Part shown: positions 1 to 64,000 of the stretch, in pieces | How the letters are laid out: each line of letters starts with the position of its first letter | Numbering within the stretch: the stretch's first letter is position 1 | NCBI GenBank assembly: GCA_903905505.1 | Contig: CAIVGL010000004.1 | Coordinates: 1 to 64,000, forward strand | Length of the DNA: 64,000 bases | Origin: an uncultured Bacteroidia bacterium | GTDB lineage: Bacteria; Bacteroidota; Bacteroidia; Bacteroidales; Prolixibacteraceae | Direction: 5' to 3' | Notes under the pieces: generated by a model | What the model saw: the letters and a program-made list of their open reading frames with translations, nothing else | The model's database searches: none | What the model was told of the DNA's origin: nothing | Translations under genes and position numbers: made by a program

Positions 1-429
1 GATGGGTTTCATCTTCGCGACGAAGAGATTATTGTCTTTTATAAAGCAAAAGGTCCAAATAGAACCATTATAACCTCCGATGTTACCCACTATGCCACCC
101 TGCCACCAGGAGAATATAAAAATGATGAGGGAGAAACAATTCAACTCACCAAAGAAGGAATGGTGCGCTTGGCTTCACAGAATGTACTCTACGGCTCGGC
201 ATCCCCATTATCACGAGGCGTTGCGCATATGATAAAAGTTACAGGCTGCTCCTTGGGAGAAGCCATCCAGATGGCGAGTACAAATCCAGCTAAATTATAT
301 GGATGGAAGGATCGCGGAGTTCTTGCCCCAGGCAAACGTGCCGACCTAATTCTATTCGAAGTTGGAGAAAATGACCTAACGATTAAAAAAACCTTTGTGG
401 CTGGAAAATTGGTTTACGAAGCTCAATAA
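1..429 (+). CDS. nagA: N-acetylglucosamine-6-phosphate deacetylase-like amidohydrolase, C-terminal part
   Basis: Open from base 1, so the N-terminus lies outside the window; the ATG at 160 in the ORF track is internal. The visible 142 residues begin DGFHL (the metal/substrate loop of NagA), then TSDVT..ATLPPGEY, the TSD Asp region and LPPG(E/R)Y loop of NagA, and end in the usual MASTNPAKLYG..DRGVLAPGKRADLILF tail of amidohydrolases. NagA removes acetate from GlcNAc-6-P in the cytoplasm. A nagB-like deaminase lies four genes downstream on the same strand, which supports an amino-sugar role. The exact substrate of this copy is inferred. Confidence 0.85.
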   Translation, partial: DGFHLRDEEIIVFYKAKGPNRTIITSDVTHYATLPPGEYKNDEGETIQLTKEGMVRLASQNVLYGSASPLSRGVAHMIKVTGCSLGEAIQMASTNPAKLYGWKDRGVLAPGKRADLILFEVGENDLTIKKTFVAGKLVYEAQ

Positions 430-539
430 CATCTTAAAACATTGAATTTGTGCAACTTAACCTACTGCTTAAAGCAGACGATAAAACTTGAATTCTAATA
501 AAACTAACGAATTATAAACCATAACAAACTAAGTTAACC

Positions 540-1538
540 ATGAAAAGAAAATTAGTATTATCGATATTGCTTGTCGTCCTAGGGGTTATCTCGAGCGATG
601 GGCAAAAGGCACCTACGGGAAATCCAAAAGATTTTAAAATAAAAACCTGTCTTCATTCAGTTAGTTACAGTGGAGCATGGAGAGGCCAGGCCTTGCTCAC
701 CGTTGATCAATTCCTTGTAAAAGCAAAAGAACTGGGGTTTGATGGTGTTGAGCTTGGGACCAAACGACCTCATGTGTCATTAATTGATTATGATGATGCG
801 GCACGTAAGAAACTAAGAGCTCGGATTAAAGAGCTTGGACTCGAATTAGTTTGCCTCGCAGGATACAATGACTTTACTGCAGGCGTGGATAAGGCGGGCA
901 TTCCAAACGTTGAAATTCAGGCTATTTATATTGGAGAACTAGCCCGTTTAGCAAGTGACCTTGGAACCAATATGGTTCGAGTATTCACGGGTTACGAGCG
1001 AACTGGAATACCTTTTGACAAACAGTATGCGCAAGTAGTAGAAGGATTGCAAATGGCTGGAAAAATTGCAGCCAAGTATGGCGTTACACTTGTGGTTCAA
1101 AACCACCACGATATCGCCGTTCATCATGATGTGATGAGATGGCTACTAGATGAAGTAAACCTCCCTAACGTAAAAGCAGGATTCGACTGTTGGGCACCCA
1201 CCATGCAAGGATTATCTAAGGATGAGATTAAAAAGGCCATTTATATCATGAAGCCTGATATTCTCCTTACCACCGTAGCCGATTACGAAAAACTGCCTCG
1301 ATACAGATACGAATCGGGACAAGTCAATTATGTAGAGGAACTTGCTGAAAACCGAATGGTTGCAACTGGCGAAGGTTATCTCGACTACAAAACGTTTATC
1401 TCCACATTAAAAGAGATTGGGTATCAAGGCTACTTCTCATATGAAATGTGTGCCCCATTAAAAGGAGGAGGTAGCATTGAAAATCTTGACAAGAACGCAA
1501 AGGTGTTTCTAAATTATTTAAAACAATTTGAAAAATAA
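540..1538 (+). CDS. Exported sugar phosphate isomerase/epimerase-like TIM-barrel enzyme
   Basis: 332 aa. Residues 1-21 (MKRKLVLSILLVVLGVISSDGQ) form a Sec signal peptide, so the enzyme is probably periplasmic. The rest is an AP-endonuclease-2/xylose-isomerase-like barrel: FDGVELGTKRP, a central VQNHHD (metal His), AGFDCW (metal Asp) and a C-terminal GYFSYEM (metal Glu). Despite the family name, exported members do not act on sugar phosphates; several act on keto-sugars or ketoglycosides. The next gene, 35 bp downstream, is an exported Gfo/Idh oxidoreductase, and such pairs often work in sequence (oxidation, then isomerisation or elimination). Substrate unknown. Confidence 0.8.
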   Translation: MKRKLVLSILLVVLGVISSDGQKAPTGNPKDFKIKTCLHSVSYSGAWRGQALLTVDQFLVKAKELGFDGVELGTKRPHVSLIDYDDAARKKLRARIKELGLELVCLAGYNDFTAGVDKAGIPNVEIQAIYIGELARLASDLGTNMVRVFTGYERTGIPFDKQYAQVVEGLQMAGKIAAKYGVTLVVQNHHDIAVHHDVMRWLLDEVNLPNVKAGFDCWAPTMQGLSKDEIKKAIYIMKPDILLTTVADYEKLPRYRYESGQVNYVEELAENRMVATGEGYLDYKTFISTLKEIGYQGYFSYEMCAPLKGGGSIENLDKNAKVFLNYLKQFEK

Positions 1539-1573
1539 TTCACTCCATAAATTTTCCAAAAAAGAGAATTATC

Positions 1574-2956
1574 ATGACAAAAAGAAGAGACTTTATAAAG
1601 GCTAATATCTTAGGATCTACAGGTATTGCCATCGGCGGGATTGGATTCAGTGCTAAATCATATGGTTCAATTGTAGGAGCCAACGACCGGCTTAATATTG
1701 CCCTTGTCGGATTACGAAGTAGAGGTGCATCTCATTTGGAAGAGTGGTGTACTTTGAAAGACAAGCAAAACATAAGACTGGTAGCCTTGTGTGATACCGA
1801 CTCCCAGTTTTTTGCAGAACGTGCAAAAACAGTATTTGACGCAACTGGGGTTATGCCAACAACAGACTGGGATATGCACAAAATATTAAACAATCCCGAC
1901 ATCCATGCAGTTTCGTTTGCAACACCAAACCACTGGCATGCTTTAGGAACCATCTGGGCTTGTCAAGCTGGGAAACATGTCTATGTTGAAAAACCCGCCT
2001 GTCATAGTATTTTCGAAGGACGAAAAATGATTGAGGCGGCTAGTAAATATAACGTACGCGTTCAAGTTGGCCACCAAGGGCGTTCCTATCAGAATGTCCA
2101 AGAAGCCATGAAATTTTTACATGATGGAGGAATTGGTAAAGTATATATGGCTCGTGGACTTTGTTACAAACCCCGCGAATCATTTGGTATCGCCAAAGAC
2201 AGCACGCCACCTGATACCTTGCAATATGAACGATGGCTGGGTCCCGCCTTATGGCGAGAATACAATGAAAAGAAAAGTCACTATAACTGGCATTGGCATT
2301 GGGATACTGGAAATGGAGACAGTGGCAATCAGGGGGTTCACGAATTCGATTTTGCTCGTTGGGGCCTGAATAAAAATGAACATCCAATCTCTGTTTATTC
2401 AACTGGTGGAATTTATGGCATAACTCCTGATGAGTGCTCTCAACAAACACCAAATACACAAACATCAGTCTTTAAATACAAAGACGGCACTATGCTTGAA
2501 TTCGAAACCAGAGGTCGATATACAAATCGAGAAGGGGGTCAGAACATAGGCATCGGCAATGTATTTTATGGTACGGAAGGATACTTAGAGATGCAGGCTT
2601 GGGAAAATCGCGGTGGTGAATGGCAAGCCTTTCGCAAAAAGGAGAAAGTGCCATTTGCAGGTTCAAACATAAAAGACAAAGAAAAACTTGGCGCAACATT
2701 GTCGGGCCCTGAAAGCACAGAGCATTTTTCAAATTTTATTGATGCCATAAAAGCAGGAAAAAATGATGGACTAAACTGCAACGTGAATGAAGGATTCTAC
2801 TCTGCTGCACTTCCTCATTTGGCGAATATCTCTTACCGTCTTGGCCATGAATTAAAATTCATTCCTGAACAGGAGAAATTTGCTGGCAATCCAGAGGCCG
2901 ACGCCATGCTTAGAAGAAATTACAGAAAGCCTTATGTCATTTCAGATAAAATATAG
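1574..2956 (+). CDS. Tat-exported Gfo/Idh/MocA family NAD(P)-dependent oxidoreductase
   Basis: 460 aa. The N-terminus has KRRDFIK followed by a glycine-rich hydrophobic stretch, a clear twin-arginine signal (about residues 1-30), so the enzyme is exported already folded with cofactor. Rossmann fold from about 41 (NIALVGLRSRG), the family EKP motif at 139-141 with catalytic Lys140, and a GNQGVHEFD segment near 252-259 containing the usual substrate His. Exported members commonly keep a tightly bound nucleotide and oxidise sugar hydroxyls, often at C3. It lies between the TIM-barrel gene and the MFS transporter. Specificity is not readable from sequence. Confidence 0.88.
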   Translation: MTKRRDFIKANILGSTGIAIGGIGFSAKSYGSIVGANDRLNIALVGLRSRGASHLEEWCTLKDKQNIRLVALCDTDSQFFAERAKTVFDATGVMPTTDWDMHKILNNPDIHAVSFATPNHWHALGTIWACQAGKHVYVEKPACHSIFEGRKMIEAASKYNVRVQVGHQGRSYQNVQEAMKFLHDGGIGKVYMARGLCYKPRESFGIAKDSTPPDTLQYERWLGPALWREYNEKKSHYNWHWHWDTGNGDSGNQGVHEFDFARWGLNKNEHPISVYSTGGIYGITPDECSQQTPNTQTSVFKYKDGTMLEFETRGRYTNREGGQNIGIGNVFYGTEGYLEMQAWENRGGEWQAFRKKEKVPFAGSNIKDKEKLGATLSGPESTEHFSNFIDAIKAGKNDGLNCNVNEGFYSAALPHLANISYRLGHELKFIPEQEKFAGNPEADAMLRRNYRKPYVISDKI

Positions 2957-3005
2957 CAGACTAATTTCTTATTTTGGGGACCTGAAACAAACTGAATAAA
3001 ACCAG

Positions 3006-4307
3006 ATGACAGAGCAAAAAAATACTGTTGGCACTTACCGCTATCGCATCTTAGCCTTAGTCTTTATGGCTACGACCATAAATTATTTCGATCGCAGCAT
3101 TATTGGGGTTATGGCGCCAACCTTGCAAAAGCTTTTCGATTGGTCGAATAAGGATTATGCCTTGATCATGGTCTCCTTCAAAGTGGCTTATGGCATTGGC
3201 TTATTGTTTATGGGGAGTATCATTGATCGTTTTGGGACCAAAACTGGTTATACCCTATCTATCGTGATCTGGAGCATTTTTGGAATGTTGCACGCTGCCA
3301 TTCGGCCAGCTTTTAGTCTTATTGGATTTATCACAGCCCGCTTCGGCCTAGGAATTGGGGAATCGGGTAATTTCCCCGCTGCCATCAAGACGGTAGCAGA
3401 ATGGTTTCCTAAACGGGATAGAGCATTTGCAAATGGCATTTTTGACGCCTCCACAAGTGTCGGAGCTATTTTAGCTCCATTTATTGTTGGAGCAATTGTA
3501 ACTGTAGAGGGTAAAAACTGGCAGATTCCCTTTCTATTCACTGGCGTTCTGAGTGCCATATGGATCTATCTCTGGATTAAGTACTATCAAAAACCGGAGG
3601 AGCACCCTCAACTATCGAAAGAGGAATTAAAGTATATAAATAGCGACTCATCCGAGGAAAGCTCAGAAGGAATTCCATGGCTAAAGCTTGTGCCAAAACG
3701 CGAAACCTGGGCATTTGCCTTAACAACAATTACGGATGGTGTTTGGTGGTTCTACCTCTTCTGGGGAGCTAAATTCTTAGCCGAACAGTTTGGGGTCGAC
3801 ATCAATAACATAGGTCCACCATTCTTGGTGATCTTCATCATGGCTGACATAGGATCGCTTCTGGGTGGCTATACCTCGGGTGCATTGATAAAAAAAGGGT
3901 GGTCCATTAACAAGGCGAGAAAAATTACCATGCTAATTTGCGCCATCATCATTTTACCCGTGGCCTTTGTCCCTGTCATAACAAGCAAATGGCTTGCGGT
4001 ATTCCTAATCGGTCTTGGAGCAGCAGGTCATCAATCATGGTCTATCAATGGCTATACCTTAGTGCCAGACGTGTTTCCAAAAAAAGCTGTTGCCTCCGTA
4101 ATCGGCATCGGTAAAATGGTGGGCGTTGTGGTAGCCGTAATTGCCGATCTCGCACTGGGAGCCGTATTAGACAAAGCTGGCAATACAGGCTATTTCTGGG
4201 CCTTTATCATTGCAGGACTCTCCTACCTAACTATTTTAGGTTTTGTCCACCTATTGATGCCTAAGATGACGCCGATGGACGATAATTTAGATTATATTAA
4301 AGCATAA
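3006..4307 (+). CDS. MFS transporter, anion:cation symporter (ACS/ExuT-like) family
   Basis: 433 aa with about 12 hydrophobic segments. The N-terminal INYFDRSIIGVMAPTLQ and the GIGESGNFPAAIKTVAEWFPKRDRA loop are signatures of the ACS branch of the major facilitator superfamily (hexuronate, galactonate and related acid transporters). It probably brings the product of the periplasmic enzymes across the inner membrane to the cytoplasmic NagA/NagB-like enzymes. It starts 49 bp after the oxidoreductase and ends 17 bp before the deaminase start, so it is part of the same transcript. An acidic or oxidised sugar substrate is an inference from family membership. Confidence 0.88.
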   Translation: MTEQKNTVGTYRYRILALVFMATTINYFDRSIIGVMAPTLQKLFDWSNKDYALIMVSFKVAYGIGLLFMGSIIDRFGTKTGYTLSIVIWSIFGMLHAAIRPAFSLIGFITARFGLGIGESGNFPAAIKTVAEWFPKRDRAFANGIFDASTSVGAILAPFIVGAIVTVEGKNWQIPFLFTGVLSAIWIYLWIKYYQKPEEHPQLSKEELKYINSDSSEESSEGIPWLKLVPKRETWAFALTTITDGVWWFYLFWGAKFLAEQFGVDINNIGPPFLVIFIMADIGSLLGGYTSGALIKKGWSINKARKITMLICAIIILPVAFVPVITSKWLAVFLIGLGAAGHQSWSINGYTLVPDVFPKKAVASVIGIGKMVGVVVAVIADLALGAVLDKAGNTGYFWAFIIAGLSYLTILGFVHLLMPKMTPMDDNLDYIKA

Positions 4308-4324
4308 AATAATTGATTCAACAG

Positions 4325-5059
4325 ATGGAGATAATCATCTCAGATACAAAACAAGAACTTGGTTTAAAAGCGGCCCAAGCTGGAGCCGCACGAATCCGTG
4401 AGGCTATCAAGGCGCGTGGAGAAGCGAATATCATTGTGGCAACTGGAGCATCACAATTCGAGATGTTACAGGAGCTCGTCAAAGAAGATATCAATTGGTC
4501 TGTCGTTACTGCTTTTCACCTCGATGAATACATTGGGATCAATGAGCAGCACCCCGCTTCATTCCGGAAATACCTAAAGGAACGATTTGCTGATTTGGTC
4601 CGACCAAAAGTATTTAACTATGTAAATGGTGATATTGATCCCCATCAAGAGTGTCAGCGATTAGGTAAGGTAATCCAATCTTCTCCTATTGATGTCGCTT
4701 TTGTAGGTATTGGGGAGAATGGCCACTTGGCGTTCAATGATCCCCCCGCTGATTTCCAAACAGAGGAAGCTTATCTTGTAGTTGAATTAAACGAGGCCTG
4801 TCGCAAACAGCAACTTGGCGAAGGCTGGTTTAAAACTCTTGAAGATGTACCACAACGTGCTATTAGCATGTCGATTAAGCAGATTTTAAAATCAAAATTT
4901 ATTGTTTGCAGTGTGCCAGACCAGCGAAAAGCGCAGGCGGTATTTGACACTGTAACTTGTGAAATTTCACCCCTTCATCCGGCTTCGATACTTCGAAACC
5001 ATCCCCATACGATGCTCTACCTAGATCATGAAGCTGCATCATTACTGAAGAATTCTTAA
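4325..5059 (+). CDS. nagB: Glucosamine-6-phosphate deaminase-like protein
   Basis: 244 aa from ATG 4325; the ORF-track start at 4313 is a TTG four codons earlier and has no better context. NagB family motifs: FHLDEYIGI (with the general-base Asp), [14 protein letters not shown] (active-site loop with the ring-opening His; the Glu usual in FNEP is Asp here) and a C-terminal HPASILRNH. NagB converts glucosamine-6-P to fructose-6-P and ammonia in the cytoplasm. Together with the nagA end at base 1 it makes an amino-sugar catabolic pair. The FNDPP variant occurs in NagB-like paralogues, so a modified amino-sugar phosphate is possible. Confidence 0.82.
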
Positions 5060-5086
5060 CTTGTAATAAATCAAACTCTCTATAAC

Positions 5087-7342
5087 GTGAAAACAAATTT
5101 TTCTAGACTACTAACCTTCGGATTTTTTTCAATCTTAATTTGTGCCTTTGCACCTGTTCCTGAAAAAAAATCAAACCTTGATTATGTCGATCCTTATATT
5201 GGAGGAATGGGTCATCTCCTTCACCCAACTAGGCCAAATGTGCAATTGCCGAACCAGATGATTCGGATGCACCCCATGCGGGCTGACTTTCTAGATGATC
5301 AGATTAGCTCCTTTCCCTTATCGATGATCTCCCATCGGGCAGGCGAGCTTTTTGGCGTTCTTCCTGGTACAGGTAAACCCTATCCCGGCAAGTGGAAAGA
5401 GCGTCAGACGTACGATCATGATCTTGAGATTGTGCGACCTTACTTTTTCTCAACCTATCTGATTGATGAAGATATTAAAACGGAGTTTGCGCCAGGTAAT
5501 AAAGTAGGATTTTTCCGTTTTACCTTTCCATCCAAGAGCAATAAAACACTGCGATTCCAGATTAACCAGGAAGGTCATTGGGAGTTTTTAGCAAACAACA
5601 GCTTGGTTGGAGAAGAACAATTTTTTGGGATGAAAGCCTATGTTTATGGCGAATTTAATCAGAAAGGTTCCGCTCTACTTAAGAGTGAGCCGCGATTTAT
5701 CAAAAAAACGAATAAAACTCGGCAGGAACCAACAGCTTGGATTGAGTTCTCAAAAGATGAGTCGAAACCGGTCGAATTTAAATATGCGATCTCCTTTATC
5801 AGTGTTGAACAAGCAAAAGCAAATCTGAAAAATGAGTTGTCAAATTGGGATTTTGACGGACTAAAAAATAAGGGTGAGCAGGTATGGGCTGAAACCATGA
5901 ATCAAATTGAGGTTAAGGGTGCTACAGAAGCTCAGCGCCGAACTTTTTACACCTCGCTTTACCGCACCTACGAACGGATGGTAAACATAAACGAATATGG
6001 TCATTACTATAGTTCTTATGATAAGAAAGTTCATGCCACAGACCGTGATTTTTTCATCGACGACTGGGTCTGGGATACCTATCTAGCCAATCATCCTCTG
6101 CGCATGATGCTTCAGCCAAAGAAAGAATCAGATATGCTTAATTCATATACCCAGATGTATGAACAGTCAGGATGGATGCCTCAGTTTCCGCTTCTTCATA
6201 TCGATAACCCAGCGATGAATGGCTTCCATTCGACGATTGTATTTCTAGATGCGTATCGAAAAGGGATTAAGGGGTATAACGTAGAGAAAGCCTATGAAGG
6301 AATTCGAAAAAACGGTTACGAAGCGACCTTGCTACCCTGGAGAAATGGAATCAGATGTTCTTTAGACACTTTTTATCGGGAGAAAGGGTTCTACCCTGCC
6401 TTAACGCCTGGCGAAGTTGAGACCGTGAAAGAGGTAGACAGCTTTGAGAAGCGCCAGAGTGTCGCAATTACGCTTGGAGCTAGCTATGACGACTGGGCAC
6501 TTTCTGAAATGGCTAAAGAGCTAGGACATAAGAAAGACCAAGATTATTTCCACAAACAATCAACGAATTACCGCAATCTTTACCGTCCTGAAAAGACATT
6601 AATGTGGCCGAAGAATGCCAAAGGCGAATGGATTGAGATTGACCCAAAATTTGATGGTGGTCCTGGAGGACGTGATTATTACGATGAAAATAACGGATAT
6701 ACCTATCAATGGCAAGTTCAAGAAGATATCCATGGGCTGGTTAAGCTGATGGGTGGACGGGAGAAGTTCACCGCTAACCTCGATCAACTCTTTCGGGAAG
6801 ATCTTGGACGCTCAAAATTTCAGTTCTGGGCTAAATTTGCTGATGCTACAGGTATGGTAGGTCAATATTCGATGGGTAACGAACCAAGTTTTCATATCCC
6901 ATGGCTGTATAATTATGCAGGCGAACCATGGAAAGTACAAAAAAGAGTGCGGTTCTTACTTGACGTGTGGTTTCAAGATAATATTTTTGGAATCCCTGGG
7001 GATGAAGATGGTGGAGGAATGACCGCCTTTGTAGTCTTTGCTTCAATGGGTTTCTACCCTGTAACCCCCGGATTGCCAATCTATAATATTGGAAGTCCAG
7101 TCTTTGAAGAGGTTAAAATAAAACAAACCAACGGTAAAACGTTTACAATCAAAGCGCATAATTATGCAAAGGGGAATAAATACATTCAATCGGCAAAATT
7201 AAATGGACAACCCTTGAACAAGCCATGGTTCACCCATGCCGAGCTTTTAAATGGAGCAACGATCGAGTTAGAGATGGGAGCTTATCCAAATAAGAAATGG
7301 GGTGCTTCAGTTGATGCAGCTCCACCTTCATCAATTGAATAG
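5087..7342 (+). CDS. GH92-family glycoside hydrolase (alpha-mannosidase-like), exported
   Basis: 751 aa from a GTG start (atg-free gap after nagB; the signal peptide KTNFSRLLTFGFFSILICAFAP follows directly). The N-terminal DYVDPYIGGMGH matches the VDPFIGTGG opening of GH92, and the C-terminal half has GNEPSFHIPWLYNYAGEPW, GIPGDEDGGGMTAFVVFASMGFYP and YNIGSPVFE, the catalytic core of the family. GH92 enzymes are mostly calcium-dependent exo-alpha-mannosidases trimming N-glycans. The N-terminal domain departs from the consensus (LLHPTRPNVQLPNQM), so the glycone may differ. Length is normal for the family. It lies in the amino-sugar cluster, consistent with glycan breakdown in the periplasm. Confidence 0.85.
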   Translation: MKTNFSRLLTFGFFSILICAFAPVPEKKSNLDYVDPYIGGMGHLLHPTRPNVQLPNQMIRMHPMRADFLDDQISSFPLSMISHRAGELFGVLPGTGKPYPGKWKERQTYDHDLEIVRPYFFSTYLIDEDIKTEFAPGNKVGFFRFTFPSKSNKTLRFQINQEGHWEFLANNSLVGEEQFFGMKAYVYGEFNQKGSALLKSEPRFIKKTNKTRQEPTAWIEFSKDESKPVEFKYAISFISVEQAKANLKNELSNWDFDGLKNKGEQVWAETMNQIEVKGATEAQRRTFYTSLYRTYERMVNINEYGHYYSSYDKKVHATDRDFFIDDWVWDTYLANHPLRMMLQPKKESDMLNSYTQMYEQSGWMPQFPLLHIDNPAMNGFHSTIVFLDAYRKGIKGYNVEKAYEGIRKNGYEATLLPWRNGIRCSLDTFYREKGFYPALTPGEVETVKEVDSFEKRQSVAITLGASYDDWALSEMAKELGHKKDQDYFHKQSTNYRNLYRPEKTLMWPKNAKGEWIEIDPKFDGGPGGRDYYDENNGYTYQWQVQEDIHGLVKLMGGREKFTANLDQLFREDLGRSKFQFWAKFADATGMVGQYSMGNEPSFHIPWLYNYAGEPWKVQKRVRFLLDVWFQDNIFGIPGDEDGGGMTAFVVFASMGFYPVTPGLPIYNIGSPVFEEVKIKQTNGKTFTIKAHNYAKGNKYIQSAKLNGQPLNKPWFTHAELLNGATIELEMGAYPNKKWGASVDAAPPSSIE

Positions 7343-7371
7343 GACAACAATTATTCTGATGAATAAGTAAA

Positions 7372-9159
7372 ATGAGAAATAACCGTAGAGATTTCCTAAA
7401 AAAAGGAGCCCTAACAGGTCTGATACTTTCAGGGGCTGGACTATCGAACACGCACCTTTTAGCTCACCAGAGTCATGAAGAGACGCTAAGGGATTGCCCA
7501 ATTTCTGCTGAATTATTTTATCAATCAATTCATTTTAATCCTGATGAAGCTCCAGGGGAACTCCCCTTGAATGCGATTAAAATATTTTATCGTATACTGC
7601 AAGAGAGAACCGGAATTGAGTTTAATAATCGATCTGAAAATAGCCTAACCATTCGTCTGGTTGAAAACCCTGGAAGTTTACCGGAAGAGGGATTTCGAAT
7701 AGATCGAATAACGGAGCACCTAATCACGATTACGGCGAGTAATGAGAATGGGATCTTATATGGATTAGGAAAATTATTGCATAACTCATCTAGCACCGAA
7801 AAAGGGTTTAAACCAGGAAAATGGGAAGGTCTCTCTGCCCCTGAGAAGAAACAACGGAATATCTATTTCGCCACCCACTTTAATAATTTTTACCACACTG
7901 CTCCAATTCAAAAAGTTGTCAATTACATTGAAGAGTTAGCATTCTGGGGTTACAACACCATTGAAGTGTGGTTCGACATGCATGGCTTTGAGGGGATCAA
8001 TGATCCCAAAGCTAAGAAGATGCTGGAAAGGCTTGCTTTAATTTTGCGTGCAGGCAAAGGTGCAGGGATGAAGGTCGCGATCTGTATGCTTGCGAATGAA
8101 GGATATAATTCGACGCCAATCCCCTTACGTGCGACCGAGCCCAAACAGATCAAATTAAGGGGACGATATGGAGTCGAAATTTGTCCTTCCAAGCCTGGAG
8201 GGACCGAATTAATCATGCAGCAGGCTGAAGAAGAATTTGATGCTTTTAAAAATCTTGGTGTAACATTAGACTTATTAATTCTTTGGCCCTATGATCAAGG
8301 AGGTTGCGGATGCGATCAATGTATTCCATGGGGATCTAATGGCTATTTAAACTTATCGCGCAAGATTAGCAACTTGGCACGTCGGAAGATTCCCGCCATA
8401 AAAATTGTGCTTTCGACCTGGCTCTTTGATTGTGTTGAAGACGAAGGAGAATGGAAAGGGCTAACCAAAACCTTCCAGAACGAGAAGCCATTTGTGGACT
8501 ATATCCAAGCAGATTCGCATGAAAAGTTCCCTAAGTATCTGAATCAGAATAGAGTCCCTGGAGGACTACCATTACTAAATTTCCCGGAAATTAGCATGTG
8601 GAACTCATGGCCATGGGGCGGCTTTGGGGCCAATCCGCTTCCACAAAGGTTTCAAATGTTATGGAATGAAGTTAAAGGAAGAGTCGCAGGTGGAGCACCC
8701 TATTCAGAAGGAATTTTCGAGGATCTGAATAAAGTGATCTACAGTCAATTTTATTGGACCGCAGATCGAAGTGCTGCAGACATACTCAAGGAGTATCTCT
8801 CCTTTGAATTTTCTCCTGCTGACCCAGAACTGATTATTGAAGCCATTGAAATTCTTGAAAAAAATCATGGACTACAAGCACATTCCCATGCTGGGAGTGG
8901 CACAATCATAAAGGTTCCAAAAAATGATTTTGGAGCTAAAAGAGCGTATGAGATCTTACAAACCGCGAATGATCAGCTTCCCGATCAGGTAAAAAGAGGA
9001 TGGCGATGGAGGATATTATTCCTACGTGCGATGTTTGACTATGAATTACGAGTTAGCCAAGGAGTTCAGACAGAAAAAATAAAGGGTGGATTCTTGGAGC
9101 TTACTGCTTTATATTATGCCGATCAAGCAGATCCATCAGTCCATCCACCCAGAGATTAA
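7372..9159 (+). CDS. Tat-exported glycosidase-like protein (hexosaminidase domain-2 fold plus TIM barrel)
   Basis: 595 aa. Starts NNRRDFLKKGALTGLILSGAG, a strong twin-arginine signal. Residues about 45-140 (IKIFYRILQERTGIEF...ENGILYGLGKLL) look like the alpha/beta domain found before the catalytic barrel in GH20 hexosaminidases and alpha-glucuronidases. A barrel-like part follows (YNTIEVWFDMHGFEG) with an unusual GGCGCDQC cluster near 310 that could bind a metal, as seen in some DUF4838-type proteins. I do not see a certain catalytic pair. Last gene of the cluster, followed by a bidirectional terminator. Function: probable exo-glycosidase or glycan-binding enzyme; substrate unknown. Confidence 0.6.
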   Translation: MRNNRRDFLKKGALTGLILSGAGLSNTHLLAHQSHEETLRDCPISAELFYQSIHFNPDEAPGELPLNAIKIFYRILQERTGIEFNNRSENSLTIRLVENPGSLPEEGFRIDRITEHLITITASNENGILYGLGKLLHNSSSTEKGFKPGKWEGLSAPEKKQRNIYFATHFNNFYHTAPIQKVVNYIEELAFWGYNTIEVWFDMHGFEGINDPKAKKMLERLALILRAGKGAGMKVAICMLANEGYNSTPIPLRATEPKQIKLRGRYGVEICPSKPGGTELIMQQAEEEFDAFKNLGVTLDLLILWPYDQGGCGCDQCIPWGSNGYLNLSRKISNLARRKIPAIKIVLSTWLFDCVEDEGEWKGLTKTFQNEKPFVDYIQADSHEKFPKYLNQNRVPGGLPLLNFPEISMWNSWPWGGFGANPLPQRFQMLWNEVKGRVAGGAPYSEGIFEDLNKVIYSQFYWTADRSAADILKEYLSFEFSPADPELIIEAIEILEKNHGLQAHSHAGSGTIIKVPKNDFGAKRAYEILQTANDQLPDQVKRGWRWRILFLRAMFDYELRVSQGVQTEKIKGGFLELTALYYADQADPSVHPPRD

Positions 9160-9174
9160 ACTTCTGACTAAAAC

Positions 9175-9210
9175 AAAAAAGCTAGAAAGGGATTCTTTCT
9201 AGCTTTTTTT
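9175..9210. terminator. Bidirectional rho-independent terminator
   Basis: A run of A, the perfect 9-bp stem GCTAGAAAG/CTTTCTAGC around the loop GGATT, then seven T. It works for the plus-strand catabolic cluster and, read on the other strand, for the end of infB. Confidence 0.9.
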
Positions 9211-9232
9211 ATCTAATAATGTATTTTAGGTA

Positions 9233-12200
9233 TTAATCCAATGTCTTAGCAACAGAAACCTGCTCGAATGCTTCAATGAAATCACCTTCTTGAAGATCGT
9301 TGTATCCTCTGATATTCAAACCGCATTCGTACCCTTTGGCAACCTCTTTAGCATCATCTTTAAATCGTTTTAAAGACTCAAGATCACCTGTATAGACTAC
9401 GATACCGTCTCTAATAAGACGAACTTTCGAGTTGCGGATAATTTTTCCATCACGAACAATACAACCTGCAATAGTTCCAACCTTAGTAATGCTAAAGACG
9501 TTAAGGATCTCTGCTGTTCCTTTGATCTCTTCTTTGATCTCAGGCGCTAACATTCCTTCCATTGCTGATTTAACTTCATTTATTGCATCGTAGATGATAG
9601 AATAAAGTCGAATATCAATCTCTTCCTTCTCGGCAAGTTTGCGTGCACTCATTGAAGGCCTCACTTGGAAACCAACGATAATCGCATTTGATGCTGAAGC
9701 AAGCATAATATCTGATTCGGTAATTTGTCCTACCGCTTTATGAATCACATTAACCTGAATTTCTCCAACCGATAGTTTGATTAACGCATCAGCCAAGGCT
9801 TCAATTGATCCGTCAACATCACCCTTGACAATAATATTTAACTCTTGGAAGTTGCCAATTGCAATTCGTCGTCCAATCTCATCGAGAGTAATATGTTTTT
9901 GTGTCCGAAGACCTTGTTCGCGTTGAAGTTGTTCACGTTTATTGGCAATCATACGGGCCTCGCGCTCGCCTTCCATCACGTTGAACTTATCACCTGCCTG
10001 TGGTGCTCCATTCAATCCTAAGATTAAAACAGGTTCCGCAGGCCCTACTTCTTCTACACGCTGATTTCGTTCGTTGAACATCGCCTTCACGTGACCAAAA
10101 TGAGGTCCTGCAAGGATAACATCTCCAACTTTAAGTGTTCCATTTTGAACAAGAATGGTGGCTACATAACCTCTACCCTTATCTAATGAAGACTCAATAA
10201 CAGAACCAACGGCACGTTTATTTGGATTTGCTTTTAGCTCTAACATATCAGCTTCAAGCAATACTTTTTCTAATAAATCTTTAACCCCTAATCCGCTCTT
10301 AGCCGATAAGTCTTGAGACTGGTATTTTCCACCCCAATCTTCAACTAAGAAATTCATTGTGGCAAGCTGCTGTTTAATTTTCTCTGCATCAGCGGCTGGC
10401 TTATCCACCTTATTTATAGCGAATATAATCGGAACACCAGCAGCAGTCGCATGGTTGATCGCCTCTTTTGTTTGCGGCATCACGTCGTCGTCAGCCGCAA
10501 CGATAATAATAACAATGTCAGTAACCTGAGCACCACGTGCACGCATCGCAGTAAACGCTTCGTGACCTGGTGTGTCCAAGAAGGTAATCTTACGACCATT
10601 CTCAAGGGTTACATTATAGGCCCCAATATGTTGTGTAATACCTCCTGCTTCACCCGCAATAACATTTGCCTTACGGATATAATCGAGTAATGAGGTTTTA
10701 CCATGATCGACGTGACCCATCACCGTAACAATAGGAGGTCGAGACATTAGATCATCTTCTAAATCCTGCTCTTCAACAATCGCTTCTTGAACTTCAACGG
10801 AAATAAATTCTACCTTAAAGCCAAATTCATCAGCCACAACAGCCATGGTCTCGGCATCAAGTCGTTGATTGATAGAAACGAAAAGACCTAGCGACATACA
10901 AGTCGCAATAATCTTCGTTGGAGGCACATCCATCATGGATGCTAACTCGTTAACAGAGACAAACTCTGTAACCTTGATAATACTTTTATCTATCTCATCC
11001 TGAGCGCTCTGCTCGGCTAATTTCTCACTAAATGCAACTCGTTTATCACGACGATATTTCGAACCTTTTGTCTTCTGACCTTTAGTGGTCAAACGAGCTA
11101 AAGTCTCTTTGATTTGTTTTTGTACATCCTCCTCTTTAACCTCTTGTTTAACAGGAGATTTTTTCTTGACAACCAAAGAGATTTTTTTCTTCAGCTTATC
11201 CGATTTCTCACCCTTATTCTCAAGAGTAGATTCAGGCTTTTTCTCTGCTGGTAAGTCAACACGTTCCTTTATCTCGTTTGGAACGCGTTTCCGTTTTTTC
11301 TTATTGCGAAGTTGATTCTCATCAACACGAATTGGTTTTTTCTTCTCTTCAACTGGAAGGTCTATTCTTCCGACTACCGTTGGCCCAGTTAATTTCTTGC
11401 GATCTAACTTAAATATCTCATCTTGGTTTTCTATTCCTTCAACAGCTGCATCATCTGCAAGGGCTGCTTTAGGTTGAACGACCTCGGCTTTTTCTGTACT
11501 ATCTTGTTCTTCAGACTTTTGGGCAACTTCCTTTGTCTTAACAATTTCTGTCGTAGGTTTTTCCGTCGTACGAGGAGGATTAAGATCAATCTTACCGACA
11601 ACCTTAACATTATTCTCGATCTGAGACTGATTAGACATCATCTCAGGCTTAGAAGCTTCCTTTATCTTAACGGTGTCAACAGGCTCTATTGATTCGGTTT
11701 GAACTTTCGATTTAGACTCTTTGGTCTCTGCTGGCACATCTGGTTTTTTCGGCGAAACAACTTCTGCAGTTGACGCTTTAACTTTCGGTTTTACACCAAG
11801 ATCAACCTTGCCAACAACGGTAATTTGTGGTCTCTCATCGCTTCCCGCGGCTGCGGCTGCAGATGGTTTAAAAATTTCTTGAGTCGGTGGTACTGAAGGA
11901 TTCGTATCGGAAGCTGGCTTAACAATGGTCTGGCCAGCATGTTTGTCGTCTTTATAATGGGGAAGACTATGGTCTTTTATTATAATTGAGTCATCATCGG
12001 CCTCAGCATCGTCGGCCTCTTTTTTTGAAGCAGGAACATCTGAAATTGAAACGGCCTCATTTTTAGCATAGTGATGACGAAGATTAAGCTTATCAGCTTC
12101 TGCCTTAGCTTCATGATCTTTTCGGAATTGCTTCTCGAGAAGTTCATGCATATCAGCTTCAATTTTTGTATTTGGATCACTCGAGATTTTATAGCCCTGT

Positions 12201-12289
12201 TTCTGCAGGAAATCTACTAATGTAGTGATTCCCACGTTCAGCTCACGTGCTATCTTACTCAATCTTGATCCTTTGTCCCCTGTAATCAT
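9233..12289 (-). CDS. infB: Translation initiation factor IF-2
   Basis: 1018 aa. IF2_N-type winged helix at 1-55 (RLSKIARELNVGITTLVDFLQKQG), a long charged linker to about 430, then a second IF2_N-like segment and the GTPase: GHVDHGKTS near 522 (G1), DTPGHE (G3), NKVD (G4), followed by EF-Tu-like and C2 domains that bind initiator tRNA. IF-2 places fMet-tRNA on the 30S subunit and promotes subunit joining. The linker carries three copies of a VVGK(I/V)DL/VVGRIDL phrase between Lys/Glu-rich stretches. Last gene of the rimP-nusA-infB operon, 61 bp after nusA. Confidence 0.98.
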   Translation of the reverse strand: MITGDKGSRLSKIARELNVGITTLVDFLQKQGYKISSDPNTKIEADMHELLEKQFRKDHEAKAEADKLNLRHHYAKNEAVSISDVPASKKEADDAEADDDSIIIKDHSLPHYKDDKHAGQTIVKPASDTNPSVPPTQEIFKPSAAAAAGSDERPQITVVGKVDLGVKPKVKASTAEVVSPKKPDVPAETKESKSKVQTESIEPVDTVKIKEASKPEMMSNQSQIENNVKVVGKIDLNPPRTTEKPTTEIVKTKEVAQKSEEQDSTEKAEVVQPKAALADDAAVEGIENQDEIFKLDRKKLTGPTVVGRIDLPVEEKKKPIRVDENQLRNKKKRKRVPNEIKERVDLPAEKKPESTLENKGEKSDKLKKKISLVVKKKSPVKQEVKEEDVQKQIKETLARLTTKGQKTKGSKYRRDKRVAFSEKLAEQSAQDEIDKSIIKVTEFVSVNELASMMDVPPTKIIATCMSLGLFVSINQRLDAETMAVVADEFGFKVEFISVEVQEAIVEEQDLEDDLMSRPPIVTVMGHVDHGKTSLLDYIRKANVIAGEAGGITQHIGAYNVTLENGRKITFLDTPGHEAFTAMRARGAQVTDIVIIIVAADDDVMPQTKEAINHATAAGVPIIFAINKVDKPAADAEKIKQQLATMNFLVEDWGGKYQSQDLSAKSGLGVKDLLEKVLLEADMLELKANPNKRAVGSVIESSLDKGRGYVATILVQNGTLKVGDVILAGPHFGHVKAMFNERNQRVEEVGPAEPVLILGLNGAPQAGDKFNVMEGEREARMIANKREQLQREQGLRTQKHITLDEIGRRIAIGNFQELNIIVKGDVDGSIEALADALIKLSVGEIQVNVIHKAVGQITESDIMLASASNAIIVGFQVRPSMSARKLAEKEEIDIRLYSIIYDAINEVKSAMEGMLAPEIKEEIKGTAEILNVFSITKVGTIAGCIVRDGKIIRNSKVRLIRDGIVVYTGDLESLKRFKDDAKEVAKGYECGLNIRGYNDLQEGDFIEAFEQVSVAKTLD

Positions 12290-12350
12290 ATCTTCCCAAA
12301 CAATTAATTATGCTATTTAGCTAAGCCAAGTTTAACGCTTTAAGCAAGAA

Positions 12351-13589
12351 TTATTCAAACTCTGCTTTAAATATGCGCAAGACTTCATCAATAGTCTCTT
12401 CTTCTAAATCAGTACGCTTAATAAGATCTTCACGCGATAAGCCCAAAACATTCTTCGCGGTATCACATCCAATCGCCTTTAATTCATCAATGATCCATCC
12501 TTCAATCTCATCAGAGAATTCATCAAGACTAACATCTTCTTCATCAACGGTATCGCGATCTCTGTAAACGTCAATATCGTAACCTGTAAGTTGACTAGCT
12601 AACTTAATATTAAGACCTCCCTTGCCAATCGCTAAAGAGACTTCTTCAGGCTTAAGAAAAACTTCTGCGCGATTTTCATTGGCAAAAAGTTTAATTGAAG
12701 AGATCTTAGCTGGGTTTAATGCCCGCTGGATATATAATTGTAAGTTGCTGGTATAATTGATGATGTCAATATTTTCATTGCGCAATTCACGAACGATGCC
12801 ATGAATACGTGAACCTTTCATCCCAACGCAAGCACCAACTGGATCCACACGCTCATCGTATGATTCCACGGCCACTTTTGCTCTTTCACCTGGTATGCGC
12901 ACAATATTTTTAATGGTTATCAAACCATCGAAGATCTCAGGAACCTCAAGTTCAAACAGACGCTCAAGGAAAACTGAAGATGTTCGAGACAAGATGATGT
13001 ATGGACTATTATTTCTCATCTCAACCCGAATAATAACTGCCCTAACGGCATCTCCTTTACGGAAAAAGTCGGTAGGAATCTGCTCAACTTTAGGAAGCAA
13101 AAGTTCATTGCCCTCATCGTCAAGTAGAAGCAATTCACGTTTCCAGATCTGATAAACTTCTCCGGTAACGATCTCGCCAATCTTATTTTTATATTTTGTA
13201 TAAACGTTGTCCTTCTCTAGTTCAAGAATACGAGTTGCCAAATTCTGTCTTAAATTCAGAATTGCTCTTCTGCCAAAGTCTGAAAATTTCACCTCATCGG
13301 TTACCTCTTCTCCGACTTCATAATCATCGCCAATCTTTTTAGCTTGTTCAAGCGTAATTTGAAGGTTGGCATCGGTAAATTCATCATCTGCGACAACTGT
13401 TCTATTGCGCCAAATTTCAAAATCACCCTTGTCAGGATTAATGATCACGTCGAAATTCTCGTCTGTACCAAACTGTTTTTGAAGAACACTACGGAAAGAA
13501 TCTTCAAGCACACTCATCATGGTGGCTCTGTCGATACTTTTAAGATCTTTAAATTCCGAAAACGTGTCAATCAAGTTCAGGTTATCCAT
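12351..13589 (-). CDS. nusA: Transcription termination/antitermination factor NusA
   Basis: 412 aa. The N-terminal RNA-polymerase-binding domain begins MDNLNLIDTFSEFKDLKSIDRATMMSVLEDSF. An S1 domain follows (about 130-200, KIGEIVTGEVYQIWKREL), then two KH domains with GMKG and GKGG loops (VGACVGMKGSRIHGIVREL, AIGKGGLNIKLASQ). The acidic C-terminal repeats of the E. coli protein are replaced by one short helix-hairpin-helix-like region, the common short form outside Gammaproteobacteria. It binds RNA polymerase and nascent RNA to control pausing and termination. 15 bp downstream of rimP in the same operon. Confidence 0.97.
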   Translation of the reverse strand: MDNLNLIDTFSEFKDLKSIDRATMMSVLEDSFRSVLQKQFGTDENFDVIINPDKGDFEIWRNRTVVADDEFTDANLQITLEQAKKIGDDYEVGEEVTDEVKFSDFGRRAILNLRQNLATRILELEKDNVYTKYKNKIGEIVTGEVYQIWKRELLLLDDEGNELLLPKVEQIPTDFFRKGDAVRAVIIRVEMRNNSPYIILSRTSSVFLERLFELEVPEIFDGLITIKNIVRIPGERAKVAVESYDERVDPVGACVGMKGSRIHGIVRELRNENIDIINYTSNLQLYIQRALNPAKISSIKLFANENRAEVFLKPEEVSLAIGKGGLNIKLASQLTGYDIDVYRDRDTVDEEDVSLDEFSDEIEGWIIDELKAIGCDTAKNVLGLSREDLIKRTDLEEETIDEVLRIFKAEFE

Positions 13590-13604
13590 ATCTTCAGGAT
13601 TTTA

Positions 13605-14060
13605 TTAAAAAGAAATTACTATTTTAACTGTCTTAATTTGATCAAAAGAATACGCTAACGCCTTAGTTACAATAACTTTTTTGCCGTCAACCTTCTCTTT
13701 TGTTGCTACTTCTAATTCAAAACCTGCCTCGTCAGCCGATTTTAATACGCCCGTTACCTTTTCTCCGCCATTTGTCACCACCTCAACTTCACGACCGATA
13801 TTTTTGAGGTATTGACGAACCACCTTAAAAGGTAAAGAGAGTCCTGGTGATGATACTTCTAAGGAAAAATCATCCGATTCACGATCTAGGCTCCCTTCGA
13901 TATGACGTGATATTGTCACACATTCGCCCACACTTACTCCAACATTACTATCAACGTATACAGAAATTGCATTCGCTGAACTCACAGTAACCTCTACAAT
14001 AAACAGATCCTCTGACATTGCTTCCAACGCAAGAGACTGAACCTTTTCTTTAGTTATCAT
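13605..14060 (-). CDS. rimP: Ribosome maturation factor RimP
   Basis: 151 aa from ATG 14060 (MITKEKVQSLALEAM). The ORF-track start at 14123 would place the first 21 codons across the leader hairpin and almost onto the promoter, and those residues do not look like RimP. Family features: EVTVSSANAISVYVDSNVGVSVGECVTISRHIE and FSLEVSSPGLSLPFKVVRQY, with the conserved V(S/D)SPGL core, then the C-terminal SH3-like domain. RimP binds free 30S subunits and helps their maturation. First gene of rimP-nusA-infB, a gene order conserved in most bacteria. Confidence 0.95.
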   Translation of the reverse strand: MITKEKVQSLALEAMSEDLFIVEVTVSSANAISVYVDSNVGVSVGECVTISRHIEGSLDRESDDFSLEVSSPGLSLPFKVVRQYLKNIGREVEVVTNGGEKVTGVLKSADEAGFELEVATKEKVDGKKVIVTKALAYSFDQIKTVKIVISF

Positions 14061-14077
14061 TTTTACTATCAATAAAA

Positions 14078-14098
14078 TAGGGGACCTTCCGTCCCCTA
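14078..14098 (-). promoter_or_regulatory. Leader hairpin in the rimP-nusA-infB 5' UTR
   Basis: Perfect 8-bp stem TAGGGGAC/GTCCCCTA around a 5-nt loop, 17 nt before the rimP ATG and about 20 nt after the predicted transcription start. On the minus strand it is followed by TTTTATTG, which makes it terminator-like though with a short U run. It could be an attenuator, an mRNA-stability element or an autoregulation site. Confidence 0.65.
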
Positions 14099-14120
14099 AT
14101 CCTTCGATTATTCTCCGCAA

Positions 14121-14152
14121 CAAAAGTAAACATTTTGTGTGGAAAAAACAAA
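14121..14152 (-). promoter_or_regulatory. Promoter of the rimP-nusA-infB operon
   Basis: Read on the minus strand: TTTG, 20 nt, TACTTTTG, which fits the Bacteroidota consensus TTTG-N19/20-TAnnTTTG. The predicted start of transcription is near 14114, about 54 nt before the rimP ATG at 14060. Confidence 0.75.
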
Positions 14153-14229
14153 TTTTACCCTCTTGTAATTTGAATATGAATTTTTAAATGAGATAGTTGA
14201 GATCAATCAAGAGTATTAAAGGAGAACAT

Positions 14230-15519
14230 TTGTTAAATTTGAACCATAAATTCATAAAGCATCCTAAGTTGAAAAACTCAATTAATAAGATCATTAATGA
14301 TCCGGTTTGGGGATTCATCGAACTAGATTCAGACCTCCACATTAAACTTATCGAACACCCTTACTTCCAAAGACTTAGGCGCATTAAGCAACTGGGGTTA
14401 TCCTCCTTGGTTTATCCAGGTGCTAATCACACCCGATTTGAACATGCCATAGGAACGATGTACCTAGTCAGAGCAGCGGTGTCTGTGCTAAGGAATAAAG
14501 GCAACAAAATCACTCCAGAAGAGGAGGAAGGGGTAATGGCAGCCTTATTATTGCACGATATTGGTCATGGCCCATTTTCACATGCCCTCGAACAAAGCAT
14601 TGTGCAAGGGGTATCGCACGAAGAACTTTCACTTATTTACATGAATGAGTTAAATCAGGAGATGAATGGAAGGCTCTCCCTTGCCATTGAGATTTTCCTA
14701 AACAAACACCCAAAAAAGTTCTTACATCACCTTGTGAGCAGTCAGCTTGATATGGATCGGCTTGATTTTCTAAAGCGCGACAGTTTTTATACCGGCGTTT
14801 CGGAAGGGGTAGTATCCTCTGAACGAATCATAAAAATGCTGAATATTAAAAACGATCAACTAGTTGTTGAAGTAAAAGGGATCTATTCGGTTGAGAAATT
14901 CCTCATTGCCAGACGACTAATGTATTGGCAAGTTTATCTGCATAAAACAGTAATCTCGGCTGATTCTATGATGATAAAGCTATTACAACGAGCAACAGAA
15001 CTAGTAGCGCTGGGTCATCCCGTTAATGCCACTGGTCACCTCACCCTATTTTTAAACAAAACAATCCAAGCAAAGGATTTTAGATCGACAGATTCAGAAA
15101 CAAGAAAAGCAGCGTTAACAACATTTGCCTATCTCGATGATACCGACGTTATATTCACGGTAAAGGGATGGATGGAGCATCCAGACCCCATATTATCGAC
15201 CTTATCCAAAGGACTTATCAACAGAAAGTTATTAAAAATAAAATTATCAGCCGCTCCATTCAAGGAGTCCAAACTAAGGCTCCTCAAAAATGCGGCAAGG
15301 GAAAAGTTCAACCTTGACAATCAGGAAGTTGAATTTCTTGTTGTGAATGGTGAAATAACCAATAGTGCCTATGATGCAGAAGCTGGAAGCATTCAAATAC
15401 TCTCGAAAAACGGGAAATTAAAAGACATAAAAGAGGCCTCAGACATTAATTTAGAGGGACTTACAAAGATCGTACGGAAACATTTCGTGTGTTATCCGGC
15501 AGAAATCCAAACAAGGTAA
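14230..15519 (+). CDS. HD-domain metal-dependent phosphohydrolase (dNTPase/SAMHD1-like)
   Basis: 429 aa from a TTG at 14230, chosen because AAGGAG lies 5 nt upstream (rare in this window); the ORF-track TTG at 14197 lacks this. Starts INDPVWGFIELDSDL..IEHPYFQRLRRIKQLGLSSLVYPGANHTRFEHAIGTMYL, typical of this HD subfamily. The HD metal centre is visible as H (TRFEH), HD (LLHDIGHGPFSH) and a later D (DMDRLDFLKRD). Related proteins hydrolyse dNTPs or other nucleotides. The order HD protein, lpxD, lpxC-fabZ, lpxA is conserved in Bacteroidales; why it precedes lipid A genes is not known to me. Confidence 0.85.
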   Translation: MLNLNHKFIKHPKLKNSINKIINDPVWGFIELDSDLHIKLIEHPYFQRLRRIKQLGLSSLVYPGANHTRFEHAIGTMYLVRAAVSVLRNKGNKITPEEEEGVMAALLLHDIGHGPFSHALEQSIVQGVSHEELSLIYMNELNQEMNGRLSLAIEIFLNKHPKKFLHHLVSSQLDMDRLDFLKRDSFYTGVSEGVVSSERIIKMLNIKNDQLVVEVKGIYSVEKFLIARRLMYWQVYLHKTVISADSMMIKLLQRATELVALGHPVNATGHLTLFLNKTIQAKDFRSTDSETRKAALTTFAYLDDTDVIFTVKGWMEHPDPILSTLSKGLINRKLLKIKLSAAPFKESKLRLLKNAAREKFNLDNQEVEFLVVNGEITNSAYDAEAGSIQILSKNGKLKDIKEASDINLEGLTKIVRKHFVCYPAEIQTR

Positions 15520-15528
15520 ATATTTTAT

Positions 15529-15536
15529 TATTTTTG
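15529..15536 (+). promoter_or_regulatory. Probable -7 box of lpxD
   Basis: TATTTTTG, matching TAnnTTTG, 25 nt before the lpxD ATG. No good TTTG is seen at -33, so this is a partial promoter match. Confidence 0.5.
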
Positions 15537-15561
15537 CAGCGTAAATTTTAAAGACGAACGA

Positions 15562-16599
15562 ATGGAGTTTTCGGCAAAAGATATTGCAGCCCTGATAAAC
15601 GGAACTGTTGAAGGGGATGGCAATGTTAAGGTTAGTAGCCTATCTAAAATTGACCAGCCAACACCAGGGACGATTACATTCCTCTCTAATCCTAACTACG
15701 CCAAATACATCTATACCACAACGGCTGCAATTGTCATTGTCAATCATGATTTCAAGGCCGAAGCAGAATTAAAATGCACCTTGATACGCGTGGCCGATGC
15801 CTATGCTGCATTAGCTAAGCTTCTTGATTTTTACGTGAAATCAAAGCCGCAGAAAGTGGGCATCGAGCAACCGAGTTTTATTCATGCATCTGCCACACTA
15901 GGAACGAATGTTTATGTTGGCGCATTTGCATACATAGGGGAGAACGTTAAAATAGGAAACAACGTCAAAATATATCCACATTCTTATATCGGGGATCAGG
16001 TAAACATCGGGGATAACACCATAATCTATTCTGGAGTTAACATCTATTACGACTGTGTTTTAGGGACAAATAATATCATTCATTCAGGTGCAGTCATTGG
16101 AGCTGATGGATTTGGATTTGCTCCGAATCCAGGGGCTGCCTATTCGAAAATAGAACAAATAGGAAATGTGATCATTGAAGACAATGTTGAAGTTGGTGCG
16201 AACACCACGATCGACCGTGCCACAATGGGATCGACCATTGTCCGCAGCGGCGTTAAGCTTGACAATCTAATCCAGATCGCACATAACGATGAGATTGGAG
16301 CCAATACGGTTATGGCTGCACAATCTGGAGTTGCAGGATCAACGATTGTTGGAGAAAATTGCATTTTCGGAGGTCAAACAGCCGTATCAGGTCACATCAC
16401 GGTTGGCGCAGGTTCTAAAATCGGACCAAAATCAGGAGTTATCTCCTCCCTAAAAGAAAACTCTGTTGTTTTAGGTACTCCAGCAATGGATTTTAAAGCG
16501 ACAATGAAATCATATGCTGTATTTCGCAACTTACCGCAGTTACGCGATGATTTGATTGAACTACAGAAAAAAATAAAATCACTAGAAAACAACGAGTAA
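15562..16599 (+). CDS. lpxD: UDP-3-O-(3-hydroxyacyl)glucosamine N-acyltransferase
   Basis: 345 aa. N-terminal uridine-binding domain ([18 protein letters not shown]...[16 protein letters not shown]), then a left-handed beta-helix of hexapeptide repeats from about 105 to 310, with the catalytic His in [12 protein letters not shown] and [10 protein letters not shown] before it, and a C-terminal helix. LpxD adds the N-linked 3-hydroxyacyl chain in lipid A synthesis. First of three consecutive lpx genes; lpxC-fabZ follows after 17 bp. Confidence 0.97.
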
Positions 16600-16616
16600 A
16601 AAGTAAAATTCGCTCA

Positions 16617-18014
16617 ATGACAAGCACAAAACAAAATACTATCTGCAACGAGGTTTCAATCTCAGGAAAAGGTCTTCATACTGGTATCGAAGTTACCCTA
16701 ACATTTAAACCTGCGCCAGAAGACTTTGGATTTAAATTTCAAAGGATTGACTTAGAAGGTCATCCTATAATTGAAGCTAATGTATCGAAAGTAAAAGGGA
16801 CTTCAAGAGGCACAGTCCTTCAAGATGGCGACCTATCAATCAGCACAATCGAACACGTGATGGCAGCCTTAATAGGAAGCGACATCGACAATGTGTTGAT
16901 GGAGTTAAATGGCCCTGAAGCTCCAATCTTAGATGGAAGTGCTACCCCATTTATGAAACTGTTAAAAACTGCCGGACTACAAGCACAAGAAGCTGAGCGG
17001 GAGTATTTCGAAATCAAAAAGAAAATCGTTTATCGCAATGAAGAAACAGGAAGCGAGATCATCGCCTATCCTGATGATGATTTCAGCATCGATGTGATGA
17101 TATCATACGACTCGGCAGTCTTGCACAATCAATATGCAACCTTTAACAGTACGACAAACTTTGAAACAGAGATTGCTCCTTGTCGAACATTTGTCTTTGT
17201 GCGTGAGTTGGAAAGCTTATTGAAAAACAACTTAGTTAAAGGTGGCGATGTCGACAATGCGATTGTGATCATGGATCAACCTATGTCGAATGAAGAGCTC
17301 AATAGAATAGCCGATCTTTTTAATCAAAAACACATTGAGGTTAACAACATTGGGATTTTAAATAATTTGACGTTGCATTTCGACAATGAGTGTGCGCGAC
17401 ATAAACTTCTCGATGTAATTGGCGATGTTGCCTTAATTGGCAAACGGATTAAAGGGCGTATTGTAGCGAAGAAACCTGGTCATGGCCCAAACACTGAATT
17501 TGCAAAACTCCTACAAAAAGAGTACTTAAAAGGGATTTCAGAGACATCTCCGCCAGATTACGATCCAAATCAGATTCCACTTTATGATGTCAATCAGATA
17601 AAAAAAATGTTGCCGCATCGTAATCCGTTCTTATTACTAGACAAAGTTTTAGGAAAAGGGGAAGACTTTATCATTGGAGTAAAAAACGTGACGATGAATG
17701 AACCATTCTTCGTTGGCCATTTTCCTGAAGAACCAGTGATGCCTGGGGTATTAATCATTGAGGCGATGGCGCAATGTGGAGGCGTATTTGTGATTAGCTC
17801 GCAGCCTGCCGATGGCGATTATTCAACCTATTTTATGACTATGGACAACATTAAATTTCGCAAGAAAGTTGTCCCAGGCGACACATTGGTGTTTAGATTA
17901 AAACTTATTGGGCCAATTCGTCGAGGCATTGCAAATATGAGAGCGGTGGCTTTTGTTGGAGACACAGTAGTCTGTGAAGGCGAATTTATGGCTATCATTG
18001 CAAAGACTAAATAA
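16617..18014 (+). CDS. lpxC-fabZ: Fused UDP-3-O-acyl-GlcNAc deacetylase / 3-hydroxyacyl-ACP dehydratase
   Basis: 465 aa, two enzymes in one chain as is usual in Bacteroidota. Residues 1-310 are LpxC: SGKGLHTG, TIEHVMAAL (zinc His), LDGSATPF, HKLLDVIGDVALIG (zinc His and Asp), GHGPNTEF. Residues about 320-465 are FabZ: IKKMLPHRNPFLLLDKVL with the catalytic His, then FVGHFPEEPVMPGVLIIEAMAQ with the catalytic Glu. LpxC carries out the committed step of lipid A synthesis; FabZ dehydrates 3-hydroxyacyl-ACP, which competes for the same acyl pool, so the fusion couples the two. Confidence 0.97.
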   Translation: MTSTKQNTICNEVSISGKGLHTGIEVTLTFKPAPEDFGFKFQRIDLEGHPIIEANVSKVKGTSRGTVLQDGDLSISTIEHVMAALIGSDIDNVLMELNGPEAPILDGSATPFMKLLKTAGLQAQEAEREYFEIKKKIVYRNEETGSEIIAYPDDDFSIDVMISYDSAVLHNQYATFNSTTNFETEIAPCRTFVFVRELESLLKNNLVKGGDVDNAIVIMDQPMSNEELNRIADLFNQKHIEVNNIGILNNLTLHFDNECARHKLLDVIGDVALIGKRIKGRIVAKKPGHGPNTEFAKLLQKEYLKGISETSPPDYDPNQIPLYDVNQIKKMLPHRNPFLLLDKVLGKGEDFIIGVKNVTMNEPFFVGHFPEEPVMPGVLIIEAMAQCGGVFVISSQPADGDYSTYFMTMDNIKFRKKVVPGDTLVFRLKLIGPIRRGIANMRAVAFVGDTVVCEGEFMAIIAKTK

Positions 18015-18064
18015 TTTGATCTCAGATTTTTGGGGATTAGTAGTTTATTAAAAAAATCATAAGA

Positions 18065-18847
18065 ATGAATCAACCATTAGCAAATATTCATCCAACTGCA
18101 ATCATAGGCGTAGGGGTAGTTATCGAGCCCTTCGCTACGGTATCCAGTGATGTTGTAATTGGAGATGGGACACACATTGGTCCTACAGCTGTCATCCTTC
18201 CAGGAACAAGAATAGGAAAAAATTGCAAAATCCATTCAGGAGCAGTCATTGGAGGTGAACCGCAAGATTTAAAATTCAATGGCGAATACACCACTGTTGA
18301 AATTGGAGATAATACCACCATTCGGGAATGTGTAACCGTAAATAGGGGAACTATAGCACACGGAAAGACTGTAATTGGAAGCAATTGCCTAATTATGGCT
18401 TACGTACATGTTGCCCACGACTGTGTTGTTGGTGACCATGTAATCTTAGTTAACTCCGTAGCCTTGGCTGGCGAAGTAGTCGTTGATGATTATGCGATCA
18501 TTGGCGGTCATACAGGTATTCACCAGTTCTGCCATATTGGAAAACACGTTATGCTCTCTGGAGGATCACTAGTCCGCAAGGATGTTCCTCCGTATATCAA
18601 AGCAGGCCGTGAACCTTTATCTTATGCAGGAGTCAACTCGATAGGTTTAAGAAGAAGAGGATTTTCCAATGAGGTGATATGTCAGATTCAAGATATCTAT
18701 CGTATTATCTACCAAAAAGGATATAACAACACACAAGCGTTAGAAGTTATTGAAGCTGAGATGCAAGCTTCACGTGAGCGCGACGAGATATTATTATTCT
18801 TAAAAGACTCAAAACGAGGAATTATCAAAGGTTATTTCCCTGATTGA
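18065..18847 (+). CDS. lpxA: Acyl-ACP--UDP-N-acetylglucosamine O-acyltransferase
   Basis: 260 aa left-handed beta-helix. N-terminal repeats NIHPTAIIGVGVVIEPFATV..., IGGEPQDLKF (the LpxA hallmark), VAHDCVVGDHVILVN with the catalytic His, and GGHTGIHQFCHIGKHVMLSGGS. The C-terminal helical part (GLRRRGFSNEVICQIQDIYRIIY) packs on the barrel. It performs the first step of lipid A synthesis, O-acylation of UDP-GlcNAc. Third lpx gene in the row and followed by a strong terminator. Confidence 0.97.
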   Translation: MNQPLANIHPTAIIGVGVVIEPFATVSSDVVIGDGTHIGPTAVILPGTRIGKNCKIHSGAVIGGEPQDLKFNGEYTTVEIGDNTTIRECVTVNRGTIAHGKTVIGSNCLIMAYVHVAHDCVVGDHVILVNSVALAGEVVVDDYAIIGGHTGIHQFCHIGKHVMLSGGSLVRKDVPPYIKAGREPLSYAGVNSIGLRRRGFSNEVICQIQDIYRIIYQKGYNNTQALEVIEAEMQASRERDEILLFLKDSKRGIIKGYFPD

Positions 18848-18861
18848 TTCTTACAAAGCAT

Positions 18862-18905
18862 AAAAGACAAAGGCAGATATCTTATGATATCTGCCTTTGT
18901 CTTTT
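18862..18905. terminator. Strong terminator after lpxA
   Basis: Perfect 20-bp stem AAAAGACAAAGGCAGATATC with its complement around a TTAT loop, ending in TCTTTT. Symmetric A/T flanks mean it can also serve the converging DUF6427 gene. Confidence 0.9.
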
Positions 18906-18925
18906 GAACTAATCCCTTTTAACGA

Positions 18926-19921
18926 TTAGGAGTTTGTGTAGAACTGAAGAACCACAATAGTAGTCGCAACTAAAATCCAAGTAAATATCTCCTTAAGTAT
19001 CGGTCTGGAATCAGAAAGTAGGTATTGAGCAATAAAATAAGAGACGGGAATGGTAATCAATCCAATGATCTCGATACTAATGGAGATTAAAGCAAGTGCC
19101 GAGACAAGCAATAAGCCAAGTATCCAATAACAAATCACAAAATATTTTCTCGAACTAACTTTGATACGTTGATAAACATCGACCACGGAGAAGCATCCTA
19201 TCGTTGTCAAGATAGCCACTACAGCGGTCATCAACAAGAAATATGGATGGAAAAGATAGTCGTTATGAGGAATCCAAAGCATCTTAATCAGCTCTTTCCA
19301 CATCACCTCATGAGCGTTTTTCATAAAGGCATAGAACCACATAAACAGCCAAGGAACACCAAATCCCAAGACGGGGACAGCCAAAAGTCGCCAGTTATCA
19401 TTCTTCTGCAGAACAAAAATTGAGATCCATACTAGTGGAAAAAGGACCACCACAGGAAGGTAAAATAAGGTTGCAATAGCCATGAAAAAAGCGGCATTGT
19501 AGGTATAGGTGATCTCTGCCTTCTTATGAAATGTATCGAAAATAAAAAAGAGTGAAATAAGGACGAAAGTTGTAGCGATATGCACGGGAAGCAAGTTATG
19601 CAGCACGCCTAAAGAAGAGACTGTAATCAAGTAGATTATACCTGGAAGAAACGATCTTTTTCGAAGAAATAAGAACATCGACCCCAGCTGGGAGATAAAA
19701 AACGAATTGAGTATAACCAAACAAAATGCAATAAAGACCTGTAAAAAATCGGATTGCTTAAGGGCATCATAAACCAGATAATACAAAGGCATTGCACCAC
19801 TAGCCTGATGAAAATCCAAGAGCTCCGGCGACCTCAGACTACCCATCCAATACCCTAAGGCAATAAGAGGAATCAAAAGGGGACTTAATAGCGTATTACT
19901 TTTAAATATTCGTAATAGCAT
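18926..19921 (-). CDS. Multi-pass inner-membrane protein, DUF6427-like
   Basis: 331 aa with about nine or ten hydrophobic segments and short polar loops (LYYLVYDALKQSDFLQVFIAFCLVILNSFFISQL; FFMAIATLFYLPVVVLFPLVWISIFVL). It resembles the DUF6427 family of Bacteroidota, sometimes mislabelled as beta-carotene monooxygenase, and often found beside purD as here (11 bp downstream of purD, same strand). No catalytic motif seen. Function unknown. Confidence 0.7.
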   Translation of the reverse strand: MLLRIFKSNTLLSPLLIPLIALGYWMGSLRSPELLDFHQASGAMPLYYLVYDALKQSDFLQVFIAFCLVILNSFFISQLGSMFLFLRKRSFLPGIIYLITVSSLGVLHNLLPVHIATTFVLISLFFIFDTFHKKAEITYTYNAAFFMAIATLFYLPVVVLFPLVWISIFVLQKNDNWRLLAVPVLGFGVPWLFMWFYAFMKNAHEVMWKELIKMLWIPHNDYLFHPYFLLMTAVVAILTTIGCFSVVDVYQRIKVSSRKYFVICYWILGLLLVSALALISISIEIIGLITIPVSYFIAQYLLSDSRPILKEIFTWILVATTIVVLQFYTNS

Positions 19922-19932
19922 AAAAAATATTT

Positions 19933-21201
19933 TTATAGATCAAAACCTAAATCGGTTCGGTAATACTTATTCTTATACTTTATCTGGGCTGCATTTTTAT
20001 ACGACAGTGCAAGAGCTTCATCCATGTTTTTTCCTTTTGAACTAACCGCAATTACGCGACCACCATTGGTCACTACCGCGTCTCCTGAGAATTTAGTTCC
20101 GGAATGGAATAAGATACTTCCATCGATGCTCTCAAAATTTGTGATCTCATCACCCTTTTCATAATCGCCCGGATAGCCGCCAGCCACCAGCATAACAGTT
20201 GCCGCGCTTGACGAGTCGATCTCCAACGTGCGGCTAGCCAAGTTCCCTTGTCCGACACCTTCAAATAGGTCAACAAGGTCGGAGTTAATTCGAAGGATTA
20301 CGGCTTCCGTCTCCGGATCACCCATTCGAACATTGTATTCAATTACAATAGGCTCATTATTAACACGTATCAATCCAAAGAATATAAATCCTTTATAATC
20401 GATCCCATCTTTCTGCAATCCGTTGACGGTTGGAATGATTATTCGCTCCTCCACCTTTTTCATAAATTCAGCATCGGCAAACGGAACTGGAGAGATGGCA
20501 CCCATTCCTCCAGTGTTTAGACCGGTATCGCCCTCTCCTATTCGCTTGTAATCTTTTGCAACTGGCAAGATCTTGTAGTCGGCGCCATCTGTCAATGCAA
20601 AAACGGAACATTCGATCCCTGCAAGAAACTCTTCAATAACAACAGTCTCACTGGCCTGGCCAAACATCCCACCAAGCATTTCTCGAATCGATTGTTCCGC
20701 TTCGTTCAGATCAGTGATAATCAACACACCCTTACCGGCAGCTAAACCATCGGCTTTTAAAACATAGGGAGCTGTTAAAGAGCGTAAAAATTGAATTCCC
20801 TCCTCTAGATTCGCTTTGTTAACAGACAAATAGGCTGCAGTAGGAACCGAATGACGAAGCATAAACTGTTTTGCAAAATCTTTGCTCCCTTCAAGACGAG
20901 CTCCCTCACTTTTCGGACCAATAACAAAAACATCTTTAAGCTTCTCATCAGTGGCAAAGAAATCATGAATCCCTTCAACAAGCGGAACTTCAGGTCCAAC
21001 CACAACCATTTTAATTTGATGCTCCAAAACAAGATTACGCATCGCCTGAAAATCAGTAACCGAGATTGGCACATTCGTTCCAAATTCAGCCGTTCCAGCA
21101 TTTCCTGGAGCTATAAACAATCGATTTGTTCTCGAGCTTTGACTAATCTTCCAAGCAAATGCATGCTCCCGACCACCCGAGCCAACAATAAGTATATTCA
21201 T
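19933..21201 (-). CDS. purD: Phosphoribosylamine--glycine ligase (GAR synthetase)
   Basis: 422 aa. N-terminal [19 protein letters not shown], then [11 protein letters not shown] and an ATP-grasp region with [14 protein letters not shown] (P-loop-like), [31 protein letters not shown] and [12 protein letters not shown] (metal ligands). The enzyme makes glycinamide ribonucleotide, step 2 of de novo purine synthesis. The start ATG is clear and no other pur genes are near. Confidence 0.97.
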
Positions 21202-21387
21202 TGTAAAAAATTGAAATCAGATTCAGAATCTTAACTAACTGAAATCAGCCATTTTAAGCTTTAAAAAAAGAGAAAAACGCCTAACTATTTAATACTGCAA
21301 AATAAACAAAATTTTAGGCGATATTTCATTTTTAATACGGAATGTATATCTTCACACCATAACCATAATGAAATAACACGAAAGCGA

Positions 21388-22272
21388 ATGGACTCAAACT
21401 TAACAAGACGTAACTTTCTTCAAAAAAGCGTTGCAGCAGGAGCTGGAATGGTGGCTCTAAACCCAATGTCAGCATGGGCAAAACCCAAGCACCAGGAGAT
21501 GAAACTAGGCTTAGTAACCTACCAATGGGCCAAAGACTGGAACCTTAAGACTCTAATCGCGAATTGCGAAAAGACTGGCGTATTAGGTGTAGAGCTTCGC
21601 ACAGAGCATGCCCATAAAGTTGAGATTAATCTGAATGCAGATCAAAGAAGAGAAGTCAAAAAGATGTTTCACGACAGTCCAGTCACCTGCTTAGGGTATG
21701 GTTCGAATTTTGAATACCACCATCCAGATCCTATTAAGCTCAGGTGGAATATCGATCAAACAAAAGAGTACATAAAGCTTTGCAAAGATATTGGAGCCTC
21801 TGGAATCAAGGTTAAACCTAACGGAATTCCTGATGGTATCGCGAAAGAAAAAACCTTTGCTCAAATAGCCTCTTCGCTGAATGAAGTGGGCAAATACGCC
21901 CAAGATTTTGGGCTAACTATCCGCGTTGAAGTGCATGGGAATAAATCGCAAGAACTACCGAACATGAAAGCGATTTTCGATCAGGTCAGCGAGAAGAATG
22001 TAAAGATGTGTTGGAATTGCAACGACCAGGATTTACTTGAGCCCGGATTAGAAGCGAACTTTAATAGCGTGAAGAGATGGTTTGGAGATACCGTACACGT
22101 GCGCGAATTAAATATTGGAGACTACCCTTATGCCCAACTGTTCAAACTCTTTCATCAGATGCATTATGGAGGATGGATTCTGATGGAGGCCCGAACCAAT
22201 CCACTTGATAAAGTGGCTGCACTAAAAGAACAACTCGAGGTTTTCAATCAATTAGTTGCACAATCAAAATAG
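21388..22272 (+). CDS. Tat-exported sugar isomerase/epimerase-like TIM-barrel protein
   Basis: 294 aa. The N-terminus SNLTRRNFLQKSVAAGAGMVAL is a twin-arginine signal. The mature part is an AP-endonuclease-2 barrel: LVTYQWAKDWNLKTLIANCEKTGVLGVELRTEHAHKVE, IRVEVHGNKSQELP (metal Glu/His), CWNCNDQD, and the C-terminal GGWILMEARTNP (Glu). It is similar in design to the 540-1538 gene but separate from that cluster. The divergent neighbour is purD. Substrate unknown; exported members of this family act on keto-sugars or cyclitols. Confidence 0.75.
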   Translation: MDSNLTRRNFLQKSVAAGAGMVALNPMSAWAKPKHQEMKLGLVTYQWAKDWNLKTLIANCEKTGVLGVELRTEHAHKVEINLNADQRREVKKMFHDSPVTCLGYGSNFEYHHPDPIKLRWNIDQTKEYIKLCKDIGASGIKVKPNGIPDGIAKEKTFAQIASSLNEVGKYAQDFGLTIRVEVHGNKSQELPNMKAIFDQVSEKNVKMCWNCNDQDLLEPGLEANFNSVKRWFGDTVHVRELNIGDYPYAQLFKLFHQMHYGGWILMEARTNPLDKVAALKEQLEVFNQLVAQSK

Positions 22273-22285
22273 CACATTCTATATT

Positions 22286-23038
22286 TTGAAATTCTTAAAA
22301 CCAAGTCAAGTAATTGACCTAGAAGATATTGGCGAAGTATTGATTACCCGAAATCGACGATCATTGAGCTTTCGAATATCCATTAAACCAGACGGTAATG
22401 TGCGACTTACAATTCCGTGGATGGCTTCTTTTAGAAGCGGAGAGAACTTCTTAAAACAGCAGATTCAATGGATTACAGACACTAAAGCACGGCTAAGCCA
22501 AAAGCCCAAAGTCATTAGATTGATTCAGGAAGGACACCAGTTTACAACTCCGAACTATACCTATTTAGTGCGCTCCTCGGCAGTATTAAAGCCACGGATA
22601 CGGTATGTTAGAAAAGAAGACACTTTCTATTTTGAATTCCCAAATACACAGAAAATAGAATCCTCAGAGGTACAATTAAGCCTTAAGACATTAATTGAAA
22701 AAATGCTTCGCGTTGATGCGAAAAAATATCTCCCTATTCGAATCGCAGAGTTAGCCTTAGAATACGGCTATAGCTACAATAAAATAGCCATTAAAAATAA
22801 TATATCAAACTGGGGAAGTTGCTCTACGCGACAAAACATTAATCTGAATCTTCACCTGATGCGCTTAAATAGCCGGCTGATTGATTATGTAATTGTCCAC
22901 GAACTTGTGCACACGGTGATTAAAAACCATGGGGCTCAATTTAAAGCAACTATGCAAAATTACTTCCCAGACATCAAGGAGCTAGATGCTATATTGAAAA
23001 AAACCGGAACAGGAATAGGTTCAATTTCTAAAATGTAA
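22286..23038 (+). CDS. YgjP/SprT-like zinc metallohydrolase (DUF45)
   Basis: About 250 aa from TTG 22286 (LKFLKPSQVIDLEDIGEV); the track start (TTG 22256) adds ten unconvincing residues. No ATG exists in the N-terminal region, so the start is uncertain. Motifs: NWGSCSTRQNINLNLHLMRLNSRLIDYVIVHELVHTVIKNHGAQF, i.e. the WGSC signature and the zinc site HELVH...H of the M48-like DUF45 family. The 5' end overlaps the preceding gene, and the 3' end overlaps the converging transporter gene by 18 bp. Cellular role is not well established; family members are predicted peptidases. Confidence 0.8.
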   Translation: MKFLKPSQVIDLEDIGEVLITRNRRSLSFRISIKPDGNVRLTIPWMASFRSGENFLKQQIQWITDTKARLSQKPKVIRLIQEGHQFTTPNYTYLVRSSAVLKPRIRYVRKEDTFYFEFPNTQKIESSEVQLSLKTLIEKMLRVDAKKYLPIRIAELALEYGYSYNKIAIKNNISNWGSCSTRQNINLNLHLMRLNSRLIDYVIVHELVHTVIKNHGAQFKATMQNYFPDIKELDAILKKTGTGIGSISKM

Positions 23039-24070
23039 CAGTCCAGCATGATCAGCCAGAACAGTCAACCCATAAGAGAGTGAAAAGGCAAAAATTGGGG
23101 CAATAAACCAGATTAACCAAAGACGTTTCACCACTTTATTGGAGAACGTCTCTTTCCACCCCTTTTTAGAAACACTTAAAGCTAGAATTGCAAAAGTATT
23201 TAATTGAACCAAAGAGGTTGGAATTCCCCGGCTAACAGAAGCAGCAAGAAGCAATGTGGCCGTGATTACTGAGATTATCGAAGCCTCAACTTTCCCAATT
23301 TCAGTTATTTCAGTACCCGTTTTGACAATTAATTTTCTTCCAAAAATAGAACTCCCAATACCAAATGATGGAGCAATGATCAAAGTCGAAAGGATCATAA
23401 TCAGAATAAAATTATTACTCGTAGGGTTAATATGAAGTTCGTTGGTAATCATAGACGCAATCGGTCCAGAGGCATTTGCCACATTATTTGATCCAATAGA
23501 AAAGGCAACATAACAACTGGTAATGATTACCACCCACCGAAAAAACGATTGTCGTTTAAACGTTTGAAAATATCCTGGATGCTTCTCGTCAAAGCGCTTA
23601 ATCGATACATTTGCAATGAGATACATGACCCCAAATGATACAATAGGAAGGAAGATCCAAGCCGGAATAATCTCTGTAAATAGCTTCGTGGAATTCAGTT
23701 GACCTAAATAATGTGCAGGAGCTGCTAAAGCCAATACGGTAGATTGTGATGTTGACTGAGGAACTCCAAGTAGATTGGCAAATAAGAGGGATAACCCGAC
23801 AGAAAATAAGATGATCGTCGTTAAAACATAATTCAAACTCTCAGCAGGTATTATCCCCTTTCCTAGGGTTATTGCGGTATTCTTGCCAGCTAATAAAGCT
23901 CCAGCAAGGACACACAAGCCAAAGAGACCTGGAATTAAATCCCTTCGTAATATTCCTGATCCGTAAGCAGTTGCAAAAGCCGGAGAGGTTCCACTTCCTC
24001 CCATATTAATAGCCAAAAACATGGCCACTAAAAAAGGCAAAAGCAATCCATTAAGCATTGGAGAAATCAT
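23021..24070 (-). CDS. PiT-family inorganic phosphate (or sulfate) permease
   Basis: 349 aa, about ten membrane segments. The second family repeat has FSIGSNNVANASGPIASM, the GxN(D/N)VANxxG signature of PiT permeases. The matching place in the first repeat is changed to AINMGGSGTSPAFATAYGSG, so only one of two signature loops is kept. The PiT family includes phosphate:cation symporters and CysP-type sulfate permeases; with the altered first repeat I cannot choose between them. Divergent from dgt across a palindrome-rich 182-bp gap. Confidence 0.8.
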   Translation of the reverse strand: MISPMLNGLLLPFLVAMFLAINMGGSGTSPAFATAYGSGILRRDLIPGLFGLCVLAGALLAGKNTAITLGKGIIPAESLNYVLTTIILFSVGLSLLFANLLGVPQSTSQSTVLALAAPAHYLGQLNSTKLFTEIIPAWIFLPIVSFGVMYLIANVSIKRFDEKHPGYFQTFKRQSFFRWVVIITSCYVAFSIGSNNVANASGPIASMITNELHINPTSNNFILIMILSTLIIAPSFGIGSSIFGRKLIVKTGTEITEIGKVEASIISVITATLLLAASVSRGIPTSLVQLNTFAILALSVSKKGWKETFSNKVVKRLWLIWFIAPIFAFSLSYGLTVLADHAGLLHFRN

Positions 24071-24190
24071 AATTTTTCAAAATTATGTTGCGAAGTTATA
24101 CAATTATGATTAATGATCTTATAAATTTTTATATCCTTGAAAAATGATATACTTTGGTGCAGCAAAATGAAACACCGAAACAACAAAAGA

Positions 24191-24234
24191 TTAGATTGTT
24201 TCATAATCTAAATCATTTCTCATTTAAATGAGAA
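24191..24234. promoter_or_regulatory. Two adjacent inverted repeats upstream of dgt
   Basis: TTAGATT-N7-AATCTAA (24191-24211) is followed by the perfect 18-bp palindrome TTCTCATTTAAATGAGAA (24217-24234), which ends 18 nt before the dgt ATG. There is no U-run, so these look like protein-binding sites rather than a terminator. They lie between the divergent PiT and dgt genes. Confidence 0.7.
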
Positions 24235-24252
24235 TAAAAAATAGAGCTTAAC

Positions 24253-25599
24253 ATGGTAGAGTGGGATAAATTAATTACCGATTGCAGACTTGGCCTCGAA
24301 GAGAGAAATTCTCCCAAAGATGACGACATTCGTTCTATCTTTCAGCGCGACTATGATCGAATCATCTTCTCTTCACCTTTCCGGCGTCTTCAAGATAAAA
24401 CACAAGTGTTTCCATTGCCTGGAAGCATCTTTGTACACAATAGACTTACCCATTCACTAGAGGTCGCTAGCGTAGGCCGATCGCTCGGAAACCTTGTCGC
24501 TGCGACATTAAAAAAATCTCAAAATTCAGGCTTAGATCCAAAGATTAGTGAGATTGGAGCCATCGTTTCAGCTGCTTGCTTAGCACATGATCTAGGAAAC
24601 CCACCCTTTGGACACTCGGGCGAATATGCCATTGCAGATTTCTTCAAAAGAGGAGGTGGATTAAAATATCAAAACGACTTAACACCTGAACAATGGAGCG
24701 ACTTCACTTGCTTCGAGGGGAATGCAAATGCTTTTCGAGTGCTAAGTCATCAATTTGAAGGGAAAAGAGAAGGTGGATTTGCACTAACCTATAGCACATT
24801 GGCCAGCGTTGTGAAGTATCCTTTTGAATCGGCTTTAGCAGGAGGGAAACCAAAGTTTGGATTCTTCCAAAGTGAGAAGGAACTCTTTAGTAAGATTGCA
24901 ACCAAGTTAAATATGGTAAAACTATCGGACCATCCACTGCACTATATGAGACATCCATTGGTATATCTCGTTGAAGCAGCTGATGATATCTGCTACCAGA
25001 TTATGGATATTGAAGACGCACATAAACTTAAGATCTTAACATACGCCGAGACAGAAGCGTTATTTATGAACTTCTTCCATCCAATCGATGATGCTGTAAT
25101 CCTAGATAACATTGCCAAAAACCTCACCTTGGTGGGCGATGCCAACGAGCGAATAGCCTATTTCAGAGCGATGGTTATCGGTAAATTGACCCGAGAATGC
25201 GCTATTCTGTTTAATGAAAAGCTAAAAGACTACAACCAAATAGAACGTATTATACCGCTATTCGACTTACTCCCAGAGCCTTCAAAAAGTGCCATGGAAA
25301 AAGTAAGAGCCATTTCATTGGTTCAGATCTACAACGACAAAGCTGTAGTAGAGATTGAGATTGCAGGGTATAAAATACTAGGCACGTTACTTGAAGCCTT
25401 TATTACCGCAAGCGTTGAACCAGAAAGTTTCCTGTCAAAAAAACTGCTATCCTTAATCCCATCTCAGTATCAAAATAGAGATCAATCAATGTATGGCAAG
25501 ATTCAAACCGTCGTAGACTTTGTTGCAGGGATGACCGATCTTTATGCACTTAACCTCTATCGAAAGATCACTGGAATGGAGCTCCCTGGTATCGCATAA
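24253..25599 (+). CDS. dgt: Deoxyguanosinetriphosphate triphosphohydrolase-like protein
   Basis: 448 aa. Begins DDDIRSIFQRDYDRIIFSSPFRRLQDKTQVFPLP, then the HD site HNRLTHSLEVASVGRSLG, LAHDLGNPPFGHSGE (HD) and LVEAADDICYQIMDIEDAH (final Asp). These are Dgt hallmarks. Dgt cleaves dGTP (often other dNTPs) to the nucleoside and triphosphate, adjusting dNTP pools. The acetolactate decarboxylase gene starts 11 bp after its stop, so they probably share a transcript. Confidence 0.93.
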   Translation: MVEWDKLITDCRLGLEERNSPKDDDIRSIFQRDYDRIIFSSPFRRLQDKTQVFPLPGSIFVHNRLTHSLEVASVGRSLGNLVAATLKKSQNSGLDPKISEIGAIVSAACLAHDLGNPPFGHSGEYAIADFFKRGGGLKYQNDLTPEQWSDFTCFEGNANAFRVLSHQFEGKREGGFALTYSTLASVVKYPFESALAGGKPKFGFFQSEKELFSKIATKLNMVKLSDHPLHYMRHPLVYLVEAADDICYQIMDIEDAHKLKILTYAETEALFMNFFHPIDDAVILDNIAKNLTLVGDANERIAYFRAMVIGKLTRECAILFNEKLKDYNQIERIIPLFDLLPEPSKSAMEKVRAISLVQIYNDKAVVEIEIAGYKILGTLLEAFITASVEPESFLSKKLLSLIPSQYQNRDQSMYGKIQTVVDFVAGMTDLYALNLYRKITGMELPGIA

Positions 25600-25609
25600 A
25601 AAGACAAAA

Positions 25610-26398
25610 ATGAGAAGCATACTCTTAATCGTTTTAATCTACTTGAGTTGTTTTTGTAATTCAACGCAGGGACAGAAAAGGGACATCCCAGGACCTAAAA
25701 TTTTCCAATATTCAACTCTTAGTGCCTTACTAGAGGGTGTTTACGATGGTAATCTGACCATTGGAGAACTAAGAAAACATGGAGATTTTGGCATGGGCAC
25801 TTTTAACGCCCTAAATGGAGAAATGATACTGCTTGATGGGAAATGCTATCAAGCAACTTCAGACGGAAAAATTCTTACCGTTAAAGATAGTACGCATACT
25901 CCATTTGCTGTCGCTCTCAACTTTTCACCTGATACAATTATCAAGTTAAACCGTCGACTCTCCATGATAGAACTCGACAAATATCTTGACCGATTAATCA
26001 CTAAGCCAAATCTGATATCGGCCTATCGCATAAGGGGGAGCTTCGACTCTATTTCAATCCGCAGTGTGCCGAAGCAGGAAAAGCCCTATAAACGGCTAAT
26101 TGAGGCGTATAAAAAACAAGGGGTTTTTAACTTCACTAAATTGGAAGGTACACTGTTAGGATTTAAATTCCCTTCGTATTTAAAGGAAGTAAACCTAGAC
26201 AATTACCATTTTCACTTTCTTTCGAACGATAAAACTAAAGGAGGACATATTCTAAACTATACCATTTCAATTGGCGAGATTGAGATTAAAACGGTCCAAA
26301 ACTATGAACTTCAGCTTCCTGACAATGCTGAGTTTAATGGGACAAAATTAGAGAACAAAAAGAAGGAGCTCCAACTTATTGAAGGGTCACGGAAATAG
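25610..26398 (+). CDS. budA: Exported alpha-acetolactate decarboxylase
   Basis: 262 aa from ATG 25610 (MRSILLIVLIYLSCFCNSTQGQ, a signal peptide); the ORF-track start lies inside dgt. The body matches ALDC: IFQYSTLSALLEGVYDGNLTIGELRKHGDFGMGTFNALNGEMI, and the zinc-binding YHFHFLSNDKTKGGHIL (His-x-His...His). The enzyme converts acetolactate to acetoin. The signal peptide places it outside the cytoplasm, as known for the Brevibacillus brevis enzyme. No acetolactate synthase or butanediol dehydrogenase gene is adjacent. Directly downstream of dgt, with no terminator between. Confidence 0.88.
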   Translation: MRSILLIVLIYLSCFCNSTQGQKRDIPGPKIFQYSTLSALLEGVYDGNLTIGELRKHGDFGMGTFNALNGEMILLDGKCYQATSDGKILTVKDSTHTPFAVALNFSPDTIIKLNRRLSMIELDKYLDRLITKPNLISAYRIRGSFDSISIRSVPKQEKPYKRLIEAYKKQGVFNFTKLEGTLLGFKFPSYLKEVNLDNYHFHFLSNDKTKGGHILNYTISIGEIEIKTVQNYELQLPDNAEFNGTKLENKKKELQLIEGSRK

Positions 26399-26558
26399 CA
26401 AACTCAATTAGTGACTCTTATTTTTCCCAGTTTATCTTCAGATCAGCTTTCGGTTAACGCTCCATGGAAATAAAGAACGCTACCGCGACACTTACAAAGT
26501 GAGTTTTAAGTTTGTTCAGTATCTAATTTGCTGTGCGAATTAGGATCTAAATCGGCGA

Positions 26559-28355
26559 CTAAATTTCGTCTGGAGAAAAAAAACGACTAAGAAGCTCGGT
26601 ATCATTAAGCTCCTTCAGCAAGGATTCAATGGTATGCCTAGGAACATCAAAAATATCTAAGACAAGAAGCCCATCGATGCAATCGTTGAACTTAGGATCG
26701 ACATTAAAAGCGATGATCTTTGCATTTAAACCCAGATATTTTTTTAACAGAACGGGTAATCCACTGTTATACTGATCGATATCCCCAATAAATTTATCGA
26801 GCGTATGAAGGTCTGGAGTCATGGTCTCCAAAGCAGTATTGAGATGTGGATCGTCGGTTGTGACTTTAAATTTATTACGTGGCTTCACTAATGAAGCCCG
26901 CTTGTAATCAAAGAAATTAGCCATTATATACCTTATAATCAACTCTTTAGAAATACCGGAATAGGTATTACTAATACTTACTGGTCCAATTAAATAACGG
27001 TATTCAGGATTTTTAAGTAAGAAATATAAGATCCCTTTCCAAAGCAGGAATAGCGGTAATGGCTTTCGTTGATATTCTTTTATGATAAAAGAGCGTCCTA
27101 GTTCAAGTGATTGGTCTAAGGTTTGGTCAAAACCACTCTTCATCTTAAAGAGGCTCTGAATATAAAACCCTTTGGAACCAAACTGAGCATTTATCTCGCG
27201 TCCTTTTCCTATTCGATAACCACCAACAATTTGTTGCTCTTCATTATCCCAGATAATCAGTTGATCGTAATACAAATCAAATTCATCGATATCTGTCGAT
27301 TGATTAGTCCCCTCGCCAACTTCACGAAACGTGATCTCACGCAGACGACCTAGCTCATTCATAATTGAAGGGATATTCTTAGATGGGGCGCAAAAAACAG
27401 TATAGTTTTTGATGGTAAAAAGAAGATGATCGATTCGTAATTGCTCTATTTCACGGCAGATATCAACCTTAGGTGTCTCCTCAACAATTGGCTGAGGGAC
27501 TGGATGTCCTTTTAATGAATAATTAAAGAAGTGCTTGATATCCATTTCCGAATCCAAGCAGTAGGTTTTTGACCGCAAATAACGGCCAAGTTGATGAATG
27601 TCCGTAAATCGATTTTGATCCTTTACCGAGATTGGGTTTCCAATTCTAACTTTTATCGTCTTTCCTTGCTTGTTCATCACCTCTGAGGCAAGTTTTGCCG
27701 TTCGCAAAGCAGGATGAATCCGGCCTAGGAGATGAAAGAGTTTACTATTACTACCATGAAAGTAGATCGGAACAACAGGAACATTTGCCTTTTTAATAAA
27801 TCTTAAAGCAGAGTTTAGCCATTCACGATCGGTAATAACAGAGGAAGCGTAAGTGGTAGAGACCTCCCCTGCAGGGAAGAAGCTAAGCACACCTCCGTTG
27901 TGAAGATGATCTATGGCTGTTTTTAGTCCTCCAACGCTTGAAGCAGCATTTGGAATATTTTCAAAAGGATTAACGGCTAAAAAATAATCGGCAATAGGCT
28001 CAACCTTCTTCAGCAAGAAGTTGGCAATAACCTTATGGTCGGGGCGGACCATTGACAACAATTTAATCAGGAGAATTCCATCAATTCCACCATATGGATG
28101 ATTTGAAACGGTTATAAATGGGCCATCCAGGGGAAGTTTTTTTAAATCATTTTCATCCAAATCCAATGATATATCGAGATATTCCAAGATTCCATCAATT
28201 GAATCAATTCCCTTTTTATCACTAATATTATCGTATAAATCATTAATCTGGTTAAACTGCAGCAAACGCATCAGCAACTTGGCAAAATATTCGCCGCCCA
28301 GGTAATGCATCAACGGATTGATCTTCAATAGATCTTGTGGCTTAACAAGCTTCAT
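26559..28355 (-). CDS. Bifunctional acyltransferase (PlsC-like plus GNAT/hemolysin-like), OlsF-type aminolipid synthase
   Basis: 598 aa. N-terminal half: PlsC-type lysophospholipid acyltransferase with FITVSNHPYGGIDGILL (variant of HX4D), FFPAGEVSTTY and VVPIYFHGSNS. C-terminal half from about 310: Acetyltransf_5/GNAT-like N-acyltransferase with REITFREVGEGTNQSTDIDEFDLYYDQLIIWD and IVGGYRIGKG, then SLELGRSFI. The combination is that of OlsF, which makes ornithine lipids, or of the GlsA/GlsB pair that makes glycine lipids in Bacteroides. Likely membrane-associated and producing an acyloxyacyl amino-acid lipid. The head-group amino acid cannot be read from sequence. A TATTTTTG box lies 24-31 nt upstream. 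Confidence 0.82.
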   Translation of the reverse strand: MKLVKPQDLLKINPLMHYLGGEYFAKLLMRLLQFNQINDLYDNISDKKGIDSIDGILEYLDISLDLDENDLKKLPLDGPFITVSNHPYGGIDGILLIKLLSMVRPDHKVIANFLLKKVEPIADYFLAVNPFENIPNAASSVGGLKTAIDHLHNGGVLSFFPAGEVSTTYASSVITDREWLNSALRFIKKANVPVVPIYFHGSNSKLFHLLGRIHPALRTAKLASEVMNKQGKTIKVRIGNPISVKDQNRFTDIHQLGRYLRSKTYCLDSEMDIKHFFNYSLKGHPVPQPIVEETPKVDICREIEQLRIDHLLFTIKNYTVFCAPSKNIPSIMNELGRLREITFREVGEGTNQSTDIDEFDLYYDQLIIWDNEEQQIVGGYRIGKGREINAQFGSKGFYIQSLFKMKSGFDQTLDQSLELGRSFIIKEYQRKPLPLFLLWKGILYFLLKNPEYRYLIGPVSISNTYSGISKELIIRYIMANFFDYKRASLVKPRNKFKVTTDDPHLNTALETMTPDLHTLDKFIGDIDQYNSGLPVLLKKYLGLNAKIIAFNVDPKFNDCIDGLLVLDIFDVPRHTIESLLKELNDTELLSRFFSPDEI

Positions 28356-28495
28356 TAAATTTTGGATAAGGTAAAGTTCAAAAATAGAAAATTGAGATCA
28401 ATAATTGGTATTTTTTTTCGTTTGAAACGACGACTATTGAACACTTAGCTAAGTAATTTGTTAACTTTAGATTACAGAAGCCTAAATAATTGATG

Positions 28496-28503
28496 TATTT
28501 TTG
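28496..28503 (+). promoter_or_regulatory. -7 box of ygiQ, predicted leaderless start
   Basis: TATTTTTG ends only 6 nt before the ygiQ ATG (28510). With the normal distance from the -7 box to the transcription start, the mRNA would start at or next to the A of ATG. No matching TTTG at -33. Confidence 0.5.
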
Positions 28504-28509
28504 CAGATT

Positions 28510-30354
28510 ATGATACAGACGGAGAGAAAATCGATAAGCAGGTGGCTTCCTACCACAACAAAAGAAATTGAAGCATTAGGTTGGGATCAGCCTGATGTAA
28601 TCCTTTTTTCGGGTGATGCCTATGTCGATCACCCATCCTTTGGCGCAGCCGTTATAGGTCGAATTTTAGAGCGCGAAGGGCTCCGAGTTGCTATTGTTCC
28701 GCAACCTAACTGGCAAGATGATTTACGCGACTTCAAGAAACTTGGCAAACCTCGTTTATTCTTCGCCATTACAGCTGGGTGCATGGACTCTATGGTCAAT
28801 CATTATACAGCCAATAAACGGAGGAGATCGAACGATGCGTATACACCGGATGGCCGCGCAGGTGCTCGTCCTGACTATGCCACTGTTGTTTATTCAACCA
28901 TACTCAAGAAAATATATCCAGATATCCCAGTCGTCATTGGTGGCATTGAAGCATCATTACGACGTGTCACGCATTACGATTACTGGTCCGACCAACTTAA
29001 ACCCTCGATATTAGTTGACACCAAAGCCGATCTGCTTATTTATGGGATGGGTGAGAAATCGATTGTCGACTTTGTGAAAAAAGTCAAAGAAGGCACCCCG
29101 TTCAACGAGATTACCGATGTCCCTCAAACTGCTTTTATTATTGACAAGTCAGCCCCCTACACGACAAATAAAGAGTGGGAAGAGTTAGAGTTAAACTCTC
29201 ATGAAGCGTGCTTAAAAGAGAAGATTAACTACGCTAAAAATTTTAAACATATCGAGGAAGAGTCGAATAAAATGGCTTCCCGTAAGCTTGTACAAAGCTA
29301 CAAAGACAAACAAATCATTATCAACCCATCATATCCTCTGCTAACTACAGATGAGTTAGATAGTTATTATACTCTTCCATTTACTCGACTTCCACATCCC
29401 CGTTATAACAACAAAGGAACGATCCCTGCTTATGAGATGATTCGTCATTCGGTGAACACGCATCGTGGTTGTTTTGGTGGTTGTACGTTTTGTACAATTT
29501 CAGCTCATCAGGGTAAATTTATTGCCTCCAGATCTGAAGAATCGGTCTTGCAAGAGGTTAAAGAGGTCACGCAAATGGCCGATTTCAAAGGCTATATTTC
29601 TGATATCGGAGGACCATCGGCGAATATGTATAAGATGGAAGGGAAGCATCTAGAGATGTGCCAAGCATGCCGTCGACCGTCATGTATCTTCCCTGATGTA
29701 TGCAGCAATTTAGATACCGATCATCGTGGCATGACCTCGCTCTACCGAAGAGTATCGGCAGTCCCTGGGGTTAAAAAAGCTTTTGTCAGCAGTGGTATCC
29801 GTTACGACATCATCTTTCATAAGACGAAAGACGAGAAAGTGAACAAGGGAAATGAAGAGTACCTCGAAAATGTTATTGTGAATCATGTTCCCGGTCGATT
29901 AAAAGTTGCACCCGAGCATACGGCTGACAAGATTCTTGACATCATGCGCAAGCCCTCTTTTAGTATCTTCTTTAAACTAAAAAAATTCTTTGATAAGGTA
30001 AATGCCGCAAATGGACTTAGACAGCAGCTAATCCCTTACTTTATCTCAAGTCATCCAGGAAGTACGAATGCCGAAATGGCTGAGCTGGCTGCTGAGACCA
30101 AAGGTTTAGACTTCAAGCTAGAGCAAGTACAGGACTTCACTCCTACCCCAATGACATTAGCAACTGTGATCTACTATTCGGGCTATCATCCATATACGTT
30201 AGAGAAAATAAGCACAGCTAGGGATGCCAATAAAAAGCTGACCCAACGGAAATTCTTCTTCTGGTATAAACCAGAAAATAGAAGAGAGCTGATTGGAGAG
30301 TTGCGTAAGATGAACCGTCCTGATCTTGAACAGAAATTGTTTGGAAATAAATAG
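28510..30354 (+). CDS. ygiQ: YgiQ-family radical SAM protein
   Basis: 614 aa from ATG 28510 (the track start is a TTG inside the promoter). Opening RWLPTTTKEIEALGWDQPDVILFSGDAYVDHPSFG is the YgiQ N-terminal domain. The radical SAM cluster is HRGCFGGCTFCTISAHQGK (CX3CX2C). Further Cys occur at EMCQACRRPSCIFPDVC, possibly a second cluster, and the C-terminal KVAPEHTADKILDIMRKPS...QDFTPTPMT is typical. Family members are large cytoplasmic radical SAM enzymes without an established reaction. Converges on the CorC-like gene with an 8-bp gap. Confidence 0.93.
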   Translation: MIQTERKSISRWLPTTTKEIEALGWDQPDVILFSGDAYVDHPSFGAAVIGRILEREGLRVAIVPQPNWQDDLRDFKKLGKPRLFFAITAGCMDSMVNHYTANKRRRSNDAYTPDGRAGARPDYATVVYSTILKKIYPDIPVVIGGIEASLRRVTHYDYWSDQLKPSILVDTKADLLIYGMGEKSIVDFVKKVKEGTPFNEITDVPQTAFIIDKSAPYTTNKEWEELELNSHEACLKEKINYAKNFKHIEEESNKMASRKLVQSYKDKQIIINPSYPLLTTDELDSYYTLPFTRLPHPRYNNKGTIPAYEMIRHSVNTHRGCFGGCTFCTISAHQGKFIASRSEESVLQEVKEVTQMADFKGYISDIGGPSANMYKMEGKHLEMCQACRRPSCIFPDVCSNLDTDHRGMTSLYRRVSAVPGVKKAFVSSGIRYDIIFHKTKDEKVNKGNEEYLENVIVNHVPGRLKVAPEHTADKILDIMRKPSFSIFFKLKKFFDKVNAANGLRQQLIPYFISSHPGSTNAEMAELAAETKGLDFKLEQVQDFTPTPMTLATVIYYSGYHPYTLEKISTARDANKKLTQRKFFFWYKPENRRELIGELRKMNRPDLEQKLFGNK

Positions 30355-30362
30355 ATCTGACC

Positions 30363-31661
30363 CTAAATTTCAGCTTCTAAATCGAGCAGCTGAGCTGAGA
30401 TAATTGAATTTTTGTTCTTCTTAAGAATCGTGAAAGCATAATTATCGAAAGTGACCTTCTCATTCATATTTGGAATTCGTCCCAGTCTATGAATGAGATA
30501 CCCAGCTACGGTTTCGTAATCTTCATGTGCGGTTAGTGGATGAGGGAGTAATTCATTGACATCATCGAGTGACGCAGAGGTTAGAACGACATAATTTTTC
30601 TCCCCTTTTTTCTCCACAAATGGAGTCTCATTGTCATATTCATCTTGGATCTCACCGACAAGTTCCTCCAAAATATCTTCCATCGTTACTATCCCTTGCG
30701 TGCCTCCATATTCATCTAAAACAATAGCGATCTGCTGATGTTTTGATTGAAACTCCTTGAGTAGGTCGGCAATATATTTCGTCTCTGGAACCATCAATAT
30801 ACTCCTCATGATAGAAGAGATTTTTATCTCTTCATTCTTATGAAGTAAAATCAGGATATCTTTCAAATAGACAACTCCAACAATATTATCTAACGAATCG
30901 GCATAACACGGAATTCTCGAATAGTTCTCTTCAATTAGTCGATCGACCATAGACAGTTGAAAGTCCTCTACATCAATTGCCATAACCTGAGTTCGAGGAA
31001 TCATGATCTGTTTGGTAATCCGTTCAGAAAATTCAAATGCATTTTTTATGATGTCGTAATCCGCTTGCTCAATCTCGCCACTCTCTTTGCCTTGCTGAAC
31101 GAGATATTTTAATTCGTCACTACTATGAACTTCCTGCCCATGAACATTGGATATTCCAACGGCCTTTAATAATAGGTTAGCAGTACCATTCAAGATGTAA
31201 ATAAATGGGCGAAAGATAAAATAGAAAAATTGCAAGGGTAGTGCTATAATCAGAACGGTACGCTGCGAACGCTGAATCGCGATTGATTTTGGTGCAAGTT
31301 CACCGAATACGATATGTAGGATCGTAATAATCAAAAAGGCGACTGGCAAGGCGACTCTATGGGTTACCTCTGGGTCTAATTCAACACCCAAGGCGGTCAT
31401 CACCCCAATAATTAATTTAGACACTACAGGTTCGCCAATCCAGCCCAAACCTAGACTAGCTAACGTAATTCCAAGTTGAGTGGCGGCAAGGTATTTATCA
31501 AGTTTTGAAACAATATTTTTAGCTACTTGAGCAAAATGGTTTCCATCTTGTGCTTTTAGTTCCAACTGAGAAGCCCGAACTTTTACAATCGCAAACTCAG
31601 CTGCAACGAAAAATCCATTTAGAAAAACCAATAAAAAGGTGATCAGTATGTCTATTAACAT
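30363..31661 (-). CDS. CNNM/CorC-HlyC family membrane protein (CBS-pair transporter)
   Basis: 432 aa. N-terminal DUF21/CNNM membrane domain (four hydrophobic segments, AEFAIVKVRASQLE; GLGWIGEPVVSKLI), then two CBS domains (about 200-325: IMIPRTQVMAIDVEDF...YSRIPCYADSLDNIVGVVYLKDIL; IAIVLDEYGGTQGIVTMEDILEELVGEI) and a C-terminal CorC_HlyC domain. Members move or regulate Mg2+ or other divalent ions; the old name hemolysin is not functional. A TATCTTTG box at 31685-31692 (minus) can serve as its -7 element. Confidence 0.9.
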   Translation of the reverse strand: MLIDILITFLLVFLNGFFVAAEFAIVKVRASQLELKAQDGNHFAQVAKNIVSKLDKYLAATQLGITLASLGLGWIGEPVVSKLIIGVMTALGVELDPEVTHRVALPVAFLIITILHIVFGELAPKSIAIQRSQRTVLIIALPLQFFYFIFRPFIYILNGTANLLLKAVGISNVHGQEVHSSDELKYLVQQGKESGEIEQADYDIIKNAFEFSERITKQIMIPRTQVMAIDVEDFQLSMVDRLIEENYSRIPCYADSLDNIVGVVYLKDILILLHKNEEIKISSIMRSILMVPETKYIADLLKEFQSKHQQIAIVLDEYGGTQGIVTMEDILEELVGEIQDEYDNETPFVEKKGEKNYVVLTSASLDDVNELLPHPLTAHEDYETVAGYLIHRLGRIPNMNEKVTFDNYAFTILKKNKNSIISAQLLDLEAEI

Positions 31662-31708
31662 CCAAAATTAATTAAACTTAACTACAAAGATATACAATTT
31701 GAGACTCA

Positions 31709-32116
31709 CTATGGTTTATGATTTTCAAGTTCACCTAAGTGTAGGTCTAAGGCACGAACTGAAATCTGAATCTCAAGGATGGAGACCCCTAACGATGTGA
31801 TCAACAGTAGCAAGGCAATGCCGAACATCCAGACGGCCAAGCTCTGACTCCCAATAAAGATCAGAAACATAGTTAAAACACACAGGAAAAGACTTGACAC
31901 ACCTAGAATCTGCATGTATTTAGTTAGGTATAACCGTTTACGCAAATTTACAATTTGGCCCAATAGAACATCGTTCTCCTTCTCACTAAATTTCTCATGA
32001 AGAGAGCGAATCAAGCTAGCATAGCTGATAAAACGATTCGAATAAGCTAGAAGGATTAGCGAGATAGCAGAAAAAAGCAGCGCTGGGGTAGTAAGGGTGA
32101 TCTCTTCGTGCATCAT
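31709..32116 (-). CDS. DUF2721 membrane protein
   Basis: 135 aa with three hydrophobic segments (TPALLFSAISLILLAYSNRF; ILGVSSLFLCVLTMFLIFIG; SLAVWMFGIALLLLITSLGVSI) and a basic loop VNLRKRLYLTKY between the first and second, ending in a short amphipathic helix with ALDLHLGELE. This matches the DUF2721 family. Function unknown. It starts 14 bp after the end of the hydroxypyruvate-isomerase-like gene, suggesting co-transcription. Confidence 0.75.
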   Translation of the reverse strand: MMHEEITLTTPALLFSAISLILLAYSNRFISYASLIRSLHEKFSEKENDVLLGQIVNLRKRLYLTKYMQILGVSSLFLCVLTMFLIFIGSQSLAVWMFGIALLLLITSLGVSILEIQISVRALDLHLGELENHKP

Positions 32117-32130
32117 AAACTTAATTAAAG

Positions 32131-33000
32131 TTATACATCACAAATCAATACCGATTTGCGCAAAGAGTCTAATTTATCGACTTGAGCTGGAACAAATTCT
32201 TGTCCCACAAACCCTTTGTAACCAACCTCTAGTAAGGCTCTCATAATCGCAGGATAATAAAGCTCCTGTGTATCATCGAGCTCATGGCGGCCAGGAACGC
32301 CCCCTGTATGAACATGCCCGATGTATTTGCTGTTTTTTCGAATGGTATCGATAATATTCCCCTCCATGATTTGCATATGGTAGATGTCGTAAAGAAGCTT
32401 AAGTCGCTCAGAACCCACCATCTCACATAGTGCAACCCCCCAAGCCGTCTTGTCGCATTGGTAATCCGCATGACCATAGCTATTTAACAATTCTATGATT
32501 ATGGTAACACCATGTTTTTCCGCCAAAGGCATCAATTTACGAAGGCCTATTGCACAGTTTACCATGCCAACATTATCATCTTGACCTTCCCGATTTCCCG
32601 AGAAACAAATTAAGTTCGGAATCCCTGCTTCTGCAGCAATTGGGATTATCCGTTCAAAGTCGGCAATAAGTTTTTCATGATTTGAGATCCGATTAAATCC
32701 TTTCGGTATTCCATAATCGGTAGCGTATCCAACCGCACATTTAAGTCCGTATTTTTTAACCGTAGCCCAGTCTTTTTCCCCAAGTAGTTCCACCGACTCA
32801 AGGCCCATCTCAGCGCAAGCTTTGGCAAAGTCGTCAAGTGGAATACTGTTATAGCACCACTGGCTTACTGAGTGATGAATATTTCCTTTGAGTTTAAGAG
32901 ATCCAGATGCTGCGAATGCATTTGAAGCAGGAATACCTGTTGCTACGGCTGCGGCTACACCTGCAGCACTTCCAATCATTTGACGTCGATTCATATCCAA
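32131..33000 (-). CDS. Exported hydroxypyruvate isomerase family protein
   Basis: 289 aa. NRRQMIGSAAGVAAAVATGIPASNAFA is a signal peptide with an Arg pair but a weak Tat match; a second ATG two codons in (32994) is equally possible. The barrel has metal and substrate motifs IIIELLNSYGHADYQCD (Glu), LLYDIYHMQIMEGN (Asp/His), IGHVHTGGVPGRHEL (His) and GFVGQEFVPA (Glu), as in Hyi. Cytoplasmic Hyi interconverts hydroxypyruvate and tartronate semialdehyde; the exported form here probably acts on another sugar. A TATTTTTG box (33036-33043, minus) suggests its own promoter. Confidence 0.8.
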   Translation of the reverse strand: MDMNRRQMIGSAAGVAAAVATGIPASNAFAASGSLKLKGNIHHSVSQWCYNSIPLDDFAKACAEMGLESVELLGEKDWATVKKYGLKCAVGYATDYGIPKGFNRISNHEKLIADFERIIPIAAEAGIPNLICFSGNREGQDDNVGMVNCAIGLRKLMPLAEKHGVTIIIELLNSYGHADYQCDKTAWGVALCEMVGSERLKLLYDIYHMQIMEGNIIDTIRKNSKYIGHVHTGGVPGRHELDDTQELYYPAIMRALLEVGYKGFVGQEFVPAQVDKLDSLRKSVLICDV

Positions 33001-33045
33001 GGTTTTAAAAAATCAAGTTCTTGGATACGAAGCTACAAAAATAAA

Positions 33046-33996
33046 TTAGAATCTTACCAGTAAGGCTCCTGCAGAATAACCACCTCCAAAAACGGTAATA
33101 CCCACTAATGAGTCTGCAGGAATTTTTTCCAGATTTTGTGATAAGCAAATACCCGTGCTGGCACAGCCAGTATTCCCCAACTCTTCAATGTTGGTCAGAA
33201 CCTTTTGAGGCTGGATATCAAGCTGCTTAATTAAGTTCGCGATTATCCGATGATTTGCTTGGTGAGGAATAATAAAATCGAGATCGTGAATAGTTAAATT
33301 ACAATCTTCCAACGTTTTCTCCAAGGCGATGCGCATGAAGTTGCAGGCATGCATAAAAACATCGCGCCCGTCAGGCATCTGCAGACCACCCTCAGCAGGG
33401 CGTAAATAAACGGCTTCCGTCCCCTTTCCAATATGTCCTAAGCCTCTGGTATAGATATTTAATATCTCCCCTGGCTTATCGCCTAACGGCTCATTCGAGA
33501 TAAAGATGGCTGTTGCACCATCACCCCAAAGATGACCACTCTTCTCGCAGGTGTTGTCACTGTACATCGTATTGTGTTCTGAAGCGATAACCAAAGCGCG
33601 TGACGACTTTCCTAAAGCAAAATAGCCCTCCACAATCTCCAAGGCATTCACCAGCGATGAGCAAGCGGATGAGATATAGACAACTTGAGCTTCTGGAATT
33701 GAGAACTCCCGCTGCACGACATGGCCAATGGTGGCAACTGTATCATATGGAGTATAAGAAGCGCCAATAATTAGATCCACGTCTTTAATATCAAATGGAA
33801 GGGTCGCTAAAGCCTTATTGACAGCTTCAACAGCCATTGTATTCGCATTCTCGCCACTATCCACTTTTGATCGCGTGCGAATACCAGTGCGTTCGAAGAT
33901 CCATTCATCTTCTAAACCATTAAGTTCTTTGAAGCTATCATTGTGTATACGTTGGTCTGGCAGATAATGCGAGACCGTATTAATAAACATACGCAT
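33046..33996 (-). CDS. 3-oxoacyl-ACP synthase III-type ketoacyl synthase
   Basis: 316 aa FabH-type thiolase fold. Catalytic triad visible: Cys in ISSACSSLVNALE, His in IIPHQANHRI, Asn in ELGNTGCASTG (housekeeping FabH usually has NTSAAS, so the loop differs). FabH condenses acyl-CoA with malonyl-ACP. The gene is alone with a TetR-type regulator 21 bp upstream, not in a fatty-acid operon, so it may be an accessory paralogue working on a special acyl starter, not the housekeeping enzyme. No partner acyl carrier protein is adjacent. Confidence 0.88.
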   Translation of the reverse strand: MRMFINTVSHYLPDQRIHNDSFKELNGLEDEWIFERTGIRTRSKVDSGENANTMAVEAVNKALATLPFDIKDVDLIIGASYTPYDTVATIGHVVQREFSIPEAQVVYISSACSSLVNALEIVEGYFALGKSSRALVIASEHNTMYSDNTCEKSGHLWGDGATAIFISNEPLGDKPGEILNIYTRGLGHIGKGTEAVYLRPAEGGLQMPDGRDVFMHACNFMRIALEKTLEDCNLTIHDLDFIIPHQANHRIIANLIKQLDIQPQKVLTNIEELGNTGCASTGICLSQNLEKIPADSLVGITVFGGGYSAGALLVRF

Positions 33997-34017
33997 AAGA
34001 AAAATATCAGGGTGTAA

Positions 34018-34596
34018 TTAATTAGAGGCCTTAATGCCGCGGAGTAAAATTTGTTGCCAAAGTGCTAATGTCTCCAGACTAGGTTTTCCGAAGTTATCAA
34101 GAATAAAATCGGTCTCAAGACCTTTTAGTGTTATCAAAGCTAGGTTTGCAGCAACCTGGAAATCTGATACTTTGAATAAACCAGCTTGTGTTCCTTCTTG
34201 AAAAATCAGAGAAAGACAAGCCTTTTCATGCACGTCTATAACCTGCCTGAAGTGTTCAATTTTCTCACTTCTATTGAGAAACTCCATACGCAATAAACGA
34301 TCTTTACGAATCAGATTCTTGATCGCCTTCATATGGGCTAACATAAATTTTGAAATCTTTTTCTCGGGAGAGATCTTAAGACCAATAACGTCTGTAAATG
34401 ATTGGATGATTAAGTCTACCTCATTTTTAATCACCTCATGATAAAGCTCTTCACGTGATTTAAAGTAGGTGTAGATGGTACGACGACCAAGTCCAGAAGC
34501 CTTAGCGACGTCTTCCATTGTCGTATTGGTGGGGCCTTGATGGGCATAAACCAATCTGGCGACACTTAATATAGCATGACGTGTTGAATCTCTCAC
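34018..34596 (-). CDS. TetR/AcrR-family transcriptional regulator
   Basis: 192 aa from a GTG start. The N-terminal HTH is typical: RHAILSVARLVYAHQGPTNTTMEDVAKASGLGRRTIYTYFKSREELYHEVI. The C-terminal ligand domain is helical and not assigned. It lies immediately before the FabH-like gene on the same strand, and its own promoter overlaps a 12-bp inverted repeat, so it probably represses itself and the FabH-like gene in response to an acyl or lipid-type ligand (inference). Confidence 0.88.
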   Translation of the reverse strand: MRDSTRHAILSVARLVYAHQGPTNTTMEDVAKASGLGRRTIYTYFKSREELYHEVIKNEVDLIIQSFTDVIGLKISPEKKISKFMLAHMKAIKNLIRKDRLLRMEFLNRSEKIEHFRQVIDVHEKACLSLIFQEGTQAGLFKVSDFQVAANLALITLKGLETDFILDNFGKPSLETLALWQQILLRGIKASN

Positions 34597-34605
34597 AATT
34601 AATTT

Positions 34606-34639
34606 TTTTGCACAATTGGTTGTTAATTGTGCAAAATTA
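34606..34639 (-). promoter_or_regulatory. Operator and -7 box of the tetR-fabH-like unit
   Basis: TTTTGCACAATT-N7-AATTGTGCAAAA (34606-34636) is a perfect 12-bp inverted repeat. On the minus strand a TAATTTTG box (34632-34639) overlaps one arm, and the GTG start follows 10 nt after the other arm. Layout as for TetR autoregulation. Confidence 0.75.
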
Positions 34640-34683
34640 ATTGTTTTTCGATAGGCCGTTTAAATTTTAAAGATTCTTAACTA

Positions 34684-35226
34684 TTAGATTCCGCCTATTT
34701 CAGTCCACCACGACTTCTCTTTCCACTCTTTTGTAATACCTTCATTGAAGTGAATTTCCGACATAGAGAATTTTACCAGTGAAAGATCTTCTTCTGAAGC
34801 CTCAGCATACCCCGACTGGGTTTCATGAACTCGCACCGCATGAAGACGAACGTTCTTTTCTCCATTTACAAAGTCGATCGCCCCAATAAGCTTCTGTATG
34901 ACAAAGAAAAACAATAACGCATACCCTTCGGCAGATGGGGAAACGGGAATTTCAGCCACGCGAGCATTGATTTTATAGATAGTCGACTTAACTTCCTGAT
35001 CTTCTTTATCCCAAAGCGAGAATGCATGGTCAAAACTTTGAATAAAATCTCGTATGGAACTAAACAACACGAAATCCATGACCATAAAACCATGATCCAA
35101 ATGATCGGACTTTAAAAAAACCTCAACCTCATACGAATGCCCGTGGATATTTTCGCGACAACGCTGCGAGGTGCAATTTCGGACAATATGGGCTCCTTCG
35201 AATCGGAATTTTTTTCTGATAATCAT
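34684..35226 (-). CDS. queD: 6-carboxytetrahydropterin synthase / 6-pyruvoyl-tetrahydropterin synthase-like
   Basis: 180 aa. Zinc ligands are in FEGAHIV and NIHGHSYEVEV (HGH), with a Cys in TSQRCRENIHGHSY and MVMDFVLFSSIRDFIQSFDHAFSLW, the T-fold signature of QueD/PTPS. QueD makes 6-carboxy-5,6,7,8-tetrahydropterin in the pathway to queuosine. No queC, queE or queF is nearby, so the pathway assignment rests on family only. Length is somewhat above the 120-150 aa usual for QueD because of a C-terminal extension (SEIHFNEGITKEWKEKSWW). Confidence 0.85.
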   Translation of the reverse strand: MIIRKKFRFEGAHIVRNCTSQRCRENIHGHSYEVEVFLKSDHLDHGFMVMDFVLFSSIRDFIQSFDHAFSLWDKEDQEVKSTIYKINARVAEIPVSPSAEGYALLFFFVIQKLIGAIDFVNGEKNVRLHAVRVHETQSGYAEASEEDLSLVKFSMSEIHFNEGITKEWKEKSWWTEIGGI

Positions 35227-35271
35227 TAGGTTCTAGTTTTATTGAGCCGGTAAAATTAGAAAAGAAAGGGA

Positions 35272-37236
35272 TCAATCTACTTCAGGAACTAACCGATTCT
35301 TCACCATTCGGTTATTAAACTGCTGCACTACGGCTTTAAATAGTTCTTGCTCTTTGGCGAAATCAGCTTGTCCTAATAGGTTTTGAAACAAAAAAGGATC
35401 TAACTTTCTATTGTAAATGGCAGTCAGTTTATTCTCATTAAAACAGAGGGCTAGATCACCCGTTAATAATTGGTATGAATCTTCTAGGTAGTTAATGACG
35501 AATCTTTTATCTGAAGGATCTAAGAGATTATTGCCAAATGCGACATAAGGCTTTGGGTAATTAAGATAGCTTAAAATGGTCGGCATAATATCAATTTGCT
35601 GAGCGAGGGAGTTATCTTTCCCCACCAAACTTCCATCCCCTTTGAAAAACAATAAGGGTGCAGCAAAATAGTTAACCGAAGTTCTATATTCTTTAAAATC
35701 GGACTCCGAGCAATGATCTGAGGTGATTACAAAAAGGGTGTTTTTAAACCAAGGCATCTGGGAGGCTTTCGCAAAAAATTCTTTTAAGGCATGGTCGGTA
35801 TACCGAATACACTTCTGCAATGGGATATGTTCTTCAGGAAATTGAGAAGTATATTGCTCCGGAACTTTAAACGGATGGTGAGACGAGACCGAGAAAATGG
35901 TTGTGAAAAATGGTTCTTTCATCTGGTTCATCTCCTTGGCAAAGAATTGGAAAAAGGGCTCATCCCAGATACCCCAGACCCCATCAAAACCATTGTCGTC
36001 GGCATATTCATCTTTGCCGTAATATTTCTGAAACCCTGCTATTTTAGCAAAAGCATCAAAACCCATTGAGCCATTTGGGGCACCATGAAAGAATGCACTC
36101 TGATACCCTTCAGCAGAAAGGATGCTTGCCAAACTATTAATCTTATTGCCAGATCGTTCGGAGATGACATAGGGGACCACCAAGGCTGGAATACTTGCAG
36201 TGACAGAAGGAATTGCATCGATAGACTTCCGACCATTTGCAAACGCATTGGTAAAAACCAAGCTTTTGGTCATAAGCGAATCAATAAAAGGGGTGTATCC
36301 TTTATATTGGCCATTGTTAAGATCCTTATTTAAGCTCCCAACAAATTCGCGACTAAAGCTCTCTAAGATGATCACAACAACATTATCATGCCTTAGTGCA
36401 CCCGTTGGATTTGGAACTCTAAATGGGGTGTAAATACGATTTAAATCATCTTCCGATGTAAAATAATCTCTAGTCTCAAAAGCTTTCTTCCCCATCGTTC
36501 GTAAGATACAAAAGGGGGTGTTTTGAACTAATGACATCTCTTCGGTAGAATTCACATATTTGCCAGCATTATTCATACTGATTGGACGTGTACTGGGCAT
36601 ATATCCACCTCGCATACCGATCACACTTAAGATCGAGACAACAATCAGGGCAACGATGGAGACTATCCGATATTGGAGACTTTTGGGAGATGCAACCGGT
36701 TTAGGTTCGAATAAGCTATACATCCAATTTAGCAACCAAAGTGTGGCCAACCAAATCAAGGCAATATACCAGAAGTCATAAAAAAAGCGCATGATCAGCT
36801 TATAATTGCCTGCATCATTACTTACAATCGCAAATGCACTTGCCGTAGTTCTTTTTAAGATAAAGGGATAATAGATAATGTCGATGTAATTAAATGCAAG
36901 CCCGATACCATTAATGGTCATAAACAGCCATTTAATTATGCGCTGATAAGTGGAGGTAAACTTAAATGAAAAAGGGAAGAGAAAAAGCAAGAAGTACAAG
37001 GCGTTAAGATACAAAACAGCACTTGTATCGAACATAAAACCACCCCGCATGATTTGAAGAAAGGAGAAGAAATGAACATGCGAAAAAAGGGATTGATTAA
37101 ATGCAAAGAAGAGAATTCGACCGATCGAATAGAGTAACATTACAATAGCAAATCGATAGATCAGAACCAGATATTCACTGGTTAATCGTTTTGATTTTAA
37201 GAAATTTAAAAAATTTATCTTCTTATTCTCGACCAT
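35272..37236 (-). CDS. LtaS-type membrane sulfatase/phosphoglycerol transferase-like protein
   Basis: 654 aa. Five hydrophobic segments in the first 220 residues, then a periplasmic alkaline-phosphatase-superfamily domain: VVVIILESFSREFVG (metal Glu), GRKSIDAIPSVTAS (site of the Ser/Thr nucleophile), FTTIFSVSSHHPFKVPEQY and FVITSDHCSES (Asp-His metal ligands). The architecture is that of lipoteichoic acid synthase. Gram-negative relatives include OpgB-type phosphoglycerol and phosphoethanolamine transferases, so this one likely decorates an envelope glycan or lipid. A TAATTTTG box (37289-37296, minus) lies upstream. Confidence 0.85.
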   Translation of the reverse strand: MVENKKINFLNFLKSKRLTSEYLVLIYRFAIVMLLYSIGRILFFAFNQSLFSHVHFFSFLQIMRGGFMFDTSAVLYLNALYFLLFLFPFSFKFTSTYQRIIKWLFMTINGIGLAFNYIDIIYYPFILKRTTASAFAIVSNDAGNYKLIMRFFYDFWYIALIWLATLWLLNWMYSLFEPKPVASPKSLQYRIVSIVALIVVSILSVIGMRGGYMPSTRPISMNNAGKYVNSTEEMSLVQNTPFCILRTMGKKAFETRDYFTSEDDLNRIYTPFRVPNPTGALRHDNVVVIILESFSREFVGSLNKDLNNGQYKGYTPFIDSLMTKSLVFTNAFANGRKSIDAIPSVTASIPALVVPYVISERSGNKINSLASILSAEGYQSAFFHGAPNGSMGFDAFAKIAGFQKYYGKDEYADDNGFDGVWGIWDEPFFQFFAKEMNQMKEPFFTTIFSVSSHHPFKVPEQYTSQFPEEHIPLQKCIRYTDHALKEFFAKASQMPWFKNTLFVITSDHCSESDFKEYRTSVNYFAAPLLFFKGDGSLVGKDNSLAQQIDIMPTILSYLNYPKPYVAFGNNLLDPSDKRFVINYLEDSYQLLTGDLALCFNENKLTAIYNRKLDPFLFQNLLGQADFAKEQELFKAVVQQFNNRMVKNRLVPEVD

Positions 37237-37358
37237 CTAAATTTTAGCTTAATACCTACATGTATTTGAAAACATTCATTAAAGTTAGCAAAATTAATGA
37301 AATCAATTTTCTCCAACTGAATATTCAAGAGATTAAATCTTTAAAATTAAAGTTTAGA

Positions 37359-37397
37359 GCATAAAAAAACGCCCTAGAGTCAGAGCGTTTTTTATGC
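37359..37397. terminator. Terminator between pckG and the LtaS-like gene
   Basis: GCATAAAAAAACGCCCT...AGAGCGTTTTTTATGC forms a long stem with A- and T-rich flanks and one mismatch. It lies 18 nt after the pckG stop on the minus strand. Confidence 0.85.
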
Positions 37398-37415
37398 TTT
37401 TATAATTCGTATTGA

Positions 37416-39203
37416 CTAGCTCAAGCGAGCTTCAATAACATCAACTTGTTTGGCCAATTCTTCAGGAAGCGTTGATCCAAAGTTCGCGTATGATTCTCTG
37501 ACTAGTTCTAGTTCGTGCTTCCATTGATCATGATCAACCACGAGTAGTTCAGCCATATTTGCTGCAAATCCATTTAGCCCAGTTGTATTTATCGAACCTA
37601 ATTTGGGAACATAGCCGATTGGTGTTTCTTCAGCTTCTGCTTTACCCTCAACACGCTCGAAAATCCATTGAAGTACGCGAATATTGTCACCATAGCCTGG
37701 CCATAGGAATTTTCCTTCAGCACTCTTGCGGAACCAGTTTACATTAAAGATCTTTGGCAACTTTGCTTGATCTGGCGCTGAGGCTCCAATACTCACCCAA
37801 TGGGCAAAATAATCACCCATATTATATCCACAGAAAGGCAACATCGCGAATGGATCACGACGAACGCCAGCTTTTAAGCCGATTGCCGCAGCGGTAACTT
37901 CTGAGCCCACAATTGAGCCCATAAATACTCCATGATTCCAATCAAATGATTGGTAAACCAAAGGCACCGTGCTAGGACGACGTCCTCCAAAGAGAATCGC
38001 CGAAATTGGAACTCCTACCGGATTTTCCCAATCTTTATCAATTGAAGGGCATTGTGATGCCGGGGCACTAAAGCGGGCGTTTGGTTGAGCTGCTGGCTTA
38101 CCACTTTGAGCATCATAGAGCTCGCCAGTCCAAGTAATTGTCCCAGCAGGAGCGTCATAGCCAATACCCTCCCACCAAACATCGCCATCGGGTGTTAATC
38201 CGGTATTGGTAAACATGGTATTTGCACGAGCAGACAGCATCGCATTTGGATTTGTTTCCATAGAAGTGAAGGGTGCGACACCAAAAAAGCCAGCCTCTGG
38301 ATTAATGGCATAAAGCTGACCATCGGCACCGAATTTCATCCAAGCGATATCATCACCCACTGTTTCCACTTTCCATCCTGGGATATTCGGAACAAGCATG
38401 GCTAGATTTGTTTTACCACAGGCGCTTGGGAACGCTGCTGCAATATATTTCTTAACCCCTTCCGGACTCGTTATCCCCATAACTAGCATATGTTCGGCTA
38501 GCCAACCTTGTTTCTTAGCCATTACCGTAGCGATGCGAAGGGCAAAACATTTCTTCCCAAGCAAGGCGTTTCCACCATATCCACTCCCATAAGACAAGAT
38601 CTCATGAGTCTCTGGAAAATGGGCAATGTATTTCTTTTCAATTGGCGCACAAGGCCATTTGGCATCTTTTTGTCCGGGCTCCAAAGGCGCACCAACAGAG
38701 TGAACGCAAGGGACAAATTCACCATCTCCAAGCACATCGAGTACTGCCTGACCCATCCTGGTCATAACTTTCATGTTAACAACCACATATGGGGAATCAC
38801 TGAGTTCAACACCGATGTGAGCAATATTCGATCCTAAAGGGCCCATGCTAAATGGGATAACATACATGGTACGCCCCTTCATACTCCCTTTATACAAAGC
38901 TCTAAGAGTGGTATGCATCTCAACAGGATCAGCCCAGTTATTTGTTGGACCGGCATCTTCTTCCTTTACAGAACAGATGTAAGTTCTATTCTCAACACGA
39001 GCAACGTCACTTGGATCAGAGCGGAAATAATAACTTCCAGGACGCTTTTTCTCGTCTAACTTAACCGCCAAGCCTGAAGCTACCATCTCATTTAATAGAC
39101 GACTATTTTCCTCTTCAGAGCCATCACACCAATACACATTTTCAGGCTGACAAAGTTCAGACCATTCGTTTACCCAACTCACTAATTTCTTATTACTTGT
39201 CAT
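37416..39203 (-). CDS. pckG: Phosphoenolpyruvate carboxykinase (GTP)
   Basis: 595 aa. Belongs to the GTP class: [75 protein letters not shown] (P-loop with the reactive Cys and metal Asp) and [13 protein letters not shown]. It interconverts oxaloacetate and PEP using GTP/GDP, for gluconeogenesis or, in anaerobic Bacteroidota, CO2 fixation toward succinate. Many Bacteroides carry the unrelated ATP-type enzyme, so the GTP form is informative. A terminator follows. Monocistronic. Confidence 0.96.
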
Positions 39204-39266
39204 ATATTTATAATTTAAAAAATGATGAATAACCTTAAAAAAAAATAGCTCGTTGAGTGCTCAGTG

Positions 39267-40562
39267 TCAGCTCTGACCTGCAAACTCCTCGCAGGCCAAA
39301 TAGATATTCTCTAACAAGGCGGGGATTTTTGATTCAGGCACTGCAGAGAAGGCTAATCGGATTAAATTGCCAAATACAATCACTCCAGTGCTATAGTTGT
39401 CCAGCAAAATTCTTCGGATCGATTCTGCATTGAGTGAGCTATTTAGCTCAATGCACATAAAGTATCCAGAATTAAACGGAACAGGTTTAAAGTATTTTTC
39501 AAATTTCTTGTCATCAAGAGCCTTAACAATAGCGTTATATCGCGCATTTAAGGTTGCATATTTCTCTTTTTTATCAGATTCGTATTGCTCAGAGAAATAA
39601 GCGTTATAAAGAAGAGATTGCGAAAGATGACTCACATTAGATATGTTTCCCCTTACAGCTCCAGCTGTTTTATTTTCTAATGCTTCGTAAAGTTCAGGAG
39701 TACCAGCTTTAATCCCATAGGTGATAAAACCTACCCTAAATCCCCATACATAATCCTCTTTTGTTGGGCCATCGAGTTTGACAGCTAAAACTTTTTCATC
39801 CAGTTTTGAAAGCTGATTAAATATAGACTCGGTATAGACATTTTTCTCATAAACTAATCCAAAGTAAGCATCGTCAATAATTGCGACAACCCGTTTACCT
39901 TGATCCGATTGTTTTTTAATCGCATTCACGATGGGTCCAATCTCTGACACCAGAGGGGTATAACCACTTGGATTATTTGGAAAGTTTAACAACAAGACAA
40001 TTTTTCCAGAGATGCTATCTAATGTTTTGGTAAAACCTTCGACATTGAAACCCCCATCTTTAAACAAAGGGAATGTCACGATCTTACCTTTATAAGCATT
40101 CTCGAAAATCAAGGAGTAATTTTCCCAAAATAGATCGGGAATAACAACCGTATCACCTTCGTCCACAAACATATAACTAGAGATGCTAATGCCATGCGTT
40201 AACCCACTCGTAACGATTGGAATACTTATCGGAGCATCCCCTAACGCAGGGTTCTTTTTATAGATCGAATCTCTCCAATAATCTCTTAACTCCTTCTTGC
40301 CAAAACTTGGAGCATAGGGATAAACAGAGCCCAGTGGTAGATTTATCAATTTATCAAATTCTGAAAGGTGCATGGATGAGCCATCATCTTCAATAGCCTC
40401 GCCGATAGTGGCATTGATTTGCTTTCCCTTTGCTTGAGCAGATTGTGATAAGATACCTAATTTTGGAAAAAATATATTTTTCCCTCTATCACTTAATACA
40501 TCAAGAACATTCGAATTTAGCTTTTGAATGGTCTCGTTTAGGTCTATTGCTTGTTTGTCCAT
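39267..40562 (-). CDS. Class I/II pyridoxal-phosphate aminotransferase
   Basis: 431 aa fold-type I aminotransferase. Features: NATIGEAIEDDGSSMHLSEF, YAPSFGKKELRDYWR, SGLTHGISISSYMFVDEGDTVVIPDLFWENY, LLNFPNNPSGYTP (Asn contacting PLP), VAIIDDAYFGLVYE (Asp-x-x-Tyr) and VLAVKLDGPTKEDYVWGFRVGF, with the Schiff-base Lys in the AVKLDG or PTK segment and the carboxylate-binding Arg in FRVGF. Related to aspartate/aromatic aminotransferases; donor and acceptor are unassigned. Promoter element TAACTTTG at 40601-40608 (minus). Confidence 0.82.
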   Translation of the reverse strand: MDKQAIDLNETIQKLNSNVLDVLSDRGKNIFFPKLGILSQSAQAKGKQINATIGEAIEDDGSSMHLSEFDKLINLPLGSVYPYAPSFGKKELRDYWRDSIYKKNPALGDAPISIPIVTSGLTHGISISSYMFVDEGDTVVIPDLFWENYSLIFENAYKGKIVTFPLFKDGGFNVEGFTKTLDSISGKIVLLLNFPNNPSGYTPLVSEIGPIVNAIKKQSDQGKRVVAIIDDAYFGLVYEKNVYTESIFNQLSKLDEKVLAVKLDGPTKEDYVWGFRVGFITYGIKAGTPELYEALENKTAGAVRGNISNVSHLSQSLLYNAYFSEQYESDKKEKYATLNARYNAIVKALDDKKFEKYFKPVPFNSGYFMCIELNSSLNAESIRRILLDNYSTGVIVFGNLIRLAFSAVPESKIPALLENIYLACEEFAGQS

Positions 40563-40600
40563 GAAGGTCTATATTGATTTATTTAGTTTTTATCTAACGA

Positions 40601-40608
40601 CAAAGTTA
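40601..40608 (-). promoter_or_regulatory. Probable -7 box of the aminotransferase gene
   Basis: TAACTTTG on the minus strand, 38 nt before the ATG; no clear TTTG at the -33 position. Confidence 0.45.
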
Positions 40609-41025
40609 CGTAAAAATGTCTAGTCTTATTGACCAAAAGTTCTGCAAACCAATATTTAAAATTGATATAAATAGGGTATAAGTTTACTGTTTATTGAGTT
40701 TGCCATAAAACATCAGGGGTGTACAAATCAGATCCGATAAAGAGTTCCAGATGCTCCCTCAGACCCGAAAAAATCTTAGCCTTGCGAGGCAAATCCAATG
40801 GTAAAACATGAATATTTCACCGCATGCTTTCCCCTAAAAAGATGGCATTGTTTACCCTCTACGATCCAACGGATACATTCACAGGAAAGAGAAAACTTTC
40901 CCCCACATCAAACATGGGAAGAATTAGCTTAAAACATTAAATACAAGGACTTACTAGCGAAGAGAGGAAGAGTCTGCAAAAGAAATACAGCGACACATTT
41001 CGCTCAGAAACTGAGAAGGAATCAA
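40609..41025. other. Long non-coding gap upstream of the aminotransferase gene
   Basis: 417 bp between the aminotransferase promoter and the end of xerD, with no ORF of 60 codons or more in the track. Short inverted repeats are visible (GCCTTGCGAGGC, GGAAAG...CTTTCC, CTCAGAAACTGAG). I recognise no known RNA family (no tmRNA, RNase P or SRP signature). It may be a decayed gene or an unassigned small RNA. Confidence 0.4.
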
Positions 41026-41925
41026 TTATGATCGTGGATGATATTTGTTCACGGTATCTTTTAGGTACTCTTTATCTAGGTGGGCATAAATTTCAGTGGT
41101 CAAGATCGATTCATGACCGAGCATCTCTTGAACCGTTCTTAAATCTGCGCCGCCTTGCACCAGGGCAGAAGCAAATGAGTGCCTAAAAGTATGAGGACTA
41201 ATCGTTTTCTTTAGATGAATTTTGTCGGCTAAGGTTTTAACAATTGAGAAAATCATCACTCGACTGAGTTTCTTCCCTCTGCGATTTAGAAATACAATGT
41301 TCTCTGAGCCTTTCTCGATGAATAGTTTTTTCCGCGACTGAAGGAGGTAATTCTTGATCTCTTCGATCGCTTTCTTACTTATTGGAACGAGTCTTTCGCG
41401 TTCACCTTTTCCTGAAATCTTCAAAAATTCTTGTTCGAAATGTAAGTTAGAAATTTTCAGGTCGCACAACTCAGAAACCCTCAATCCACAACTATAGAGA
41501 GTTTCAAGAATTGCCTTGTTTCTCAACCCTTCAGCCTTACCTAGATCAATAGCTCCAATAAGTTGATCGATCTCCGTATTTGAAAGAATCTCAGGTAATT
41601 TACGTCCAATCCGAGGTGATTCAAGAAGTGTTGTTGGATCGTTTTCCACAACTTCCTCGATCAATAAAAATTTATAAAATGATTTAATTCCAGATATTGT
41701 TCTGGCTTGTGTTCGCGGACTAATTTCGTGTTCGTTCATCCAGATTAAAAATTTTCTCAAATGAGCTAACTTCAAGGTTTGCGGAGTTAGTTCAGGAAAA
41801 AATTCTTCTAAATAGGTAATGAGTTTGTGGATGTCGTTAGTATAAGCGCTAACGGAATTTGGAGACAACGATTTCTCAATTCGAAGATATGTTTCATACC
41901 CTTGTTTACTCTCTGTCCAGTTCAT
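41026..41925 (-). CDS. xerD: Site-specific tyrosine recombinase XerD
   Basis: 299 aa. N-terminal SAM-like core-binding domain (YETYLRIEKSLSPNSVSAYTNDIHKLITYLE) and a catalytic domain with all active residues: Arg in ETLYSCGLRVSELCDLK, Lys in GKGERERLVPI, HTFRHSFASALVQGGADLRTVQEMLGHESILTTEIYAH (His-x-x-Arg, His, Tyr). The length and GADLRTVQEMLGH match chromosomal Xer proteins that resolve dimers at dif with FtsK, which is encoded 3 kb away. Divergent from aroQ, an arrangement common in Bacteroidales, so this is housekeeping and not a phage integrase. Confidence 0.93.
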   Translation of the reverse strand: MNWTESKQGYETYLRIEKSLSPNSVSAYTNDIHKLITYLEEFFPELTPQTLKLAHLRKFLIWMNEHEISPRTQARTISGIKSFYKFLLIEEVVENDPTTLLESPRIGRKLPEILSNTEIDQLIGAIDLGKAEGLRNKAILETLYSCGLRVSELCDLKISNLHFEQEFLKISGKGERERLVPISKKAIEEIKNYLLQSRKKLFIEKGSENIVFLNRRGKKLSRVMIFSIVKTLADKIHLKKTISPHTFRHSFASALVQGGADLRTVQEMLGHESILTTEIYAHLDKEYLKDTVNKYHPRS

Positions 41926-42055
41926 TCGTTCTATTATTTCACTCGTAACATTGAAAAAGAAATATTATATTTAGATTAACAATGTAAAAGGTATCAAAGT
42001 TGTCTCATTTTTTTGCACATTGCACTTTAGTAAATATACAAAATTTTTAAGATTA

Positions 42056-42478
42056 ATGAAAATTATAATTATCAATGGTCCAAACCTAAATCTCCTTGGG
42101 ACTAGGGAGAAGAGTATTTACGGAAGCAGCTCATTTAATGATTATTTCGAAACCCTTCCGACACTCTTTCCTGCGCTTGATTTTCAGTATTTTCAGTCCA
42201 ATATCGAAGGAGAGCTTATTAATTTCATTCACGAGGTCGGATTCTCTGCGGATGGAATTGTCCTAAATGCTGGTGCCTACACGCACACCTCGATTGCTAT
42301 TCGCGATGCGATTTCAGCTATAACTACTCCAGTTGTGGAAGTTCACATTTCAAATATTTTAACAAGAGAAAACTTCAGACATGAATCAATTATCGGTCCA
42401 GTATGCAAAGGAAGCATCATGGGTTTCGGACTAGATTCGTACAGGCTTGGGATTGAGAGCCTAATCGCACCTAGATAA
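42056..42478 (+). CDS. aroQ: Type II 3-dehydroquinate dehydratase
   Basis: 140 aa from ATG 42056 (MKIIIINGPNLNLLGTREKSIYGSSSF); the track start adds 12 residues the family lacks. Catalytic Tyr in IYGSS, Asn in VLNAGAYTHTS, His in VEVHISN, and the Arg-rich region NILTRENFRHESIIGPVC. Third step of the shikimate pathway. Pyruvate kinase follows after 38 bp on the same strand, a pairing also seen in Bacteroides. Confidence 0.96.
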   Translation: MKIIIINGPNLNLLGTREKSIYGSSSFNDYFETLPTLFPALDFQYFQSNIEGELINFIHEVGFSADGIVLNAGAYTHTSIAIRDAISAITTPVVEVHISNILTRENFRHESIIGPVCKGSIMGFGLDSYRLGIESLIAPR

Positions 42479-42516
42479 TTGACATCTTTTTATACACCTA
42501 AAATAGCCCATTCAAA

Positions 42517-43965
42517 ATGAATGAAATAAAACATACCAAGATCGTTGCCACGATTTCGGATAAAAATTGCGAGCCTGAATTTCTACAAGAACTTTTTGAT
42601 GCAGGGATGAATGTTGCCCGAATAAATACAGCTCATCAAACACCCGATTCAGCCTTAGTCATTGTTAACAACATTAGAATAGTTAGTGATTCTATTGCAA
42701 TCCTTGTTGACACCAAAGGACCAGAAATTCGGACTAAAAATATCATAGAACCACTTGTCGTTAAAACTGGGGATATTTTACATGTCAAAGGCGGTGACGA
42801 AAACTCAACACCCACCTTGCTTATCGTTGACTTTGACGATTTTGCCGACAGTATTCCCGTTGGCACTTCTATGCTAATTGACGATGGGGAGGTCGAATTA
42901 AAAATTACCGCTAATATGGGAGACCGTTTAGAAGTAATGGTATGCAATGATGGGGAGATAAAAAACAGGAAAAGTATTAACGTACCAGGTGTGTCGTTTT
43001 CACTCCCTCCTATCACTGAAAAAGACAAACTTTTCATCGAATGGGCTGCCGACAATGACATTGACTTTGTGGCTCACTCCTTTGTTCGAAACAAAGAGGA
43101 TGTATTGGCTGTCCAAAAAATTCTTGATAGTAAAAATAGCCCAATTAAGATTATTGCGAAGATTGAGAATACAGAAGGGGTTGACAACATTGATGAGATC
43201 CTTGACTATTCATATGGCATTATGGTTGCCAGAGGTGATTTAGGCATCGAGATTCCAATGGAGAAAATACCAGGAATTCAGAGGCTTATGATTCGTAAGT
43301 GTATAAAACACAAGAAACCTGTGATCATTGCCACTCAGATGCTCCATTCAATGATTAGCAGTCCTCGTCCAACTAGAGCTGAAGTTAGCGATGTTGCCAA
43401 TGCCATCTTCGACCGGACTGATGCGATCATGCTATCAGGTGAAACGGCGTACGGCCAATACCCCATCGAATCGGTAAAATTAATGACTCGGGTAGCTCTT
43501 GAGATTGAGGCAACCAAAGACCGTCGTAATGATGTGCCTGTACCACGTCTCGACAATGAAGTCTCTGCATTCTTAGCGGAGGCTGCAGTAATGGCTGCAA
43601 ATGAATTAAAAGTGGCAGCAATCATCACCGACACCCTAACCGGGAAGATCGCCCGATATATCTCAGCTTTCAGAAGCCCACGGCCTGTTTACGCAAAATG
43701 TCATAGCGGCAGAGTCATGCGCGAGCTTGCGCTCTCCTATGGGGTACATGCGAGTCTAATCATTTCAAAGAAAAACAAGCATAAGCTAGTTGAATCCTCG
43801 CTGTTAGACCTTGAAGCACGTGGAAAGATTTCGGACCACGATACGGTTGTTTATGTCGGAGGAAATTTCGGTGTAGGCGGTGGAACTTCGTTTATTGAGA
43901 TTGCATCAGTAGATCGAATGACCAACGACAAAAAGAACAGCAAACACAGCACCACAGAGATTTAA
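42517..43965 (+). CDS. pyk: Pyruvate kinase
   Basis: 482 aa. TKIVATISDKNCEPEFLQELFDAGMNVARINTAH (substrate Arg), DTKGPEIRT, IIAKIENTEGVDNIDEI (catalytic Lys and Glu), VARGDLGIEIPMEKIP, KPVIIATQMLHSMISSPRPTRAEVSDVANAIFDRTDAIMLSGETAYG and a C-terminal regulatory domain. The Thr-His variant at the NTAH site is typical of Bacteroidota. Final step of glycolysis, PEP to pyruvate with ADP phosphorylation. Terminated by the hairpin at 43977-44023. Confidence 0.96.
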   Translation: MNEIKHTKIVATISDKNCEPEFLQELFDAGMNVARINTAHQTPDSALVIVNNIRIVSDSIAILVDTKGPEIRTKNIIEPLVVKTGDILHVKGGDENSTPTLLIVDFDDFADSIPVGTSMLIDDGEVELKITANMGDRLEVMVCNDGEIKNRKSINVPGVSFSLPPITEKDKLFIEWAADNDIDFVAHSFVRNKEDVLAVQKILDSKNSPIKIIAKIENTEGVDNIDEILDYSYGIMVARGDLGIEIPMEKIPGIQRLMIRKCIKHKKPVIIATQMLHSMISSPRPTRAEVSDVANAIFDRTDAIMLSGETAYGQYPIESVKLMTRVALEIEATKDRRNDVPVPRLDNEVSAFLAEAAVMAANELKVAAIITDTLTGKIARYISAFRSPRPVYAKCHSGRVMRELALSYGVHASLIISKKNKHKLVESSLLDLEARGKISDHDTVVYVGGNFGVGGGTSFIEIASVDRMTNDKKNSKHSTTEI

Positions 43966-43976
43966 AGATATCATCC

Positions 43977-44023
43977 CATAAAAAAAGAGGCTCATCATGT
44001 TTAGGAGAGCCTCTTTTTTTATG
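43977..44023. terminator. Terminator between pyk and lolA (convergent)
   Basis: CATAAAAAAAGAGGCTC with complementary GAGCCTCTTTTTTTATG and a 13-nt loop. Works on both strands; the lolA stop lies 17 nt away. Confidence 0.92.
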
Positions 44024-44039
44024 TTTATTCTTTTCATGC

Positions 44040-44690
44040 TTAGCGCATATCGTTTATCGAAATCTTGGGGTATTTTGCTGGATCGAACTTGAAATAATCG
44101 TCGGCTAATTCCTGATCTGTTTTCATTGTTTTCATGGCTAAGGTATAGATATTCCCATCCTTATTAAACGTCTTAGCCATCAAAATATGATGCTTCACTT
44201 TGTCAATACTCAGTCGGACCTTCGTGACCTCCTTCGATTTATCTGTGGGGAAAAGATCGACTAAAAGAGCCGCTTTGCCTGCTAGATCCTCTTCGCCAAC
44301 ATACACATAGGAAAACCCCTTCTCGTAACTTGTAAAGACATTAGCAGGATTAAGAGCACCTTCTGATTCGGCATCATTGGCTGAAATATTAACTTCATTC
44401 GACTGCGTTAGATAGCTCCAGGTAGCCATGCCATCAGAGAATACTTCCATCCCCATAGCTGGCATACGTAGTCGATAATTTTTCCCTTTTAACGCAACGC
44501 TACCTTCATTGGTCTCGGTAACACTGCCCGATTTATTCTCTAATTTAAACGAGAAATCGATCTGAATACTTTTGTAACTTTTATTGGTTTGAGAAAGTTT
44601 ATCAAGGATCTGCTTCGCTTTAAGATCTACCTGCGCAAATAGACTCGCAAAGCTTAACATCAAAACACTAAAGAAAAGTATTGTTTTCAT
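44040..44690 (-). CDS. lolA: LolA-like outer-membrane lipoprotein carrier protein
   Basis: 216 aa with a signal peptide (MKTILFFSVLMLSFASLFAQ). The mature part is a LolA half-barrel: AKQILDKLSQTNKSYKSIQIDFSFKLE, GSVALKGKNYRLRMP, TWSYLTQSNEVNISA, NPANVFTSYEKGFSY, and a strand-rich C-terminus. It ferries lipoproteins across the periplasm or is a close relative. 28 bp downstream of ftsK on the same strand, the Bacteroidales order. Confidence 0.87.
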   Translation of the reverse strand: MKTILFFSVLMLSFASLFAQVDLKAKQILDKLSQTNKSYKSIQIDFSFKLENKSGSVTETNEGSVALKGKNYRLRMPAMGMEVFSDGMATWSYLTQSNEVNISANDAESEGALNPANVFTSYEKGFSYVYVGEEDLAGKAALLVDLFPTDKSKEVTKVRLSIDKVKHHILMAKTFNKDGNIYTLAMKTMKTDQELADDYFKFDPAKYPKISINDMR

Positions 44691-44718
44691 TCTTAATGGT
44701 ATAAATTTTTGAGTTTGA

Positions 44719-47145
44719 TTATTGATTTAAACCCTTCAACAATTGTTCCAAAGCATATTCATCTTGCAATAAAACTTGACGAGCCTTACTTCCTTCATTT
44801 TGGCCCACAATGCCAGCGGCCTCCAACTGATCCATGATCCGACCAGCTCTATTGTATCCGATAGAAAAACGACGTTGTATAGCTGAGGTTGAACCAGTTT
44901 GATTCATCACCACAATTCGAGCTGCCTCATCAAAATACTCATCCCGATTCTTCAGATCGATCATTTCTGATTCTCCCGAATTCTCATCATGACATTCTGG
45001 AAGTAAGTAAGCACTGGTATAGGATGGTTGCTGACTGATGTATTTCACGATAGCTTCTACTTCTGGCGTATCCACAAAAGCACACTGAACACGAATCAAG
45101 GAGTTTCCTGTCGAAACGAGCATATCTCCCTTTCCAATCAATTGATTCGCTCCAGGGGTATCTAAAATAGTTCTAGAGTCAACCATAGAAGCCACTTTAA
45201 AGGCAATACGAGCTGGGAAGTTTGCCTTTATCACACCCGTAATAATATTGATAGATGGTCTTTGAGTTGCTATAACCATGTGAATGCCAACCGCTCGCGC
45301 AAGTTGAGCAATTCGTGCAATTGGCAACTCGATCTCTTTTCCCGCAGTCATAATTAAATCCGCAAATTCATCGATTACCACCACAATATAAGGGAGATAA
45401 CGGTGTCCATTTAGCGGATTTAAACGGCGGGCAATAAATTTCTCATTGTATTCTTTGATATTTCGTGCATGGGCTTTCTTTAAGAAATCATACCGCATAT
45501 CCATCTCATGATTCAGTGAGCTAAGGGTATTTTTCACCCGCTGAACATCGGTAATAATGGGATCAACCTCACCTTCCATTTTCGCAAGAAAATGTTTCTC
45601 AATAACAGAATAGAGGTTTAACTCAACTTTCTTCGGGTCGATAAACACAAATTTCAGTTGAGCTGGATGTTTTTTATAGAGTAAGGAAGAGATGATCGCA
45701 TTTAAACCTACAGACTTACCTTGACCCGTTGCTCCTGCCACCAAGATATGTGGCATCTTGGTAAGATCAACGACAAATGTCTCGTTTGAGATGGTCTTAC
45801 CAAGTGCCAAAGGCAATTCAAAATCGCTCTCTTGGAATACTTTTGAAGCAATCAATGAGCGCATAGAGACCATCTCAGGCTTACTATTTGGCACTTCAAT
45901 ACCAACAGTCCCTTTCCCCGGGATAGGTGCAATAATTCGGATTCCAAGGGCAGCTAAGCTCAGCGCGATGTCGTCCTCTAAATTTTTGATTTTGCTTATC
46001 CGAACACCTGGAGCAGGAACGATCTCATAAAGAGTTATCGTAGGTCCGGTAGTCGCTTTAATCTTTACAATCTCGATGTTGTAATTCTTCAGCGTTTGAA
46101 GGATTTTGTTCTTATTCGCGATCAGCTCTTCATCCGAAACCTGAGGATTACCCGATGAACGCTCTTCAAGAAGATCGATAGGTGGGAACTGGTAGCGAGA
46201 GAGATCCAGTGTCGGATCAAAATCGCCCATCTCAAACTCATCACCTTCCTGTAGACCATCACCCTCTGCTACCGGCAATGGCTCTTCTTTCTTTGGCGTA
46301 TGAGGAACATATTCAGCAGTCTCCTCGTGATGTACCTCCTCGCGCTCAAGCTCTAAAGATACAGTCTCTTTGGTTCCTGCATAAACAATCTCCACATTAT
46401 CCCCTTCCGAAACTTTAGCAAAAGCTTGTTCTTTTGTCGCTACCACAGGGGCCTGAGGAATGGTATAAACATCTTCCTCGATACGTGCCTCTTTTTTCAG
46501 CAGTGCTTTAAAATCTCGGTTTGCAATCCACGCTTTTAACATGGGCCAAGCTTGTTCGAAAGCGATGATCACCACCACAAACATGGTACTCACAATAATA
46601 AAAAATGTCCCAATCCTACCAATAGAGATATTCAACAATTGACTGATGTTAAAGCCATAGCTACCACCAGGCAGGATATACGACTTCTCATAAATACCCG
46701 AAAGAAAATATCCAGAAGCTACGGAAGTCCATATGATTAAGAACAAGGTATAGGCCAGATTTCTTCGGAATGAGAAGTTTCCAAGTTTGGCCAAACGTAA
46801 AGCGATAATTACAAACAGGTAGATAAAGCCAATTGAGGCAACTCCAAAACCCTTATTGATAAATAAATTGGCTACAAATGCACCCCAGCGACCGCCAGCG
46901 TTCTGCATTTTCAGATCAGGATCGGTAATCAGATCTTTCAACGGAACATCAAGCATACTGATATCTGCACCCCCTGAAATAAAGAATGAGGTAAAGGAGA
47001 TAAGGAGATAAAACGAAAAGAAAATCAGCAGAATGGCGAGAATGCCTCCAATTTGATCCCACCGATGTGAACTACCAAACCGACCAGTTCCTCGACTTTT
47101 CTTCGTGGTTGGGGCATCAGATTTATCATTGTTGCTTCGCGTCAT
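44719..47145 (-). CDS. ftsK: DNA translocase FtsK
   Basis: 808 aa. Four or five N-terminal membrane segments (to about 210), a charged linker (EEDVYTIPQAPVV...EEPLPVAEGDG), the FtsK alpha/beta motor (GTVGIEVPNSKPEMVSMRSL; Walker A HILVAGATGQGKSVGLNAI; Walker B YIVVVIDEFADLIMT) and the C-terminal gamma winged helix (ARIVVMNQTGSTSAIQRRFSIGYNRAGRIMDQLEAAGIVG) that reads KOPS-like sites and activates Xer recombination. Septum-located. The short linker is normal for Bacteroidota. Confidence 0.96.
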   Translation of the reverse strand: MTRSNNDKSDAPTTKKSRGTGRFGSSHRWDQIGGILAILLIFFSFYLLISFTSFFISGGADISMLDVPLKDLITDPDLKMQNAGGRWGAFVANLFINKGFGVASIGFIYLFVIIALRLAKLGNFSFRRNLAYTLFLIIWTSVASGYFLSGIYEKSYILPGGSYGFNISQLLNISIGRIGTFFIIVSTMFVVVIIAFEQAWPMLKAWIANRDFKALLKKEARIEEDVYTIPQAPVVATKEQAFAKVSEGDNVEIVYAGTKETVSLELEREEVHHEETAEYVPHTPKKEEPLPVAEGDGLQEGDEFEMGDFDPTLDLSRYQFPPIDLLEERSSGNPQVSDEELIANKNKILQTLKNYNIEIVKIKATTGPTITLYEIVPAPGVRISKIKNLEDDIALSLAALGIRIIAPIPGKGTVGIEVPNSKPEMVSMRSLIASKVFQESDFELPLALGKTISNETFVVDLTKMPHILVAGATGQGKSVGLNAIISSLLYKKHPAQLKFVFIDPKKVELNLYSVIEKHFLAKMEGEVDPIITDVQRVKNTLSSLNHEMDMRYDFLKKAHARNIKEYNEKFIARRLNPLNGHRYLPYIVVVIDEFADLIMTAGKEIELPIARIAQLARAVGIHMVIATQRPSINIITGVIKANFPARIAFKVASMVDSRTILDTPGANQLIGKGDMLVSTGNSLIRVQCAFVDTPEVEAIVKYISQQPSYTSAYLLPECHDENSGESEMIDLKNRDEYFDEAARIVVMNQTGSTSAIQRRFSIGYNRAGRIMDQLEAAGIVGQNEGSKARQVLLQDEYALEQLLKGLNQ

Positions 47146-47187
47146 GGTGCTGAATCAGAATATTTTTGAAAAAGTCAATTAACCATG

Positions 47188-47217
47188 CAAATTTAACCAA
47201 AAAAGGGAATCAGCAAT
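47188..47217 (-). promoter_or_regulatory. Probable promoter of ftsK-lolA
   Basis: Minus strand: ATTG, 18 nt, TAAATTTG, a near match to TTTG-N19-TAnnTTTG; about 40 nt before the ftsK ATG. Confidence 0.5.
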
Positions 47218-47310
47218 ACCGATTATTACCCAAGATTAGAACACCGAATCAATCAAAATGGTTCGAGTTATTAAACAACAACTGAAACCAGCAAAAAATT
47301 GTCGGTTGAA

Positions 47311-47343
47311 ATTGAAATAGGTAAAATATATCCTTTAAATTTG
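47311..47343 (+). promoter_or_regulatory. Probable promoter of argF
   Basis: ATTG, 21 nt, TAAATTTG. The -7 box is exact, the -33 box has one change. It ends 49 nt before the argF ATG. Confidence 0.55.
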
Positions 47344-47392
47344 TGTGCTTTCAATGATTGTTATTTCCAATTCACATCCAAATGTATAGCTT

Positions 47393-48394
47393 ATGGCTAT
47401 TGATCTACATGCTAGGCATTTCTTGACTCTACTCGATTTTTCAAAAGAGGAGATTGAATACCTATTAAACCTTTCGACTGCATTAAAATCAGAAAAAAAA
47501 GCAGGGGTAAAAAATCATCGATTAACCGGTCGGAATATTGCATTGATCTTTGAAAAATCATCCACTAGAACAAGATGTGCTTTCGAAGTTGCTGCCTATG
47601 ATCAAGGAGCTAACGTCACCTATTTAGGACCAACTGGATCACAAATAGGCATCAAGGAGTCGATAAAAGACACAGCAAGGGTTCTTGGACGGATGTATGA
47701 TGGAATCCAATACCGAGGTTATGGACAGGAGATTGTGGAACAACTGGCGCAATATGCTGATGTTCCAGTTTGGAATGGATTGACAAATGAGTTCCATCCA
47801 ACTCAAATACTAGCCGATTTATTAACGATTCAGGAACATAGTTCAAAACCATTTCACAAAATAAAGCTTGCCTATTTAGGGAATGCTCAAAATAACACCG
47901 CAAACTCCCTAATGGTTGGTTCAGCGAAAATGGGAATCGATTTTCGCATAGCAGCTCCTGCAACATTGCAGCCTCATGAGTCGCTGGTTAATACCTGTCG
48001 CAACCTTGCTGCCGAATCAGGAGGAAGCCTTACCATAACAGACAACATAGAAGAAGCTGTTCACGATTGCGATTTTATCTATACCGATGTTTGGGTATCC
48101 ATGGGCGAGGCCGAATCAAGCTGGGAAGAGAGAATTGAGCTTCTCAAGCCCTACCAGGTTAATGCGGCAGTCTTAGACTCAACAAATAACAAACAAGTTA
48201 AATTTCTCCACTGTCTGCCAGCTTATCACAACCAAGAGACTAAGATAGGGAAAGAGATATTCCAAAAATTTGGGCTTGAAGCGATGGAAGTTACGGAAGA
48301 GGTTTTTGAAAGTCCAGCCTCCATCGTTTTCGATCAGGCCGAAAATAGAATGCATACCATCAAGGCGATACTTGTGGCCACATTGGCCCGTTAA
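47393..48394 (+). CDS. argF: Ornithine carbamoyltransferase
   Basis: 333 aa. Carbamoyl-phosphate motif [60 protein letters not shown], ornithine-site [15 protein letters not shown], and the catalytic FLHCLPAYH. The HCLP loop and the SMG motif indicate true ornithine carbamoyltransferase rather than the acetyl- or succinyl-ornithine enzymes used by many Bacteroidota. Makes citrulline for arginine synthesis, or runs in reverse in arginine breakdown. Only a 24-bp gap to the alcohol dehydrogenase gene; no other arg genes adjacent. Confidence 0.94.
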
Positions 48395-48418
48395 CATATT
48401 AAAGTTTTAAATTCCATC

Positions 48419-49585
48419 ATGAATAATTTCGAATTTCACAATCCCGTCAAGATCTGTTTTGGCAAAGGCGAAATCGCCAAATTACCCAATCTTGTTCCAG
48501 CTAAAGCGTCTATTTTACTCGTCTATGGCGGTGGGAGCATCCTAAAAAATGGCATTTACGATCAGGTAAAAAACGCTTTAAAGGGGTTCAATATACTTGA
48601 GTTTGGTGGTATTGAAGTGAATCCCCATTACGAAACGCTGATGCAAGCTGTTGAGCTCGTCAAAGAGCATCGGTTAGATTATATCCTTGCCGTAGGTGGC
48701 GGATCCGTATTAGATGGTGCTAAATTTATCGCGGCAGCAGCACTCTGGGAAGGCTCTGACCCATGGGACATTCTCGCTAAACGTTATCAAATGCCGGTTC
48801 AAAAAGCACTTCCTATTGGAACGGTACTAACGCTTCCAGCTACTGGATCTGAGATGAATGGGAACTCGGTAGTTACCCGATGGGAAACGCACGAGAAGCT
48901 AGCATTTGGCTCGCCTCATGTGTTACCTCAATTTTCGATTCTTGATCCTCAAGTGGTGTTCTCACTTCCGCCTATCCAAATCTCGAATGGTATTGTCGAT
49001 GCCTTTGTTCATGTGATTGAACAATACCTCACCTATCCGGTCGACTCTCCTATCCAGGATCGATTTGCAGAATCAATTCTGTTGACTCTGATCGAAGAAG
49101 GTCCTAAAGTATTGAAGAACCAAACCAATTACGAGGCTGCAGCGAACTTTATGTGGGCAGCTACGATGGCTTTAAATGGATTAATTGGCGCTGGAGTGCC
49201 TCAAGATTGGGCCACTCATATGATTGGACATGAGCTCACCGCCTTCCACGGCATCGATCATGGACAAACGCTTTGCATTGTATTACCTGGACTTATGAGC
49301 CTAAAACGCAAAAATAAGGAGCAAAAACTGTTGCAATTTGGAGAACGGATCTGGAAAATTACAGAGGGGACAACAGATGAAAAAATCGATGCTACGATTG
49401 CTCGCACCGTGGAATTTTTCGAGTCGGTTGGGATAAAAACTAAGCTTTCAGACTATAGCGTAGGACGCGAAGTCATCGCAAAAATAGTGGATCGATTTGC
49501 GCAAAGAGGGGTCAAAGGAATTGGAGAACGGGGTGATTTAACGCTTGACCAGATAGCCGAGATATTGGAATCCAGACTGAGCTAA
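48419..49585 (+). CDS. Iron-containing alcohol dehydrogenase (YqhD/BdhA-like)
   Basis: 388 aa, group III alcohol dehydrogenase. NNFEFHNPVKICFGKGEIAKLP, nucleotide-binding VYGGGSILKNGIYDQV and LAVGGGSVLDGAKFIA, TLPATGSEMNGNSVVT, and metal ligands in GIVDAFVHVIEQYLT (Asp and His) and THMIGHELTAFHGIDHGQTL (two His). This sub-family includes butanol dehydrogenases and the aldehyde reductase YqhD. Cytoplasmic NAD(P)H-linked reduction of aldehydes is likely. Nucleotide preference is not decided here. Confidence 0.92.
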   Translation: MNNFEFHNPVKICFGKGEIAKLPNLVPAKASILLVYGGGSILKNGIYDQVKNALKGFNILEFGGIEVNPHYETLMQAVELVKEHRLDYILAVGGGSVLDGAKFIAAAALWEGSDPWDILAKRYQMPVQKALPIGTVLTLPATGSEMNGNSVVTRWETHEKLAFGSPHVLPQFSILDPQVVFSLPPIQISNGIVDAFVHVIEQYLTYPVDSPIQDRFAESILLTLIEEGPKVLKNQTNYEAAANFMWAATMALNGLIGAGVPQDWATHMIGHELTAFHGIDHGQTLCIVLPGLMSLKRKNKEQKLLQFGERIWKITEGTTDEKIDATIARTVEFFESVGIKTKLSDYSVGREVIAKIVDRFAQRGVKGIGERGDLTLDQIAEILESRLS

Positions 49586-49640
49586 ACAACTCCTGGTAAA
49601 ATCAAGAATTCAGAACAAGAGATTGAAAAAGAATCAGATG

Positions 49641-49823
49641 CTATTTTACGGTCGCGTTCTGGGTACTTCTTTTTGAAGGAGACACAGGGCATCCACTACA
49701 AGCACAGCCACAACCGGTGCAGCTAGTATCTGTTTTCTTAAAAGACTTAAGCGATTCTACCGCTTTATAGGCAACGATCGACAGAGCGACTAAGATGACT
49801 ATCCAGGTTAAAATTTCTTGCAT
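49641..49823 (-). CDS. FeoB-associated Cys-rich membrane protein
   Basis: 60 aa: one membrane helix (ILTWIVILVALSIVAYKAVESL) followed by a Cys-rich tail with CTGCGCACSGC. This is the small FeoB-associated protein seen downstream of feoB in many anaerobes. It starts 52 bp after the feoAB stop on the same strand. The Cys cluster probably binds iron; role suspected in Feo function but not proven. Confidence 0.88.
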   Translation of the reverse strand: MQEILTWIVILVALSIVAYKAVESLKSFKKTDTSCTGCGCACSGCPVSPSKRSTQNATVK

Positions 49824-49875
49824 AACTAAATCATTTTCAACTTAAACACTATTTTTAATCAAACATTCTATCAAG

Positions 49876-52302
49876 CTAAATAAATAACAAGGCTACTCGA
49901 TAGGTGATAAATGAAAAAATCCAAGCAAAACCAGTCGTATAAACAACTGTAAATAAGGCCCACTTCCAACTTCCCGATTCCTTTTTAATGGTTGCAATAA
50001 CTGCAATACACGGGAAGTAGAGTAACACAAAAACCAAGAAAGACAAGGCAACAGCCTGATTAAAAACCTTTTGTCCTGCTTTAGGTCCAATAAAATACTC
50101 CTGAGACTTTAAAACTTCAGGCAATAACTCCTTTGACTTTTGCTCATCTTTACCCGTTTGGTAAAGGACGCCCATTGTGCTTACCACAATCTCTTTAGCT
50201 GGAATACCTGCTAATAAACAGATTCCCATACGCCAATCCATACCTAACGGACTGATAATAGGCTCCATGGTATGGCCAATACGTCCTAAGTAAGAGTTCT
50301 CAATCTGAGTCTGATTGTAGATGCTATGCCCCGGTTGAGTAGCCGTAACTGAAGTCGGATTTGCGGGATCGATATTCTTTGTCCGCGGGAAATACTCCAA
50401 TGCCCAAATAATGATCACCGCAATAAGTATCGTTCCTCCAATTTTTTGCAAATACTGACTCGCTTTATCCCACATATGGACCAGTGTATTGCGCATGATT
50501 GGCATACGATAAGGGGGAAGCTCCATAACAAATGGAGTCTCTTTGCGTCGGAACAACGTACGATTTAAAATCTTAGCCATAATGATAGCCATAGTGATCC
50601 CAAGTACATATAAACCAGTAAGAATTAAGGCTGGAGATTTAGGAAAGAATGCCGAGATCAATACAATATAAACGGGCAGACGCGCAGAGCACGACATAAA
50701 CGGAATAATTAACATCGTCAACAACCTATCACCACGATTTCGAATGGTACGCGTGGCCATAATTGCAGGTACATTGCACCCGAATCCCATCACCATGGGA
50801 ATAAAGGAACGCCCATGCAGTCCGATTTTATGCATCAGCTTATCCATGATAAAAGCGGCACGTGCCATATATCCAGTATCTTCCATCAACGAGGTAAAGA
50901 AGAATAGAATCAAGATATTAGGGAGGAAAATAATGATACTTCCTAGTCCATTGATGACCCCATCGGTGAGCAGGTCTTTAAACATTCCCGGAGGCATCGA
51001 TGATTTAATCATGTCACCCAAGAAAGCCACCCCTTGGTTGATCCAAACCATTGGGAACGATCCTAAAGTAAAGGTTGCAAAGAAGGTCAGGAACATAAAG
51101 AGTAAAAAGATCGGGAAGCCCAAAATACGATGAGTCACCAATCGATCGATCTTTCCAGTTATGGCATAACGCCACTGAACACCAGCGGTAAATGTTTCAC
51201 GAAGCGCTCCGGAGATAAATCCATACTTGGCATTGGTAATTAAACTAGAGCTATCCTCATTCCATCTCGATTTTAACCGAGCGATCTCCGACTGCACAAC
51301 TTCGTTGATGCGCTTGAAATTGGAAGACTCTTGAAGGGTAACCAAAGCAGCTGGATCATTATCTAGAAGTCGAAGGGCCAAGTAACGTGACGATAATTTC
51401 GCCGTAATGGGTTTATCTTCTTTGATCTCGGTACGTATCGCTTTTATAGATTGTTCAAGCTCCTCGCCGTAATTAATATGGATATGTCGTACGACAGGAT
51501 TACGCTCTTCATAGACTTCGATAATCTCATCAAATAATTCATTTAGCCCCTCACCACGACTTGCTGTGGTAGGGATAATTGGAATCCCCAATAGGTTTCC
51601 AAGCTTCTTTTGTTTTAACTTTGCTCCACTGGTAATCAAATCGTCGTACATATTTAAGGCAAGTACAACCTTGATATCCATATCAATAAGCTGAGTTGTC
51701 AAAAATAAGTTGCGCTCTAAGTTCGATGCATCGATCACATTCAAGACAATATCAGGTGTCTCCTCGATGATATAATTGCGTGTAAATAATTCTTCTGGAG
51801 AGAAGGAAGTTAGGGAATAGGTTCCGGGGAGATCGACAAGATTTAGCGTATATCCACGATGTTGAAAAGAAGCGATTTTTGAATCTACTGTAACTCCGCT
51901 ATAGTTTCCTACATGTTCTTTTGAATTCGTAACTCGATTAAAGAGGGTGGTTTTCCCGCAATTCGGGTTTCCAGCTAACGCGATCAAGATCGATTTACTC
52001 TTCTCTTTAGCCGAGATTTTAAGCGCCTCCATATCGATGGTGCCATCAAATGTTGGCACGGCAAGATCGAGAGCCTCGGCGATGGTGATGACTTCAATCA
52101 GTTCAGCTTCGGCGCGACGCAAGGAAACATTGTATCCAAGAAGCTGGTATTCAACGGGGTCAAAAAGGGGTGCATTTTTTAATACTAATACTTCTTTCCC
52201 AGTTACGAATCCCATCTCTGAGATTCGACGACGAAAGGAGCCATGACCCAATACTTTGGTTATGACTACTCGATTATTCTCTTCTACTTCTGAAAGCCGC
52301 AC
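49876..52302 (-). CDS. feoB: Ferrous iron transporter, fused FeoA-FeoB
   Basis: About 808 aa from a GTG at 52302 (VRLSEVEENNRVVITKV), chosen because AAGG lies 5 nt upstream and the -7 box at 52337-52344 puts the transcription start downstream of the alternative ATG at 52350 and of the track start at 52494. Residues 1-75 are a FeoA SH3-like domain; then the FeoB G domain (ALAGNPNCGKTTLFNRVT, VDLPGTYSL, ALNMYDD), the GDI region, and two Gate domains (MGFGCNVPAIMATRT, LLAGIPAKEIVVSTMGVLY) with about ten membrane helices. Imports Fe2+ across the inner membrane. FeoA-FeoB fusions are typical of Bacteroidota. Confidence 0.93.
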   Translation of the reverse strand: MRLSEVEENNRVVITKVLGHGSFRRRISEMGFVTGKEVLVLKNAPLFDPVEYQLLGYNVSLRRAEAELIEVITIAEALDLAVPTFDGTIDMEALKISAKEKSKSILIALAGNPNCGKTTLFNRVTNSKEHVGNYSGVTVDSKIASFQHRGYTLNLVDLPGTYSLTSFSPEELFTRNYIIEETPDIVLNVIDASNLERNLFLTTQLIDMDIKVVLALNMYDDLITSGAKLKQKKLGNLLGIPIIPTTASRGEGLNELFDEIIEVYEERNPVVRHIHINYGEELEQSIKAIRTEIKEDKPITAKLSSRYLALRLLDNDPAALVTLQESSNFKRINEVVQSEIARLKSRWNEDSSSLITNAKYGFISGALRETFTAGVQWRYAITGKIDRLVTHRILGFPIFLLFMFLTFFATFTLGSFPMVWINQGVAFLGDMIKSSMPPGMFKDLLTDGVINGLGSIIIFLPNILILFFFTSLMEDTGYMARAAFIMDKLMHKIGLHGRSFIPMVMGFGCNVPAIMATRTIRNRGDRLLTMLIIPFMSCSARLPVYIVLISAFFPKSPALILTGLYVLGITMAIIMAKILNRTLFRRKETPFVMELPPYRMPIMRNTLVHMWDKASQYLQKIGGTILIAVIIIWALEYFPRTKNIDPANPTSVTATQPGHSIYNQTQIENSYLGRIGHTMEPIISPLGMDWRMGICLLAGIPAKEIVVSTMGVLYQTGKDEQKSKELLPEVLKSQEYFIGPKAGQKVFNQAVALSFLVFVLLYFPCIAVIATIKKESGSWKWALFTVVYTTGFAWIFSFITYRVALLFI

Positions 52303-52336
52303 CTGTACCTTATTTAGAACAATTAAAAATAACGTA

Positions 52337-52344
52337 CAAATATA
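52337..52344 (-). promoter_or_regulatory. -7 box of feoAB
   Basis: TATATTTG on the minus strand, matching TAnnTTTG, 34 nt before the GTG chosen as start. No strong -33 TTTG. No Fur-box match that I would defend. Confidence 0.5.
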
Positions 52345-52555
52345 GGACATTAAATTCTTTAATTGGAATAAAAAAGGGTTAATTTTCAATAGAAAGTGAA
52401 TGCAATGGCTCCTGATTTCAGAAGAGCTTAAAATAAGGGAGCTAAGGTGCAATTTACAGATGGGTGGAGGATGATTTAGGCATGAATAACGCAATTAAAA
52501 GTCCATATTTAAGAAAAATAATAAGTTCTCATAGTTTTGGTTTCTGAAATCTGAT

Positions 52556-52647
52556 TATCTTTGCACCTCTTCAGGATACGAGACGAATGGTTCAGTTCTG
52601 GAGTAAACGTTCTGGGATCTGTTTAACTTTTTAGGAAGTAAACAGAT
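52556..52647 (+). promoter_or_regulatory. Promoter box and leader hairpin of tRNA-Arg
   Basis: TATCTTTG (52556-52563), exact TAnnTTTG, lies about 100 nt before the tRNA. The leader holds a perfect 9-bp stem ATCTGTTTA/TAAACAGAT (52617-52625 and 52639-52647) ending 12 nt before the tRNA 5' end, possibly a processing signal. Confidence 0.5.
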
Positions 52648-52659
52648 TCGACTAAAATT

Positions 52660-52732
52660 GGCCCCGTAGCTTAATGGATAGAGCATCTGACTACGGATCA
52701 GAAGGTTGGGGGTTCGACTCTCTCCGGGGTCA
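52660..52732 (+). tRNA. tRNA-Arg (anticodon ACG)
   Basis: 73 nt cloverleaf: acceptor GGCCCCG/CGGGGTC (one G-U pair) with discriminator A, D stem GCTT/GAGC, anticodon stem TCTGA/TCAGA around the loop CTACGGA, so anticodon ACG (Arg CGN), variable loop AGGTT, T loop TTCGACT. CCA is not encoded. Its 3' half recurs in decayed form at 59447-59483, which suggests use as an integration site. Confidence 0.95.
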
Positions 52733-52734
52733 CA

Positions 52735-52773
52735 AATGCCACTGTAATCAATTGATTATCAGTGGCATTTTTT
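52735..52773 (+). terminator. Terminator of tRNA-Arg
   Basis: AATGCCACTG with CAGTGGCATT and an inner palindrome TAATCAATTGATTA, followed by six T. It starts 3 nt after the tRNA. Confidence 0.9.
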
Positions 52774-53082
52774 ATTATACACACTAAAATACACACCTTT
52801 TTCCGACTGTCTGAATTGAAATTGCAATACTATTCCTCAACTTTTGCTGCTCCTTTCATATAGGACCGATACTTATTTCACGTGCAGGGAACGATTATAA
52901 AGTTGTTTATTTTGCAACATTGCAAACTTTGCAAAGTCTGCAAATTACAAGGTTTTATAATATCCTACTCTAAATTTTAGCCCCCAAGCTAACGCATAGT
53001 CTATTTCAATGCATCAGTAGGGATAAGATTCAAAGCGCTTTATTTTGTGCGATTCAAGACCTTCTGAATCTCCTCTTTCCCC
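52774..53082. other. Left end of the island: iterated GCAA motifs, no gene
   Basis: 309 bp without a supportable gene. It contains four GCAA units at 52914, 52922, 52931 and 52940 (steps 8, 9, 9) including the 12-bp palindrome ACTTTGCAAAGT (52926-52937). Being next to a tRNA junction, these could be arm-type recombinase or excisionase sites. Confidence 0.4.
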
Positions 53083-53622
53083 TTAACCATAGCCATTATT
53101 AGTAAGGTAGTCTATTAAAATAACCCAATCATCATTAACAGGCACATGCCAGCCTGAGGGACAAACATTTTTATTCCCGTTGGTACTTGTATTTAAAGTG
53201 TACCAATTATATAGTCCACTATAAGCTGCTTTGTTCGTTTCATCATTGTTGTACCAGCAATAGGCAGGAGTTTCTAATCCATAAAGCTGTATATTATTCC
53301 AAGCAGTCTGATCAGCCACTAAAGGTATATCAGAATTATCATTATACTTGGTGCTTTTAAGGTTTTCCTTCATCCAAACCTGGGTTCCAATCCGCACTAC
53401 GTTATAAATATTACCTTCAACATCACTGATCGTTATTGGGTCAGTTGTAAAGGTCATATCACTGCCATTTGTAGTGCCAAGTGAATTATTCGCTTTTACT
53501 CTGAAGTGATAAGTAGTGCCACTGGCTAAACCTGTTATAACTGAACTTATAGTTGTGCTTATGTTACCAGCAAGTGGACTCTGTGATGCTGCAGCAGTAT
53601 TACCATAATTTGCCGTATCACA
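53083..53622 (-). pseudogene. Fragment of an Fn3 / Fib_succ_major surface protein
   Basis: Minus-strand residues from about 65 to 243 of the track ORF. An Fn3-like repeat ([27 protein letters not shown]...TYHFRVKANNSLGTTNG) is followed by the Fibrobacter major paralogous domain: DVEGNIYNVVRIGTQVWMKENLKSTKYNDN...CWYNNDE...YSGLYNWYT...CPSGWHVPVNDDWVILIDYLTNNGYG. It stops abruptly at NGYG, where family members go on with YGGSG. The N-terminal side changes at about 53620 into the antisense of a Fic gene. So both ends are lost: a remnant, not an active gene. Confidence 0.8.
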
Positions 53623-53833
53623 CTTTTTAGGCGACACATTAAAGCAAATAGAAGCAATGCCTAAAACTACATTTGACGAGATCGTAAACAAAAATGTAGA
53701 AATGAACATTGCAGACCCTTTTATGGAAGGGAATGGGAGAAGCACCAGAATATGGGTGGATTTGATATTGAAAAAGCGGCTCAAGAAATGCGTTAATTGG
53801 AGTAAAATAAGCAAGCAAAACTACCTGAATGCA
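53618..53833 (+). pseudogene. Fic-domain protein fragment
   Basis: Plus-strand reading [71 protein letters not shown] is the core of a Fic AMP-transferase. The motif HPFxEGNGRxxR reads [12 protein letters not shown], so the catalytic His is Asp. Both flanks are missing: the left end joins the Fn3/Fib_succ remnant, the right end joins IS3 sequence at 53833/53834. The track ORF 53657-53860 covers most of it; its last residues are antisense IS sequence. Inactive remnant. Confidence 0.82.
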
Positions 53834-54475
53834 ACGGGTTATTTCAATATTGCGAAGTAAGTAAGGATAAAGCTTATGCTCCTCGTTACGCTGAGTGGTT
53901 CTTGGCTTAGGATATATTGCTGTAATACGCATCTCTTTGTAATAACGGTCTATCCGTTTACGGCTAACACAAAAGCCCCGTTTATCCAAATGAACCTTCA
54001 TTCTGCGAATCCCATAGTAAGGCGTTATTAAGTACTGCCTATCTATGGCTTCCTTGACACATAACTCATCATATTTCAAAGAATGTTTTGACTCATAATA
54101 GAGTCCACTTCGGCTTAAACTAAGAAATATACATTGTTTAACAAGGCTTAAAAGGGGATGTCCTCGTTCGACCATTTCTCGGCGTACTATTTGCCCTGTA
54201 TTTGATTCCACTTTTTTTTTTAAGAACTCATTCTCTATCTCCAACTGCCCTATCTTACGGAAAAGATTATCCGTCTCGTGCTCCTTCTGCTTCTCTTCAG
54301 GTATATTTGGTTTACTAAAGGTAGCGATAGCACTGTCCAAATATTGTTTTTTCCAAATATTAACCTGATTTGGATGAACCTCATAAAAACTGGCAATCTC
54401 GCTGATGGTTTTAAAACCTTTTACTGCCTCAATTGCTACTTTGGCTTTTAATTCCGCTGAAATTTTCTTTCAAAT
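53834..54475 (-). mobile_element. Truncated IS3-family transposase remnant
   Basis: Minus strand. OrfA HTH: KKISAELKAKVAIEAVKGFKTISEIASFYEVHPNQVNIWKKQYLD, preceded by a stop with no usable start. It reads on without a break into the coiled linker (LFRKIGQLEIENEFLKKKV) and the OrfB N-terminal part (SLSRSGLYYESKH...YGIRRMKVHLDKRGFCVSRKRIDRYYKEM...LLRNIEITR). At the point where RPNQVWATDITYI would begin the DDE core, it stops and Fic sequence starts. The catalytic core is gone, so the element cannot move. Minus-strand sequence ahead of OrfA (to about 54555) may include the old terminal repeat. Confidence 0.85.
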
Positions 54476-54784
54476 AATCCTACTGTTTTTAAAGTGTATA
54501 AATTTAATTGTTTTACACCTTAAACAGCTGTCCTAAATATGGGTTACATTATAGTAACCGGTGGTAAAAAGACCAAAGAAACAAGAGCCCTGCAAGGGTT
54601 CAACCCCACGGGGCTAAGTTTATGACCTTAGTTTTATTCCGTGAGTTTAACTCACGATTATTGATCCACCAGATTGACGGATCCGCTTTCAGGGATAAAA
54701 ATACTGACGTCAGCTTAACGAAATGTCATTACATTATTAATTGATAATTGAGCATAACCACAAGACCATCAAGGCAGTAAAGAC
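54476..54784. other. Non-coding spacer with inverted repeats
   Basis: 309 bp with no gene. Contains GGTTAC-N6-GTAACC (54542-54559), a compound hairpin AGCCCTG..GGGTTCAACCC..CGGGGCT (54586-54615) and CGTGAGTT-T-AACTCACG (54640-54656), an operator-like repeat about 130 bp from the end of the DapA-like gene. Confidence 0.5.
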
Positions 54785-55873
54785 TTACCCTTTAACGGGT
54801 TCAATACCTATCCTTTCGCACCATCCCAAAAATACCTTGTATGTTTCATCAAGTCCGTTGATCTGTTTTTTTGTCAATGGCCTCTTTGATTTCCTGGTGA
54901 TTAATTCTATTGGCAATCCTCTTTTTTGTAAAAAATATTTTGAACTTAACGGATAATTTTGTCCTATCACCACTTCTGTTTTTGTTAACTGCTCCTGGAT
55001 GTATTTCACGTCATTCAGCTTATCGGGATTGGTGGCGTTGTTGCACATCCACACCAAAATCTCAGGATAAAAATTTCCCGAGATAGCCGACATCCCTTTG
55101 GCTCCCGCCTGAAGTGATCTCATTGTATTAGCGGTGCAGGCATCGTAAAATTCCAATTTACTGTTTTTTGCGAGATCAATTTTAGCTTTTACCCTGTCGA
55201 AAGAGATAGTGGTATCTTTATGGTAGATCAGTCGGTTTGTTCCCAGTAAATATTCAAACACATAAGGGGTGATAATTCTTTTGTATGGCAGGGGGCATTC
55301 GTAGGTCCCCATCGGTATGTTGTCAGTAAGCTTAAAAAACTTTTCAAAATTATTGATCAGTACCTCATCACTCTCTCTTCGTTTGGCGAAATGGCCTGTT
55401 ATCATTATGACGGCATCGACTCCTGTTTGATAAATTTTCCTTGCAAACTCTGCTTTCTGCTCAAGGGAATCGCCGAAGGAGCCGGTACTCACCAACGACA
55501 TCGCGCCATTAACACGTTTAACAACATGTTTGGTCACAGCTAACCGCTCCTCATCGCTCAGGAAATACATTTCGCTGCTTTGGCAATTGGCGAAATATCC
55601 TTTTACCCCGGCTGCCTGGTAAAAATCAGTCAGGCTTGAAAGTCCGTCAAAATCAATCATCCCGTTTTGTTTGTACGGGGTAATCATTACAGGAACAAAT
55701 TTTTTGTCACTAAGAATAGGGAGAGCGGCATTTGTGCTTTTCAATAAGCCGGGGTGACTTTCATTCCCTGCGAATACTTTTTCACCGAGGCCTGCTGCAA
55801 GAGCAATGCCTACAGTACCTGCTGTAATTTTTTCTAAAAAAAGCCGTCGCGATGGTTTAGTTTCTTGATTCAT
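54785..55873 (-). CDS. Tat-exported DapA/NanA-family (dihydrodipicolinate synthase-like) aldolase
   Basis: 362 aa. KPSRRLFLEKITAGTVGIALAAGLGEKVFA is a twin-arginine signal. The body is a DapA-type barrel: FVPVMITPYKQNGMIDFDGLSSLTDFYQAAGVKGYFANCQSSEMYFLSDEERLAVTK (family motif with Ser replacing the usual GTTGE), TYECPLPYKR with the active-site Tyr, and LIYHKDTTISFDRV with the Schiff-base Lys in HKDTT. Exported members of this pyruvate-aldolase family are uncommon. The base composition looks more GC-rich than the flanking core genes, suggesting transfer. Intact, the only complete metabolic gene in the island. Substrate unknown; a keto-acid sugar such as a sialic-acid-like compound is possible. 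Confidence 0.82.
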   Translation of the reverse strand: MNQETKPSRRLFLEKITAGTVGIALAAGLGEKVFAGNESHPGLLKSTNAALPILSDKKFVPVMITPYKQNGMIDFDGLSSLTDFYQAAGVKGYFANCQSSEMYFLSDEERLAVTKHVVKRVNGAMSLVSTGSFGDSLEQKAEFARKIYQTGVDAVIMITGHFAKRRESDEVLINNFEKFFKLTDNIPMGTYECPLPYKRIITPYVFEYLLGTNRLIYHKDTTISFDRVKAKIDLAKNSKLEFYDACTANTMRSLQAGAKGMSAISGNFYPEILVWMCNNATNPDKLNDVKYIQEQLTKTEVVIGQNYPLSSKYFLQKRGLPIELITRKSKRPLTKKQINGLDETYKVFLGWCERIGIEPVKG

Positions 55874-56123
55874 CAGTGGATAATTTGTTATTTAATTGCG
55901 TGATTGCCTGTCCCAATTTATCGGGAGAACACCTGTGTTATTTTGTCCCGTGTATGCGAAGCGCCGAATCATGGGTGTTTCATAAGTTTTACATTTTACA
56001 CCTAAGTATTTGCCGATTCAAAAAAAAATAATTTAATATATAGATTTGTAAGGTTCTGCTGAAATTGAGGTATTGCCAGAGGTAAAACTAGCTATTATTT
56101 ATTAGATTTGAGGTATTAATAAA
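55874..56123. other. Intergenic spacer between divergent island genes
   Basis: About 250 bp, AT-rich. A TAGATTTG (-7-like, plus) at 56103-56110 precedes the DUF5916 remnant. Nothing else recognised. Confidence 0.35.
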
Positions 56124-57453
56124 ATGACCAGACAGCATTTAGCTCACTTTTCACTTAGCCAACATAAAATGACCAAATGTGTTTCAAATTTTGGGTCAAT
56201 AGTTATCTTGCTATTTATCATTACGAACACTTTTATCCCAGATTGCTTTGGTCAGAATAATGAACCAACAGTAAAAAAAACGGGTTTATACTACATCCCG
56301 GCTTGTGACTGGCAGACCTGTGATTGACGGAAAACTCGATGATAAATTATGGAAGGCTGTTACATGGGCCGGCAATTACACGCAATGGATTCCAAAAGAG
56401 GGTGGCAAACCCAGCCATCCGACTGAATTAAATATTCAATACGACGACAAGTATATTTTTGTCGCCTTTCGCGCTTATGATGACCGGGATAAGATCCTGA
56501 AAATGGCAGGACCCCGCGATGAATTCGTCGGTGATGTAGTTGGAATCGCGTTTGACAGTTATCACGATTACCGCACGGGCTTTGAGTTTTCAGTTACGGC
56601 ATGGGGTCAGAAATGTGATCTGATTAAATATAATCCGGCAAGAAACGATCTTAACTGGAATCCTGTCTGGAAAGTAAAAGTTGGAATGGAGGACTCAGCC
56701 TGGGTTGCAGAGATGCAGATTCCGCTCAGTCAATTGCGCTTCAGCGGACAAGATGAAAAGGTTTGGGGAATGCATACCTCAAGAAATATCTATCGTCTTC
56801 AGGAATACAGCAACTGGGAGATTCAAACCAAGAAAGGACCCGGAGAGATTTACAATTACGGTATATTAAAGGGTATTAAAGGGATAAAGAAATCACAGCG
56901 ACTCGAAATCATGCCTTTTACTCTTGGAAGCTTTGAGCCGACGAAAAATGAACCGGCAAATCCATTTAGTAATAAAGGCAGAAGTTGGGGAGGCACCATC
57001 GGGTTAGATGCAAAAATTGGCCTTTCAAGTCATTTCACTGTTGATCTGACAATAAATCCGGATTTTGGTCAGGTGGAATCTGATCCATCAGTTTTAAACC
57101 TTTCAGCTTACGAGACTTTCTATGTCGAGAAACGCCCTTTTTTCACAGAAGGGTCATTTATCTTTGATTATAATATTAATAATCAGAGTCTTTTTTATTC
57201 ACGTCGTGTCGGACATTCTCCCTCGCTGAAAATAAATCCAAATGATAATCTTTTCGTAAAATCACCTATTAATACAACTATTCTAAGTGCAATCAAGTTG
57301 AGCGGAACAACCTCAAAAGGATTAACCGTTGGTATGATACAAAGTTTTACTGCGAATGAATATGCAAAACTTATTGATTCTGACGGAAACGCGAGCTCCC
57401 GGAAAATTGAACCGCTAACGGTTGGCGGCTTAAAGAAAGTGCGGAATAAATAA
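56124..57453 (+). pseudogene. CBM9/DUF5916 outer-membrane-type protein, frameshifted and truncated
   Basis: Reading frame 1 (56124) gives a signal-bearing N-terminus and runs off frame at an A8 tract (56273-56280). In the other frame the sequence continues as RVYTTSRLVTGRPVIDGKLDDKLWKAVTWAGNY, the CBM9-like domain opening, so a one-base shift broke the gene. Then come FVAFRAYD, GIAFDSYHDYRTGFEFSVTAWG, WVAEMQIPLSQLRF, WGMHTSRNIYR and INPDFGQVESDPSVLNLSAYETFYVEKRPFFTEGS, all DUF5916. It ends near IEPLTVGGLKKVRNK, only half the 750-850 aa of the family, where it abuts an integrase remnant. Confidence 0.85.
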
Positions 57454-58074
57454 CCACTCACTTTCTTAACCTCAATAGCACGATTTATTAGGGTTTTAAA
57501 AATAATTAGATTCAAGTTAATTGTCCTAGGATGTAATTTCGCTAGTTTAATTCTCTGGTTCATTAATGAATGGAGATGGGCCTCATACTTGGATAGAAAT
57601 GAAGTAGAAAGCTCCGAGAATAAGAGGTCTCTTCTTTTGCTTTTTTTTAAAAACACTTCCAGCTTGTTACAGAAACCATTGTATTTTTTGAAATTCCTAT
57701 AACCTCCCTCGTTAAAGATGTCTTTGGTCCTTTGTTTGGCAAACTCCAAAAAAGAAGACGAGGATTCTACCTCATTAATAGTAGACTTGATCAATTCCTT
57801 CGTGGCTTGACCTTTGGATTTTAAATCCCTAGAGGTGTTTTTTGCTTCTTCAATCTCATTGGCAAGAGCTTCATTCCATTTTTTATGGTTTGCTTCCGAT
57901 GTCCGAATCCAGTTTCCTTGCTTCGCTTTTGGGTTAAAATTCTGCTTGCTTTTGAGTTCAATAGTCGTTTTTTTTTCGAATATGCTTCTTATCTTGAGTT
58001 ATCCGAAGAAGGATAGAATAAGTCTTATTCTTTGTAGGTCTGTTATTCAGTTCCAGGTTAAAGGTAATTCCCAT
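57452..58074 (-). pseudogene. Tyrosine recombinase (integrase) remnant, N-terminal half
   Basis: Starts at ATG 58074: MGITFNLELNNRPTKNKTYSILLRITQDKKHIRKK, an arm-DNA-binding domain, then a frameshift at an A9 tract (57968-57976), after which TTIELKSKQNFNPKAKQGNWIRTSEANHKKWNEALANEIEEAKN continues. The SAM-like core-binding domain is visible (YNGFCNKLEVFLKKSKRRDLLFSELSTSFLSKYEAHLHSL...LHPRTINLNLIIFKTLINRAIEVKK). It is cut at about 57452, before the whole catalytic domain. Upstream box TAACTTTG at 58101-58108 (minus). Probably the integrase that once mobilised this island or part of it. Confidence 0.85.
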
Positions 58075-58127
58075 AATTAAGGCATTAATATAAGGTCTAC
58101 CAAAGTTAAGAATTATTTCTTTTATTT

Positions 58128-58177
58128 GTCATATTATATTCATACATTTGCACTTGCTTAGTCATATTATAACTTTA
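58128..58177 (+). promoter_or_regulatory. Promoter and direct-repeat operator of mobile mystery protein A/B
   Basis: TTTG (58147-58150), 19 nt, TAACTTTA (58170-58177; one change from TAnnTTTG). The exact 11-bp direct repeat GTCATATTATA occurs at 58128-58138 and 58161-58171, 33 bp apart (about three helical turns), one before the -33 box and one touching the -7 box. The ATG is 6 nt after the -7 box, so the mRNA is probably leaderless. Confidence 0.7.
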
Positions 58178-58182
58178 CTATT

Positions 58183-58641
58183 ATGAGCAAAAAGACATTG
58201 CAGATACAGCAGTTGAACAGCAAAATGCTGGCTTACGCCAGTTTGCAAAAGGTTGTTCCACCACCTACTGGATGGATAAAGGCAATACGTAATTCATTCG
58301 GGATGACCATGTTACAGCTTGGAAACCGCCTTTCTATTACCAAACAAAGTGTGCAAGATATTGAGCGGAGGGAAAAAGATGGCTCTATTACAATCAAAGC
58401 ATTGCGGGAAACAGCAAGGGTATTGGATATGCAATTAGTTTACGGCTTTGTGCCTAATGATGGTTCTTTAGAATTATTGATTGAAAGAAAGGCTAAAGAA
58501 CTGGCCACTCAAATTGTAATGCGAACAAACAACACCATGAAGTTGGAAGACCAGGAGAATACCAAACAACGCATTGAAAAAGCGATACACGAACGAACCA
58601 TTAGCATCAAATCCGAAATGCCTAAAACTTTATGGGATTAG
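58183..58641 (+). CDS. Mobile mystery protein A (HTH antitoxin-like regulator)
   Basis: 152 aa. The pattern LQIQQLNSKMLAYASLQKVVPPPTGWIKAIRNSFGMTMLQLGNRLSITKQSVQDIERREKDGSITIKALRETARVLDMQLVYGFVP is diagnostic of mobile mystery protein A: an XRE-type helix-turn-helix (about 43-80) between family-specific flanks. By analogy with other HTH-Fic pairs it may neutralise and repress the Fic partner, whose start overlaps its end by 10 bp. Intact, unlike the neighbouring pseudogenes. Confidence 0.9.
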   Translation: MSKKTLQIQQLNSKMLAYASLQKVVPPPTGWIKAIRNSFGMTMLQLGNRLSITKQSVQDIERREKDGSITIKALRETARVLDMQLVYGFVPNDGSLELLIERKAKELATQIVMRTNNTMKLEDQENTKQRIEKAIHERTISIKSEMPKTLWD

Positions 58642-59228
58642 ATTTAGACTACATCAACGGACAAACACCGCTGGAAGAAGATGAGAAAGAAGGGCTGCTT
58701 ATTCCTACTATAGCTACCCGTGGCGAATTAGATGAATTTGAGCAGCAGAATATTGAACAAGTTGTATTGTGGTCGCTAAACCGCTCTTTTAAAGCAGATA
58801 ATGTGTTTACCGAAGAATTTTTAAAAGCGGTTCACAAACGGATGTATGGCAACGTTTGGGCATGGGCTGGAGAATTTAGAAAAACAAATAAAAATATTGG
58901 CGTAGACAAATGGCAAATACCAACGGAGCTACGAGCATTACTGGATGATGTAAAATTTTGGTATTCCAATAACACCTATAGCCCGGATGAATGCACCATT
59001 CGTTTTAAGCATCGTTTGGTAAGCATACATTGTTTTCCAAATGGTAACGGCAGGCATAGCAGACTAATCGCAGATATCGTGATTGAGAAAATTTACAAGC
59101 AGTTACATTATAGTTGGGGTGCAGCAAATTTAGCACAACAAGGCGACCAACGCACCACATATCTCAATGCAATTAGGGCAGCAGATGCTGGAGACATTCA
59201 GCCGCTAATAAACTTTGCAAGATCATAA
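58632..59228 (+). CDS. Mobile mystery protein B (Fic/DOC-family)
   Basis: 198 aa. GLDLDYINGQTPLEEDEKEGLLIPTIATRGELDEFEQQNI is the family opening (about 1-40), VWAWAGEFRKTNKNIGVD follows, and the Fic motif is complete: HCFPNGNGRHSRLIADI (HxFxxGNGRxxR). Fic enzymes transfer AMP or another nucleotide phosphate to target hydroxyls. The N-terminal TRGELDEFEQQNI might hold an inhibitory helix, but no clear (S/T)xxxE(G/N) is certain. Translationally coupled to the HTH partner. Toxin-like role inferred; targets unknown. Confidence 0.9.
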   Translation: MGLDLDYINGQTPLEEDEKEGLLIPTIATRGELDEFEQQNIEQVVLWSLNRSFKADNVFTEEFLKAVHKRMYGNVWAWAGEFRKTNKNIGVDKWQIPTELRALLDDVKFWYSNNTYSPDECTIRFKHRLVSIHCFPNGNGRHSRLIADIVIEKIYKQLHYSWGAANLAQQGDQRTTYLNAIRAADAGDIQPLINFARS

Positions 59229-59429
59229 ACGATAGGTTCTAACTAATTCATTTAAATATCATTCCGTTTAAACCAGTCGCAACCAACGGTACTTTATCCC
59301 TAAGCCAAAATTCCAATACTTAACAGATCACTTTTAGATGAAAATAGAGAATGAAAACAGCTGAAATTAAATAAAAAATAAACCTTTCAATTCGATTCTA
59401 TACAGGTCGATAAAACAACAAATAAACCA
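59229..59429. other. Spacer after mobile mystery protein B
   Basis: About 200 bp of AT-rich sequence without recognisable genes or hairpins, between the Fic gene and the decayed tRNA copy. Confidence 0.4.
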
Positions 59430-59515
59430 AGCCTAAAGCAGCTATGAATCAGAAGCTTGGGATTAAAATCTCTCCAGAGTCACTTAAAAGGCATTGAGAA
59501 ATTAATGCATTTTTT
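59430..59515 (+). pseudogene. Decayed tRNA-Arg copy with remnant terminator (probable right island boundary)
   Basis: AATCAGAAGCTTGGG..TCTCTCCAGAGTCAC (59447-59483) aligns to the 3' half of the tRNA-Arg gene, 29 of 38 positions by eye with one gap. Just before it AGCCTAA and AGC..CTATGAATCAG parallel the 5' half with deletions. After it a GCATT/AATGC hairpin with six T resembles the tRNA terminator. The T loop (TTCGA to TTAAA) and the acceptor are ruined, so it is not a working tRNA. Confidence 0.6.
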
Positions 59516-59523
59516 AGTTGTAA

Positions 59524-59571
59524 AAAGACGATCTAAGAGTTAGGCAAATGCCCAAATCTTAGATCGTCTTT
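59524..59571. terminator. Terminator of the Fn3-repeat gene
   Basis: Perfect 15-bp stem AAAGACGATCTAAGA/TCTTAGATCGTCTTT with an inner GGCAAATGCC. On the minus strand it follows the stop of the 831-aa gene by 34 nt. Confidence 0.9.
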
Positions 59572-59605
59572 CAGTATAAATTTGACTAAATAAAACGAAC
59601 AGAAA

Positions 59606-62101
59606 CTATGGATGAGTCGTGAAAGAAAATTCAGACCCATAGGTTGTCCCGTGACTACTAACCACATAAGATCTCACATGATAAGTGACGTTCGGCGATA
59701 GACCAGTCATATTGCTTACAAAAGTTCCCAAGCCAGACCCATCGACAGTTTTTGAGTTTGCCGTAGTTGGATTTGACGAAGTATTCCAGCAGACACCCCT
59801 GGAGGTGATAGCAAATCCACCATCGTTAAAGACAATACCCCCGCAGACTGCTGATGTAGCCATAATCTGAGTAACCAATTCTGTCATGATTACAGCCCCT
59901 TCGGAAGAATCGACAACATACGTCACATCATTACCATACGAAGTACCCACACTATTAACAGCATATGCTCTAATGTGGTAGGTGCCACCGATCTGAAGAC
60001 TAGTAAGGGTGCTCGTAAATATTCCCGAACCTGATCCATCAGTGGTCTTTGAATCTGCCAACGTTGGATTCGGACTCATGCTCCAACAAATACCCCGCGA
60101 GGTAACAGTTGCACCACCATTATTGGTAATATTTCCACCTGAAGTTGCGGAGTTCATATCAACCACGGCCCCAGCAGTAGTCGTTAGCGTAGCCAAACTA
60201 GTTGTTTTAAACGTCACTTCCTCACCATAGGAGGTACCTGAAGAGGTTATTGCATATGCTCTTAGGTAATAAGTAGTCCCAGAAGTTAGACCTGTAATTG
60301 AACTACCATATGAGCCTATTCCTGTCGATGAATCAACCAATTTAGAGCCAGCCGTTGTAGGGCCAGAACTTGTACTCCAGCATACTCCTCGCTGAGTTAC
60401 TGATAAACCCCCATCGGTGGCAATAATACCTCCGCTAATTACCGTAGTTGACCCTAGATTACTTGGAAATGCGGTTGAAATAAGAAGAGCAGTATTGCGA
60501 AACGAAATTTCGTTCCCATAAAATGTACCATAGATGCTGGTTGCATAAGCTCTAACATAATACGTTGAGCTTGTTTGGATCAATCCAGTCATGTTACTCA
60601 CATATGACCCTACACCCGTACTACTATCCACGGTTTTTGAGTTAGCTGTTGTAGGTCCAGAAGAGAGACCCCAGCAGATTCCTCTAGTCGTAGTAACTCC
60701 ACGATCATCCGTGATATTACCTCCACCGACAGCTGTAGTACTGGTTAACCAGGCGACATTGCTTGTCGTCAATAGCGGTGTTGGAGTCAAGGTGGTAAAC
60801 GTGACAACCGCACCATAAGCTGTTCCAGCACTGTTCGTCGCAAAAGCTCTTGCAGAATAGGTCGTTGCTGGCAACAAAGCATTTGTAATAGTTATGTTAA
60901 ATGAAGCAGAACCGCCGATATCCTTAAAATTAGCAGAAAAAGTGTTTGGGATGTACCATTCCACTCCTTTTGTAAGATTCGAATCGCCGCCAACACTGAC
61001 AACCTTCCCTCCAAAGGTAAAAGTACCTCCAGCAGTGGCAGTGGCATAACCAGAGATAATTACAGCATCAGTGGTAACGACAGGCAAAACAACCGGCGTC
61101 TTAAATGACATTTCATTTCCATAGGCCGTTCCAATACCATTGCTTGCATAGGCTCGATAATAATAGGTGGTATTCGGCAATAAATACTTTACATCAATAC
61201 TATAACCCAAAAGACCATTGGAAAAATATGTTAATTCCGAATCTGAAGTCGTTGGATGCAAAGTGGTACTCCAGCAAACACCCCTTCCTGTTATAGCAGA
61301 CCCACCATCGTTATCCACATTACAAACTAAAGTTGCCGTAGTCCCAGTTATGAATATTGCTCCTTCAGTAGTCAAGGAAGGCAACACGGTAGCTGATGAG
61401 AATACCATTGGTGTTCCATAGAACGTACCTCTAGTATTGGTGGCATAGGCTACAACTTTATAAGAAACGCCAGCAGTAAGACCGGTTAAATTACTTATGA
61501 ATGAACCTATCCCTGAGCCATCAACCGTTTTGTTATCAGCGATTGTTGGATTATTTCCAGATGTAGTCCAACATATCCCACGGGCCGTAATCGGCACTCC
61601 CCCATCGCTCGTAATGTTACCTCCACCGATGGCTGTGGTTGCCGTTATTCCACTTATCACTGAAGTATTTAGTGTTGGATCGGTTAAGCCAATTGTTGTA
61701 AAAGAAATTGAAGTAGTGCTATATTCATATCTTCCATCTGCATAACGGATATAAACGCTAGTAGTATAATGAGTTGAAGGTGTCAATCCGGTAAGTTTAA
61801 CATGCCCACTCACAGAAGAAAAAGAGGTGGAAAGTACGAGATGAGAGCCTGCTACGGTCGGTTTAGCAACTGATGTTGGGTCTACAACTTTCCAACAGAC
61901 ACCAAATTCATTATATTCTTCACTTCCTGCGGTAACCGAAATGGTTAATCCAGCAGACGTATAGGTTATGGAATCTGCCACCGATATACTAAAAAGTGGT
62001 TCCTCAACAAGTGGTCCAGGACTAGACGCACAACCAAAATTGACCAATAGACTAACAACGAAAGAAATTAGCAACAAAGGGAAAGCCCGAAACTTATTCA
62101 T
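59606..62101 (-). CDS. Eight-repeat Fn3-like surface (lipo)protein
   Basis: 831 aa. N-terminus MNKFRAFPLLLISFVVSLLVNFGCASS: a signal with Cys after a hydrophobic core; NFGC is a poor but possible lipobox. The rest is eight tandem units of about 90-100 aa, each with the pattern T(A/T)xxGGNIxxDGGxxxTxRGVCWSTSxxPTxxxSKTxDGSGxGxFxSxxTGLxxxTTYYVRAYAxNxxGTxYGxExxFxT, like the Fn3-type units of many Bacteroidota surface proteins. Units 5-8 are closest to each other; units 1 and 4 are most divergent. No C-terminal sorting domain, enzyme domain or anchor is seen. It may bind glycans or mediate adhesion. Opposite-strand ORFs in the track are repeat shadows. Confidence 0.85.
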   Translation of the reverse strand: MNKFRAFPLLLISFVVSLLVNFGCASSPGPLVEEPLFSISVADSITYTSAGLTISVTAGSEEYNEFGVCWKVVDPTSVAKPTVAGSHLVLSTSFSSVSGHVKLTGLTPSTHYTTSVYIRYADGRYEYSTTSISFTTIGLTDPTLNTSVISGITATTAIGGGNITSDGGVPITARGICWTTSGNNPTIADNKTVDGSGIGSFISNLTGLTAGVSYKVVAYATNTRGTFYGTPMVFSSATVLPSLTTEGAIFITGTTATLVCNVDNDGGSAITGRGVCWSTTLHPTTSDSELTYFSNGLLGYSIDVKYLLPNTTYYYRAYASNGIGTAYGNEMSFKTPVVLPVVTTDAVIISGYATATAGGTFTFGGKVVSVGGDSNLTKGVEWYIPNTFSANFKDIGGSASFNITITNALLPATTYSARAFATNSAGTAYGAVVTFTTLTPTPLLTTSNVAWLTSTTAVGGGNITDDRGVTTTRGICWGLSSGPTTANSKTVDSSTGVGSYVSNMTGLIQTSSTYYVRAYATSIYGTFYGNEISFRNTALLISTAFPSNLGSTTVISGGIIATDGGLSVTQRGVCWSTSSGPTTAGSKLVDSSTGIGSYGSSITGLTSGTTYYLRAYAITSSGTSYGEEVTFKTTSLATLTTTAGAVVDMNSATSGGNITNNGGATVTSRGICWSMSPNPTLADSKTTDGSGSGIFTSTLTSLQIGGTYHIRAYAVNSVGTSYGNDVTYVVDSSEGAVIMTELVTQIMATSAVCGGIVFNDGGFAITSRGVCWNTSSNPTTANSKTVDGSGLGTFVSNMTGLSPNVTYHVRSYVVSSHGTTYGSEFSFTTHP

Positions 62102-62103
62102 AG

Positions 62104-62142
62104 GGTATTTAATTATTTTTTTTGCAAAAATAATTAAATACC
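62104..62142. repeat. Perfect 17-bp inverted repeat at the promoter of the Fn3-repeat gene
   Basis: GGTATTTAATTATTTTT, a 5-nt spacer (TTTGC) and its exact complement. The right arm contains the -7 box (minus strand) and the left arm lies in the start-site/leader region, ending 2 bp before the ATG. Confidence 0.85.
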
Positions 62143-62155
62143 AATAACTTACAAA
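62125..62155 (-). promoter_or_regulatory. Promoter of the Fn3-repeat gene
   Basis: Minus strand: TTTG, 19 nt, TATTTTTG, an exact match to the Bacteroidota housekeeping promoter. The start of transcription would be near 62118, giving a leader of about 17 nt. Confidence 0.8.
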
Positions 62156-62234
62156 TGACTTAGTGAAGTATAAGTTATTTAGTATAAATTAATAAAACAG
62201 CTAATTAGAATGATCGACTTACGTATCAAATAAT

Positions 62235-63599
62235 TCAACTTCGTAAATGATAGGCTTTGGGCTGAGTAAAGGTGCGTAAACCAACATGCGAGAGGGTACT
62301 CCCAAAACCACTATGTTTGCGGCCACTCCAAGGCAGAGCAGCACTCACACGGTCGCAACAGTTCCAATAAGTCGTTCCAGCATTTAGCTGATTCATCAAT
62401 GTTAACGCACGGTTTTCATCCGAGGTAAATACCGCTGCAGTAAGACCATATTGGGTATCATTCATGAACGACAAAGCCTCTTGATCACTCCTTACCTTCA
62501 TAATTCCAATGATAGGTCCGAACGACTCCTCGCGCATAACCTCCATGGTATGGTTCACATCAACCAATACAGTAGGCTCAAAGAAGTTCCCCTCACCTGA
62601 AACGATCTTCCCACCACAAAGCAGTTTCGCCCCTTTAGAAACAGCATCTTTCACCTGACTGGCAAGATAGGCTGGCTGCTCCTCGCGTGTTAAAGCGGCG
62701 CAATAGACTCCTTCAGCAGTTGGACTGCCAAAACTATACGTCTTCACCTCCGCCACAAAAGCAGCCACATAAGCATCGTAGACGTTTTCATGCACATAAA
62801 TACGCTCTACCGAGCAACAGCTCTGTCCGTTATTGTAAAATACACCATCAGCAGTATTCACCGCCACAGTATTAACATCAGCCACATCATCAGCCACATA
62901 AAGTGGATCTTTACCACCCAGTTCGAGTCCGCAAGGCTTCATCTTCTGACTCACCTTTTCGTAAATCGATTTGCCCGTTGCATAAGATCCGGTGAAGAAA
63001 TAGCCGTCAAGGTCTGCCTCCAAAAGCAATTCTCCAACTTCCCTTGCTCCAATCGCAATCGTAAAAGCATCTTTTGGAACACCTGCTTGATGTAGGTATT
63101 TTTCAATCTGAAGACCAGTTAAAGTAGCCAGTTCAGAAGGTTTATAAACCACGCTATTCCCAGCTAAAAGGGCCGGAACAAATACGTTAGTCCCTACCAA
63201 ATAAGGGTAGTTCCAAGCCGATATATTACAAACCACACCAAGTGGCTCATAGACAATCTTCTCACGGGTAGCCCCTTCTGAAACCATCCACTCATCACTT
63301 AAATCGCTCAAGGCATTAGCCGTCAGCCATTCAATACGGGCACAGGCACCATTGACTTCATTGCGCGACTGCTGCAACGGTTTTCCAACTTCACTCGTTA
63401 AGATCGCGGCACACTCTTCGATATTTTGTTGAAGCAGACTAGCAAACTTTTGAATAATCGCAATCCGATCGGTAAGTGGTACTTGATTCCATTTTTGCTG
63501 ACCAATTCTCGCTTCATTAACCTTTTTATCAATACTTAACTTGTCGTCTTCAGAAACGGTTGTGATCACTTCGTGGGTTGCTGGGTTAATGATTTTCAT
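62235..63599 (-). CDS. NAD(P)-dependent aldehyde dehydrogenase
   Basis: 454 aa ALDH superfamily. NPATHEVI, PLGVVCNISAWNYPYLVGTNVFVPALLAGNSVVYKPSELA (cofactor binding and the catalytic Asn region), FTGSYATGKSIYEKV, CGLELGGKDPLYVADDVAD (catalytic Glu) and NNGQSCCSVERIYVHE (nucleophile Cys). Sub-family resembles succinate-semialdehyde, gamma-aminobutyraldehyde and related enzymes. The start overlaps the stop of the upstream gamma-glutamyl-GABA-hydrolase-like gene by 4 bp (ATGA), so they are co-translated. The pair suggests a route from putrescine or gamma-glutamylated amines. Confidence 0.9.
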   Translation of the reverse strand: MKIINPATHEVITTVSEDDKLSIDKKVNEARIGQQKWNQVPLTDRIAIIQKFASLLQQNIEECAAILTSEVGKPLQQSRNEVNGACARIEWLTANALSDLSDEWMVSEGATREKIVYEPLGVVCNISAWNYPYLVGTNVFVPALLAGNSVVYKPSELATLTGLQIEKYLHQAGVPKDAFTIAIGAREVGELLLEADLDGYFFTGSYATGKSIYEKVSQKMKPCGLELGGKDPLYVADDVADVNTVAVNTADGVFYNNGQSCCSVERIYVHENVYDAYVAAFVAEVKTYSFGSPTAEGVYCAALTREEQPAYLASQVKDAVSKGAKLLCGGKIVSGEGNFFEPTVLVDVNHTMEVMREESFGPIIGIMKVRSDQEALSFMNDTQYGLTAAVFTSDENRALTLMNQLNAGTTYWNCCDRVSAALPWSGRKHSGFGSTLSHVGLRTFTQPKAYHLRS

Positions 63600-64000
63600 G
63601 ATTTAAATTTTAAGGCTTCCTCAAAAAACCAGGCTTTGAGATTTTGAGAAAGTGGATTTGTTTGTTTGTTTTCAATACGTTCGGGGTGCCACTGGACAGC
63701 TAACATAGGACTCTTATCTGCTTTATCTTTCCATTCGATCCCTTCAATAAGCTTATCATCGGAGTAACAACCAATAGAGAGCAGGTCTGAAATCTGCTCA
63801 ATAGCTTGATGATGCGCACTATTTACCTTGCCATTTGATATTCCGGAGACGGCTGCGAGCAAAGAGTCTTTTTGAAGTTCAACAGTGTGGATATAATCTA
63901 TTCCACCCATATTCCGATGGTTCTTCTCCCCTGCATGCTCCAAATCAACGATTAATGAGCCACCTAGGGCCACATTAATCAATTGCAAACCTCGGCAGAT
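63596..64000 (-). CDS. Gamma-glutamyl-gamma-aminobutyrate hydrolase-like (peptidase C26), C-terminal part
   Basis: Runs off the window; the frame is open to base 64000 and reads ICRGLQLINVALGGSLIVDL, where the Cys is the amidotransferase nucleophile. Further HTVELQKDSLLAAV, VNSAHHQAIEQI and MLAVQWHPERIENKQTNPLSQNL (catalytic His and Glu) are as in PuuD and peptidase C26 proteins. The TTG at 63988 used in the track is internal. PuuD-type enzymes release GABA from gamma-glutamyl-GABA. The ALDH gene follows with a 4-bp overlap. Confidence 0.88.
   Translation of the reverse strand: MCRGLQLINVALGGSLIVDLEHAGEKNHRNMGGIDYIHTVELQKDSLLAAVSGISNGKVNSAHHQAIEQISDLLSIGCYSDDKLIEGIEWKDKADKSPMLAVQWHPERIENKQTNPLSQNLKAWFFEEALKFKS

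Follow-up and report, generated by a model that had tools for sequence, protein, structure and literature searches.

A putative exported glycoside hydrolase with a conserved four-cysteine cluster, from a multi-phylum family that Pfam and NCBIfam do not name

What kind of protein is encoded at positions 7372–9159 (+) of the 64,000-nucleotide stretch of DNA analyzed here (the window), and what is the role of the cysteines in its barrel? The segment is an intact open reading frame with a translation of 595 residues, of which residues 305–321 read WPYDQGGCGCDQCIPWG and include a GCGCDQC cluster; it encodes a putative exported TIM-barrel glycoside hydrolase (GH) with at least 80 full-length relatives. 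An earlier note on this DNA had pointed out the cluster together with a Tat-type leader, and both are present in the translation. The leader, recognized by eye as NNRRDFLKK followed by a hydrophobic stretch, scores 13.8 bits against the TIGR01409 cut-off of 16.7 and falls within a low-confidence N-terminus (residues 1–36; 7372–7479, +; pLDDT <50). The RRxF pattern occurs in only 16 of 84 members, so that a Tat leader is no family trait. Because most relatives have no such leader, it says little about a bound metal, and the note's use of it as a pointer to one proved uninformative.

Searches with the 595-residue protein returned no Pfam or NCBIfam model above its cut-off. The nearest Pfam models were the N-terminal domains of GH20 (PF02838, 18.8 bits; cut-off 26.1) and GH67 (PF03648, 13.7 bits; cut-off 24.3), in keeping with a GH20b/GH67N-like alpha/beta domain at about residues 50–155 (7519–7836, +) that also resembles GH20 N-domains in the PDB. 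Across the family, PF02838 is matched by 58 of 80 members and PF03648 by 38 of 80 (E ≤ 1; best values 1e-5 and 2e-6, respectively), and a profile search of PDB sequences reached GH20 enzymes at E 9e-5, with coverage limited to the N-domain and the first strands of the barrel. An AlphaFold2 model built from an 80-sequence alignment (mean pLDDT 90.2, pTM 0.90) combines this GH20b-like domain with a TIM barrel (7852–8709, +; pLDDT mostly >90) and a helical C-terminus at about residues 468–595 (8773–9156, +), in which the alignment shows an invariant E496 and R545. The modeled barrel strands span residues 161–166, 196–200, 234–240, 301–305, 344–348, 377–381, 401–404, and about 440–446. Among the 50 matches listed by Foldseek against the PDB, all are glycoside hydrolases of families GH67, GH138, GH84, GH115, or GH20, with GH67 alpha-glucuronidases at the top, but with E values (6e-15 to 4e-13) that are nearly equal between families. 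The hexosaminidase-type fold that the earlier note proposed is thus borne out by the Pfam N-domain matches, AlphaFold2, and Foldseek. As judged from the model, the fold group is clear, while the family within it is not: fold similarity is equal across the five families, and therefore no known family claims the protein.

Sequence comparison points in the same direction. The protein shares overall architecture and fold with GH67, GH115, GH138, GH84, and GH20 (TM about 0.5), but identity is 10–15%, no Pfam catalytic domain is matched, and the catalytic pairs of GH20 and GH84 have no counterpart. Specifically, the window protein yields no match to the catalytic domains of GH20 (PF00728, E ≤ 1) or GH67 (PF07488), nor to PF07555 of GH84, where it carries D308-Q309 instead of an Asp-Asp pair. 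Profile comparison of the catalytic part with hhalign gave P-values of 0.002 for DUF4838, 0.015 for GH20, 0.05 for GH67, 0.075 for GH84, and 0.37 for GH42, and global mode produced no useful alignment. These values are weak or non-significant, and at this level the barrel is not firmly linked to any known GH. A PDB sequence search found no clear relative; the weak match to 4n0r was discarded as non-significant, its aligned stretch lacking the cysteines. The earlier note had anticipated this lack of a match to a characterized GH family, and with Pfam, NCBIfam, and PDB searches negative and the Foldseek families equally close, we agree. Our literature searches found no paper on the family, and PDB sequence searches no solved structure of any member. 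Throughout, "unnamed" and "new" are meant with respect to Pfam and NCBIfam models and the PDB.

Relatives were gathered from related genomes and from a set of some 85,000 species genomes; the search yielded 249 stretches, and the top 80 of these were read. They derive from Bacteroidota, Planctomycetota, Verrucomicrobiota, Armatimonadota, Lentisphaerota, Kiritimatiellota, Hydrogenedentota, Acidobacteriota, and Chloroflexota, and from further single bins of other phyla, one of them labeled archaeal, although bins can contain contigs of foreign origin. The family is coherent and reaches roughly a dozen phyla; of 294 genomes sampled evenly from the phylum of locus L060 (Planctomycetaceae), seven contain a high-scoring member. 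The genome scan relied on the peptides WPYD[QE]GGC and [LV]NFPEISM, a choice that could bias the set toward the cysteines and E406. When members were instead identified by profile, with no peptide choice, they retained the four cysteines, D308, and E446, and carried Glu, occasionally Asp, at position 406. This set comprises L010, L019, and 14 high-scoring loci, among which L183–L188 re-find six peptide-scan genomes and the remainder are new; the cysteine cluster is kept in all 14. Two or three family copies per locus were seen in L098 (1–9515), L083, and L081.

The conserved cysteines number four, not three. In the AlphaFold2 model, C271 (8182–8184, +; Cys in 84 of 87 members) lies in the loop that connects strand 3 to helix 3, and the C312-x-C314-xx-C317 cluster (8305–8322, +; 87/87, 86/87, and 87/87) in the next loop. 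By alignment, conservation of the cluster is far beyond chance. Among distant relatives the four cysteines mostly either occur as a set, as in L201, L202, L208, L209, L190, L204, and L194, or are missing as a set, as in L191, L193, and L012, which have neither CxCxxC nor C271. Exceptions are a clade of three Bacteroidota (L056, L073, L103) that lacks C271 only, L097, in which only C314 is replaced (by Ser), and the distant relatives L203 and L210, which lack C314. L056, L073, L103, and L097 constitute natural tests of metal binding at an incomplete site.

The earlier note regarded a CxCxxC cluster as unusual for a glycosidase barrel, a view that does not hold: the motif is present in 25 of 25 DUF4838 (PF16126) proteins, and together with a fourth cysteine it makes up a published zinc site of GH42 enzymes. 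DUF4838, which we take to be linked to CAZy family GH163, likewise has a GH20b-like N-domain, a barrel, and a Cys followed by CxCxxC after an Asp; the upstream Cys lies at −38/−39 in the 12 sequences inspected for it and the Asp 5–6 residues before the cluster. A weak profile alignment sets C271 and the cluster in register with DUF4838. The two differ in that DUF4838 has an ND motif with CxCxxC 5–6 residues on, whereas the window protein has PYDxGGCxCxxC; the latter does not match PF16126 at E ≤ 1, and 3 of 80 members match weakly.

In the GH42 enzyme Gal42, modeled on 3TTS, the zinc ligands are Cys113, Cys153, Cys155, and Cys158, with Glu148 as acid/base and Glu305 as nucleophile (PMC8573354). 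The zinc of the 3TTS enzyme is structural rather than catalytic, according to work cited there (PMC8573354). The layout is closely similar: in the window protein C271 lies 41 residues, and the Asp four residues, before CxCxxC, compared with 40 and five in GH42, and in both a strand-4 acid stands 4–5 residues before the cluster, with a second catalytic Glu, putative in the window protein, later in the barrel. The window protein differs in having Asp where GH42 has Glu, and PYDQ in place of the NE motif. It does not match PF02449, and the profile comparison, at a non-significant P of 0.37, does not establish shared ancestry with GH42. A neighboring DUF4838 protein displays the same cysteine pattern against 3TTS in a phmmer alignment that is itself non-significant (E 0.6). 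The four-cysteine zinc site occurs in part of GH42 only, and because no cluster is present in the GH42 proteins retrieved from the taxonomic family to which the window belongs, the comparison rests on published enzymes.

Since DUF4838 proteins and the published GH42 site share this cysteine layout, C271, C312, C314, and C317 most likely form a structural zinc site. A rather less probable reading, independent of the catalytic ones below, is that they form two disulfides: the protein is exported, and for the most part the cysteines are retained or lost as a set. Against this, the spacing reproduces the GH42 zinc site, and the loss of C271 alone in L056, L073, and L103 and of C314 alone in L097 leaves an odd number of cysteines.

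Which residues might carry out catalysis? Seven positions are invariant in 87 of 87 sequences (D308, C312, C317, Y444, E446, D451, and E496), and C314 and E406 each have a single exception. D308, the predicted general acid (8293–8295, +), follows strand 4 at its tip; E406, the predicted nucleophile or base (8587–8589, +; Glu in 86 of 87 sequences, Asp in one), lies after strand 7; and strand 8 carries E446, which forms an acidic patch with E450 and D451 (8707–8724, +), E450 being kept in 83 of 87. Position 381, at the end of strand 6, is Asp in 77 and Glu in 10 of the 87. As far as secondary structure in the model indicates, D308, D381, E406, and E446 would come together at the catalytic mouth of the barrel. 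Among more distant relatives, most retain D308, and Asp or Glu predominates at positions 406 and 446. On this conservation we predict D308, E406, and E446 to be the catalytic candidates. The earlier note saw no obvious catalytic pair; it was right that the paired Asp-Glu of GH20 is absent, D308 being followed by Gln, but the near-invariant candidates exist and were invisible from one sequence.

Position 309 is Gln in 50, Glu in 36, and Ser in one sequence of the family alignment; in the 80 rows of alignment A2 it is Gln in 46 and Glu in 34, and a single switch on the tree accounts for the difference. Were residue 309 the acid, proteins of the Q309 branch would be inactive and free to drift at their remaining predicted active-site residues; these are conserved in both branches, and residue 309 therefore appears to be non-essential. 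The Gln/Glu difference splits the tree into two subfamilies, which may differ in substrate.

Clues to the substrate come from the locus. Immediately upstream lies a GH92 alpha-mannosidase gene (5087–7342, +; PF07971 506 bits, TIGR01180 632 bits), which adjoins the 595-residue gene in 8 of 8 close relatives. It is preceded by genes for a NagB-like glucosamine-6-phosphate deaminase/isomerase (4313–5059, +; PF01182 59.9 bits; TIGR00502 138.7 bits, cut-off 236.9), an MFS transporter of sugar-acid type (3006–4307, +; PF07690; TIGR00893 223.9 bits, below cut-off), and a xylose-isomerase-like TIM-barrel protein plus a Gfo/Idh dehydrogenase (540–2956, +; Pfam/NCBIfam). At the contig end, positions 1–429 (+) encode the C-terminal part of a NagA-like deacetylase, one residue different from the tail of the NagA-like frame in L031; an intact relative in L238 scores 218.0 with TIGR00221 (cut-off 225.65). 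Contig C16 of the same genome also ends inside a NagA-like gene. C16 and the relatives give the order BNR protein, YdjC, HGSNAT/NagX-like, Gfo/Idh, RraA-like, HpcH aldolase, DUF4838, NagA-like, isomerase-like, Gfo/Idh, MFS, NagB-like, GH92, and then the 595-residue gene, with some variation between kin genomes. In the home locus, the NagA-, NagB-, and NagX-like proteins do not reach their equivalog cut-offs; in L096, a distant Planctomycetota member (about 40% identical), the gene is near a NagA above its cut-off. Outside the close clade we found no conserved operon, and the neighbors are varied carbohydrate genes (GH78, GH29, GH123, sulfatase, esterases). The locus supports an amino-sugar glycan as substrate in the close clade and informs little on other clades, whose substrate may differ because their gene context is mixed.

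Several further features of these neighborhoods were recorded. A protein resembling neutral ceramidases (PF04734, in most cases a weak or partial match) is encoded near the gene in L050, L076, L087, L093, and L096, from several phyla. In L238 (2106–6455), beta-propeller/FG-GAP repeats, a GH123-like segment, and a YdjC domain are joined in one frame of 1450 residues, which adjoins a separate YdjC gene. Just downstream in the window, 9233–14123 (−) holds a housekeeping block of IF-2, NusA, and RimP, as read by eye from the translations.

Taken together, we give a probability of roughly 0.5 to the reading that the protein belongs to an unnamed family of the GH20/GH67/GH84 structural group and is an exported, probably exo-acting glycoside hydrolase with a D308/E406 site, a structural zinc, and an amino-sugar glycan as substrate. 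It would be exported via Tat in this lineage and have its active site where the barrel opens at its C-terminal end; there D308 would act as general acid and E406 as nucleophile or base, assisted by E446. One structural zinc on the four cysteines would clip the strand-3 and strand-4 loops together beside D308, as in GH42, without taking part in the chemistry. The substrate would be a glycan containing GlcNAc and mannose, possibly N-glycan-like, from which the adjacent GH92 enzyme may trim mannose while the NagA- and NagB-like enzymes would be supplied with its GlcNAc.

The best-surviving alternative, although unlikely, is a GH67-like inverting glycosidase, possibly acting on an acidic sugar, in which D308 would be the acid and D381 and E406 the base pair. 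GH67 enzymes combine a strand-4 Glu with a later Asp/Glu pair, and in the model, as judged from secondary structure, D308, D381, and E406 occupy comparable strand ends. The leading Foldseek matches, the acidic residue at position 381 in all 87 members, and the sugar-acid-type transporter and HpcH/RraA-type aldolases of the locus fit this reading. However, sequence alignment with GH67 covers the N-domain only, position 381 is non-acidic in several distant relatives, and the NagA/NagB/NagX-like genes point to amino sugars. We consider it quite improbable that the protein is a non-hydrolytic glycan binder or another sugar-modifying protein, such as a lyase that acts once Gfo/Idh enzymes have carried out a 3-oxidation. 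No known catalytic set is matched, and one of the Gfo/Idh dehydrogenases in the locus resembles a glycoside 3-dehydrogenase model (below cut-off), but several strand-end carboxylates that stay invariant across roughly a dozen phyla mark an active site rather than a lectin. Of the two options in the earlier note, a new GH sub-family or a binding protein, a new GH family stands, since no characterized family is matched, and a mere binder is disfavored by the near-invariant candidates. Least probable is a hexosaminidase that uses the substrate-assisted mechanism of GH20/GH84, its pair being D308 and residue 309, for although the N-domain is GH20b-like, the fold group includes GH20 and GH84, and 34 of 80 members have Asp-Glu at 308–309, residue 309 is Gln in the other 46, the window protein included, and its single change on the tree with the other site residues kept makes the second carboxylate look dispensable.

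With conserved catalytic candidates in about a dozen phyla and neither a Pfam nor an NCBIfam model, these proteins might become the basis of a new CAZy family. That its D308/E406 set, possibly with E446, is unlike those of characterized members of the fold group, and is combined with the zinc clip of GH42 and DUF4838 in a new multi-phylum GH family, is a tentative and somewhat doubtful proposal. The four-cysteine layout beside the strand-4 acid, common to three barely alignable barrel families, hints at kinship or convergence; a zinc clip shared by this family, GH42, and DUF4838 would, if true, suggest an old link between clan-A-like and hexosaminidase-like barrels.

The family also has longer relatives of about 800–890 residues in the same genus (L012, L027, L029), with full-length profile homology (E 2e-36 and 1e-20). 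These keep D308 and mostly Asp or Glu at 406 and 446 (Ser at 446 in L029), but they differ in having an extra C-terminal region, and the group of about 800 residues has none of the four cysteines. Further paralogues, with at most a weak GH67N N-domain in Pfam among those checked, lie on the window's contig outside the window: a tandem of distant paralogues of about 790 residues, and one of about 814 residues near two DUF4838 genes (G000:C4:85856–88661 and 138113–145151).

Follow-up and report, generated by a model that had tools for sequence, protein, structure and literature searches.

A mobile mystery protein A/B pair as a predicted autorepressed Fic toxin-antitoxin module with a tandem operator array

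The inhibitory motif of Fic proteins, (S/T)xxxE(G/N), and the classes into which these proteins fall have been described (PMC5651007, PMC9755527), and in class I toxin-antitoxin (TA) systems the motif is supplied by a separate partner, one tested case being AntY-FicY, in which the antitoxin gene is convergent (PMC7479194). Control of a TA operon from an array of palindromes is known from HipB, which has four operators of the form TATCCN8GGATA (PMC3376134). Among the Fic/Doc partners listed in the accessible part of a 2009 survey are AbrB, Phd and YhfG, but not Xre (PMC2701414). TA readings of the mobile mystery protein families A and B (MMP-A, TIGR02612; MMP-B, TIGR02613) are already in print: a TIGR02612-like neighbour of a Fic gene was called an antitoxin (PMC3936711), and TIGR02613 was counted as a Fic/Doc toxin and among the defence cargo of Tn7-like elements (PMC8649781). 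The literature searched, which missed much subscription literature, contained no experiment on MMP-A or MMP-B, and the subscription part may contain a previous reference to MMP-A as an inhibitor of Fic. The statement of the earlier note on this DNA that toxin status is not established still stands experimentally; new here are the sequence data that speak for an antitoxin helix within MMP-A and for a class I Fic TA system.

The pair studied here lies in a 64-kb stretch of Bacteroidota DNA (64,000 nucleotides, hereafter the window), and its features are listed in Table 1. Both open reading frames were intact, as the earlier note had described, and the 10-bp translational overlap it reported was present. 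MMP-A scored 137.7 bits against the curated TIGR02612 cut-off of 122.6, and the adjacent MMP-B scored 250.9 bits against the TIGR02613 cut-off of 124.4, which places the two genes in the MMP-A/B families. The overlap is 10 bp long in 93/105 loci, 67 of them with the exact sequence given in Table 1. No natural A-B fusion was found among the collected loci; a long frame in L003 was considered as one and rejected, being MMP-A alone. The fold of the MMP-A helix-turn-helix (HTH) domain matches HigA and HipB weakly (E 0.05-0.4), and the source genome (G000, Bacteroidota, 2.9 Mb, 129 contigs) carries a single MMP-A, that of the window.

Table 1 Features of the MMP-A/MMP-B locus in the window and of small convergent genes beside Fic cousins at other loci
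Feature	Position	Strand	Remarks
O1 remnant position, GTCTACCAAAGTTAAGAA	58095-58112	+	Overwritten in the window; intact in relatives
Predicted operator O2, 18-bp dyad GTCATATTATATTCATAC	58128-58145	+	Tandem-palindrome scan; right end enters the -7 box
Predicted Bacteroidota -7 box TACATTTG (TAnnTTTG)	58143-58150	+	Position kept in most relatives with a box
Predicted operator O3, 18-bp dyad GTCATATTATAACTTTAC	58161-58178	+	Tandem-palindrome scan; between expected start point and ATG
MMP-A (mobile mystery protein A, 152 aa)	58183-58641	+	TIGR02612 2.6e-40; HTH_3; AF2 pLDDT 89; Cro/C1-type HTH, predicted autorepressor and predicted Fic antitoxin
Recognition helix, residues 54-62 (KQSVQDIER)	58342-58368	+	Ser56 (58348-58350) covaries with half-site base 5
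Predicted Fic inhibitory motif T118-M-K-L-E122-D-Q124	58534-58554	+	C-terminal end of helix 96-121 (AF2)
MMP-A stop/MMP-B start overlap, 10 bp, ATGGGATTAG	58632-58641	+	Kept in most loci
MMP-B (mobile mystery protein B, 198 aa)	58632-59228	+	TIGR02613 7.6e-75; Pfam Fic; AF2 pLDDT 89; Fic-fold enzyme, predicted toxin
Fic motif H133-C-F-P-N137-G-N-G-R-H-S-R144	59028-59063	+	Asn at the usual Asp/Glu position
Small convergent ORF, L150	1604-2002	-	Fic inhibitory motif
Small convergent ORF, L149	763-990	+	Fic inhibitory motif
Small convergent ORF, L151	1668-1916	-	Fic inhibitory motif
Small convergent ORF, L164	2033-2242	-	Fic inhibitory motif
Small convergent ORF, L195	1309-1485	+	Fic inhibitory motif

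Upstream of MMP-A, the two identical GTCATATTATA repeats that had been noticed 33 bp apart were confirmed, as exact copies, at 58128-58138 and 58161-58171. Of the dinucleotide-resampled copies of the intergenic stretch, 0.065% contained an 11-mer repeated exactly at a spacing of 32-33 bp, and in the window the MMP-A promoter offers the sole case. For comparison, 110 loci were collected, nearly all from Bacteroidota, together with 8 Pseudomonadota plasmid pairs taken from plasmid records. In the region upstream of MMP-A, all pairwise combinations of 18-bp windows were scored for palindromy and mutual likeness, against a resampled control. The spacing expected by the earlier note at other MMP-A promoters recurred: among 82 dereplicated MMP-A loci drawn from two phyla, the top-scoring tandem pair of palindromes had a spacing of 33 bp in 59 loci and of 32 bp in 18 (77/82 in total), against a flat control with about 2-3% per spacing and none preferred, and all 8 Pseudomonadota plasmid loci were spaced 32-33 bp. 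Average palindromy over the 82 loci peaked at -87/-88, -54/-55 and -21/-22 from the start codon, so the usual array has three sites. Their consensus is GTCA(A/G)nTATAnnnTTAC, with the ideal form GTAAAGTTATAACTTTAC; in distant clades the letters differ (AACAAnnTATAnnTTGTT, ATCAGn8CTGAT, GTATn10ATAC), but symmetry and spacing are the same.

These comparisons bear on the proposal of an operator built of bare 11-bp direct repeats. The repeats exist, but as the left portions of two 18-bp dyads, O2 and O3, which the comparison of relatives points to as the functional units, and each palindrome presumably holds one MMP-A dimer. An ordinary direct-repeat operator, with a monomer or tetramer on each 11-bp repeat, or the site of another regulator, might be read from the window alone, where the two sites agree fully on the left and are weaker palindromes on the right (palindrome scores 0.56 and 0.67); relatives, however, carry full dyads such as GTAAAGTAATAACTTTAC, GTCAGGATATAACCTTAC and AACAATTTATAAATTGTT, clades that differ in sequence keep spacing and symmetry, and the half-sites covary with residue 56 of MMP-A (see below). 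We consider that explanation highly improbable, and binding to direct repeats was rejected on the full dyads and the covariation.

The earlier note's count of two sites was right for the window, but most loci have three, and the third has been removed here by a rearrangement. The window aligns with relatives L031-L036 only to the right of 58112/58113, which puts the junction 15 bp upstream of the first repeat, and L031 carries GTAAGTCTAAAGCCTTGC at the O1 place. In the near-identical L031 and L032 the pair stands about 310 bp after tRNA-Arg(ACG), whereas in the window 5,378 bp (52735-58112) separate tRNA-Arg(ACG) (52660-52733) from the promoter, with homology resuming at 58113. The junction destroyed O1 and spared O2, O3 and the -7 box, leaving two sites where relatives have three. 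By eye, the stretch 52735-58112, which replaces the ~310 bp of relatives, holds fragments of an IS3-like transposase, a DUF5916 gene, a DapA-like enzyme with a signal peptide and a tyrosine recombinase. A tRNA gene also lies within about 450 bp of the pair in four other genomes (L040, L049, L054 and L063; Leu, Asn, Met and Pro). Downstream of MMP-B, an 831-aa secreted-looking protein with repeated fibronectin-like units (59606-62101, minus strand) is common to the window and L032 at about 97%.

With operator O1 gone and truncated recombinase, transposase and DUF5916 genes apparently present in the adjoining 5.4-kb stretch, the pair might be taken for a decayed, inactive passenger among broken genes. 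Against this, dN/dS was 0.04-0.10 for both genes in every computable comparison with relatives, which indicates strong purifying selection on MMP-A and MMP-B; the -7 box, O2, O3 and the gene overlap are all intact, and L031/L032 retain the pair at 98-99% protein identity without the 5.4-kb stretch. Decay therefore seems to us very hard to credit.

The -7 promoter consensus of Bacteroidota is TAnnTTTG. A box of the form TAnnTTT[GA] was found 31-32 nt before the start codon in 42/74 Bacteroidota loci, which is 42/49 of the box-bearing relatives, and the window's box ends 32 nt before the ATG. This distance predicts a 5'-UTR of about 25 nt, so that the mmpA transcript probably has a leader; the leaderless transcript once suggested was rejected on the box-to-start distance. 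The box begins inside the right end of O2, and occupancy of O2 should consequently occlude the promoter, while O3 would lie within the first transcribed bases, just downstream of the expected start point. The description of the repeats as bracketing the promoter holds only loosely, in that the second site lies just beyond the expected start but the first overlaps the beginning of the -7 box.

To which protein the sites belong is indicated by covariation. When all scored MMP-A positions were set against the nine half-site positions, residue 56 with base 5 gave the strongest association (z ~10). MMP-A proteins with Gly or Ala at residue 56 have A at base 5 in 89-90% of their half-sites; those with Ser have G in 59%, A in 23% and T in 15%. 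Nearest Ser/Gly contrasts, which are not fully independent, went in the expected direction in 20 of 22 cases, with one tie and one opposed; the tree requires at least eight Ser/Gly changes, and the direction was consistent across it. Since base 5 tracks a residue of the recognition helix, these sequence statistics indicate that MMP-A itself reads the sites. The exact operator pattern occurs in its own genome only at the MMP-A promoter, and weaker matches there, sought as a wider regulon, were no more numerous than with a reversed-pattern control. Autorepression by MMP-A at tandem sites, as the earlier note proposed, is strongly supported by the 77/82 spacing and the helix-operator covariation, and we consider it very probable. 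As in autoregulated type II TA operons under HipBA-like control, a DNA-binding domain on the antitoxin side is combined with repeated palindromic operators over the promoter.

Beyond the HTH domain, the most conserved part of MMP-A is the motif [S/T]MxLExQ at 118-124, in its tail. In the MMP-A set, L121 and E122 are present in 109/109 members, M119 and Q124 in 108/109, and Ser or Thr at 118 in 101/109, and across 38 diverse C-termini of MMP-A, taken from two phyla, M, L, E, Q and a terminal Trp do not vary. Known Fic antitoxins carry their inhibitory motif at the end of a helix, the place that the MMP-A motif has in the AF2 model (helix 96-121). The residue after Glu122 is Gly or Asn in 14/109 and mostly Asp, and the Ser/Thr place is taken by His, Gln or Asn in some members; exact fits to (S/T)xxxE(G/N) include SMALEG in L003 and TMRLEN in L117. 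Pfam and NCBIfam gave no antitoxin domain in the MMP-A tail or in the small partners described next, and a direct-coupling analysis between A and B returned noise, with 100 pairs (effective number 56) being underpowered for docking.

The same motif was met beside cousins of MMP-B, that is, Fic genes scoring below the MMP-B cut-off and without MMP-A. Small convergent ORFs that have no HTH stand beside L150 (SMALENQ), L149 (TMYIEEQ) and L151 (TMYIEEQ); no Pfam or NCBIfam family was found for these three, which look like unannotated antitoxins. In a profile comparison the small partners aligned in register with the MMP-A tail (P 0.0005), and in single-partner tests with 2000 shuffles L150 beat all, L154 all but 4 and L155 all but 2 (L154 and L155 are second fetches of the L151 and L149 loci). 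The strict form [S/T]Mx[L/I]ExQ had no other occurrence in about 10,000 ORFs (926 kb), save one broken MMP-A. Further small convergent ORFs beside L164 and L195 have the canonical SxxxEG (SARVEG and SAAIEG); they gave no match to the MMP-A tail profile above shuffles and are identified by position and motif. No such small partner was seen beside the Asn-type cousins L156-L158, and PDB sequence searches with two small partners returned chance matches only. The occurrence of the motif in HTH-less partners of Fic cousins argues for its association with the Fic enzyme rather than with the HTH. We regard it as likely, with good confidence, that the C-terminal helix of MMP-A is a Fic inhibitory helix acting in trans.

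MMP-B, for its part, has the catalytic His, GN(G) loop and two Arg of class I Fic proteins, with H133, N139 and R144 in 92/92 MMP-B and R141 in 91/92. It also has no inhibitory motif of its own, (S/T)xxxE(G/N) being absent from 81/92 members and scattered and unconserved in the other 11. The best PDB match of its AF2 model is VbhT-VbhA, with a TM score of 0.67-0.73 to VbhT, and FICD, EcFicT-EcFicA and Fic-1-AntF also match highly. The earlier description of the Fic motif as complete was overstated: the motif of AMPylating Fic proteins, HPFx(D/E)GN(G/K)R, is acidic at position 5, where MMP-B has Asn (N137, in 90/92), as do its closest cousins. AMPylation should for this reason not be assumed for MMP-B. 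No NGNGR-type Fic motif was found in the literature searched. L154, L155 and L156-L159 carry HxFxNGNGR or HPYTNGNGR, with Asn for Asp/Glu in common with MMP-B, and an Asn-type Fic subfamily that includes MMP-B and these cousins is possible.

The distribution of the two genes is unequal. Among 396 sampled Bacteroidota genomes, MMP-B exceeded its cut-off in 35 (about 9%), and all 33 uninterrupted copies over the cut-off had MMP-A directly upstream; of 40 MMP-A over the cut-off, 8 were without an uninterrupted MMP-B, five of them clear cases (G085, G169, G213, G226 and G239), two partial MMP-A and one at a contig end. The dependence of MMP-B on MMP-A in these counts suggests a toxin reliant on its antitoxin, though operon structure might by itself account for part of the pattern. 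The pair is plasmid- and island-borne, MMP-B being found on 246 of the plasmid records searched. Many of these are Agrobacterium (101 records) and Rhizobium (53) plasmids. In Ti plasmids it adjoins a DUF3991/toprim gene (L113, Agrobacterium Ti plasmid pTi_CFBP5505); in Thiothrix plasmid pTfr153 (L112) a tyrosine recombinase gene follows MMP-B after 6 bp, as if co-travelling; and in Rhodobacteraceae plasmid pSC52_4 (L115) the pair lies between two opposed IS6 family transposases beside plasmid repB and cadA and looks like composite-transposon cargo.

A simpler account would make MMP-A a transcription factor only and MMP-B a regulatory Fic protein, no toxin, that modifies a host or element protein, with MxLExQ as a structural element of a dimer contact or of a contact between dimers on the operator array. 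The operator evidence requires no toxin, Asn137 departs from the AMPylation motif, and a dependent B gene is also what simple operon structure predicts. This account does not lead one to expect the same motif in HTH-less partners beside Fic cousins, and it sits poorly with the missing cis inhibitory motif of MMP-B, with a class I toxin bound to its antitoxin as the nearest solved fold, and with the plasmid- and island-borne state of the pair; we judge it improbable. MMP-B is instead probably a toxin in some host. That the role of the pair is anti-phage (abortive) and not that of an addiction module would be compatible with the mechanism proposed below. MMP-B matches PADLOC PDC-S04 models (2.6e-22), a class of defence candidates only, TIGR02613 belongs to the Tn7-like defence cargo mentioned above (PMC8649781), and the pair occupies a tRNA-linked variable spot; yet the single native-host test found saw no protection against phage by PDC-S04 (PMC12409345), and we think this role rather unlikely. 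That none of 50,697 phage records contains MMP-B has no weight either way.

Taken together, we are fairly confident in reading the locus as a mobile, autorepressed class I Fic TA module in which MMP-A is an HTH repressor fused to a Fic-blocking helix. Cro/C1-type HTH dimers of MMP-A would bind the 18-bp palindromes 33 bp apart, a distance of about three helical turns that would set neighbouring dimers roughly on one face of the DNA, and by covering the -7 box and the early transcribed region they would repress the mmpAB operon. The MMP-A helix ending in [S/T]MxLExQ would act as the inhibitory helix in trans, its invariant Glu set against the second arginine of the MMP-B Fic motif, and loss of MMP-A would release the Fic-fold enzyme. 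Possible, though doubtful, is a wider picture of a widespread Fic TA branch whose repressor captured an inhibitory helix, with enzyme blocking coupled to occupancy of the 33-bp array, toxin level setting repression (conditional cooperativity) and the Asn-type motif serving a chemistry other than classical AMPylation. With the main reading, a named but unexplained mobile mystery family would gain a testable mechanism, covering its control region and its likely mode of inhibition. The model comes down to single residues: Ser56 for operator choice, Glu122 for neutralisation and Asn137 for chemistry.

With the class I Fic TA systems (VbhA-VbhT, EcFicA-EcFicT (YhfG-Fic), AntF-Fic-1, AntY-FicY and Fti3-Fic3), the pair shares a Fic protein without its own motif and a partner predicted to supply one, antitoxin-first overlapping genes (8 bp in Fti3-Fic3; PMC5651007) and a fold that in MMP-B best matches VbhT, then FICD, EcFicT and Fic-1. 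The known antitoxins are small, helical and HTH-less, whereas MMP-A carries its helix behind a Cro/C1 HTH with an operator array, mostly has Asp after the Glu, and faces an enzyme with Asn at motif position 5. In CdFic of Clostridioides difficile (PDB 4x2c), the Fic core aligns to residues 25-170 of MMP-B; the motif of CdFic and other class II Fic proteins is in cis, N-terminal to the Fic core (S31/E35 mutant), while in MMP it comes from the upstream gene. CccR of Yersinia pseudotuberculosis (PMC9755527) likewise combines Fic activity with HTH autorepression at palindromes, but as one secreted protein with a C-terminal HTH, whereas in MMP the two functions lie on separate proteins and the HTH belongs to the predicted inhibitor. 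HipBA also has a Cro/Xre HTH antitoxin on spaced palindromes over its own promoter, and HipB, one of the weak fold matches of the MMP-A HTH, shares a conserved C-terminal Trp with it; its toxin, however, is a kinase and not a Fic protein, it has no Fic inhibitory helix, and its O1-O2 spacing, counted on the published oligonucleotide, is 28 bp against 33 in MMP. On this reading, Fic inhibition in trans and the HipB-like promoter array, two designs of TA system, would be joined in one small protein.
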